A stretch of DNA of 38,036 bases. Origin: Planctomycetota bacterium (lineage in GTDB: Bacteria > Planctomycetota > Planctomycetia > Pirellulales > Pirellulaceae). The stretch is taken from positions 1 to 38,036 of the forward strand of contig JAPOIJ010000026.1 of assembly GCA_029979005.1 (NCBI GenBank), given 5' to 3'. The position numbers and the translations under genes are program-made. Below the pieces are notes generated by a model. That model saw nothing but the letters and a program-made list of their open reading frames with translations. It was not told the origin of the DNA and ran no database searches. Shown piece after piece: positions 1 through 38,036 of the stretch. How positions within the stretch are numbered: position 1 is the stretch's first letter; each line of letters opens with the position of its first letter.

Positions 1-3
1 CCA

Positions 4-1056
4 ATGCCCGTTGACCGCGGGATTGATCTGAGGACAATCCAGTGGGAATCAACCAAATTAATTGAAAGCCGCCACGTGAATGATTTTCTCAGCTTAAATA
101 ACGGATCTCAAATTCCAACCCTTGGCCTGGGCATGTGGAAAATCGAAAAAACAATTCTTCCCGGATTGGTCGAGGAAGCCGTCAACATTGGCTATCGACA
201 CTTCGACTGTGCATGTGATTATGGAAATGAGCAGCAAGTTGGGGAAGGGCTTCAAACCGCGATGAAAACCGGACTCTGTAATCGCGAAGACCTGTGGATT
301 ACCTCCAAGCTATGGAACACCTACCATGCTGCAGAACACGTTGGCCCGGCGCTTCAAAGATCACTCGATGACCTCCAGCTGGACTATCTCGATCTTTACC
401 TAATTCATTTTCCCATCGCCTCAAAATTCGTCCCTTTTGAACATCGTTATCCGCCAGAATGGTTTTATGACCCCGATGCTGAATTCCCTAAAATCGAAAT
501 CGACCCTGTACCAATTCGTGAAACCTGGGAGGCGATGGAAGCACTGGTTTCGCAAGGACGAGTAAAGAATATTGGCATCTGCAATTTTAACTGCTCGTTA
601 ATTCGGGATCTGCTTTCCTATGCAAAAATCCGCCCCTCCGTTCTTCAGGTGGAACTGCACCCTCGATTGACTCAGGAAAAACTCCTCAAATATTGCCAAC
701 AGGAGGAGATTGCGGTGACAGGGTTTTCTCCGCTTGGAGCGGAGTCTTATTTTTCAATCGGAATGGCCGGCCCCGAACAATCGCTGCTCACCCACCCTGC
801 CATCACTAAAATTGCCAGTTCCCATGACAGAACACCAGCACAGGTGATATTGAGATGGGGAGTCCAAAGAGGAACAGCAATCGTACCCAAGACTTCCTCC
901 GCAAACCGATTGCGGGAAAATTTTTCGATCTTTGACTTTGATTTAAGCGACGATGAGATGACTGCAATCACATCGTTAAATCTCAATCAGCGTTACAATG
1001 ACCCTGGCCATTTCTGTGAAGTTGCATTCAACACCTTTTTTCCAATTTACGAGTAG
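4..1056 (+). CDS. Aldo/keto reductase (possibly 5'-incomplete)
   Basis: NAD(P)H-dependent reductase of the aldo/keto reductase superfamily, which reduces aldehydes or sugars to alcohols; the substrate cannot be told from the sequence. The (beta/alpha)8 family signatures are all present. The catalytic tetrad reads as Asp68 and Tyr73 (in FDCACDYGN), Lys102 (in TSKLWN) and His135 (in LYLIHFP). The cofactor-side motif IVPKTSSANRLREN lies near the C-terminus. The end, NTFFPIYE, resembles xylose-reductase-like members. The family homology begins only at about residue 29 (SLNNGSQIPTLGLG), so residues 1-24 may not be translated. A GTG at 76 (residue 25) is an alternative start. Only three bases precede the ATG at 4, so an upstream start outside the window cannot be excluded. 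Cytosolic, no signal peptide. Confidence 0.9.
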   Translation: MPVDRGIDLRTIQWESTKLIESRHVNDFLSLNNGSQIPTLGLGMWKIEKTILPGLVEEAVNIGYRHFDCACDYGNEQQVGEGLQTAMKTGLCNREDLWITSKLWNTYHAAEHVGPALQRSLDDLQLDYLDLYLIHFPIASKFVPFEHRYPPEWFYDPDAEFPKIEIDPVPIRETWEAMEALVSQGRVKNIGICNFNCSLIRDLLSYAKIRPSVLQVELHPRLTQEKLLKYCQQEEIAVTGFSPLGAESYFSIGMAGPEQSLLTHPAITKIASSHDRTPAQVILRWGVQRGTAIVPKTSSANRLRENFSIFDFDLSDDEMTAITSLNLNQRYNDPGHFCEVAFNTFFPIYE

Positions 1057-1309
1057 GGGGCAACCTAACCTCGCCCAAAGAACGACGTTTATCTAAAACT
1101 AGTCAACTTCAACACGTCAAATATCACCTGTCTTACCGCTTGTTTTCCGTGTGGTTTGAAACCCTGCGACCGGAAATAGGGTATCCGCCTTTGCCTGAAC
1201 CGTAGTTCACTGCGGTGTACTTCCCTATCAACAAAGCGTTAAAAGAATTAGACTTCAAACCACTAATTGAAGATCACCACGAGAACCCGCATTTCCCGGA
1301 GTATTTGAA

Positions 1310-2557
1310 GTGACAAAATTCAGCAACCGTGGTTTCTATTTTTTAAACGTCACTCAATTCCTAGGCGCTGCGAATGATAACATTCTAAAACAAGTTTTGA
1401 TTTTCGGACTTGCTGCGGGTGGAATCTGGGGCAATCAACTTGGCGAAGGCGGCCAAGGTTGGGCTTCATTATGCCTGGCAATCCCATTCGTTCTACTCTC
1501 GGGGTTTGCTGGACAATTTTCTGACAAGTTTAGCAAACGACAAGTCAGCATTTTTTCTAAATGGTCTGAAATTCTAATTGCTTTGATTGCAATGCTGGGA
1601 CTCTGGATTGGGAACGTCTGGCTAGTCTTGGCTGCACTTGTGATCATCGCGGTGCAAAGCACTTTTTTTTCACCGGCTAAATTTGGCATCTTGCCGGAAA
1701 TTATGCCAACTGAAAAACTTAGCCGAGCGAACGGCACCATCAACATGTTCACTTATGTCGCGATCATCCTAGGCAGTGCGGTCGGTGGGCCGCTTTATGA
1801 CATTTACGCTCCGAAAGATCCCGCAACAGCAATGCGGTGGCTGCCCGGTGTGGTCATTCTAGTGATCGGGATATTCGGCACGTTCGCCTCTTACGGCATT
1901 CCCAGGCTCACTGCACAGAACCCCAATCTAAAAATCAGCTATCGCTTATTCGAAAGCTACATTTCCACCTGGAAAACACTTTCAGGAACCACGCTTAAGT
2001 CTGTCATCTTGGTTTGGTCTTTCTTCTACTTAGTCGTCGCTGGCATCGCGATCCTAATCATTGCAGACTACAAAGAGCTACTCGACATCTCGGCAACCAA
2101 AACCGCTTTACTAATGGCGATCCTGGGAATTTCTACTGGTATCGGTGATTACGTGGCTGGCTGGATCTCCGGACACAAGATCCGCCCGGCTCTTATCCCA
2201 CTTGGAGCCATTGGAACGTCTGTCCCGTTCTTAACACTTGGCCTAATTCCCAATAGTTTCATTGCCGTCACAGCGTTACTTGCTGCCGGTGGATTCATGG
2301 CGGGGTTTGTCATGGTGCCCCTCCAAACGATGATTCAACAACTTGCTGGAAATGAAAAACGAGGACAAATTCTTGGGTTATGGAATTGTCTCTCTTTTGT
2401 TGGCATTATTTTCGGGAACTTCCTCTTTATTGGCCTTAAACAAATCGGCGTTCAAAGCAACCGCATCTTTATTGTTTGTGCTTTACTCACCCTTGTTTTG
2501 CTAATTGCCTATGAGTTTTGTTTGAAAAAACGATTTACCGAAGCTGTTAGCAATTAG
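1310..2557 (+). CDS. MFS transporter, LplT/Aas-like (lysophospholipid transporter type)
   Basis: Integral membrane protein of 415 residues with about 12 hydrophobic segments. The N-terminal motif FLNVTQFLGAANDN is characteristic of the LplT family, the flippase that brings lysophospholipids back into the cytoplasm. In many bacteria this module is fused to an acyltransferase/acyl-ACP synthetase (Aas). Here the chain ends directly after the last membrane helix, so no acyltransferase is attached and none is seen in the neighbourhood. The start is a GTG with a CGGAG ribosome-binding sequence eight bases upstream. The GTG overlaps the TGA of a short upstream open frame (see findings). The substrate assignment is by family only. 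Confidence 0.82.
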   Translation: MTKFSNRGFYFLNVTQFLGAANDNILKQVLIFGLAAGGIWGNQLGEGGQGWASLCLAIPFVLLSGFAGQFSDKFSKRQVSIFSKWSEILIALIAMLGLWIGNVWLVLAALVIIAVQSTFFSPAKFGILPEIMPTEKLSRANGTINMFTYVAIILGSAVGGPLYDIYAPKDPATAMRWLPGVVILVIGIFGTFASYGIPRLTAQNPNLKISYRLFESYISTWKTLSGTTLKSVILVWSFFYLVVAGIAILIIADYKELLDISATKTALLMAILGISTGIGDYVAGWISGHKIRPALIPLGAIGTSVPFLTLGLIPNSFIAVTALLAAGGFMAGFVMVPLQTMIQQLAGNEKRGQILGLWNCLSFVGIIFGNFLFIGLKQIGVQSNRIFIVCALLTLVLLIAYEFCLKKRFTEAVSN

Positions 2558-2585
2558 AAATCTAAAAATTCTGTTTTTTAGATTT
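2558..2585 (+). terminator. AT-rich hairpin downstream of the LplT-like gene
   Basis: An 11-bp perfect inverted repeat (2558-2568 with 2575-2585, loop of six bases) begins immediately after the stop codon. The U-run lies inside the 3' arm instead of following it, so it may act as a weak terminator or an RNA-stabilising hairpin. No other termination signal is seen before the next gene. Confidence 0.4.
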
Positions 2586-2737
2586 AGATTGAGAATTCTC
2601 GGCTATTGAATTCCCTTCATCATTCACAAACGAAATTTGTGAACCTACTGGGATTAGACCATTCCTTCCCTTGGAGTGATCCTAACTCTCGTGCACAGAC
2701 GGATCCCGCAAGCCCTTTTAGGTGAGCACCTTTATAT

Positions 2738-3259
2738 TTACGCCTCCAATATCTGACCTGTCGAATACAGAATCCAGAAAAATAACAGCGAGACGACAGG
2801 CACGACCAAAGTAACGCTCCCCCAAAAGAAACAACGCATTCCAGACCAGCTAGATTTCAGCCTAAAAGATAATGTTATCGAGGTAACTGAGATCAACCAA
2901 CCAATCGCTAAAAGAGCCAAATTAAATTTCGAATATGCGAAACCGAAAGCAGGCTGGGTGACGTAGTCATACGCAATGGTTGTGACGGTTACTGAAACCC
3001 ATAGGAGTGTCAAAATGCCAGCAAGGAAGATAACAAATCCAGCGATCCGTCGCTTCCACGATGTGGGGGATCCTACGACGCCAAGAAGATAACCCAATAA
3101 CAAAACACCAAGACAAATAGGAACTAACGCCAGCCCCAAAAGTCCAATCAGTACAAAGTGCAACAAAGCAGTGGCGATGGCAAGTGTCAGAAAACCAATC
3201 GTCCAAAGTAAATCAACCCACTGCACGGTTCTCAGAACAATGGCAATTAAATTTTGCAT
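2738..3259 (-). CDS. Hypothetical four-helix membrane protein
   Basis: A hydrophobic protein of about 173 residues with four to five predicted membrane helices: VDLLWTIGFLTLAIATALLH, an adjacent LIGLLGLALVPICLGVLLLG, AGFVIFLAGILTLLWVSV, a fourth after KFNLALLAIG, and a last one near LVVPVVSLLFFWILY. No catalytic motif or known family was recognised. The open frame extends three codons upstream to a GTG at 3268. The ATG at 3259 is preferred because it has a GTGAG sequence at suitable distance. It stands alone on the minus strand between two plus-strand genes. Function unknown; it is an ordinary-looking small inner-membrane protein. Confidence 0.62.
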   Translation of the reverse strand: MQNLIAIVLRTVQWVDLLWTIGFLTLAIATALLHFVLIGLLGLALVPICLGVLLLGYLLGVVGSPTSWKRRIAGFVIFLAGILTLLWVSVTVTTIAYDYVTQPAFGFAYSKFNLALLAIGWLISVTSITLSFRLKSSWSGMRCFFWGSVTLVVPVVSLLFFWILYSTGQILEA

Positions 3260-3773
3260 ACCAAACACTCACGAGAACGAAACTAAAACTAAGAGACAAT
3301 TTTCGTCTATTTCTGAATACTACAATTCACTTGGCCAAACTCAAAACCGCCCAACTATTCGGATTTGTTTCTGACAGAAAAATCCTATCTTGTTTAGTTT
3401 TTCAGATGGAATCGGCACAACTCACCAACTTGAACAGTCATTCCCAACAGAAACTCATCCACCAACACAGTAAAGTCAATCTACATCTGGTAAGTTCATA
3501 GTAATTCGGCAACCATGACTACCGAAAGCCTAAACAAACAACGTCGCCCAAGAAAGCACTACTCAAAACCAAGCCAAACACGAAAGAATTTTCAAAAGTT
3601 AATCCAAAAGAGTTTAATTCAAACGAATTTATCTAGCCTCTCCTGCCATCCTTTACTTCTTCACCAATCCCTCAGCCAGGCACAACCGATTCCGAATGTG
3701 AACAAAAAAGTGGATGGCAAACTAACTTTAAAATATATTTAGCAATCATTTTTTCTTAAGTGGATCTGCAAGC
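3260..3773. other. Non-coding gap upstream of the sulfatase operon
   Basis: About 510 bases between the divergent membrane protein and the first sulfatase. Two short plus-strand open frames (3184-3501 and 3515-3742) have no recognisable domain, low-complexity Ser/Gln/Lys-rich translations and no convincing ribosome-binding site, so they are not called. The region must hold the sulfatase operon promoter, but no clear -35/-10 pair was identified. Confidence 0.5.
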
Positions 3774-5612
3774 ATGAATTCTCACCGCAAACTGCCAGCC
3801 ATCTTCTCTTTACTGAGCTTAGTTTGTCTTACCGGTATTTCACCAATCTTTGCAGACCAGCCAAATATTGTCATTGTCATGACCGACGATCAGGGTTTTC
3901 CAGAAATCTCTGCCCACGGAAACCCAATCCTCCAGACGCCCAACCTCGACAGCTTACATCGCATGAGCCTTAGGCTCAACGACTTCCATGTTGCTCCAAT
4001 GTGTGCTCCGACGCGGGGACAACTCTTGACAGGGTTAGACGCCGCCCGCAATGGATGTATCAATGTCAGTAGTGGTCGTGGACTGTTACGTTCTGAAGTT
4101 CCCACAATCGCCAACATCTTTAAATCGTCCGGTTACACCACCGGGGTATTTGGGAAATGGCACCTCGGTGCAAATTATCCCTATCGCCCGGAGGATCGAG
4201 GATTTGATCGAACCGTTTGGTTCCCTTCTTCCCACATAGGCTCAGTCCCCGACGCGTGGGGGAATGACTACTTCGACGACACCTACGTAAGTAATGGAAA
4301 ACCAACTCACTTTCATGGTTACTGCACCGATGTCTTTTTTGATGAAGCAATGGCGTTCATGAAAAATTCAGCCAAATCAAAAACACCATTTTTATCTTAT
4401 ATCGCAACCAACACCCCTCACGGACCGCTCACCCCAAAAGCTGATGATTTTGCCGCTCTTCAAGCAATTCTTGCGCGCCCTGAATTTAAAAACACGAAAC
4501 CGAAATTAAAAGAACAACTCGCCAGATATCTCGGAATGGTTCGAAACATTGATACGAATATGGGGCGTCTACTCAAATTTCTTGCCGAGGAAAAATTGCG
4601 GGAAAATACAATCGTCATCTTCCTGACCGACAACGGAAGTACCCATGGCCCCCGTTATTTCAACGCAGGTATGCGCGGCGGCAAGACACAACTGTGGGAC
4701 GGCGGACATCGAGTTCCTTGCTTTATTAGCTGGCCAAATGGAAACCTCTCAACCAGTAGAGACATCAATGGCCTGACTCAAGTTCAGGATCTGCTGCCAA
4801 CGCTTATTGATCTTTGCAACATTCAAACAAAAGCTAAATTTAGCGGGATTAGCTTGGCACCGGTACTTCGCGGAGAATCCACTATTCCTACCGACCGCAT
4901 GCTCATCATCAATTACTCACGCATGCCTAATTTCGTCAACTACCCCACTCCATTCGCGCAGTCAATCATGCGTCGCGACCATGCGGCAGTTCTTTGGAAA
5001 ACCTGGCGATTGCTTGAAGACCGCGAGCTCTACAATCTTGAAACAGACCCCCTGCAAAAAACAAACCTGTTTGAAACGCACCCTGAAGTCGTCAAGAAAA
5101 TGCGAAAGGAATTATATGATTGGTGGGATGTAGTTGGGCCGAAGGCAAACGAACCGCAACGAATCATTATCGGTAGCGAACATGAAAATCCTACGAGATT
5201 AACCGCCTGTGACTGGCTCGACGTATTCGTGGACCAGCAGCGCCAAGTCCGACTGGGCCAACAGAAATCAGGATATTGGCTGCTAGAGGTTGCCAGAGAT
5301 GGTGATTACGAATTCGAACTCCGACGCTGGCCAAAGGACGCAGACACACCCATCAATGAAGCCATGCCCGACGGAACGGGTAAAGCACTTCCCATCAACT
5401 CGGCAAGTTTTTATTTAAGCAACCACCAGCATCTAAAAATTTCTGAAAAGCGAAGCTACGGTTTTGAAGGACTAACTCAACCGGTCAAATCGGGGGACAA
5501 AGCAATCGTGTTCAATGCTAAATTAAAAAAAGGCCCTATTGCATTACACACTTGGTTCCGCGGCGAAGATACAATTTTAAGTGCCTACTACGTGTACGTT
5601 CGTCGAAAGTAG
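3774..5612 (+). CDS. Secreted arylsulfatase (S1 sulfatase family)
   Basis: Formylglycine-dependent sulfatase that hydrolyses sulfate esters, probably on a sulfated polysaccharide. It is exported: residues 1-27 form a signal peptide ending PIFA. Calcium-binding Asp38-Asp39 are in MTDDQG. The nucleophile is Cys77 in CAPTR, the Cys-type motif matured to formylglycine. Later active-site elements are FGKWHLG, the NTPHGP histidine and the FLTDNGS Asp-Asn. The catalytic fold ends near residue 450. Residues 450-612 are an extra beta-rich C-terminal module (YWLLEVARDGDYEFELRRW) often seen on planctomycete arylsulfatases and possibly substrate- or surface-binding (inference). First gene of a four-gene operon, 27 bases before the next. 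The exact sulfatase subfamily cannot be set by eye. Confidence 0.93.
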   Translation: MNSHRKLPAIFSLLSLVCLTGISPIFADQPNIVIVMTDDQGFPEISAHGNPILQTPNLDSLHRMSLRLNDFHVAPMCAPTRGQLLTGLDAARNGCINVSSGRGLLRSEVPTIANIFKSSGYTTGVFGKWHLGANYPYRPEDRGFDRTVWFPSSHIGSVPDAWGNDYFDDTYVSNGKPTHFHGYCTDVFFDEAMAFMKNSAKSKTPFLSYIATNTPHGPLTPKADDFAALQAILARPEFKNTKPKLKEQLARYLGMVRNIDTNMGRLLKFLAEEKLRENTIVIFLTDNGSTHGPRYFNAGMRGGKTQLWDGGHRVPCFISWPNGNLSTSRDINGLTQVQDLLPTLIDLCNIQTKAKFSGISLAPVLRGESTIPTDRMLIINYSRMPNFVNYPTPFAQSIMRRDHAAVLWKTWRLLEDRELYNLETDPLQKTNLFETHPEVVKKMRKELYDWWDVVGPKANEPQRIIIGSEHENPTRLTACDWLDVFVDQQRQVRLGQQKSGYWLLEVARDGDYEFELRRWPKDADTPINEAMPDGTGKALPINSASFYLSNHQHLKISEKRSYGFEGLTQPVKSGDKAIVFNAKLKKGPIALHTWFRGEDTILSAYYVYVRRK

Positions 5613-5639
5613 AAAACCCAGAACAACAGAGTACAGCTT

Positions 5640-8600
5640 ATGCCTACTAATACAAACTTGGTTTCGATACTGGTTGCGATTACCGCAATCTTGACGACCA
5701 CGCTCAAGGCTAACGATCGTCCCAACATTTTACTTTGTATCTCCGACGATCAGAGTTATGCACACACTGGAGCCAATGGCGATCCGCTGGTACAGACACC
5801 TGCTTTTGACCGAATTGCCCGTGAAGGCCTCAGGTTCACTCATGCCTTTTGCGACGCACCCACATGCGGGCCGTCGAGATCTGCGATCCTCACGGGCCAA
5901 CACATTTGGCGATTGGAAGAAGCTGGCAATATTCACAGCACCCTGCCTGCAAAATTTTCAACTTATACGGAACTCCTAAAGAAAGCAGGTTACGCCACGG
6001 GCCATACCGGAAAAGGCTGGGGGCCCGGCCGACTTAAACCGGGAGGTCGGTCGGTGAATCCGGCGGGTGAAACTTTCAATCAAAAAAACCGCAAACCCGC
6101 CTTTCGGCAGATTCGCTCTACCGACTACGTCGCAAATTTTGAAGATTTCCTCAATCAAAAAGATACCGACCAACCGTTTTGCTTCTGGCTCGGCACCTCG
6201 GAGCCGCACCGTGGATTTCAGCCCGGAGTCGGCAAGCTGACAGGTAAGGATCCTGCCAAGGTGGTCGTTCCTAAAATATTCCCCGACAACGATATTGTAA
6301 GAAACGATATTCTCGATTATCTCGTCGAAGTCGAATACTTCGACAGCGTCGTGGGAGCAGCCGTCAAACTTCTCGAAGCTCGAGGCGAACTGGACAACAC
6401 TTTGATCGTTGTGACCAGCGACCACGGAATGCCATTCCCGCGCGCAAAAGCCAGCCTCTATGACGCGGGAACGAAAGTACCGCTCGCCATTCGATGGCCG
6501 GTTGGTGTCGCACGCCCCGGACGAGTCGTTGAGTCATTCGTCAATCTCAGCGATCTAGCTCCAACATTTCTTGAAATAGCCGGAATTAAACCAGCAGATT
6601 CCATGACTGGTAAAAGCCTTGCCGCAATCTTCAAAAACCCTTTAGCAACTGGTCGAGACGCAGCCTTTTTTGCAATGGAACGCCACGATGGCTGCCGTGA
6701 AGGAGGCAAAGGATTCCCGTGCCGAGCAATTCGCACGGACGACTATCTCTACATCCGCAATTTCAAGCCGAACCGTTGGCCATCGGGTTCGCCTGATCCC
6801 AACGTTTGTGCCCGTGCCATTCCTTTTGGCGAAATAGACAGTTCCCCAACCAAAACTTTCATGATGCAGCAGAGCGATTCGCCTGAAGTCACTCGATTAG
6901 CTCAACTGGCGTTCGGCATGCGACCTGCCGAAGAACTCTACGATTTAACCAATGATCCTCACCAGTTAGTTAACCTCGCGACAGCAGATCAGAGCCACAA
7001 AGCTCAGAAACCGCTTCGAAAAAGGTTATTCGACTACTTGAAAAAAACGGAAGATCCACGGGTAACGGGCGGCTCAATCGACTGGGATTTTTACCCGTAC
7101 TACGGAGTGGTTCACACCCAGGGATGGAGTGTCGATAAAAAAGAATCTAACTCAGCAAGCTCTCCACCGAATATTGTTTTCTTTCTGGTCGATGATTTAG
7201 GCTGGTCTGACGTTGGTTGCTACGGGAGCAATTATCATGAGACGCCGAACATTGACCGCCTCTCCAGCGAAGGTGTCCGATTTACGGATGCCTATGCAGC
7301 GTGCCATGTTTGCTCACCGACTCGGGCAAGCATCCTTACTGGCAAGTACCCAGCTACTTTAAATTTAACCGACTGGTTAAAGGGTCGTCGGGATTTTCCT
7401 TTTCAGAAATTATTGAACGCTGAAATCAACCAGCAGTTACCCAAACAGGAAGTCACCATCGCCGAAGCACTCAAAGAGAATGGATACGCGACGGCGATCT
7501 TTGGGAAATGGCATCTCGGCAGCGCCCCTACAACTCCGCTGGAACATGGGTTTGACATTCACGTCCCCAACGTTCCCTCGAATTGGCGAACCTTCCATGG
7601 CCCATTTGGAATGAATAACTTGAAAAGCAAAAAAGGAGATTATTTAACAGACCGACTCACGGATGAGGCCATCAAGTGGATTGAGAACAAGAAGGATGAG
7701 CCGTTCTTTCTCTACATGTCACACTTCGCAGTGCATGATCCGATTCAAGGACGACGAGATCTCGTGGACAAGTATTCGAAAAAACTAAAACAAATGCCTG
7801 CAACCAACTCTGCTGACTTTATTCTCGAAGGCAATCCGGACGACCCTGACACCCCAACACGAAATGAGCTCAACGCATTAATTCAGACTCGTGAATTTGC
7901 CCGCCACAAAGTGCTTCCCCGTGGCACCATTAAAATCAAGCAAAAGCAAGACAACCCGGAATTCGCAGCCATGGTTGAAGGGGTCGACCAAAGCCTCGGG
8001 CGGATCACCGCAAAATTAAAACAACTTGGACTTGATGATAATACGATTGTGATTTTCTTTTCTGACAATGGCGGCATGGCTGCGATGAATGTCGGTAATC
8101 CGAAACGGATTGTACCGGAGCAAAATATCAACAAAGCATACTCGACATCTTGCCTTCCACTTCGAGGCGCAAAAGGCTGGTTATACGAAGGCGGAATACG
8201 CGTCCCCCTAATCGTCAAATGGCCCGGCAAAGGCCAGACGAATGCTGTTTGCTCCACGCCAGTAAGCAGCATTGACTTCTTTCCAACCATTATGAGCATG
8301 GTCGGTTTAGAAGAACTAACCGGCGAGGACAAAGAAGGTGTCAACATTTCGCCCCTGCTCCTTGGAGACGCCATCAAAGCCCGATCCATTTACTGGCATT
8401 TCCCTCACTACAGCAATCACGGAATGCACAGCCCTGGAGGTGCAATCCGATCGGGCAGGTATAAGCTGTTAGAGTATTTTGAAAACGGCACCGTGCAGTT
8501 GTTTGACCTCGAAAATGATCTGGGCGAGCAGAATGATCTCTCCAAAACGCATCCGAAGAAATCTGAGGAATTGCGAAAAGATTTAGAAGAGTGGCGAAAA

Positions 8601-8687
8601 AAGGTACGCGCAAAGATGATGAAACCAAATCCAACCTTTAAGCCTGATTTGAAAGCTGAAAACTATTATCTGGACTCAAACCACTGA
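5640..8687 (+). CDS. Tandem double-sulfatase fusion, secreted
   Basis: A 1015-residue exported protein with two complete sulfatase domains in one uninterrupted reading frame. After a signal peptide (about residues 1-24), domain 1 (25-490) has metal-binding SDDQ (35-38), the Cys76 motif CGPSR, GKGWGPG (124-130), EPH (His190) and SDHGMPFP. The last resembles the N-sulfoglucosamine sulfohydrolase (SGSH) type. A short polar linker (about 499-508) leads to domain 2 (509-1000), with LVDDLGWSD, Cys558 in CSPTR, FGKWHLG, HFAVHDP and FFSDNGG, more like arylsulfatase A types. Domain 2 has no signal peptide of its own. Both active sites look intact, so the enzyme may remove two kinds of sulfate from one glycan (inference). 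It lies 27 bases after the preceding sulfatase. Confidence 0.93.
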   Translation: MPTNTNLVSILVAITAILTTTLKANDRPNILLCISDDQSYAHTGANGDPLVQTPAFDRIAREGLRFTHAFCDAPTCGPSRSAILTGQHIWRLEEAGNIHSTLPAKFSTYTELLKKAGYATGHTGKGWGPGRLKPGGRSVNPAGETFNQKNRKPAFRQIRSTDYVANFEDFLNQKDTDQPFCFWLGTSEPHRGFQPGVGKLTGKDPAKVVVPKIFPDNDIVRNDILDYLVEVEYFDSVVGAAVKLLEARGELDNTLIVVTSDHGMPFPRAKASLYDAGTKVPLAIRWPVGVARPGRVVESFVNLSDLAPTFLEIAGIKPADSMTGKSLAAIFKNPLATGRDAAFFAMERHDGCREGGKGFPCRAIRTDDYLYIRNFKPNRWPSGSPDPNVCARAIPFGEIDSSPTKTFMMQQSDSPEVTRLAQLAFGMRPAEELYDLTNDPHQLVNLATADQSHKAQKPLRKRLFDYLKKTEDPRVTGGSIDWDFYPYYGVVHTQGWSVDKKESNSASSPPNIVFFLVDDLGWSDVGCYGSNYHETPNIDRLSSEGVRFTDAYAACHVCSPTRASILTGKYPATLNLTDWLKGRRDFPFQKLLNAEINQQLPKQEVTIAEALKENGYATAIFGKWHLGSAPTTPLEHGFDIHVPNVPSNWRTFHGPFGMNNLKSKKGDYLTDRLTDEAIKWIENKKDEPFFLYMSHFAVHDPIQGRRDLVDKYSKKLKQMPATNSADFILEGNPDDPDTPTRNELNALIQTREFARHKVLPRGTIKIKQKQDNPEFAAMVEGVDQSLGRITAKLKQLGLDDNTIVIFFSDNGGMAAMNVGNPKRIVPEQNINKAYSTSCLPLRGAKGWLYEGGIRVPLIVKWPGKGQTNAVCSTPVSSIDFFPTIMSMVGLEELTGEDKEGVNISPLLLGDAIKARSIYWHFPHYSNHGMHSPGGAIRSGRYKLLEYFENGTVQLFDLENDLGEQNDLSKTHPKKSEELRKDLEEWRKKVRAKMMKPNPTFKPDLKAENYYLDSNH

Positions 8688-8800
8688 CTTTTCAAAAAAT
8701 TCAAATAACCTAAAGTCTTCATCCATCTACTTACTATTCAAACAACGTGTCTAATCAAGATTAAAGAGTCGCTTGCTACTTGATTAATTGGATTCCTTCT

Positions 8801-10048
8801 ATGATCAATCGACGTCATTTTTTACGCGGAACCGGAGTAACCCTTGCCTTGCCATTTCTCGCAAGCCAAAAATTACCCGGTGTTTCATCCTCGCGTTCAG
8901 CTAAACCGCAACCGCGAAGAATCGTATGCATTGGCAATCATCTTGGGTTTTGGCCAGGTGGATTTTTTCCAGAGGGGGAAGGGGGTAATTCCCAACTTGG
9001 TGCCACTCTCAATCCCATCAAGAACCAGAGGAATGACTTTACTGTCTTTTCGAACTTAGATCACGGCACTAGCGGCGGGCACAAAGCGGTGCATACGTTT
9101 TTGAGCGGAATTCGCAAAGAAGAGGCGGCGGGTTTTCCTGAAAAAAATAGAACACTGGATCAAGCGGCTGCTGAACACTGCGGAAGTGCAACTCGATTCT
9201 CGTCCATCAACGCAGGACTAGGTGAAGGCACCAGCATGTGTTGGACAAGGACGGGAATTTGCATCCCCCCCGTCAATAACCCGGCAAAAATGTTCGATGC
9301 CCTGTTTGTTGAATCAGATGCAGCTTCCCAAAAAATCCAGCGATCGAGATTACAGCATCAAAAAAGTGTCTTAGATGCTGTTAACGATTCAGCTCGACGC
9401 ATTGGGAGTCGTCTAAACGCCACCGATCGCAACAAATTGGATCAATATTTGACTTCGGTTCGTGACGTGGAACGACGCGTCCAGATGTCAAACCTTTGGC
9501 TCGACCGCCCCAAGCCCAAACCGCCAATCGAACCAGTCCTCGAAAAAGAAAGAATGCATATCGAAGAAATCCCGCTCTTCTATGACTTACTGACACTGGC
9601 ACTACAAACCGATTCCACGCGCGTTGCCACATTCGAAATCCCCATGGCTTTCAAAACTTCGGAACTGAACGTTGGAAGTTACCACGGACTTTCCCACCAC
9701 GGAAAAGAAGCGGGGCGACTAGAACAATTAGCAGTTGTTGAAGCTTACCTGATGAAGCAGTTTGGATACTTCCTCAATAAACTTCGCGAGTCTGAGATTC
9801 TTGACCAGACACTCGTCATTCATGGAAGTGGAATGGGAAATGCTTCCAGCCACAGCAACAAAAACCTACCCGTGATTCTTGCGGGGGGTGGCCTCAAACA
9901 TAAGCAACACATCGCCTGCCCAGCCGAAGACCATAAACGAGTACCGCTCTGCAACTTGTGGCTGTCAGCTTTGCAATGGTTTGGACTCGAAACCGAACGA
10001 TTTAATAGAAGCAGCGGGACCTTTTCAGACTTGGAGTTTCGCACATGA
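8801..10048 (+). CDS. DUF1552 family protein, Tat-type export signal
   Basis: Planctomycete-type DUF1552 protein of 415 residues; the biochemical role of the family is not known. The ATG at 8801 is chosen because it gives the usual start MINRRHFLRG, a twin-arginine-like signal followed by a hydrophobic stretch ending near LASQ. The frame continues seven codons upstream to a TTG at 8780, which is unlikely. Family landmarks include GNHLGFWPGGFFPEG near residue 45, FSNLDHG, DRNKLDQYLTSVRDVERRV mid-protein, and SYHGLSHHG with HGSGMGNAS toward the end. It is followed, with a four-base overlap, by the DUF1592-type haem protein, the common partner of DUF1552 in planctomycetes. Here the pair sits directly behind sulfatases. 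Confidence 0.9.
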   Translation: MINRRHFLRGTGVTLALPFLASQKLPGVSSSRSAKPQPRRIVCIGNHLGFWPGGFFPEGEGGNSQLGATLNPIKNQRNDFTVFSNLDHGTSGGHKAVHTFLSGIRKEEAAGFPEKNRTLDQAAAEHCGSATRFSSINAGLGEGTSMCWTRTGICIPPVNNPAKMFDALFVESDAASQKIQRSRLQHQKSVLDAVNDSARRIGSRLNATDRNKLDQYLTSVRDVERRVQMSNLWLDRPKPKPPIEPVLEKERMHIEEIPLFYDLLTLALQTDSTRVATFEIPMAFKTSELNVGSYHGLSHHGKEAGRLEQLAVVEAYLMKQFGYFLNKLRESEILDQTLVIHGSGMGNASSHSNKNLPVILAGGGLKHKQHIACPAEDHKRVPLCNLWLSALQWFGLETERFNRSSGTFSDLEFRT

Positions 10049-12516
10049 TGCAATTCGCCGGCCTTTTACTCGCGATCGCGGTGACGACTCTTTCTACCTC
10101 CGCGTTTGCAATCGACGAACGAATTCAGAAGTTTACTGAAACCTATTGCAACCAATGCCATGGTAGGACTCAGCAGAAAGCTGGTCGGCGTTTTGACACG
10201 TTGCCCCAAACAATCGAGACGATTGGTGAAATAGAACGTTATCAAGAAATTCTTGACCAGCTGAACCTTCAATCCATGCCACCAGAAGGGGAACGGCGTC
10301 CCACTGCCTCGGTTCAACTGGCGATGATTGAACATCTGACGGAGCGAATTTCCGCGGCCCTCCAGAAATTAAAAAGCGAGGGAGGACACAGTGTTCTCCG
10401 CCGCATCAATGCCTGGGAATACCAACAAACGATTGGAGATTTACTCGAATTAAACGTGGACGCATGGAACCCAGCCGCAAATTTCCCAACCGACGAAAAA
10501 GTAAATGGCTTCGATAATAATGGGCAGCATTTGGTAACCTCCGGTATTTTACTCGAACATTATCTAGCTGCGGCAGAGGAAGCGATCGCCCGGGCAACCC
10601 AATTTGGCGATCGCCCGGTCACACAAAAATTAACACAAAAGTCACCCTTTTATTTTAACGACAAGCAAAACAAGGATTTACCAAAATTATTTCAGGTAGA
10701 TCGATTTCGATTTATTCCCGAAACGCCTTACACCGACCTTTATGGCCGTCATTACCGCGGAGGGCACATCGGATTTCTCCCTACCGCACGAGGCGGTTTA
10801 AAACATAGTGGCATCTATACGATCCGCGTACGTGCCGCTGCAGTTGATCGCATCCACAACTACGGAAAAGCGCTTGGAGATTTCCGAAGCAACGACCCGC
10901 TTGTGCTTGAAATAGCTTCCGTCGATCGCAAAGGCAGCGCGGAGAGTACCGGCAACGTCTCCAAAATGATCCCGTTAAAACGCGTGGAACTGATAGACAA
11001 CACACCACAGTGGATTGAATGGACCGGCTATCTCGAGGCTGGATTTGAACCGGAAGTTCGCTTTCGAAATGGCCCGATTGCCGCAAAACGTATGGTTCGA
11101 TTACTTTCAAACTTAGGCGAGGAGTACGAAGAGTTTCGGCCATTCGTCGACATGAAACCCGGCCTGGAAAAAGGGCATGGCGTTCTCAAAGCCTACCGGG
11201 GGCCCAAACTTCGAATCTGGGAAATTGAGGTGGAGGGGCCAAAGGTAACCCACTGGCCACCTAGAGGTCATCAGAAACTTTACGGCAATTTGAATCTTGA
11301 CCAACTCGATCGCGATTCAATCCGCCAGAGACTCCACTCATTTGCTGAAATAGCTTTCCGCCGACCTGTTTCATCCATTGAATTGGAACCTATCCAATCA
11401 CTCGTCGCTTCAAAAATTGACACCGGCCTGCCGCCACTTGCCGCAGCTCAACTCGGGTTCCAAGCTATTTTGTGCTCGCCTGGGTTTCTGTATCTCGATG
11501 AAGGGCAGGGGGAGCTCGATGATTACGCACTGGCTTCCCGACTATCTTATTTTTTATGGTCCTCGATGCCGGATTCCGAACTTCTCAAACTAGCTGCCCA
11601 AGGAAAACTTCGCGACAAAACTGTCTTGCGGGGACAGATCACGCGAATGATCAACGACCCCAAATCCAATCGATTTGTCAGCCATTTTATCCGCCGTTGG
11701 CTCGAACTCGACAACATTGGCGAAATGCCCCCGTCAGAAGAGTTCCTGCCTTATTACCGTGACAATCTCGAATGGGCAATGCGTTCGGAGACAGAGACTT
11801 TTTTCCGCCACACGCTCGACAACAATCTTCCGGTAAGTGAATTCCTCACCGCCGATTACTCCTTTCTCAATCGCGAACTTGCCGCCCATTATGGAATCAA
11901 CGGGATTGAAGGGGGGCATCTACGCCGAGTTTCATTACAGGAAACCCCTCGCCGCGGTTTGATCGGGCACGGTCTATTTTTGACCGCCTCTGCCAATGGC
12001 GTTGATACCTCTCCCGTCGTTCGAGGCGTCTATGTACTCGATAAAATCCTAGGCTACCAACCGCCCCCCCCACCGCCGGACGTCCCCGAAATTGAACCTG
12101 ACATCCGCGGTGCTGCAACGATCCGGGACGAACTAGCGAAACACCGGAATGTTGCAACCTGTGCTGAATGCCATCGCAAAATTGATCCCCTGGGTTTTGC
12201 ACTCGAAAACTTCAACGCAATTGGTGAGTGGCGCGAACAATATGAAAACAAACTTCCAATTGATCCCTCGGGGCAACTTCCCCTCGGACGTGAGTTCTCC
12301 TCTTTCTCCGGCTTCCGTGATCAAATTAAAGAGAAAGACGAGCAATTCTCAAAATGCTTGACTGAAAAACTGCTTACGTATGCGATCGGGCGAGAATTAA
12401 ATGCCGGAGATCGCCCCGAAGTTAATACAATCCTTGAAACGCTGAAAAACCAATCGCTCGGCTTTCAGGAATTGATCCAGCTAATTTGTGAAAGCTCAAT
12501 TTTCAGAAATAACTAA
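10045..12516 (+). CDS. DUF1587/1595/1592/1588/1585 protein with cytochrome-like motifs
   Basis: Large exported planctomycete protein (823 residues) with the typical domain order of this group. It has a signal peptide (1-22, ending AFA) and an N-terminal CNQCH haem-type motif (Cys35-Cys38-His39). DUF1587 lies at about 118-185 (INAWEYQQTIGDLLELN), followed by an inserted beta-rich region that may bind carbohydrate (about 190-400), and DUF1595 at about 420-485. DUF1592 is at about 490-620 (ASRLSYFLWSSMPD), DUF1588 at about 633-735 (RRGLIGHGLFLTASANGVDTSP) with a second CAECH motif at 706-710, and DUF1585 at 752-823. The start overlaps the preceding stop (ATGA), indicating translational coupling with DUF1552. 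The two CxxCH motifs suggest an extracytoplasmic c-type cytochrome, but electron partners are unknown. Confidence 0.93.
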   Translation: MMQFAGLLLAIAVTTLSTSAFAIDERIQKFTETYCNQCHGRTQQKAGRRFDTLPQTIETIGEIERYQEILDQLNLQSMPPEGERRPTASVQLAMIEHLTERISAALQKLKSEGGHSVLRRINAWEYQQTIGDLLELNVDAWNPAANFPTDEKVNGFDNNGQHLVTSGILLEHYLAAAEEAIARATQFGDRPVTQKLTQKSPFYFNDKQNKDLPKLFQVDRFRFIPETPYTDLYGRHYRGGHIGFLPTARGGLKHSGIYTIRVRAAAVDRIHNYGKALGDFRSNDPLVLEIASVDRKGSAESTGNVSKMIPLKRVELIDNTPQWIEWTGYLEAGFEPEVRFRNGPIAAKRMVRLLSNLGEEYEEFRPFVDMKPGLEKGHGVLKAYRGPKLRIWEIEVEGPKVTHWPPRGHQKLYGNLNLDQLDRDSIRQRLHSFAEIAFRRPVSSIELEPIQSLVASKIDTGLPPLAAAQLGFQAILCSPGFLYLDEGQGELDDYALASRLSYFLWSSMPDSELLKLAAQGKLRDKTVLRGQITRMINDPKSNRFVSHFIRRWLELDNIGEMPPSEEFLPYYRDNLEWAMRSETETFFRHTLDNNLPVSEFLTADYSFLNRELAAHYGINGIEGGHLRRVSLQETPRRGLIGHGLFLTASANGVDTSPVVRGVYVLDKILGYQPPPPPPDVPEIEPDIRGAATIRDELAKHRNVATCAECHRKIDPLGFALENFNAIGEWREQYENKLPIDPSGQLPLGREFSSFSGFRDQIKEKDEQFSKCLTEKLLTYAIGRELNAGDRPEVNTILETLKNQSLGFQELIQLICESSIFRNN

Positions 12517-12525
12517 GGCTGCCCG

Positions 12526-12548
12526 AGAGCCAGCCCATTGGGCTCTTA
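12526..12548. terminator. Weak hairpin between convergent genes
   Basis: A six-base inverted repeat, AGAGCC with GGCTCT (12526-12531 and 12541-12546), lies between the stop of the DUF1592-type gene and the stop of the convergent STN gene. The T-run after it is only two bases, so termination activity is uncertain. Confidence 0.3.
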
Positions 12549-12561
12549 ACGAAATATGCAA

Positions 12562-13572
12562 CTACTTTATTTCGTTTGGTGTCAGAACATTCAATTTGAG
12601 ATCCGTCAAAAAACTACTTATCTCCAGCAGCGTTGATTCCGTTTGCGAAACAACCAAGATTCCATTGACCAACCGGATCCTCCCGGACCCCATCGTTTGC
12701 TCCCAACTATCCGGTGAAACCATCGTGGTCACAAGATCCAGCAAAGTATGTTCACTTGATGGCTTCACTTGACGCTTCTCAGCTCGCGCTTGAGCTTGCA
12801 CCATGGCGACCAGTTGACTCAACTTTTGCTCTAATAACTTTGTATCACTCCCCTCGGAATCCTGCCGAAGCCCTGAAGATGCTGATTGAAGTGCAGCTAA
12901 CTGAGGAGGCGCTGGCTGAATTGCGAACATACCACCCGCACGGTTACCTTCGACACCAGATTTTCGCACACCGCCAACTCCAGACTCGTTTGCACCACCC
13001 TCGATGAGCCCGTTTCCTAAAGCGTTGGGCGATGCTAAACCGCTGGGCGATGTTTCCGGCAAAGAAATCAATAGTTTACGGCAATCAAACATTTTGATGC
13101 GATGAAACTTTGGATCCAATGCGTCATCGAGAGAAATTATCTTCACCACCCCACCACTAATTACGTACGCCGCGTTATGCGACTCCAGCATTAATGCCAA
13201 CGCTTTGTTTAATGGCATGGCGTTTATTTGGAATGTAATCGGTTGCTTCCCCGTAAGACTGTCATCCATCGCCGACGAAGTGAGTACAATATTCAAACCG
13301 GTTTTTTTCTCAAGCTGTTCAATCACATCGGAAAATGATTGCTCCGCCAAATCAAAAGAAAGCACTAACTTCATCGCCTCTTCTGCAGCAGCCGAGAGCG
13401 ACGTATCTTGCGAAGCAACCGACGGCGCTGCTGCCGGCTCCTGAAGCGGTTGATCCTGAATTTTGGCGAGAGCTCGCTTGGGACCACCCAACCGCGAATT
13501 CTCCGGCCACATTTCCATGACCAACATGGCAACAAAAAAACAGCCAACAACTGAAATATTAGCCAAGCGCAT
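12562..13572 (-). CDS. Membrane-anchored/secreted STN-domain protein
   Basis: A protein of about 336 residues with an N-terminal hydrophobic signal or anchor (ISVVGCFFVAMLVM). A secretin/TonB short N-terminal (STN) domain follows at about residues 66-150: SFDLAEQSFSDVIEQLEKKT, LTGKQPITFQINAMPLNKAL. The C-terminal part has VTTMVSPDSWEQ followed by GILVVSQTESTLLEISSFL, a repeat common in planctomycete STN proteins. No secretin pore domain is present, so it is not itself a secretin; the role is unknown. Two ATGs are adjacent; the second (13572) is preferred, being six bases from a strong GGAGG at 13579-13583, whereas the first (13575) is only three bases away. Convergent with the sulfatase operon. 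Confidence 0.78.
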   Translation of the reverse strand: MRLANISVVGCFFVAMLVMEMWPENSRLGGPKRALAKIQDQPLQEPAAAPSVASQDTSLSAAAEEAMKLVLSFDLAEQSFSDVIEQLEKKTGLNIVLTSSAMDDSLTGKQPITFQINAMPLNKALALMLESHNAAYVISGGVVKIISLDDALDPKFHRIKMFDCRKLLISLPETSPSGLASPNALGNGLIEGGANESGVGGVRKSGVEGNRAGGMFAIQPAPPQLAALQSASSGLRQDSEGSDTKLLEQKLSQLVAMVQAQARAEKRQVKPSSEHTLLDLVTTMVSPDSWEQTMGSGRIRLVNGILVVSQTESTLLEISSFLTDLKLNVLTPNEIK

Positions 13573-13583
13573 CATCCACCTCC

Positions 13584-14121
13584 GCCTCGAAAAAATAAAT
13601 CGCCCCTCTCTTTATAGTTGCCTCGATACGCCGGTCAATCGATTCCCTTTTTTTGGCTCCATTAAATGTGATACTCTAACGGCGCGCTGAAAAACTCAAC
13701 TCTGCCGTCACAGAAGCACACAGCCAACCTTTCAGCAATGAAAGCAGAAAAACTGGAAGAGCGACTGCTTGCATTCCGCCTTTTCAATAACATCCTGTTA
13801 AAACGCTGTTGAAGCTGGGAAAGATTTTGAAAAAAATGCTACTGGAGTTCGACTCCTTGAATGAAGCCCCGTAAATAGAAACGAATAATCCCAAAGGCGA
13901 GCCCACGCCCGTCCCCTCCAGCGATGGGCCTGAAGGCCGTTAGCAGAAAATCGGGGCTTGGCTTCCCGGGCCAGTTGCGCGTAGAATCCAGTTTGTGATG
14001 TAGCGGTATTAAAAACGTTCCACGGATCAACCGGTCGCGACAACGACCAACATTGTTTACTGAAGAGACTCTTCGGTTCTGACAAACGAGTCCAGGCAGT
14101 CTCATTCAATAAAAACCGATA
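13584..14121. other. Gap between the STN gene and the tRNA
   Basis: About 540 bases. Overlapping minus-strand open frames (13798-14109 and 13839-14105) have no recognised domain and look like chance frames. The stretch should contain promoters for the STN gene (minus) and the tRNA (plus), but no confident element was seen. Confidence 0.45.
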
Positions 14122-14195
14122 GCCGCCGTAGCTTTAATTGGCAGAGCACCGCATTCGTAATGCGGGGGTTGTGGGTTCGACTCCCACCGGTGGCT
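14122..14195 (+). tRNA. tRNA-Thr (anticodon CGU)
   Basis: A complete cloverleaf of 74 bases including the discriminator. The 7-bp acceptor stem is 14122-14128 with 14188-14194, including one G-U pair. The D arm is GCTT/GAGC. The anticodon stem CCGCA/TGCGG encloses TTCGTAA, with anticodon CGT at 14156-14158 reading ACG (Thr). The T arm is GTGGG/CCCAC around TTCGACT. The 3' CCA is not encoded. Confidence 0.96.
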
Positions 14196-14724
14196 CTTTT
14201 GAGGTGTTTCAAACACAATTTCTGCATCCGAGAGGTCGGCTTTCGACCACCGTTAGTTTTGCCATTGATGCCTCACTCCCGGCAAGGCAACGCTGTCCAA
14301 AGGCAGTTTCCGACTCAGTATTCTTCGGATTCCGCGATTTGGCTTGAATTCGCTCAGTAATTCGGGGAAATAGTACGATTTCTCTTTTGTTTCGTTGCAT
14401 TGCGTCTTGTTAGTTTGCCGAATACGTTTGGGTGCATTTTTCCCTAAAACCCTTTGAATTCTTTGGACAAATCCACTTTCCAGTTGACCTAAACCATCAA
14501 CAAGTGATTTTCACGGGGTTTTCCGCATTACACCCCACGATTGTGGTCTGACCAAATATTTTAACGGAGGAATGGCAGTTGCCTTTTCTTTGTAAAAATG
14601 GCAAAATACGCGGCTTGAATTCAGGGCCAGTGCATTTGCACCGCAGTCCAAAACTCTTATTGCCCGAAGATTTAACACATCTCGGCTTGCCCTTTGACAT
14701 CTGTCGCTTAAACGAGGTTATTTA
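14196..14724. other. Gap between tRNA-Thr and the TPR/alpha-CTD gene
   Basis: About 530 bases without a credible gene on either strand. It is T-rich and likely holds the promoter and a leader for the TPR gene. The only feature decided is the ribosome-binding sequence GAGG, seven bases before the ATG at 14725. A TTGACA at 14694-14699 has no matching -10 at useful spacing. Confidence 0.45.
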
Positions 14725-16050
14725 ATGGCTCAGGTTCCGGAAATCGAATTAAAAGACATTTTGCTGTCAAACAGTTCGTTTGGTCCCAACGAGATCACTT
14801 TCATTCTCACGAAAGTCTGTAACGACTACTCCCAATTCCCGAACTTAAAAGAAGTAACGGGGGTCTTGGAATCACAGCTTGAGAGAACACCTGCCGCATC
14901 GGTTCGTCTTGGTGTCTGCCAATACATGATCGGCAATTACGAAACTGCCATCGCCACTCTCGAAAATGCAGATGGCGGCGCATTAGCTTATTTTTATCAG
15001 GGCAAGAGCCATTTTGCGCTTGAAAACTGGGATAAAGCGATTGAGTGCTATGAATCGGCACAGCGAGCTGGCTACAACGGCGACCACTGCCAAATTGCAA
15101 TCGCCGAAACAAAGCGTCTCTCAAAAGACCTTACCGGTGCGATGACAATCCTCGACAACATGTTCGGACCGATCGAACAAACCGCTGAATACCTTTACCA
15201 GCGTGGAGCGACTATCGCTGCCATGAGCGACAATCCGGATGAAGTCTGCAAACTTTATGAACGAGCGGTCGAGCTGGAGGACACGCATCCCGGGGCATTG
15301 TTCGGACTCGCACTGGAGAATGACCGTCGCGGAAATGACGAGCGAGCGATCGAGCTTTATCAACGTGCCGCAGCATCATTTCCAACCAACGTGGGAGCGT
15401 TGCTAAATCTTGGGCTGATCTACGAAGATCACGATCAATTCGAGCGAGCGACCCGATGCTACGATCGCATTCTGGAATCACATCCGACTCATGATCGGGC
15501 ATTGCTCTACCGCAACGATTCTGTGGCATCAATGGATGAGCATTACGACCATGACCGCGAGAAAGTTCGTCAGCAAATCGCTGGCGTGATGAGCATTCCA
15601 ATTGCTCAATTTGAACTTTCTGTTCGCAGCCGCAACTGCCTTCAGAAGATGGGAATTCTCACCCTTGGTGATCTCTGCAAAGTTTCTGAAATGGAATTGC
15701 TGAACAGTAAGAACTTCGGAGAAACATCTCTAGTTGAAATTCGCGAGATGATGACCAACAAAGGACTGATGATTGGACAACTAGCTCACCAAAAAGATGA
15801 AGCGGATGAGCCGATCGACACCAGCCAGTACAGTCCTGAAGAGCAAATGCTTCTCGATCGTCCGATCTCTGACCTCAATCTTTCGGTTCGTGCCCGTAAG
15901 TGCATGACTCGTTTGGGGCTCGCAACCATTGGCGAACTCGTCAGAAAATCGCAGGATGACTTGTTAGAGTGCAAAAACTTCGGCGTAACCAGCCTCACCG
16001 AAGTCCGAGAGAAACTTGTGCAGGTTAATTTAAGCCTTCGCGGCGAGTAA
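14725..16050 (+). CDS. TPR protein with two RNA polymerase alpha-CTD-like domains
   Basis: A cytosolic 441-residue protein that is not the RNA polymerase alpha subunit. Residues about 60-270 hold tetratricopeptide repeats (for example NWDKAIECYESAQRAG and NDERAIELYQRAAASFP). Two helix-hairpin-helix modules closely resembling the RpoA C-terminal domain follow, at about 290-350 and 378-438. In E. coli alpha numbering, Arg265 corresponds to Arg301 and Arg389. The Asn268 position is Asn304 in the first copy but Lys in the second. The NxGxxSLxEI signature is kept as NFGETSLVEI and NFGVTSLTEV, though Lys298 is Thr in both. These residues contact UP-element DNA in alpha, so DNA or polymerase interaction is plausible but unproven. 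GAGG lies seven bases before the ATG. Related architectures are, as I recall, annotated in other planctomycetes. Confidence 0.88.
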   Translation: MAQVPEIELKDILLSNSSFGPNEITFILTKVCNDYSQFPNLKEVTGVLESQLERTPAASVRLGVCQYMIGNYETAIATLENADGGALAYFYQGKSHFALENWDKAIECYESAQRAGYNGDHCQIAIAETKRLSKDLTGAMTILDNMFGPIEQTAEYLYQRGATIAAMSDNPDEVCKLYERAVELEDTHPGALFGLALENDRRGNDERAIELYQRAAASFPTNVGALLNLGLIYEDHDQFERATRCYDRILESHPTHDRALLYRNDSVASMDEHYDHDREKVRQQIAGVMSIPIAQFELSVRSRNCLQKMGILTLGDLCKVSEMELLNSKNFGETSLVEIREMMTNKGLMIGQLAHQKDEADEPIDTSQYSPEEQMLLDRPISDLNLSVRARKCMTRLGLATIGELVRKSQDDLLECKNFGVTSLTEVREKLVQVNLSLRGE

Positions 16051-16083
16051 GCCTCCCCTTAATTTATAACTTGTAAAACATCT

Positions 16084-16112
16084 GGCCCGCGAAACCGCGG
16101 GTCTTTTTTTTC
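16084..16112 (+). terminator. Rho-independent terminator
   Basis: An eight-pair stem, GGCCCGCG (16084-16091) with CGCGGGTC (16096-16103) including one G-U, has a four-base loop and nine Ts. It lies 34 bases after the stop of the TPR/alpha-CTD gene and separates it from tgt. Confidence 0.92.
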
Positions 16113-16181
16113 GCTCATTGAGCAACAGCCGGGAATCAGAAGAGATTCCTAAACTTTCCCTGTTAACGCAGAGGGCTTGGC

Positions 16182-17309
16182 ATGAACAAAGATGGTTTTC
16201 AATTCGAAGTCCTGCATACGGACAAACACTGTGGTGCTCGACTGAGCAGACTAACCACACCTCGAGGCACCATCGACCTGCCAACGTTCATGCCTGTTGG
16301 TACGTGCGCTACCGTCAAAGGCCTGACGACCGGTTTGGTAAAATCGACCAATGCCCAAATTATCCTTGGCAATACTTACCACCTCGCGCTGCGTCCTGGC
16401 TCCGAACTGGTTCAAGAGTTCGGCGGTCTGCCAAAATTCATGGGCTGGGATGGGCCAATGCTTACCGACAGTGGTGGCTTCCAGCTCTTCAGCCTCGCGC
16501 AACTAACCAAAATTACAGAACATGGAGCTACATTCCAATCACACATTGACGGCTCAAAAATGGAATTGACCCCGGAAAGGAGCGTGCAAATCCAACAGGA
16601 ACTCGGAGCTGACATTGCGATGGTGCTTGACCACGTCATTGAACTGCCCAACCAAAAAGAAACGATTATCGACGCCATGGAACGCACCATTCGCTGGGCC
16701 AAACGTTCCCAGGACGCTCACAACCTCGATTCGCAAGTTCAATTCGCTATTGTCCAGGGTGGGCTCGATCCGGCACTGCGAGTGCAATGCGCGGAACAAT
16801 TGATCGACCTTGATTTCCCGGGTTACGCAATCGGCGGCTTAAGTGTCGGTGAACCGCCAAGTGAAATGTATGCGATGCTCGATGTGACCTGTCCCGTTTT
16901 ACCTGAAAAAAAACCAAGATATCTGATGGGAGTTGGAACACCTGAAGATTTAATTGAGGGGGTTAAACGCGGAGTCGACATGTTCGATTGTGTGATGCCC
17001 ACCCGAAATGGGCGTAATGCGATGGCCTTCACCGACGAGGGAAGAATCAAGATCCGCAACGCTATCTACGAAAGAGACCCTCGACCGTTACAGGATGATA
17101 TTCAGACTCCCTATTCACACCTCAGCCGTGCTTATCTGCGTCACCTATTCAAGGCGAAAGAAATGCTGGGTCCGATCCTGCTCTCTCTCCACAACCTGGC
17201 CTACTACCAGCAGTTGATGCGAAAGGCGCGGGAAGCGATTGCGAACGACTGCTTTCTCGATTTCCATGCCCAACAAATGTCCGGCTGGCACCCAATTTCG
17301 CCGCGCTAA
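16182..17309 (+). CDS. tgt: Queuine/preQ1 tRNA-guanine transglycosylase, zinc site lost
   Basis: Exchanges guanine-34 of GUN-anticodon tRNAs for preQ1 or queuine. The 375-residue length matches the family. Catalytic Asp96 (TDSGGFQLF) and nucleophile Asp269 (FDCVMPTRNGRN) are intact, as are GGLSVGE (219-224) and the RYLMGVG motif. Two oddities are visible. Where bacterial enzymes have CxCxxC zinc ligands before SRAYL, residues 303-315 contain no cysteine, although the fourth ligand His337 (SLHNL) remains. The DEC motif of the base pocket is replaced by Asp150-His151-Val152; valine at this Cys position is also found in eukaryotic queuine-specific enzymes. A good AGAGGG ribosome-binding sequence precedes the ATG. 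It precedes yajC and secDF, a common bacterial gene order. Confidence 0.93.
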   Translation: MNKDGFQFEVLHTDKHCGARLSRLTTPRGTIDLPTFMPVGTCATVKGLTTGLVKSTNAQIILGNTYHLALRPGSELVQEFGGLPKFMGWDGPMLTDSGGFQLFSLAQLTKITEHGATFQSHIDGSKMELTPERSVQIQQELGADIAMVLDHVIELPNQKETIIDAMERTIRWAKRSQDAHNLDSQVQFAIVQGGLDPALRVQCAEQLIDLDFPGYAIGGLSVGEPPSEMYAMLDVTCPVLPEKKPRYLMGVGTPEDLIEGVKRGVDMFDCVMPTRNGRNAMAFTDEGRIKIRNAIYERDPRPLQDDIQTPYSHLSRAYLRHLFKAKEMLGPILLSLHNLAYYQQLMRKAREAIANDCFLDFHAQQMSGWHPISPR

Positions 17310-17713
17310 ATCGTGATTTTTCGCACGTTTTTTGTCCATCCCCGCCCTTTGCGAGGACAGAAACCGAACAAAGAGGGGCATTCAAGCCTTTCCAATCATT
17401 TAAGCCTTTAAAATCAAGCTTATTCGGGGTTTTGCCCCCCGACTTGGCCTTGTTGGTTAGCGGGCATCGTTTTATCATTATCGGCTTGAAAAAAGACTGA
17501 AGTGCTAAGAGAAGAGCACCTCACGCGATCAGTTTCTAAGCCCTAAATCGGCTGTGAAGATCTCTGAGGTTGCTCCTTAATAAGACTCCATGCACTTGGT
17601 TCCATTCGTTTTTTGTTTTCTTTCCACCGTGATTGTTTGGCACCGAAGAGTGATCGGCGGTTTCAACCAAGAAACCACTGAACCGAACTTAATCGTGGGA
17701 CGAGTTAGGCCTA
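17310..17713. other. Gap between tgt and yajC
   Basis: About 400 bases without a convincing gene. It contains two small hairpins: CGGGG/CCCCG at 17425-17441, and GGTTTC/GAAACC at 17659-17676, the latter 38 bases before the yajC start. Neither has a T-run. The gap suggests that yajC-secDF may have its own promoter. Confidence 0.4.
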
Positions 17714-18121
17714 ATGATAAACTTTTACAACACTTGCTGGTATTTTCTTGCCCAGACGCAAGTTCAAACATCAGAGGCTCCGGCCGTTGACGGGGGTCCT
17801 GCAGAAGGGGTGGCAAATAATACGCCGAGTCTCTTCGACAGCTGGATGTTTCCGGCATTGATGGCTGTGATGCTGGTTTACTTCATCATGATGGCTCGGC
17901 CGAAAAACAAAGCTCAAGCCAAAACTTCGGATTTACTTGCCAACTTGAAAAAGAACGACAAAGTCGTCACGGCTGGTGGCATTCTTGGAACCGTTGTAAA
18001 TCACCGCTCGGATGCCGAATACGTCACCTTGCGAGTCGATGAAGCAAGCAACTCGAAAATGCAGATACTGGCGAAATCAATCGTTCGCGTAGTATCCGAT
18101 GAAGACGGAACAGATAGTTGA
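17714..18121 (+). CDS. yajC: Preprotein translocase accessory subunit YajC
   Basis: A small single-pass inner-membrane protein (135 residues) that associates with SecDF and aids Sec-dependent export. One membrane helix (about 45-61, MFPALMAVMLVYFIMMA) is followed by the family signature RPKNKAQAKTSDLLANLKKNDKVVTAGGILGTV, then a small soluble domain. The N-terminal part before the helix is longer than in E. coli. The start at 17714 has an AGG five bases upstream. It lies between tgt and secDF, about 100 bases before secDF, the typical order for the Sec accessory operon. Confidence 0.93.
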   Translation: MINFYNTCWYFLAQTQVQTSEAPAVDGGPAEGVANNTPSLFDSWMFPALMAVMLVYFIMMARPKNKAQAKTSDLLANLKKNDKVVTAGGILGTVVNHRSDAEYVTLRVDEASNSKMQILAKSIVRVVSDEDGTDS

Positions 18122-18220
18122 TGCAACAAAGACTGCTCTCCGGTTGATTAAGCTCTTGAGAGTTACGTTTTTAAAAAATAATGCGAATCCTTTACCCATT
18201 TATACTTTAGGAATCCTCGG

Positions 18221-21200
18221 ATGTTAGAGTTCAGCTCCAACGCTTCCCTTTTGGCCCAAAATACTGCGCAAGCTGCTGAAAACAATGTTCCCTTTATTGA
18301 AACGGGATTTTTTGTTTTTCTATTGCTAATTGCTGCAGTCGTTTTAGGCTTCTTTGCCGCAAAATACATTTCTTCGGGACTAAAAGTCGCCGAGTACCAA
18401 GGCAGAATGTCAATCGTTTTGATTGCTGTACTTGTCGCCTCATTAATGATTTGGGCGAAATGGCCGCCTAAACTGGGCGTGGATCTTCGAGGCGGTATCA
18501 ACATGATTGGCTCGCTCAATCTTGACGCGTTTCTCGATGAGGATGGGGCCGGAAAACGCCCCGAAGCAGCCGACATCATTCCCGCGTTGGTTCGCAGAGT
18601 GAACCCGTCGGGCACCAAGGAAATCATGATCCGCCCGTTGGGTGCCGACAAAATCGAAGTCACAATCCCTACGGTTGAAGACGCGGAAGCTGACGGTATC
18701 TGGAAACGACTTGTCGAAGCCGGAAAACTCGAATTTAGAATTTTGGCGCGAGACGCGCAGGCTTTTAAACTCGAACGAGACGCAGCCAAGGCACAGGCCG
18801 CCGCGGGCAATCGAAGCCGTAAAGTTCAGGATGAAGTCGACGGGAAAAAACAGACGGTTGCCGTTTGGGTCGCCCTCGCTCGAGTCGTTCAACCTGAAGA
18901 TGCACCGAACGAAATCGTACCCTTTAAATTTGTCCCGCAGCGAAGCGATCTTGTACGCGACAAAGCATCCGGCAAGATTCTCGATCTTTCCACTTGGTCT
19001 GCCTCTGGCTCCTTGGATGCGGATTCACAGGGCGCTGAATTCGCAAAATGGTGTGCGGATCAGGGTGTTCGCACACCCCAAATCCTCGTGATTCAACCGG
19101 AAGACGACCAAAACGTTGAAGGCGAGCATCTGGCGAGCGTTAGCTCTGCTATGGACGAACGAGGCCGTGGAAGCGTCGCGTTTAAGACAACGGCTGTCGG
19201 CAGCTCAAAAATGGGTATGCTCACTCGAATGAACATTGACCGGCCTATGGGAGTCGTTCTCGATGGCCAATTGCACTCCGCACCTAACATTCAATCTGCG
19301 ATCTACGCGAATGGCCGAATTACCGGTGAATTCACGCCTGAGGAAGTCTCCGAACTGATCATTACACTCGAAAGCGGTAAGCTTGATGTGGCGTTGAACA
19401 AATCACCCATCAGTCGTGACTTCATTGAATCGAACCTTGGTAAACAGCTGCTTGAACAAGGATTCCTGGCAATCGGTTGCTCACTGGTCCTTGTTCTGAT
19501 TTTCATGATGTTTTACTACCGTTTCGCGGGAATCGTTGCGACCGCCGCGTTGTTACTGAACCTCGTTCTCATCCTCGCACTGGTGATGGCAATTAACCAA
19601 CCGTTCACCCTAACAGGGCTGGCTGGCTTGGTTCTAACCGTCGGTATGTCCGTGGATGCGAATGTGCTGATCTTCGAACGGATCCGGGAAGAACTCGACC
19701 GCGGCGCGGCCTTGAGAATGGCAATTCGCAACGGTTTCGATAAGGCGACCACCACCATTATTGATGCGAACGTAACAACCTTGATCACCGCTGTTGTTCT
19801 TTACGTGATTGGAACTGAGCAAATCAAAGGATTCTCAGTCACTTTGATTCTCGGTATTTTGATGAGTATGTTCACTGCCATTTATGTTTCTCGATTGATA
19901 TTTGATATCTTCGAGCGTCGACGATGGCTAACGCACCTCAACATGACGAGAATTCTCGAGCGGAAGCAGTTTGATTTCCTAAGTAAGGTGAGTCTTACGG
20001 GCATCATGTCCTTTGCATTGATCGTCGGAGGGCTCAGTAGCGTATTCCTCTTGGGGCCAAAGATCTTAGATCATGATTTGCGTGGCGGTTCGACGGTTCG
20101 AATGGTCTTTAATGATGCACAAGATGTCGAACTCCTTCGGAAAGAACTGGATGATCTTAACGAAATGCATAACGGCGAGAGCGTCGAATTTTCAGTAACC
20201 GGCTTTCAGCAGGGCGGCGACGGTGAGAAAAACACTGTATTTCGGGTCGACAGTAACCTACCGGCCTACGAAGGCCCGCCTCAGGAGAAGTTTGATGAAT
20301 TGGCAGATATTCTGGCACGTGTATTCAAAGGACGCCTGAAACTGAACCACGTAGAAGTCGTTAATTCTCCTGCAAGCTCAAATCCGACCTCAACACCGGC
20401 AAAACCTGCTGAGACAAATACGGAAGCGCCTGTAAAAACCGGTTTGAATTGGGAGGCGGGAGGTCTGACACCGTTGGCGAGTGCTGCGTCGTCATTCATG
20501 CTCACCTACCAGGAAGCAGAAAAACAGGAACCTGCAACTCCTCCAGCCGAAGGAGCTGAGCAAGAGAAGCCGGAGCAAGAAAAACCGGAATCGAATGCAA
20601 CTGAACCGCCGGCAGCCGAACCTAAACCGGAAACACCCAAACCGGAAACGCCTAAAACGGATCCGTCGAATGCGGAGCCTGAAGTAACTTCTCCACAGAA
20701 AGAAGAAACCAACGAAGACGACAACCAGTTCAAGCCAGAAACTCCGACCGACAATCAGATTGCCAAGCCCGAGTCGGTTACCCGCAGCCTTAAAGTCACG
20801 CCTGGGATTTCTGGAAAATCACTGATCAACATGTTGATTGAAGCGTCAGAAACTGCGGAATTAGAGTTGGAAGAAGAGCAGATCTTTGTCGACTCAAGCG
20901 ACGTTGAGCAAGACGAATCTGCTGCCTCGACCGTTTCCGAAAACTGGGAAGTCACGATGGAGGTCAATCGGGCCGAAGAGGCTGACGCGATCATTGACGC
21001 GTGGAGCCAAAAGCTGAACGAAACGCCTTACTTCCCGACCACGAGTAAAGTGGGTGGTCAGATTGCCGGCAAAACTCAGGTTCAGGCACTAGTCGCGATT
21101 TTCGCCAGTCTGCTTGGAATCATCGCCTACGTTTGGATTCGCTTCCAAAATGTTGCCTTTGGACTGGCGGCGGTGATTGCTTTGATTCACGACGTATTAA

Positions 21201-21637
21201 TTGTGCTCGGTGCAATCGCTATTAGCCATTGGATTGCCGGTGCACTTGGATTCCTGGGGATCGTCGAGTTTAAGATCAGCCTCGAAATTATTGCGGCACT
21301 CCTGACCGTTATCGGTTACTCACTTAACGACACGATTGTTGTATTTGATCGAATCCGAGAAGTTCGGGGCAAACGAACCGAGATTACTGCCGACATTGTT
21401 AACGCCAGTATTTCACAAACTCTCAGCCGTACTATCCTGACTTCGGTAACCACCTTTATCGTGGTCTTCATCCTCTACTGTTTTGGTGGCGACGCGATTC
21501 ACGGATTTGCATTCGCATTAGTAATCGGCGTCCTCGTCGGTACCTACAGTTCAATCTTCATCGCTTCACCAGCACTGCTTTGGTTGATGAATACGGTTGG
21601 CTTGAACCCGGGGGAAGTAGACCCGGAAACGGCATAA
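18221..21637 (+). CDS. secDF: Fused protein translocase subunit SecDF
   Basis: SecD and SecF in one 1138-residue chain; the complex uses the proton gradient to pull exported proteins out of the SecYEG channel. SecD: an extra N-terminal helix (about 28-48), then helix 63-79 and the LGVDLRGG motif (85-92). A large periplasmic domain follows, then five helices with ANVLIFERIREE. SecF: helix near 595, DHDLRGGST (about 614-622), a periplasmic domain, then helices with LNDTIVVFDRIREV. The SecF periplasmic part contains an unusual low-complexity Pro/Glu-rich segment (about residues 715-850, with PETPKPETPK repeats). AGGA lies nine bases before the ATG. Its downstream terminator is at 21704-21736. 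Confidence 0.95.
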   Translation: MLEFSSNASLLAQNTAQAAENNVPFIETGFFVFLLLIAAVVLGFFAAKYISSGLKVAEYQGRMSIVLIAVLVASLMIWAKWPPKLGVDLRGGINMIGSLNLDAFLDEDGAGKRPEAADIIPALVRRVNPSGTKEIMIRPLGADKIEVTIPTVEDAEADGIWKRLVEAGKLEFRILARDAQAFKLERDAAKAQAAAGNRSRKVQDEVDGKKQTVAVWVALARVVQPEDAPNEIVPFKFVPQRSDLVRDKASGKILDLSTWSASGSLDADSQGAEFAKWCADQGVRTPQILVIQPEDDQNVEGEHLASVSSAMDERGRGSVAFKTTAVGSSKMGMLTRMNIDRPMGVVLDGQLHSAPNIQSAIYANGRITGEFTPEEVSELIITLESGKLDVALNKSPISRDFIESNLGKQLLEQGFLAIGCSLVLVLIFMMFYYRFAGIVATAALLLNLVLILALVMAINQPFTLTGLAGLVLTVGMSVDANVLIFERIREELDRGAALRMAIRNGFDKATTTIIDANVTTLITAVVLYVIGTEQIKGFSVTLILGILMSMFTAIYVSRLIFDIFERRRWLTHLNMTRILERKQFDFLSKVSLTGIMSFALIVGGLSSVFLLGPKILDHDLRGGSTVRMVFNDAQDVELLRKELDDLNEMHNGESVEFSVTGFQQGGDGEKNTVFRVDSNLPAYEGPPQEKFDELADILARVFKGRLKLNHVEVVNSPASSNPTSTPAKPAETNTEAPVKTGLNWEAGGLTPLASAASSFMLTYQEAEKQEPATPPAEGAEQEKPEQEKPESNATEPPAAEPKPETPKPETPKTDPSNAEPEVTSPQKEETNEDDNQFKPETPTDNQIAKPESVTRSLKVTPGISGKSLINMLIEASETAELELEEEQIFVDSSDVEQDESAASTVSENWEVTMEVNRAEEADAIIDAWSQKLNETPYFPTTSKVGGQIAGKTQVQALVAIFASLLGIIAYVWIRFQNVAFGLAAVIALIHDVLIVLGAIAISHWIAGALGFLGIVEFKISLEIIAALLTVIGYSLNDTIVVFDRIREVRGKRTEITADIVNASISQTLSRTILTSVTTFIVVFILYCFGGDAIHGFAFALVIGVLVGTYSSIFIASPALLWLMNTVGLNPGEVDPETA

Positions 21638-21703
21638 GCCGCATAGTTTAACCCACCTTTCTGTTCGAACTTTTCATGGTTTGACAGAAGACTAAACAAA
21701 CTG

Positions 21704-21736
21704 AGAGCTGCCATTTCCGATGGCGGCTCTTTTTTT
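21704..21736 (+). terminator. Rho-independent terminator after secDF
   Basis: A ten-pair stem (21705-21714 with 21720-21729, one G-U) has a five-base loop TTCCG and is followed by seven Ts. It is placed 67 bases after the secDF stop. Confidence 0.92.
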
Positions 21737-22040
21737 ATGGGTGTTGTGACTGCAGTCGTTACTCCGGAAATCACTCGATCCCCAACCTACCACACCGCAG
21801 ACTAAGGGATTGATCGGGAAACCGCCCGAAAGGTTTACCTGATCGCAAAATCCGGTATTCGAAAACGCACCTAATGCTACGTCCAGCAGGTTAAACCATG
21901 TCTTTTACTGGAGGTGTGCAATAGTTCAAGGGTTACATTAACTTGCCATGGATTGGCGTATTTATTCTCTAGCAACTTGCCAGAGGGTTGCATTTGGTAA
22001 TTTACCAAATAATAAACTAGCTTTATTCTTGGAGACGTTG
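21737..22040. other. Leader/promoter region of the LysM gene
   Basis: About 300 bases between the secDF terminator and the LysM gene. The open frame of that gene extends back to 21948, but those codons are taken as leader because the ATG at 22041 has the proper ribosome-binding site. No clear promoter was resolved. Confidence 0.4.
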
Positions 22041-23147
22041 ATGGGTTCATTTCAACAAATCTTAATTAGTATTGTCTGCCTCGGAATTGCATTCGGATTT
22101 GGTGCTTACGTCAATACACACCCGTCGGGTCCGGAGAGCGAGGACGTTAAGCTGGCTCAACAAAACGGAACTAATTCAAATGATGTTATCAACGAATTAG
22201 ATTTTGTAGAAAAACGCCCCGCCAAGATGGGTATGATGCGCAGGCCGCTCAAGCCAAGACTCGCTCTCCCCAATAATTCGTTCGGTAGCGACTCCATTAC
22301 ACAGCCGCCCGTCCTGCCCGCACCAAGTGACCTGGGAAACCGAGCCGACGATCAATCTCCGCCGCCACCAAGTTCTTCGAATTCAAATACCGTTGAAGAA
22401 CCACTCGTTTCTCTGGTTGAGGACATGGGCCCTCCTGGAATCGCACAGGCCAACGATGTCCCTGATTTTTCGGAAGCCGCCGACGAAATGGCAGCAATCC
22501 AACCAGAATCGAATCCACCGCGACGGGCGATGCGAAATCAAATCTCAGAACCGCTGGGAAACAAACGTTTGACACAAACTGTAAACAAAGCTCCGCTTGA
22601 AGCTACTCCTCCCCAGACGGTCTCCGAAGCCGTCTCTGGTACGCCGGTTTCCGAGCCGCTTGCTGGCCCGGTAATTGAACCATTTGAATCGGCATTTAGC
22701 GCAAACGACTTCGAACCACAATTGGTCGGATCGCAGCCTAAATCAACGAAGATCAAATCGCTTACCGAACCGCCCAGCGCGCTTGTCGAGAGTACACCGC
22801 GCCAGTCGGGTGAACCGGCCAACACGTTTAAGGACAGCAATCCGCTTCCAACGAATTTAACTTTTTCGATCGAAGAACCTTCTGAGCTCGATACGAGACG
22901 GCGGATTCCATTTAAACTTAACTCTGCCCGAAAAGAAGAACTCCGAGATATCCGGGCGCGTAGCAAACAGTATGAGAACTTCCAGGAGCACATTGTTCGC
23001 ACAAACGAATCGCTCCAGTCCATCTCCACCGACTACTTTGGCAAACCGGACTTCTATCTCGACATCTACCTCGCGAACCGCGAAAATCTCTCGAGCCCGG
23101 TGGGCATTAAGCCAGGTACAAAACTGAAAATCCCCACGATCAAATAG
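22041..23147 (+). CDS. Membrane-anchored LysM domain protein
   Basis: A 368-residue protein with one N-terminal membrane helix (about 5-25, ILISIVCLGIAFGFGAYV), a long Pro/Ser/Glu-rich disordered middle, and a C-terminal LysM-type module. The last 55 residues contain EHIVRTNESLQSISTDYFG, then YLANRENL and GIKPGTKLKIP. LysM modules bind N-acetylglucosamine-containing glycans such as peptidoglycan. Planctomycete peptidoglycan is thin, so the ligand is uncertain. The ATG at 22041 is selected because GGAG lies six bases upstream; an upstream in-frame ATG at 21948 has no such site. It is placed between the secDF terminator and the convergent hydrolase-fold gene. Confidence 0.82.
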   Translation: MGSFQQILISIVCLGIAFGFGAYVNTHPSGPESEDVKLAQQNGTNSNDVINELDFVEKRPAKMGMMRRPLKPRLALPNNSFGSDSITQPPVLPAPSDLGNRADDQSPPPPSSSNSNTVEEPLVSLVEDMGPPGIAQANDVPDFSEAADEMAAIQPESNPPRRAMRNQISEPLGNKRLTQTVNKAPLEATPPQTVSEAVSGTPVSEPLAGPVIEPFESAFSANDFEPQLVGSQPKSTKIKSLTEPPSALVESTPRQSGEPANTFKDSNPLPTNLTFSIEEPSELDTRRRIPFKLNSARKEELRDIRARSKQYENFQEHIVRTNESLQSISTDYFGKPDFYLDIYLANRENLSSPVGIKPGTKLKIPTIK

Positions 23148-23324
23148 CCCGAACAATCGATGAGAATTAGCGTTGGGCTCGTTTCAGCTAGGTTCTTATT
23201 AACTGGTAGCAGCGAAGATTAACGGCTATCCATTCGTCTGGCCAAATCGAATAAAACGACCGCTTAAGATCGCGGACTTTTAATTTCGCGGACGCTCTGT
23301 GACCCCGCTTCTCATGGTCGAAGT

Positions 23325-24428
23325 CTACTCGTCTTCTCCAGAATCGACTTCGCGGGTAATCCATGGAAATTTCTCCGCGTTGGCCGCTACCTTGTTTTCA
23401 AACAAACGTACGGTAATTGCCTTCCAAAGGTTGTCGACCCTGGAATCGGAAAGCATTTCCACTCCCGAAAACCGACTCTTTTTGGTGTTTATTTCAATTA
23501 ACTCGCTGGCCTTCAACCTCTCCTCCCGGTCCTCAATTTTGGAAACATCCGGACGATGTTTACCCAAAATCTCCGCAATCTCTTTTGATTCTTTAGCCGT
23601 TTTCTCAAAGTTGCTCCATAGAACCAGCATCGGCATTGCCGCACTTCCATCCACCCCTGTGAACAAAGGGTGCTGAATGTTGTTCGCCATGGAAACGCCC
23701 GCTATCTTTTTAACAGGTGAAACCAGCATCAACGATTTGACATCTTGCCCTTGCTTAATGCCTTGAGGGCTATGGGAAGGAAATGCAAACCAATCGTTCA
23801 AAACCCATTGAACGGCCAAAACCGAGGTCTCGCCAACTGCTAACACGGAGAGCAGGTCGATGTTCACTTCGCCCTTGTTATGTTTCTGTACCAAAAACTT
23901 CTTGCAACGCTCGATATCTTTCTGAGCCGACATCACTTCCTGTTTTCGAAATTTTTTGTAGTCGAGCGGCTTTTTTAAACCTTCAACCGAAACGCTTTGA
24001 CCGTGACCGCGCAGGTCAGGAACAATCACTGCGTGCCCCGATTTTTGTAAAAACAAACCATATTTGAGTAATTGCCGACGATCGCCTTCCCAGTCATGAA
24101 GCAGAATAAACGGGATTGCTGGCGTTGCTGGAGCGTCTTCCGCGGCATCCTTTAGCCTAGGTGGAGCAAAGTAGGTGCACTTAAGACGTACTCCATCGGG
24201 CGTGTCGAGAATGATATGCTCATATTTAGGAATTTCGACCTCTTCATCGTCCTGGGCATTACCGGGTCTTGCGATCTTCTCTCCCTGTATTGGCGCGAAT
24301 ACCATCACCTCGCCGAAAGGAGAGGCCGCCTGAAGCTGCAACGTCGAAATGGATAGAAAGACGAGGAAAGCGGTAATTTTAAGAGAACCGCGTAAAAATT
24401 GACTTCGAGATGGAAGGGTTTTCTGCAT
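23325..24428 (-). CDS. Secreted alpha/beta-hydrolase-fold protein, probably non-catalytic
   Basis: An exported 367-residue protein with a signal peptide (about 15-34, ITAFLVFLSISTLQLQA). The alpha/beta-hydrolase core is recognisable from ILLHDWEGDRRQ (oxyanion-side loop), VIVPDLRGHGQS and a strand-turn at the nucleophile elbow. The elbow reads GETSV (199-203) instead of GxSxG. The usual acid strand ends MLVLWSNFEK without a plain Asp, and no terminal GxxH histidine is visible. The protein may therefore be a pseudoenzyme or have a rearranged active site. The frame opens further upstream to a TTG at 24494, but the ATG at 24428 gives the normal signal peptide. Divergent from the VWA gene. Substrate unknown. 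Confidence 0.8.
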   Translation of the reverse strand: MQKTLPSRSQFLRGSLKITAFLVFLSISTLQLQAASPFGEVMVFAPIQGEKIARPGNAQDDEEVEIPKYEHIILDTPDGVRLKCTYFAPPRLKDAAEDAPATPAIPFILLHDWEGDRRQLLKYGLFLQKSGHAVIVPDLRGHGQSVSVEGLKKPLDYKKFRKQEVMSAQKDIERCKKFLVQKHNKGEVNIDLLSVLAVGETSVLAVQWVLNDWFAFPSHSPQGIKQGQDVKSLMLVSPVKKIAGVSMANNIQHPLFTGVDGSAAMPMLVLWSNFEKTAKESKEIAEILGKHRPDVSKIEDREERLKASELIEINTKKSRFSGVEMLSDSRVDNLWKAITVRLFENKVAANAEKFPWITREVDSGEDE

Positions 24429-24512
24429 AGCGGCTATTTCGCCCCGTGGATAAGCATTGAAAGGAAAAAACTCTGGAATTGTTGCCTGCAACAATTGAAG
24501 CTTAGGCCATTA

Positions 24513-24521
24513 ATCATAGCA
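24513..24521 (-). promoter_or_regulatory. Candidate extended -10 element for the hydrolase-fold gene
   Basis: On the minus strand TGC followed by TATGAT forms an extended -10 sequence about 85 bases upstream of the ATG at 24428. No good -35 is present, which is tolerated by extended -10 promoters. Motif match only. Confidence 0.3.
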
Positions 24522-24548
24522 AATAGCGAAGGATTTTGCATTTTGATC

Positions 24549-24564
24549 ACACATTGAGATGTGT
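24549..24564. repeat. Perfect inverted repeat in a divergent intergenic region
   Basis: ACACAT and ATGTGT face each other around a four-base spacer (TGAG). It sits between the divergent hydrolase-fold gene and the VWA gene, where an operator would be expected, but no regulator gene lies nearby. Confidence 0.4.
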
Positions 24565-24725
24565 CGACCTAACTTCTGCTAAACTCCTATTTATTCAACA
24601 AAAATAGATTTCGCCCTTTTTTCCCAAATTCATCGATTCTCGACCGTACAACCCCCCCGTCACCGGTTGATTCCGGGAAATAGACGGGTGGATTTCACTT
24701 GCCAAAGACCGCATGGCTGTGAAAA

Positions 24726-26822
24726 ATGCTAGGATATACCAAGGAATGGTTGAAAAGAGTTCGTACCCTCTCCCCGTATTTGGAGATTGAGTTGAGCATC
24801 CGCAGTTTACGCCGTTGGTGGCAGGTAAAAACAGGGAAAATGGATACGCCGATCGACGGTGAAGTTCCGTTTTGGATCGTCAGTCTTGGATTTCACCTCG
24901 TGGTCATCATTTTTCTTGCGAGAATTATGATGCCGGAAGAATCTGTCAAAGCGGTTAGCTTGATGCTGGATGAACCCGTCGAGCAAATCGTCGAAGAAGA
25001 TATTCCAATGGAAATCCAGTTTGACGAATTACTAACCGAAGAAATCGGTGCTGACGGAGACGACGGATTTGAAACGGCGGCCGCACAGGCTCCTATCGTT
25101 GATCCAATCTCTGAGGATACGATTGATCTCGAGATGCAGTTACGAGACGTTGCAGATATTGTCACCGACAATGACTTCATCGAAGCGACCGCTGAAAGCA
25201 TGGCTATCGTCCCGGTCAAAGGATCCGTTGGAAATTCCGTCAAAGCCGCCTCGGGCGCGGTTGATCGAATGACTCAGGAAATCTTGATGTCCATGCAGGA
25301 ACGTGAAACCATTGTGGTTTGGATGTTCGACCAATCGGCAAGCCTGATGGAACAGCGTGAAGAAATCGTTCAGCGGTTCGATCGCATTTACGATGAACTG
25401 GGTATTCTACAAGCTGCGGGACATGCTTCGTTCGAGAATAAAAAACAACCGCTACTAACGCAAGTTTACGCCTTCGGTTCTGAAATTAAACCGCTTCTTA
25501 AAAATCCAACGCCCAGTTTGGCGACGATTAAAGAGGCGATTCAATCGGTTGACCGCGACTCCAGCGGAATTGAAAATGTGATGGAAACGGTCATCGTGGC
25601 GGCAAAGGACCATGCCTCCTACCGCCGGATCGATAAAACCACGGGCAAACCCAAGAACAACGTTATGTTGATCGTCGTTTCTGACGAGGCCGGTGACGAC
25701 AAAGACAAGGTTGATGATGCAATCAGGATTTGCAACGAGCATCAGATGCCAGTTTACGTGATTGGCGTTCCCGCCCCATTCGGTAGAACAAATACTGAAG
25801 TCAAATGGGTTGATCCGGATCCTGAATTCGACCAATCCACTCAGTGGGCGCTCGTTTCACAGGGACCGGAATCAATTATGCCGGAGCGGCTTCGGCTCGA
25901 TTCGACCGGAACTTTTGGCGACTTGAACATGATTGATTCTGGATTCGGACCGTTTCATTTGACACGTTTAAGTTATGAAACGGGTGGAATTTATTTCGCA
26001 GTTCACCCCAATCGAAACACCAAACGTCGTGTGAAAAAATGGGAAACCAAAAGCTACTCTGCTTCGATTCAGCATTTCTTCGACCCCAAAATTATGCGAC
26101 GGTACAAACCGGACTACGTCTCTAATCAAACCTACCTCGCTCGGTTGAAGGCCAGTGAGTCTAGATCAGCGCTGGTAAGGGCGGCGACATTTACCACAAC
26201 TGGAACTCTGGAGTCGCCAGTTTTACGCTTTGAAAAATTAAACGAGGCAACATTTGTTGCCAATGTAAGTGCAGCTCAACAAACCGCTGCGATTGTGGAG
26301 CCCCAGATCAACCGACTGTACGAGATGCTCAAAGTTGGTGAAGAAGCTCGACCGGATGAACTCTCGCTTCGCTGGCAAGCAGGTTTCGATCTCGCAATTG
26401 GACGCGCCATCGCGGCAAAAGTCCGAGCAAGCTCCTATAACGCAATGCTCGCGCTGATCAAAACTAAACTGAAATTTGATCCACCTAAAGACGAGAAGAC
26501 GCCGCAGAATAATACCTGGGTTTTGGTACCCGCCGATATTGTTCAGACCGGAAGTCAGGATACAAAACTATTGCAAAAAGCCCACAACTATCTCAACCGA
26601 GTCATTGAGGAACATCCTGGCACTCCATGGGCTCTCCTAGCCCAGAGGGAACTTGAAACGCCCATCGGTTGGAAATGGGAACAGGATTACACCGCCCCCC
26701 CACAACCTCGGGAGGCTCGTCCTAACAACAATAATAATAATAACAACAACGCCGAACCAAGAATCCCTCAACCACGCATGAACGCGGTACCCAAAACGAA
26801 ACGCCCACCGCCGAAACTGTAA
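24726..26822 (+). CDS. Membrane-anchored von Willebrand factor A domain protein
   Basis: A 698-residue protein with a basic cytoplasmic N-terminus, one membrane helix (about 48-68, PFWIVSLGFHLVVIIFLARI), an acidic linker (70-140), and a VWA domain starting near residue 195. The MIDAS metal site is intact: Asp202-Gln-Ser204-Ala-Ser206 in FDQSASL, and IVVSDEAGDD further on. After the VWA region come a helical C-terminal domain and a Pro-rich tail with nine consecutive Asn (667-675), coded by an AAY repeat. VWA domains mediate protein binding; the partner is unknown. An in-frame ATG at 24840 could also serve as start but would shorten the basic N-terminal segment. A bidirectional terminator follows. 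Confidence 0.85.
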   Translation: MLGYTKEWLKRVRTLSPYLEIELSIRSLRRWWQVKTGKMDTPIDGEVPFWIVSLGFHLVVIIFLARIMMPEESVKAVSLMLDEPVEQIVEEDIPMEIQFDELLTEEIGADGDDGFETAAAQAPIVDPISEDTIDLEMQLRDVADIVTDNDFIEATAESMAIVPVKGSVGNSVKAASGAVDRMTQEILMSMQERETIVVWMFDQSASLMEQREEIVQRFDRIYDELGILQAAGHASFENKKQPLLTQVYAFGSEIKPLLKNPTPSLATIKEAIQSVDRDSSGIENVMETVIVAAKDHASYRRIDKTTGKPKNNVMLIVVSDEAGDDKDKVDDAIRICNEHQMPVYVIGVPAPFGRTNTEVKWVDPDPEFDQSTQWALVSQGPESIMPERLRLDSTGTFGDLNMIDSGFGPFHLTRLSYETGGIYFAVHPNRNTKRRVKKWETKSYSASIQHFFDPKIMRRYKPDYVSNQTYLARLKASESRSALVRAATFTTTGTLESPVLRFEKLNEATFVANVSAAQQTAAIVEPQINRLYEMLKVGEEARPDELSLRWQAGFDLAIGRAIAAKVRASSYNAMLALIKTKLKFDPPKDEKTPQNNTWVLVPADIVQTGSQDTKLLQKAHNYLNRVIEEHPGTPWALLAQRELETPIGWKWEQDYTAPPQPREARPNNNNNNNNNAEPRIPQPRMNAVPKTKRPPPKL
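26724..26750 (+). repeat. AAY trinucleotide repeat coding poly-Asn
   Basis: Nine consecutive AAC/AAT codons (AAC2-AAT4-AAC3) near the 3' end of the VWA gene. It is a simple-sequence tract that could vary in length between strains without shifting the frame. Confidence 0.9.
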
Positions 26823-26830
26823 AGCGAACA

Positions 26831-26866
26831 AAAAAAGCCCATGGTTCAAAACCACGGGCTTTTTTA
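26831..26866. terminator. Bidirectional terminator between convergent genes
   Basis: An inverted repeat (26836-26846 with 26852-26862, one mismatch, five-base loop) is flanked by seven As on the left and six Ts on the right, so it can end transcripts on both strands. It lies nine bases after the VWA stop and about 20 bases from the stop of the minus-strand lipoprotein gene. Confidence 0.92.
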
Positions 26867-26887
26867 TTTGACTTGAACTCACGATCA

Positions 26888-27574
26888 CTAATTCATCATC
26901 GCGTCTTCGGCAAAAGAATCCATCTTATCATAGGCCACGAACAGCCTTGAAATATGGTCGGTAAGTCGTGAAAGGTAAAATGCTTCGAACTTCCGCTTAT
27001 CTGTCTGTATTCGAGGCCGTCCATTTTCAGGAAACGCGAACAGATCCGGGCCGTCTGAGAAAGCCACCTGGCCACCTTTTTCAATATCATACACAGTGAC
27101 CGTCAAATCGGCTTTGCCTTTGTAAAGCGTTGCTCCGTCATGAATCGAGTACGATCCAATTTCTAGCACGATCAACATCTCTGCTTTCACGGCTTCACCG
27201 ATTGCCACTACGCTGGACTCTTCCCAGCCATTTTCGTCTATCCACGACTCAACTTTTCCGGGCGACACCACGGTGACGTCCTTGACGCCGTTGGCAATCT
27301 TGCCACTCACGTGCTTACCAACGGAATAGGTTAAAGTGTCGGGACCATAGGCAGAGGCGTCCGAAAGGCATAGCACTGCCACTCGCTTTCCTTCCAGCCC
27401 AGCAAATTTCGGCGGGATCTTATGCCCCTTAATCACATATAGTAACTGCGCCATTTGCTGAATGCAGCCGGTAGACGTTGTAAGTACTGCCAACGGAATT
27501 ACGATCGTTAGCGCGCAGGTAGCGAATCGTATCCCCAGTCTGCCGCCGGTAACTTTGCTCATCCTTGATCCCAT
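26888..27574 (-). CDS. Hypothetical lipoprotein
   Basis: A 228-residue protein with a lipoprotein signal: hydrophobic ALTIVIPLAVLTTS followed by lipobox STGC, lipidated Cys at about residue 37. The mature part starts with KGHKIPPKFAGLEGKRVAVLCL and has alternating strands and helices (TYSVGKHVSGKIANGVKDVTVV, EMLIVLEIGSYSIHDGATLYKGKADLTVTVYD). The pattern recalls lipoproteins with a CsgG/ABC-auxiliary-like fold, but this is only a resemblance. Start is uncertain: ATG 27574 or the ATG four codons later (27562). It lies about 170 bases downstream of ymdB on the same strand, so may be co-transcribed. Function unknown. Confidence 0.7.
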   Translation of the reverse strand: MGSRMSKVTGGRLGIRFATCALTIVIPLAVLTTSTGCIQQMAQLLYVIKGHKIPPKFAGLEGKRVAVLCLSDASAYGPDTLTYSVGKHVSGKIANGVKDVTVVSPGKVESWIDENGWEESSVVAIGEAVKAEMLIVLEIGSYSIHDGATLYKGKADLTVTVYDIEKGGQVAFSDGPDLFAFPENGRPRIQTDKRKFEAFYLSRLTDHISRLFVAYDKMDSFAEDAMMN

Positions 27575-27662
27575 TTCTATTAGCGAGGCGATCGCTCGTT
27601 GAAAAAATCGCGTTTATAATCGCGGGGAGCATAGCGGGATGAATAAGGTGGAACAAGGGCAT

Positions 27663-27686
27663 TTAAACGGGTAAAAGCCCGTTAAA
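27663..27686 (-). terminator. Possible hairpin after ymdB
   Basis: A six-pair inverted repeat, AACGGG with CCCGTT (27666-27671 and 27678-27683) with AT flanks, lies about 65 bases downstream of the ymdB stop. The minus strand has no U-run after it, so it may be an attenuating or processing hairpin and not a true terminator. Confidence 0.3.
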
Positions 27687-27748
27687 CTCTGATAGCACCC
27701 CCAAAATCAGCGATCGATTGGAAAACCCACCCATATCCGCGAGAAGAT

Positions 27749-28564
27749 CTAGTCCTCGTACTGGTCTTCCAGCTGTGCCGCCATTTTTTCGTTGATTTTG
27801 ATTCGCCGAATGCCTTGCCCTTTTCCCGACTTTGGATCGAGGTCAATCACAACGCCAGAGATCTGAACATTACCAGTCGCCACATCAAAGGGTATTGGCC
27901 GAAACGAAATGGTTGCCTTGAGCACTTTTTCAATCTTTCGCCCCAAGATACTCTCGTGCGGCCCCGTCATCCCAACATCTGAAATAAACGCCGTTCCCCC
28001 AGGAAGAATTTGCTCATCAGCCGTAGGGACGTGAGTATGTGTTCCACAGACCGCCGTCACGCGACCATCAAGATGCCGCCCCATCAGTTGTTTGTCACTG
28101 GTTGCTTCTGCGTGAAAATCGCAAAACCGAATTTTGACACTTTCAGGAATCTCGTCGAGTATGGCATTGGCTTTCGCGTAGGGGCAATCCACCGGTTTCA
28201 TAAATACCCTTCCGATCAGACTGAAGACTGCGACTTCCCGGCCATTCTCGGCTTTGACCACCGTCCAAGTTTTACCCGGTGCTTCGGCCGGATAATTCGC
28301 CGGCTTTACAATGTCATCCTTCTCCTCCAGGATTGGGATAATATCTTTCTTTCGATAGATATGATCTCCAAGCGTAATACAGTCGACTCCAGCCCCGATT
28401 AACTTTCGATAAATCGACGGAGTAATTCCGGAACCATTTTCCGCATTCTCACCGTTGACGATTACCAAATCGATGGACTCCTCACGGCGAAATCCGGGCA
28501 ATGCCTGCAAAACTATTTCAACACCCGGTTTACCTACGACGTCACCAATGAACAGAATACGCAC
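27749..28564 (-). CDS. ymdB: YmdB-family (TIGR00282) metallophosphoesterase
   Basis: A di-metal phosphodiesterase. The B. subtilis homologue hydrolyses 2',3'-cyclic AMP and affects motility/biofilm decisions. The GTG at 28564 is selected, giving the family start VRILFIGDVVGKPG and 271 residues, near the usual 264. The open frame continues 19 codons upstream to 28621, without family similarity. Metal ligands are Asp8 (IGDVVG), Glu39-Asn40 (NGENAENG), His151 (FHAEATSDK), His176 and His178 (GTHTHVP). The position usually held by Asn67 (GNH) is Asp67 (LGDHIY), a conservative but notable change. It directly follows rny on the same strand, the same pairing as in Firmicutes. Confidence 0.92.
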   Translation of the reverse strand: MRILFIGDVVGKPGVEIVLQALPGFRREESIDLVIVNGENAENGSGITPSIYRKLIGAGVDCITLGDHIYRKKDIIPILEEKDDIVKPANYPAEAPGKTWTVVKAENGREVAVFSLIGRVFMKPVDCPYAKANAILDEIPESVKIRFCDFHAEATSDKQLMGRHLDGRVTAVCGTHTHVPTADEQILPGGTAFISDVGMTGPHESILGRKIEKVLKATISFRPIPFDVATGNVQISGVVIDLDPKSGKGQGIRRIKINEKMAAQLEDQYED

Positions 28565-28718
28565 AGATTTAATTCTTTCTCTAATCGAGCCCCGCAACAA
28601 TCCTCGTCCGCGGGCCTCCACTTACTGATGTCACGCTACGAATCCGCCCGCGAACTAATTCTCAGAGATTCACAATTGGAAACATGAAAACTCGGTTGCG
28701 GGTGAGTAAGCCATTAAT

Positions 28719-30275
28719 TTACCGAGCTAATTCCGTAAATCTCGATTCACGAATAACGACCACCTTTACCTCTCCAGGATAAGACAGGCGTTCTTCATAA
28801 GCATTGGCAATCTCGCGGCAAATTTTGGCTGCCTTCGAATCGTCCGCATCTTTCGCAGCAGCAATCACTCGTACTTCTCTTCCCGCTTGTACTGCAAATG
28901 CCTGCCTTACGCCTTTAAACTCTTTGGCAATCTGCTCCAACTCTTCCATTCGCTTGATATACCGATCTAAAGATTCACGCCGTGCTCCAGGGCGGGATGC
29001 ACTGCAGGCATCCGCAGTTGCCACGACCACCGTGTAGGGGAATTCCACAAGGATCTCATCGTGGTGTCCTAAGGCAGCGTGAACGACCTCAGGGCCTTCA
29101 CCATATCGTTTCAACAAATCCGCACCAATTTTCGGGTGCCCGCCTTCCATGTCGTGATCCGCCGCTTTTCCAATATCATGGAGTAAACCACATCGCTTTG
29201 CCAATCGACCATCCAGTCCCATCATTTCCGCCAATAAGCCGGCAATAAATGCGACTTCGATACTGTGACGAAGTACGTTTTGACTGTAGCTTGTGCGGAA
29301 ATGGAGTCGACCCAACAAATCAAGCACAGGATTTTTCAGCCCATGGACATCCACCTCCTGAGCCGCTTCAGTCCCTTTCTTACGGATTAAATTGTTCATT
29401 TCCGATTGGGTTTCTTTGACCACCTCTTCGATCCGCGAAGGATGGATTCGCCCATCTGCGATCAATTTATCGAGAGAAAGCCTCGCGACCTCGCGACGCA
29501 CAGGATCAAAACCACTAACGATTACCACACCCGGTGTATCATCGATAATGACATCAACCCCGGTCTCTTTTTCAAAAGCCCTGATGTTCCTGCCTTCTCG
29601 TCCGATGATCCGACCTTTCATGTCATCATTCGGAATATCGACGGTACTGGTGGTGTGATCCGAAGTGTGGCTTGCAGCAAAACGCTGGGTGGTCATCATC
29701 AGAATTTCACGAGACTTTTCTTCGCAAATTTCTTGCATCCTTTTCTCGTGGTTAAGAATTCGCCCTCCCACTTCATCCTCAAGCTCATCTTCCAACAACT
29801 TGAGAAGACGTTTGGTTGCCTCTTCTTTATCAAGTCCAGTCATCTGATGCAGTTCGCGACGCTGCTTTTCAAGAATATCGTTTAGATCCTTTTCCGTTTG
29901 GCTAATCTGCTCCAATTTAACCTTTAAACGATTCTGAGATGATTCAATAAATTGCTCTTGCTTCTTTAAGTCATCCCCCAGCTGTTGCATCCCAGACTCT
30001 CGCTTGTCCAACTGACGCTCGCGCTGGTGAATCTTCTCTCGCGACTTACTCAACGAACGCTCAGCCTCTGCCTCGCGTTTTAATTGAACTTCTTTAATCG
30101 CGACTTCCGCATCTTTGACTTTTGCGTCGGCGTTTCGTTGAGCTTCGTCGAGAATTAACTGAGCTTTCGCTTTTGCCCCTCGACCAACTACGATTTCGTA
30201 CAATAAAACTATCCCAATACCAACCACCAAACCGCCGGCAGCGAAAATCATGTCGGGAGTTGTCATTGCTAACAT
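28719..30275 (-). CDS. rny: Ribonuclease Y
   Basis: A membrane-anchored endoribonuclease that starts mRNA decay. The 518 residues match B. subtilis RNase Y (520). It has an N-terminal helix (about 10-28, [20 protein letters not shown]), a long coiled coil (about 35-190) rich in Glu/Lys/Gln, a KH domain with the [10 protein letters not shown] loop (221-230), and an HD domain with catalytic His366-Asp367 ([12 protein letters not shown]) and LGHHDE. The frame opens to an ATG at 30314, but the ATG at 30275 has a GAGGGG sequence six bases upstream and gives the normal N-terminus. ymdB follows about 150 bases downstream. The inverted repeat at 30365-30398 lies in its leader. Confidence 0.95.
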
Positions 30276-30868
30276 CAACCACCCCTCTCTTATATCTGGA
30301 GTGACGACAATCATGGACCAGATCTAGTGGTCGACAACAAGTAAGAATTGAATTTCCCTGGTAACGGATCAAGATCAAGAACGATCTCTAAAGATCCGCT
30401 GCACTAGTTCCGATGCGAACAGACGGGGTTCACGAGACTCCCTCTGAAAAGGTTTACGCCCCATGCGTGGTTCGTCGCAACGATTCAATAACGACACCCA
30501 ATGAAAATCATTTAGCTGCCGCACCCGCGTGGTTAGCCATCTGGCATCCAGGCAGTGTTGAACCGAAACCGAAACCCATCCTACTAACGGAATCAAAAAC
30601 GCCAGCTCAACCAGATCCGAGGGGCGATTACGATCCCCGGAAATTACAGGGGACAGCTTGCGCACAGCTGGTGAAAGCCGTAAAAAGACGCTCAGGATTA
30701 GATAGACAAAATCCATGGCTTACCGTAGGAGAATGTGCTGGATTTCTCGGAAAGATACCAACGATTCAATTTTCTTAGCTCATTGCCAACTTAAAGACCC
30801 TTCCTAGGGTTGTGTCACAAAGTCAGCTGTTAAAATTACACTTGAGAAATCACCTTGAAAATTACCAA
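30276..30868. other. Long unassigned stretch between rny and tilS
   Basis: About 590 bases between divergent genes. Open frames on both strands (30413-30778 plus, 30375-30716 minus) have no recognisable domain. The stretch is rich in GC hairpins: CCCC/GGGG around 30635-30652, GGGG/CCCC at 30620-30638, and CAGCTTGCGCACAGCTG at 30654-30670. It could hold a structured RNA, but no known family could be matched by eye. Confidence 0.4.
30365..30398. repeat. Nested inverted repeat in the rny leader
   Basis: An outer stem CGGATC/GATCCG (30365-30370, 30393-30398) and an inner stem AGATC/GATCT (30372-30376, 30383-30387) enclose a six-base loop. It lies 90 bases upstream of the rny start with no U-run, so a leader hairpin or protein-binding site is more likely than a terminator. 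Confidence 0.5.
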
Positions 30869-31774
30869 ATGATTTCCTGCCGCATTGTAGCAAAACTGAA
30901 CAAAAACACAATCAACCCCATAAAGTCGCAAATTTCTCCCTTGAAAAAGCTCGAACAAAAAGTTGACCTCGCTTTTCCGTGTGTTGATTGGACACACTTC
31001 AAGACCTTGATCGCTGTCTCGGGTGGGCCCGACAGCGTCGCCGCCCTGCGGGCTTTACTGGCTAACGCGGAAGCATTCTCTTCGACGGCTAAAAATTGCC
31101 TCGTCATTGCTCACGTCAATCACGGTGTCCGCGGTTCTGAATCAGATCAAGATGCCAAATTCGTTGCTCAACTCGCGGCTGAACTTAATCTCACGTTTAT
31201 CCAACGCTCAACCGAAACAAATCAAAACGGTGACCAATCGGAAGAGGAGTTGAGAAACTTTCGATATCGGCAGCTCCAAGCCATGGCGAACGAATCCGGC
31301 GCTCGTTATTTAGTGATGGGGCACAACCTGGACGATCAAGTAGAGACGATTTTATTTCGCTTTTTCCGAGGTACTGGAATCAGCGGTTTGGCGGGAATTC
31401 CCTCGAAACGACTCGCCAGCGACGCACTAACGATCGTCCGGCCTTTATTGGGCGTTAGCCGCGATGAAATCATGAATTACCTCCATGAAATTGGACAAAA
31501 AACACGCGAAGACCAATCCAACTTCGATTCAAATTACACTCGCAACTATCTAAGGAACGAGCTGATACCGGTATTAAAAGAGCGATTCGGCGATGTAGTG
31601 ACGGAGGCAATTACGCGTCTGGGAAATCAGGCGCGAGAGATGGATGGGTTTTTGATTGAGGCTTCACAGCAACTGGACAGCATCATTGAACAAGATTCGT
31701 CGAATCAGATCGTGGTAAAGTGTGAATCGCTTACTCAGGAATCTGATTTATTGATTCGCACGTGGTTGCGGTAA
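30869..31774 (+). CDS. tilS: tRNA(Ile)-lysidine synthase, interrupted before its C-terminal part
   Basis: Converts C34 of the CAU-anticodon tRNA-Ile to lysidine, an essential step for reading AUA. The ATP pyrophosphatase domain is complete: SGGPDS (51-56 from the ATG at 30869), AHVNHGVRG, GHNLDDQVET, GISGLAGIP, RPLLGVSRDEI and NYTRNYLRNELIP. The frame stops at TAA 31772-31774 after LLIRTWLR. Translation beyond this stop, in the same frame, gives sequence that looks like the remaining TilS region (see next feature). The start is uncertain: ATG 30869 has no clear ribosome-binding site, and a GTG at 30812 is also possible. Some TilS proteins are naturally short, so the product may work. Confidence 0.85.
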   Translation: MISCRIVAKLNKNTINPIKSQISPLKKLEQKVDLAFPCVDWTHFKTLIAVSGGPDSVAALRALLANAEAFSSTAKNCLVIAHVNHGVRGSESDQDAKFVAQLAAELNLTFIQRSTETNQNGDQSEEELRNFRYRQLQAMANESGARYLVMGHNLDDQVETILFRFFRGTGISGLAGIPSKRLASDALTIVRPLLGVSRDEIMNYLHEIGQKTREDQSNFDSNYTRNYLRNELIPVLKERFGDVVTEAITRLGNQAREMDGFLIEASQQLDSIIEQDSSNQIVVKCESLTQESDLLIRTWLR

Positions 31775-31945
31775 CTTTGGATTCGCAAGAAATGGCCGAG
31801 ACAGGCGATGAGCTCGTCCTGGTGGTCCGAAATATCTTCAGCGTTATTTACGCCCCGGGATCAAATACTCAACCTGCCTTGCAGCATCCGGCTTGAAAAA
31901 CGCGAAGCAACCGCCATTTTCACTCGCCAAAACGAGGCATCCTAG
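31775..31945 (+). pseudogene. tilS: Same-frame 3' continuation of tilS after TAA
   Basis: 56 codons open in the same frame as tilS directly after its TAA, ending at TAG 31943-31945. The translation begins LWIRKKWPRQAMSSSWW and ends with SIRLEKREATAIFTRQN. The WPRQAM block and the later beta-type segment resemble the part of TilS proteins that follows the ATPase domain. This suggests that the TAA is a recent nonsense change, a recoded stop or a sequencing error. The similarity is recalled, not computed. Confidence 0.6.
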
Positions 31946-32061
31946 GCATTCACAAGGGCCTCAAGCTTAGTTTTTCCAGCTTATGATGTTAAACCAGGAC
32001 GAATGTGCCAAAAACTCGGCTGAACTCAGTGACAATCCCAAGGAAGGTGAATGTTTTTTGT

Positions 32062-32090
32062 TTCCATGGTTAATTTTGCTGGTTATACTG
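32062..32090 (+). promoter_or_regulatory. Candidate sigma-70-like promoter for the MFS permease
   Basis: TTTCCA (32062-32067) and TATACT (32085-32090) are separated by 17 bases and lie about 110 bases upstream of the ATG at 32200. The -10 is good and the -35 weak. Motif match only. Confidence 0.35.
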
Positions 32091-32199
32091 TTCGGCTAAA
32101 GTCAAATCACCAATGGGCGCATCAACAACTCTTGCATCGATCATTCAATTGAGTTTTGCGTTGCCCGCTTCCACATTACTATTTCATAGGTAACCAAGC

Positions 32200-33753
32200 A
32201 TGTCAGACACTACCGTAAGTCAGGCTGAGAACAAAACAAATATGTTTTTGTTCTGGGGCTGCTTTATCGCACTTATAACCACAGCTTTCGGGTTCATTAC
32301 CCGGATGTTTTTGTTAGACGATCCGGCGATCGTTGGAGCCCTTGGACTCGATCCGGCTGAGGTCGGAGCTTTTAAGGGTATCCAAGTCTGGCCTTTTGCC
32401 TTGAGCATCATCATTTTCAGTCTTATCATCGACAAAGTTGGTTATAAATTCTCGATGATGTTTGCTTTCGCATGTCAGTTTGCTTGGGCTGTGATGGGGG
32501 TTTTTGCCCTGTCGACGCTTGACGCTGATCCCGAACGCGCAAAATTTCTGATTTACTGGGGCGGTCTGATACTCGCGTTAGGCAACGGTACGGTGGAAGC
32601 CTTCATTAACCCCGTTGTTGCCACCATGTTTGATAAAGACAAAACCAAATGGCTGAATATTCTTCACGCCGGATGGCCTGGCGGACTCGTGATTGCCGGC
32701 ATCCTGGTTATCTTCATGGGCGAACTGGATTGGAATCTTAAATTAGCGACGATTGCGATTCCAGCTTTGATTTATTTCTTGATGCTCGTGAAAGTTGACT
32801 TTCCCAAACAGGAACGTGTTGCCGCAGGAGTCAGCTACAAAGACATGCTTTCCGAATTTGGTATTCTGGGAGCAGCAGTCGTTGGCTTCTTGGTAACCCT
32901 TCAACTGATGGACTTTTTCCCCGATGGCAACAAATACGCCTTTATGGGAATCGGAGTCGCCATGGTGGTCGCCTTCGGAGCGTACACCAAAAGCCTTGGA
33001 CGTCCGCTCATGTTCGTCTTAATTCTCATCATGATGCCTCTCGCGACCACTGAAATCGGAACCGACGGTTGGATCTCTGGAATCATGGGCGCAGTCGTCA
33101 CATTCGATGGTGGCTGGATTTTGGTTTATACGTCGTTCATCATGATGGTACTGCGTTTCTTCGCCGGTCCAATCGTACACAACTTGTCGGCTCTCGGCCT
33201 ATTGATGCTTAGTTGCGTTCTGGCGATCGCCGGATTGTGGTTTCTTTCTTTTGCACAAGGTGTTGCAATCATTTTCGCGGCAGCAACTTTGTACGCTCTC
33301 GGAAAAACATTTTTCTGGCCAACCATGCTGGGAATTGTCTCTGAGCAAACACCACGAGGTGGTGCTTTGACGCTGAACGCAATTTCCGGAATTGGAATGC
33401 TGGCCGTCGGCACCCTCGGTTTTCCCTACATTGGGGCTCTTCAAGCTGACAAGGAAATCCAGGCTGTCAAACCACTGGTAGCAGAAGTACAGGAAGACGA
33501 ACTTTTGACAGACAAGAGTATCTACGAGATTATTTCTTACCAGACACTAAATGGAGATAAAATTGCAGAGCTTCAAAAGGCTGATCCTGGACTAGAAAGT
33601 AAAATTGAGGCCGCCAAATCTGGAAGTGGACAGAAAGCACTTGCAAATATGACAGTATTCCCACTGATCATGTTGCTTTGCTACATTGCCATGTGGTTCT
33701 ACTTCAAGTCGAAAGGTGGATACAAGCCAGTATCCCTCAACGACGGCCACTAA
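32200..33753 (+). CDS. MFS permease, FHS (fucose/sugar) type
   Basis: A 517-residue transporter with about 12 membrane helices. The segment GGLILALGNGTVEAFINPVVATMF matches the pattern in the FHS sugar:proton symporter group (fucose/glucose/galactose permeases) and planctomycete MFS relatives. ILHAGWPGGLVIAG follows. A charged soluble insertion of about 70 residues (QADKEIQAVKPLVAEVQEDE to KSGSGQKALANM) precedes the last helix. The substrate is not determined. AGGT lies eight bases before the ATG. A perfect terminator follows the gene, so it is likely a single-gene transcript. It is distant from the sulfatase operon and need not be linked to it. Confidence 0.85.
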   Translation: MSDTTVSQAENKTNMFLFWGCFIALITTAFGFITRMFLLDDPAIVGALGLDPAEVGAFKGIQVWPFALSIIIFSLIIDKVGYKFSMMFAFACQFAWAVMGVFALSTLDADPERAKFLIYWGGLILALGNGTVEAFINPVVATMFDKDKTKWLNILHAGWPGGLVIAGILVIFMGELDWNLKLATIAIPALIYFLMLVKVDFPKQERVAAGVSYKDMLSEFGILGAAVVGFLVTLQLMDFFPDGNKYAFMGIGVAMVVAFGAYTKSLGRPLMFVLILIMMPLATTEIGTDGWISGIMGAVVTFDGGWILVYTSFIMMVLRFFAGPIVHNLSALGLLMLSCVLAIAGLWFLSFAQGVAIIFAAATLYALGKTFFWPTMLGIVSEQTPRGGALTLNAISGIGMLAVGTLGFPYIGALQADKEIQAVKPLVAEVQEDELLTDKSIYEIISYQTLNGDKIAELQKADPGLESKIEAAKSGSGQKALANMTVFPLIMLLCYIAMWFYFKSKGGYKPVSLNDGH

Positions 33754-33821
33754 TAACCGCCCTACTATCTCTGCCGCTTTTCAATCGGCGACAGAAAAGG
33801 GCTAGCACTTGTTAACTAATT

Positions 33822-33851
33822 AAGGGACTCCCAATGGGAGTCCCTTTTTTT
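33822..33851 (+). terminator. Rho-independent terminator after the MFS permease
   Basis: A nine-pair perfect stem, GGGACTCCC (33824-33832) with GGGAGTCCC (33836-33844), has a three-base loop and a run of seven Ts; A-T pairs extend the base of the stem. It lies about 70 bases after the stop codon. Confidence 0.95.
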
Positions 33852-33945
33852 GTTCTTCCACAGACTCCAGTAACGCAAACTCATCTTTTGAAATCTACCG
33901 ACTACCACTACCATTCGGCTTGATTTCAATCTTGATGAGAATTTT

Positions 33946-36900
33946 GTGCATTATCAACAACCCACATTTCGACCAGCATCACGCTCCTCGAGAAACAGGT
34001 CCTCGCTGGGCCGGTTGCTCCGCTTCTTGGCAGCACTTGCGATGGTGGGCGGCGTGGCATTCATGCTCATTAAACAGACTGTCCAGAGTCAGCTTCAGAA
34101 GCAAATATCCAACAAAGTCAGCGAAGTCCTTCAAGGTTCAGACTTGACCTTTAACCTCGAGCAAGCTCGATTTCACGAGGGCAGGGGACTTCAATTAAAT
34201 TACGTCAGCTTGGATCTAGAGTCAGCCGATCTCTCCCAGCCGCATTCCCACCTGGAAATCTACGAGGCATTTATTCATGCCAGGATCTCGATGGCGCAAT
34301 TAATAGCCTCAGATCTTCCGATCGAAAAGATCGACATCACACGCGCCAAAATAACGCTTGTTCGCGACCGAAATGGCGAATGGGATTTCAGTCACATTAT
34401 TAATTCACTTCCCAAAACAGATTCAGAGAATCCAATTCAAATCGAATTTCGTGACTGTGAAATTCGAATGATTGATGAGCAAAATGTTAATAGCCCACCT
34501 ATCGCACTGACCAACGTAAATTTCAGACTTGGCCCACGGATAAACGGAGGAAATAAATACCAGCAGTTTGATGGAGCCTTTGAGAGCAAAGCGATTTCGA
34601 AAATCGCGTTTCAGGGATTCCTCCACCCTCCCACGAAGCAATGGAAAGCAAAACTAAGCGCCACCAACGCCCAGCTTTCAAGCGGCCTCATCAAGTTATT
34701 ACCGGCAGACCTGCAAGACCAAATGAAAGAGCTTCGAGCGGTCTCCGGAAAAATCAACCTAAAAGTCGCAGCCCAGGGAATGGCAACCTTCGAGGAGATT
34801 CCTGAGATTCAAATCAACGCACAAGTTGAGCAATTAACAATCGACGACAATCGACTTCCTTTTCCAATTCAAAATGGCAGTTTTGATTTCAATTCCAGTA
34901 ACAAACGTGACAACGAATTCCTTTCGATTAAAAATGCATCCGCGAGATTTGGGGAGGCGCAATTTAAGTGCGACTATTGGCATCGTGGATCTGTGCTCGC
35001 GCCCGAACAATACAAACTGAACGGCAGTCTCGATAATTTCAACTTCAGTAATCAAGAGCGGCTTATCAAATGGTTTCCGAAATACTGCACGAAATTTTGC
35101 GACGAATATTCACCATCGGGAACCAGCAACATTGCGTTCGAGCTGGAATACGACGGCGGGGCGTTAACCCGGTCAATAAATGCAGATTTAACAGACATGT
35201 CATTTTCGTTTTTTAAACTTCCCTATGAAGTTGCAAACTGCACAGGGAAAGTAACGCTGGAAAATGAAAAATGTGACTTTTACGTTCAATCAAATTCCGG
35301 CGATGATCTGATAATGATCAAAGGAAGCGCGCGTGGTGTGGGCAAGGCACCGACCTACGAGGTTAAAATCTCTGCCCCCGGCGCCTTGCCAATTGATCAA
35401 AAAATGAGAGATGCAATTAATGCCCACCCGGAAATAGCGTCTGTTATCAACCGGTTTGGCATTCAAGGGCAAGTCAGCGGTACAGGGAGGGTTTTTAAAA
35501 ATTCTCCAAACGGCGATGTGAACCGCGAATTCGCCGTCCGCCTGAAAAACTGCTCCATTCGACACGACAACTTTGATTACCCAATCAATGAAATTGACGG
35601 CCTTATTCAAATTCAAAATAACAACTATTGGTTTCGCAATCTTACCGGGAAAAACCACCAGGGAAGGGTCACTTGCGATGGCTACTGGAATCCAAACGAC
35701 GGACTCGACGTCACCTATCTTTGCGAATCAATTCCTCTCGACGATACACTTAAATATTCCCTTACAAGCGAACTTAGAGAGATTTGGGACAGTCTACGAA
35801 TTCGCGGAACACTCGACCAACTCAAAGTCGATATGACCATGCCGCCGGGCGCGTCAGGAGTTGATCTGGCAATGACGGCGAGAATGGGCGGCCGCAAAAT
35901 ACTCCCCAATCTCAATCAAATATCGGTTCGCCCCGTTTGGTTTCCTTACGAAGTCAATGATCTCACTGGCCAGGTCAGCGTTAAAGACGGCAGAGTTACA
36001 CTTACCAATATTCAGGGAAATCACGGTCGTACCAAACTCCGATGCCAAGGCGGCGGGGCCTACACGAATAACGACTGGTTTATCAACATCGACCAAATGG
36101 AGGTCTCATCACTTAAAGTAGATGGTGACCTCATTGACGCAGTCCCGAAAGAGATTGCACCGGCCATCAGGCAACTTGATTTTGAGGGAATCATTGGTGT
36201 CAGCGGAGCGTTAAAAGTTGAAAGCGCAGGCCGCGGACCAATTCAAAATCAACCTGGACAACCGACCGTCCTCGGCAATGGGCCTCTGCAAGCCAAACTT
36301 TTCTGGTCAGATGTTCGTTTTGATTTTAGTGGAGCCAAGATGATGATCGGCATGCCCATTGAAAACATCTATGGCTATGTCACTTTGAGTGGAACCTCCG
36401 ACCAGAATTCTTCTCGATGCAGTGGAACTGTCGCACTCGACACAATCTCAATCTACGGCCACCAAGTGACCGACATCAACGGCCCCATTTGGCTTGACGA
36501 TCAGATAATCTTAGCGGGCAACAAAAATAACATCAGGCTCGGGCCCGAAAATAGTCCAGTGAGCTACCCGCCAATTAAAGGTCGGATGCACAAAGGCGAT
36601 GTCGTGTTTAACGCTGCGATGGAAACAACGGGGACAAATCGATACCGGATCGATGCAGAATTAACCAACGGTTGTTTGAAGGAATCTTGCAAAGAATTCG
36701 GTACCGATGCCCAAAACATCACGGGGACAAGCCGGGCGTTGATCGAGCTTGAGGGCGACTATGAAGGGATCCAGTCTCAAGCAGGTCGTGGTGCGATTCA
36801 AATTTATGACGCCAAGATTTATGAACTCCCTATTTTCTTACGTTTGCTAACCATTCTCAACCTTCAAGACAACCATGCTTTTGACACAGCTAATATCAGT

Positions 36901-37191
36901 TTCGCTGTCCAGGGCGACGAAATCAATTTCGATCAAATGAAATTTACCGGCAATGCTATTTCTCTCAGTGGCACAGGAAAGATGACCCTCGACCAGGATC
37001 TTGATTTTAAATTTCACTCGGTGTTTGGTCGTGACAAATATGACAAGACACTTTTGAGCAAACTCTACCACAAGAGTAGTGAACGTATTCTGCAAATCGA
37101 AGTCAACGGCACCGTTGAAAACCCGAAAACGAAACAGCGTTGGCTAAACCAACTGGGAGAAGCGAGCCTTCTAAGCCAAGACCGACGTTAA
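33946..37191 (+). CDS. AsmA-like large membrane-anchored protein
   Basis: A 1081-residue protein with a basic N-terminus, one membrane helix (about 24-42, LLRFLAALAMVGGVAFMLI) and a long periplasm-facing part of repeated beta-strand segments. The N-terminal block (HLEIYEAFIHARISMAQLI, IEKIDITRAKITLVRDRNGEWDF) and the C-terminal block (LTILNLQDNHAFDTANISFAVQGDEINFDQMKFTGNAISLSGTGKM) match the AsmA/YhdP/TamB group. These proteins span the envelope and are linked to phospholipid transport and outer-membrane assembly. The start is a GTG at 33946 with TGAG six bases upstream. It is upstream of a small gene by 83 bases. The role in this organism is inferred from family resemblance only. Confidence 0.82.
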   Translation: MHYQQPTFRPASRSSRNRSSLGRLLRFLAALAMVGGVAFMLIKQTVQSQLQKQISNKVSEVLQGSDLTFNLEQARFHEGRGLQLNYVSLDLESADLSQPHSHLEIYEAFIHARISMAQLIASDLPIEKIDITRAKITLVRDRNGEWDFSHIINSLPKTDSENPIQIEFRDCEIRMIDEQNVNSPPIALTNVNFRLGPRINGGNKYQQFDGAFESKAISKIAFQGFLHPPTKQWKAKLSATNAQLSSGLIKLLPADLQDQMKELRAVSGKINLKVAAQGMATFEEIPEIQINAQVEQLTIDDNRLPFPIQNGSFDFNSSNKRDNEFLSIKNASARFGEAQFKCDYWHRGSVLAPEQYKLNGSLDNFNFSNQERLIKWFPKYCTKFCDEYSPSGTSNIAFELEYDGGALTRSINADLTDMSFSFFKLPYEVANCTGKVTLENEKCDFYVQSNSGDDLIMIKGSARGVGKAPTYEVKISAPGALPIDQKMRDAINAHPEIASVINRFGIQGQVSGTGRVFKNSPNGDVNREFAVRLKNCSIRHDNFDYPINEIDGLIQIQNNNYWFRNLTGKNHQGRVTCDGYWNPNDGLDVTYLCESIPLDDTLKYSLTSELREIWDSLRIRGTLDQLKVDMTMPPGASGVDLAMTARMGGRKILPNLNQISVRPVWFPYEVNDLTGQVSVKDGRVTLTNIQGNHGRTKLRCQGGGAYTNNDWFINIDQMEVSSLKVDGDLIDAVPKEIAPAIRQLDFEGIIGVSGALKVESAGRGPIQNQPGQPTVLGNGPLQAKLFWSDVRFDFSGAKMMIGMPIENIYGYVTLSGTSDQNSSRCSGTVALDTISIYGHQVTDINGPIWLDDQIILAGNKNNIRLGPENSPVSYPPIKGRMHKGDVVFNAAMETTGTNRYRIDAELTNGCLKESCKEFGTDAQNITGTSRALIELEGDYEGIQSQAGRGAIQIYDAKIYELPIFLRLLTILNLQDNHAFDTANISFAVQGDEINFDQMKFTGNAISLSGTGKMTLDQDLDFKFHSVFGRDKYDKTLLSKLYHKSSERILQIEVNGTVENPKTKQRWLNQLGEASLLSQDRR

Positions 37192-37274
37192 AAAACCGCC
37201 CCTCGTTATTCAGTCGAACCGCATCGACCTCAGCCAATGAAATTACCCACTCAAATGACTCCAAGGATCCAATC

Positions 37275-37523
37275 ATGAAAACAGATGCTACCTCTGGAAT
37301 CAATGGAAACGTTGAGATGAATTTAGCCTACCAAGCGTTAAGGTCTCGCAATGCACCGCAACAAGGTTCAAAAGAGCTGAAGACTGACAACGCCTCAATC
37401 TCGGACACCCTTGAAACAACCGATCGAGAGGGAAATGGAAAAAATGAATTCCAATCGACTTCTCACGAACCCCCAACTCGTGCACCGCTTGAATCGGGGA
37501 ACCACCTAGACATCACCGGCTAA
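37275..37523 (+). CDS. Small hypothetical protein
   Basis: An 82-residue hydrophilic protein starting MKTDATSGINGNVEMNLAYQ. The ATG at 37275 has an AAGG eight to nine bases upstream. The open frame extends to 37140, but that part overlaps the AsmA-like gene in another frame and has no start signal. No known domain; the sequence is Ser/Thr/Glu-rich and probably disordered after residue 30. It may be co-transcribed with the AsmA-like gene. Whether it is expressed is not certain. Confidence 0.45.
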   Translation: MKTDATSGINGNVEMNLAYQALRSRNAPQQGSKELKTDNASISDTLETTDREGNGKNEFQSTSHEPPTRAPLESGNHLDITG

Positions 37524-37554
37524 TAGAAGTTTCGCGAAGAAAACGAGGGAATTT

Positions 37555-38036
37555 TTAGTTTTTGCTATTACCGCTGGCTCGATTCAAGTACACCCAATTC
37601 AATGCCTCTGAATTGGCGGTCAGAACATCCGGGTAGGAATCCCCGTTAACATCATCAACCACAAGTCCGTACGTTCTCGCCTCAGGCTCACCAAATCGAG
37701 AAACGGCGTACTGCCTTCCATCCCCCTGATTCAAATACATGGCATTGGACTGGCCCGCGTTTGCAAAAACTAAATCCGGGATTTTATCTTGATTCATATC
37801 AGCAATCGCAACCGCATAGGTATTGTTACGGTAATCGCTCAACAATTTCGAACCGCTGAATCCTCCTTTACCGTTTCCGAACAGTATCTGATTCGGTTCA
37901 CCGATATTTGCGAGGGCAAGATCTAGATTACCGTCATTATTAAGATCTGCCACGGCTACAGAACGGGTGGCGTCCTTCCCTGTCCCAAAGGGAATTTTCT
38001 GGCCAAATCCGAGATTACCATCATTTAGTAAAACGA
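37555..38036 (-). CDS. FG-GAP/VCBS repeat protein, C-terminal end (runs off window)
   Basis: The minus-strand frame remains open from the stop at 37555 to the window edge, so only the last ~160 residues are visible. A GTG at 37953 lies inside the repeat array and is not the true start. At least three FG-GAP/VCBS-type repeats are seen, each with a calcium-binding DxNxDxxxD loop: DLNNDGNLD, DMNQDKIPD, DVNGDSYPD. A strand and an NxGxG-like turn follow each. Such repeats form beta-propellers in secreted or cell-surface planctomycete proteins. The N-terminal domains and any signal peptide lie outside. Confidence 0.85.
   Translation of the reverse strand, partial: VLLNDGNLGFGQKIPFGTGKDATRSVAVADLNNDGNLDLALANIGEPNQILFGNGKGGFSGSKLLSDYRNNTYAVAIADMNQDKIPDLVFANAGQSNAMYLNQGDGRQYAVSRFGEPEARTYGLVVDDVNGDSYPDVLTANSEALNWVYLNRASGNSKN

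What the first reader, a model, noticed from the sequence alone, without database searches (positions are those of the whole stretch)
14725..16050. TPR protein carrying two RNA polymerase alpha-CTD-like domains
The sequence shows a TPR array joined to two separate copies of the alpha C-terminal domain, without the alpha N-terminal domain. Arg265 of E. coli alpha is matched in both copies, and the NxGxxSLxE signature is kept, so the modules may still bind UP-element-like DNA or transcription factors. A protein offering alpha-CTD surfaces on a TPR scaffold could compete with or recruit RNA polymerase. The second copy has diverged at the Asn268 position (Lys), suggesting different roles for the two. 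The gene has its own strong terminator and sits between tRNA-Thr and tgt.
Basis: partly seen in the sequence, partly recalled or inferred. Interest (0 to 1): 0.65.

Follow-up and report, generated by a model that had tools for sequence, protein, structure and literature searches.

The report
Planctomycete protein bearing two polymerase domains
Almost every planctomycete bacterium sampled carries a protein that joins a protein-binding scaffold to two copies of the RNA polymerase alpha subunit's DNA-binding domain, with the DNA-touching residues kept, and its job is unknown.

Summary
The 441-residue ORF at 14725-16050 has a TPR array followed by two genuine RNA polymerase alpha-CTD modules (PF03118, 143 bits against a cut-off of 23.8) and no alpha-NTD. 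The predicted folds match solved alpha-CTDs. It is not an oddity of this genome: a profile finds it, nearly always once, in 142 of 148 sampled genomes of the class and 232 of 246 of the phylum. The modules form groups separate from each other and from RpoA, so both probably predate the phylum's radiation. In 147 unique proteins, Arg265 and Glu302 (E. coli numbering) are invariant in both modules. Module 1 keeps the DNA-contact set as the phylum's own RpoA does, plus Glu261, a sigma contact in E. coli (recalled). Module 2 usually has Lys or Arg at 268 and is missing in one genus. Best reading: a core, RNAP-independent alpha-CTD carrier that binds AT-rich upstream DNA and tethers a TPR-bound partner near promoters. 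DNA binding and polymerase contact are inferred, not shown. Eight literature searches for it found no description. Absence outside the phylum could not be tested properly.

The parts
14725..16050 (+). TPR-(alpha-CTD)x2 gene, 441 aa
14890..15585 (+). TPR superhelix region (about residues 56-287); repeats 151-287 are the better conserved part of it
15589..15786 (+). alpha-CTD module 1 (residues 289-354): E297, R301, N304, C305, N330, G332, T334, S335, E338
15787..15852 (+). acidic linker (residues 355-376), low model confidence, length varies among relatives
15853..16047 (+). alpha-CTD module 2 (residues 377-441): R389, K392, C393, N418, G420, T422, S423, E426
16084..16111 (+). hairpin plus T-run, terminator-like
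   Evidence: (sequence)
16182..17309 (+). tgt, recurrent downstream neighbour
17714..18121 (+). yajC
18221..21637 (+). secDF

Best explanation
It is a core planctomycete DNA-binding adaptor that carries two alpha-CTDs free of RNA polymerase. Module 1 is expected to insert R301 (the Arg265 equivalent) into the minor groove of AT-rich, UP-element-like DNA. Because it also keeps Glu261, it could sit beside sigma region 4 as the RpoA alpha-CTD does. Module 2, on a flexible tether, adds a second and more basic DNA (or activator) contact at a neighbouring minor groove. The TPR groove holds a conserved partner protein and so places it at promoters, or helps or competes with RpoA's own two alpha-CTDs there. 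Shown: domain content, predicted fold, presence in nearly all sampled genomes of the phylum, separate grouping of the two modules, conservation of the DNA face. Inferred: DNA binding, promoter location, sigma or RNAP contact, existence of the TPR partner.
For: Both modules score as alpha-CTD. Module 2 matches E. coli 1lb2_E (Z 12.4, rmsd 0.7, 66 aligned); the region with module 1 (model residues 8-84) matches Caulobacter 9zum_B bound to AT-rich DNA (Z 12.4, rmsd 2.0, 73 aligned). Of 147 unique proteins, R265 and E302 are 147 of 147 in both modules. In module 1, N268 is 146 of 147, C269, N294, G296, T298 and S299 are 147 of 147, and E261 is 146 of 147. Position 298 is also T in 31 of 31 phylum RpoA, so module 1's face equals the local RpoA's. 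In 39 phylum-spread representatives the eight DNA-contact positions of module 1 average 0.997 conservation; random sets of eight average 0.789 and reach it in 5 of 20000 draws. Module 1 is the most conserved segment of the protein (0.77). Modules 1, 2 and RpoA-CTD each lie on one side of a branch (SH-aLRT 94, 87, 96). The gene is in 142 of 148 class genomes and 232 of 246 phylum genomes. Linker length varies, 17-38 among the 147 and 45 to 74 in three outliers, as for a tether. Three of three genomes looked at in one genus lack module 2 and end in a basic tail, while keeping module 1.
Against: There is no experiment and no complex model. Conservation of the DNA face could reflect a protein ligand on the same surface; positions of the hydrophobic core (list recalled) are nearly as conserved in module 1 (0.96), and the random-set control includes them, so it does not separate DNA binding from fold. 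Module 2 departs from Asn268 in 144 of 147, and in the 39 representatives only R265, E302 and three leucines stay at 95% or more. The TPR part and linker are acidic (net -20 and -6), which does not favour DNA binding by the protein as a whole. No RNAP gene turned up as a recurrent neighbour among the families identified (many neighbours were not identified). The upstream alignment was poor and showed no shared operator.
Confidence: 0.5

Rival explanations
1. A DNA-architecture or repair adaptor: the alpha-CTDs serve only as minor-groove binders and the TPRs bring a nucleoid, recombination or segregation partner; RNA polymerase is not involved.
For: DNA face kept. In 5 of 20 spread-out loci ruvA lies just downstream, directly in 4 and behind ruvC in one; ruvA, ruvB and ruvC were Pfam-tested in single loci.
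Against: That cluster (ruvCAB, queH, tgt, yajC, secDF) resembles a common bacterial gene order (recalled), so position says little; in the window ruv genes are not adjacent. Glu261 (146 of 147 in module 1) is not needed for DNA binding alone (recalled).
Confidence: 0.25
2. A protein-binding decoy: the modules present alpha-CTD surfaces to activators or sigma and titrate them away from RpoA; DNA binding is incidental.
For: E286 and E261 of module 1 (146 of 147 each), positions used for protein contacts in E. coli (recalled), are kept.
Against: In module 1 the eight DNA-contact positions average 1.00, whereas the sigma and activator sets average 0.78 and 0.68 and the remaining positions 0.66.
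Confidence: 0.13
3. An RNA- or ribosome-linked factor using the HhH-like modules on RNA.
For: Neighbours tgt and queH act on tRNA modification (roles recalled); the gene occupies the position that yebC has in the usual cluster (recalled), while yebC itself is present in 55 of 59 genomes.
Against: The modules are alpha-CTDs proper rather than generic HhH domains; no RNA-binding family is listed.
Confidence: 0.07

Closest known systems
RNA polymerase alpha subunit C-terminal domain (PF03118; E. coli RpoA)
   Same: Sequence family, predicted fold, minor-groove residues; the window genome's own RpoA-CTD is 39% and 42% identical to modules 1 and 2.
   Different: No alpha-NTD; two copies in one chain; carried on a TPR scaffold; module 2 usually has Lys/Arg at 268.
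Stand-alone alpha-CTD small proteins (NCBIfam NF005841/PRK07758; the 122-aa ORF in L004)
   Same: alpha-CTD without alpha-NTD; NF005841 matches below its cut-off (43.7 against 115 bits); the L004 protein scores 62 bits for PF03118.
   Different: Single module, no TPR.
TPR superhelix proteins, for example the OGT TPR domain 1w3b
   Same: Foldseek's best hits with the full model are TPR solenoids.
   Different: C-terminal alpha-CTDs; no enzyme domain.

Membership tests
RNA polymerase alpha-CTD domain (PF03118) | Profile score above curated cut-off, each module | tested here: met
   73.8 and 78.8 bits against 23.8
RNA polymerase alpha-CTD domain (PF03118) | Fold of solved alpha-CTDs | tested here: met
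   Predicted tandem model; top rows Z 12-13, 35-39% identity; most rows cover module 2, row 7 covers module 1. The tool warns that Z under about 13 can be a common arrangement for helical bundles
RNA polymerase alpha-CTD domain (PF03118) | DNA-contact residues (R265, N268, C269, N294, G296, K298, S299, E302; list recalled) | tested here: met
   Window module 1: all but K298, which is T as in 31 of 31 phylum RpoA. Window module 2: also Lys at 268
RNA polymerase alpha-CTD domain (PF03118) | Binds UP-element DNA or activators | not testable with these tools
   needs EMSA or ITC
RNA polymerase alpha subunit (RpoA) | alpha-NTD assembly domain and equivalog score | tested here: not met
   No alpha-NTD family listed; TIGR02027 124.2 against 227.8 bits. 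A separate rpoA is on contig C5
TPR protein | TPR repeats above cut-off, solenoid fold | tested here: met
   TPR_2 73.3 against 27 bits; Foldseek TPR hits
RNA polymerase alpha-CTD carrier in trans (works like) | Physical contact with RNAP or sigma | not testable with these tools
   complex prediction and pull-down not available

The most novel reading that the evidence does not exclude
Planctomycetota have a second, polymerase-independent pair of alpha-CTDs, in effect a one-chain mimic of the alpha-dimer's two CTDs, as a core transcription factor of the phylum, through which a TPR-bound partner is placed at upstream promoter DNA next to sigma region 4.
Probability: 0.3. Interest if true: 0.85.

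Novelty: new variant of a known kind. Interest (0 to 1): 0.6.

Why it matters
alpha-CTD is generally treated as a part of RNA polymerase (recalled). A nearly universal gene in the sampled Planctomycetota that carries two of them without the polymerase part would mean that promoter upstream DNA in this phylum is read by an additional player. How Planctomycetota regulate transcription is poorly known (recalled), and this gene gives a single, testable entry point.

Tried and rejected
Rejected: chance or generic HhH domains. RpoA paralogue: no alpha-NTD, score below cut-off. Recent domain capture: the three domain groups each lie on one side of a branch. Plasmid cargo: of 67 plasmid records with a match, 0 cover 80% of the full protein. 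The phage collection was searched with the C-terminal stretch only: 9 records match, 4 of them under an RNA polymerase alpha annotation and the other 5 in records without annotation.

Led nowhere: promoter scan, 0 sites. The upstream alignment came out poor, partly because I cut the stretch by a rough anchor. Foldseek with the full model showed only TPR-type solenoids among the 50 rows listed. Ten literature searches were made. Eight sought the protein or its architecture; judged by titles and abstract starts, none of the papers listed describes it, and none of those was opened. sought essential-gene studies; sought named alpha-CTD determinants and found nothing, so the roles of residues 261, 265 and 286 are recalled. 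PMC10632474 was seen as outline and passages only; its supplementary gene list could not be opened, so essentiality of an orthologue is unknown to me.

Not reached: genomes of other phyla. The one genome-contig scan listed its best 80 of 564 confirmed relatives; by record title these are planctomycetes except two called only 'bacterium'. Presence outside the phylum is therefore open.

Rows dropped: from 170 loci with a match, identical proteins were merged to 148, then L192 (an RpoA) was removed, leaving 147. The 147 lean towards Pirellulales; the 39 spread representatives (L051-L070 less one duplicate, and L157-L176) are the fairer sample. The tree used 24 of 147 for each module and 28 of 32 RpoA.

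Full report
Observation. ORF 14725-16050 (+) encodes 441 residues. Pfam finds TPR repeats and two RNA_pol_A_CTD stretches, 143 bits in total; the modules score 73.8 and 78.8 bits singly. phmmer of the C-terminal stretch against PDB sequences returns 54 distinct sequences at E up to 1, all RNA polymerase chains, nearly all named alpha. The protein has no alpha-NTD family and misses the rpoA equivalog cut-off. The window is contig C32 of a 5.06-Mb, 322-contig assembly. Its nearest named relatives (95-99% identity) are metagenome-assembled genomes titled Mariniblastus sp., Pirellulaceae or Planctomycetaceae bacterium. The genome has its own rpoA on C5 and a small alpha-CTD protein on C132.

Structure. 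AlphaFold2 on a 13-row alignment gives mean pLDDT 81.9, a helical repeat array and two C-terminal helical modules, with low confidence in the linker. A second model of the tandem, 48 rows, has pLDDT 81.6 and pTM 0.45, so the placement of the modules relative to each other is not defined. Foldseek matches alpha-CTD chains, for example 8y5t_A2 (rmsd 0.5 over 64 columns), 1lb2_E and 9zum. VIA-align 2 gives Z 12-13 in its top rows, nearly all on module 2, with module 1 at row 7; the tool warns that such Z alone can be a common arrangement for helical bundles, so the fold claim rests on Z, 35-39% identity and the profile scores together.

Distribution. Of 60 close genomes (own included), 52 have a near full-length match at 50-100% identity, 2 have partial matches (G013, G043) and 6 only RpoA-like matches. 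With a profile at E up to 1e-20, partial matches counted, the class sample has it in 142 of 148 and the phylum sample in 232 of 246; among assemblies at least 90% complete and at most 5% contaminated, 133 of 136 and 132 of 134 (the samples share some genomes). Nearly all have one match. In the class sample 6 have two: two split over contigs, three split by an insert, and G167 with two full copies. PF03118 occurs exactly three times in 44 of 59 phylum genomes, which fits RpoA plus two here; 9 have more and 6 fewer.

Evolution. I took 147 unique proteins, 39 of them spread over the phylum. In a 76-row domain tree (24 of each module, 28 RpoA including E. coli), module 1, module 2 and RpoA-CTD each fall on one side of a branch (SH-aLRT 94, 87, 96). 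The alignment is short, 45 of 72 inner branches are open, and four module 2 rows are long-branched. The two-module architecture is therefore likely, not certainly, ancestral to the sampled phylum. One genus, 3 of 3 genomes looked at, lacks module 2 and ends in a lysine-rich tail; two genomes of another family keep both modules after a shortened TPR part; three genomes have linkers of 45 to 74 residues.

Residues. In E. coli numbering (functional roles recalled), module 1 keeps R265 (147 of 147), N268 (146), C269, N294, G296, S299 and E302 (147 each), and has T at 298 (147), as do 31 of 31 RpoA of the phylum. It keeps E261 (146) and E286 (146). Module 2 keeps R265 and E302 (147 each), N294 and G296 (142 each), S299 (141) and C269 (125), but has K (131) or R (11) at 268. 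In the 39 representatives module 2 has K 23, R 11, N 3, Q 1, S 1 at 268. The DNA-contact set is conserved beyond random sets of positions in module 1 (5 of 20000 draws reach it), module 2 (143) and RpoA (2). That control compares with all positions, core ones included; the core list averages 0.96 in module 1 against 1.00 for the DNA set and 0.66 for the rest. It does not by itself separate DNA binding from fold. Module 2 is more basic (median net charge +3 against 0).

TPR part. The repeats nearest the modules (151-287) are better conserved than the N-terminal ones; F193, A208, Y212, N228, L229, E234, A242, A259 and D265 are the same in 39 of 39. That suggests one conserved partner, not identified.

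Neighbourhood. Of 20 other loci spread over the phylum, 10 have tgt downstream within the fetched stretch, 9 of these with yajC and secDF. RuvA lies just downstream in 5 by homology, directly in 4 and behind ruvC in L066 (Pfam-tested in L063 and L066). A SpoIID-like gene occurs in 8 (Pfam-tested in L060 and L063). In L066 the order is this gene, ruvC, ruvA, ruvB, queH, SpoIID-like, tgt, yajC, secDF; ruvC and ruvA there are Pfam-tested, the others by homology. That resembles the usual cluster with this gene where yebC often stands (recalled); yebC itself is present in 55 of 59 genomes.

Interpretation. Sequence and predicted fold establish a conserved alpha-CTD pair outside RNA polymerase. Because module 1's DNA face matches the phylum's own RpoA and Glu261 is kept, I favour binding of AT-rich upstream DNA near sigma, with the TPRs tethering a partner. 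A purely DNA-architectural role is the main rival. I tested neither at the bench. Eight literature searches for the protein found nothing on it, but most papers of subscription journals are not in that library. Databases may well list it as a TPR or alpha-CTD-containing protein (recalled).

Noticed in passing
L004:1456-1824 (-), own genome contig C132: Small stand-alone alpha-CTD protein of up to 122 aa (62 bits to PF03118); similar short open frames of about 95-165 aa appear for some 20 relatives in the cut match list.
   Followed up: partly
L066 and L063: The TPR-alpha-CTD gene stands in the place usual for yebC (recalled) at the head of a ruv-queH-tgt-yajC-secDF cluster; yebC is still present in 55 of 59 genomes.
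   Followed up: partly
L062, L063, L064, L066 (tested: L063:10900-12105; also L060:8520-9821): A SpoIID-domain protein (PF08486) sits between this gene and tgt in 4 loci; 4 more loci have it without tgt in the stretch.
   Followed up: no
L209, L210, L211: One genus lacks module 2 and carries a lysine-rich C-terminal tail instead.
   Followed up: partly
window 10045-12516 and 12562-13575: Upstream genes encode a planctomycete cytochrome/PSD-domain protein and a protein with a weak secretin N-terminal (STN) match.
   Followed up: no
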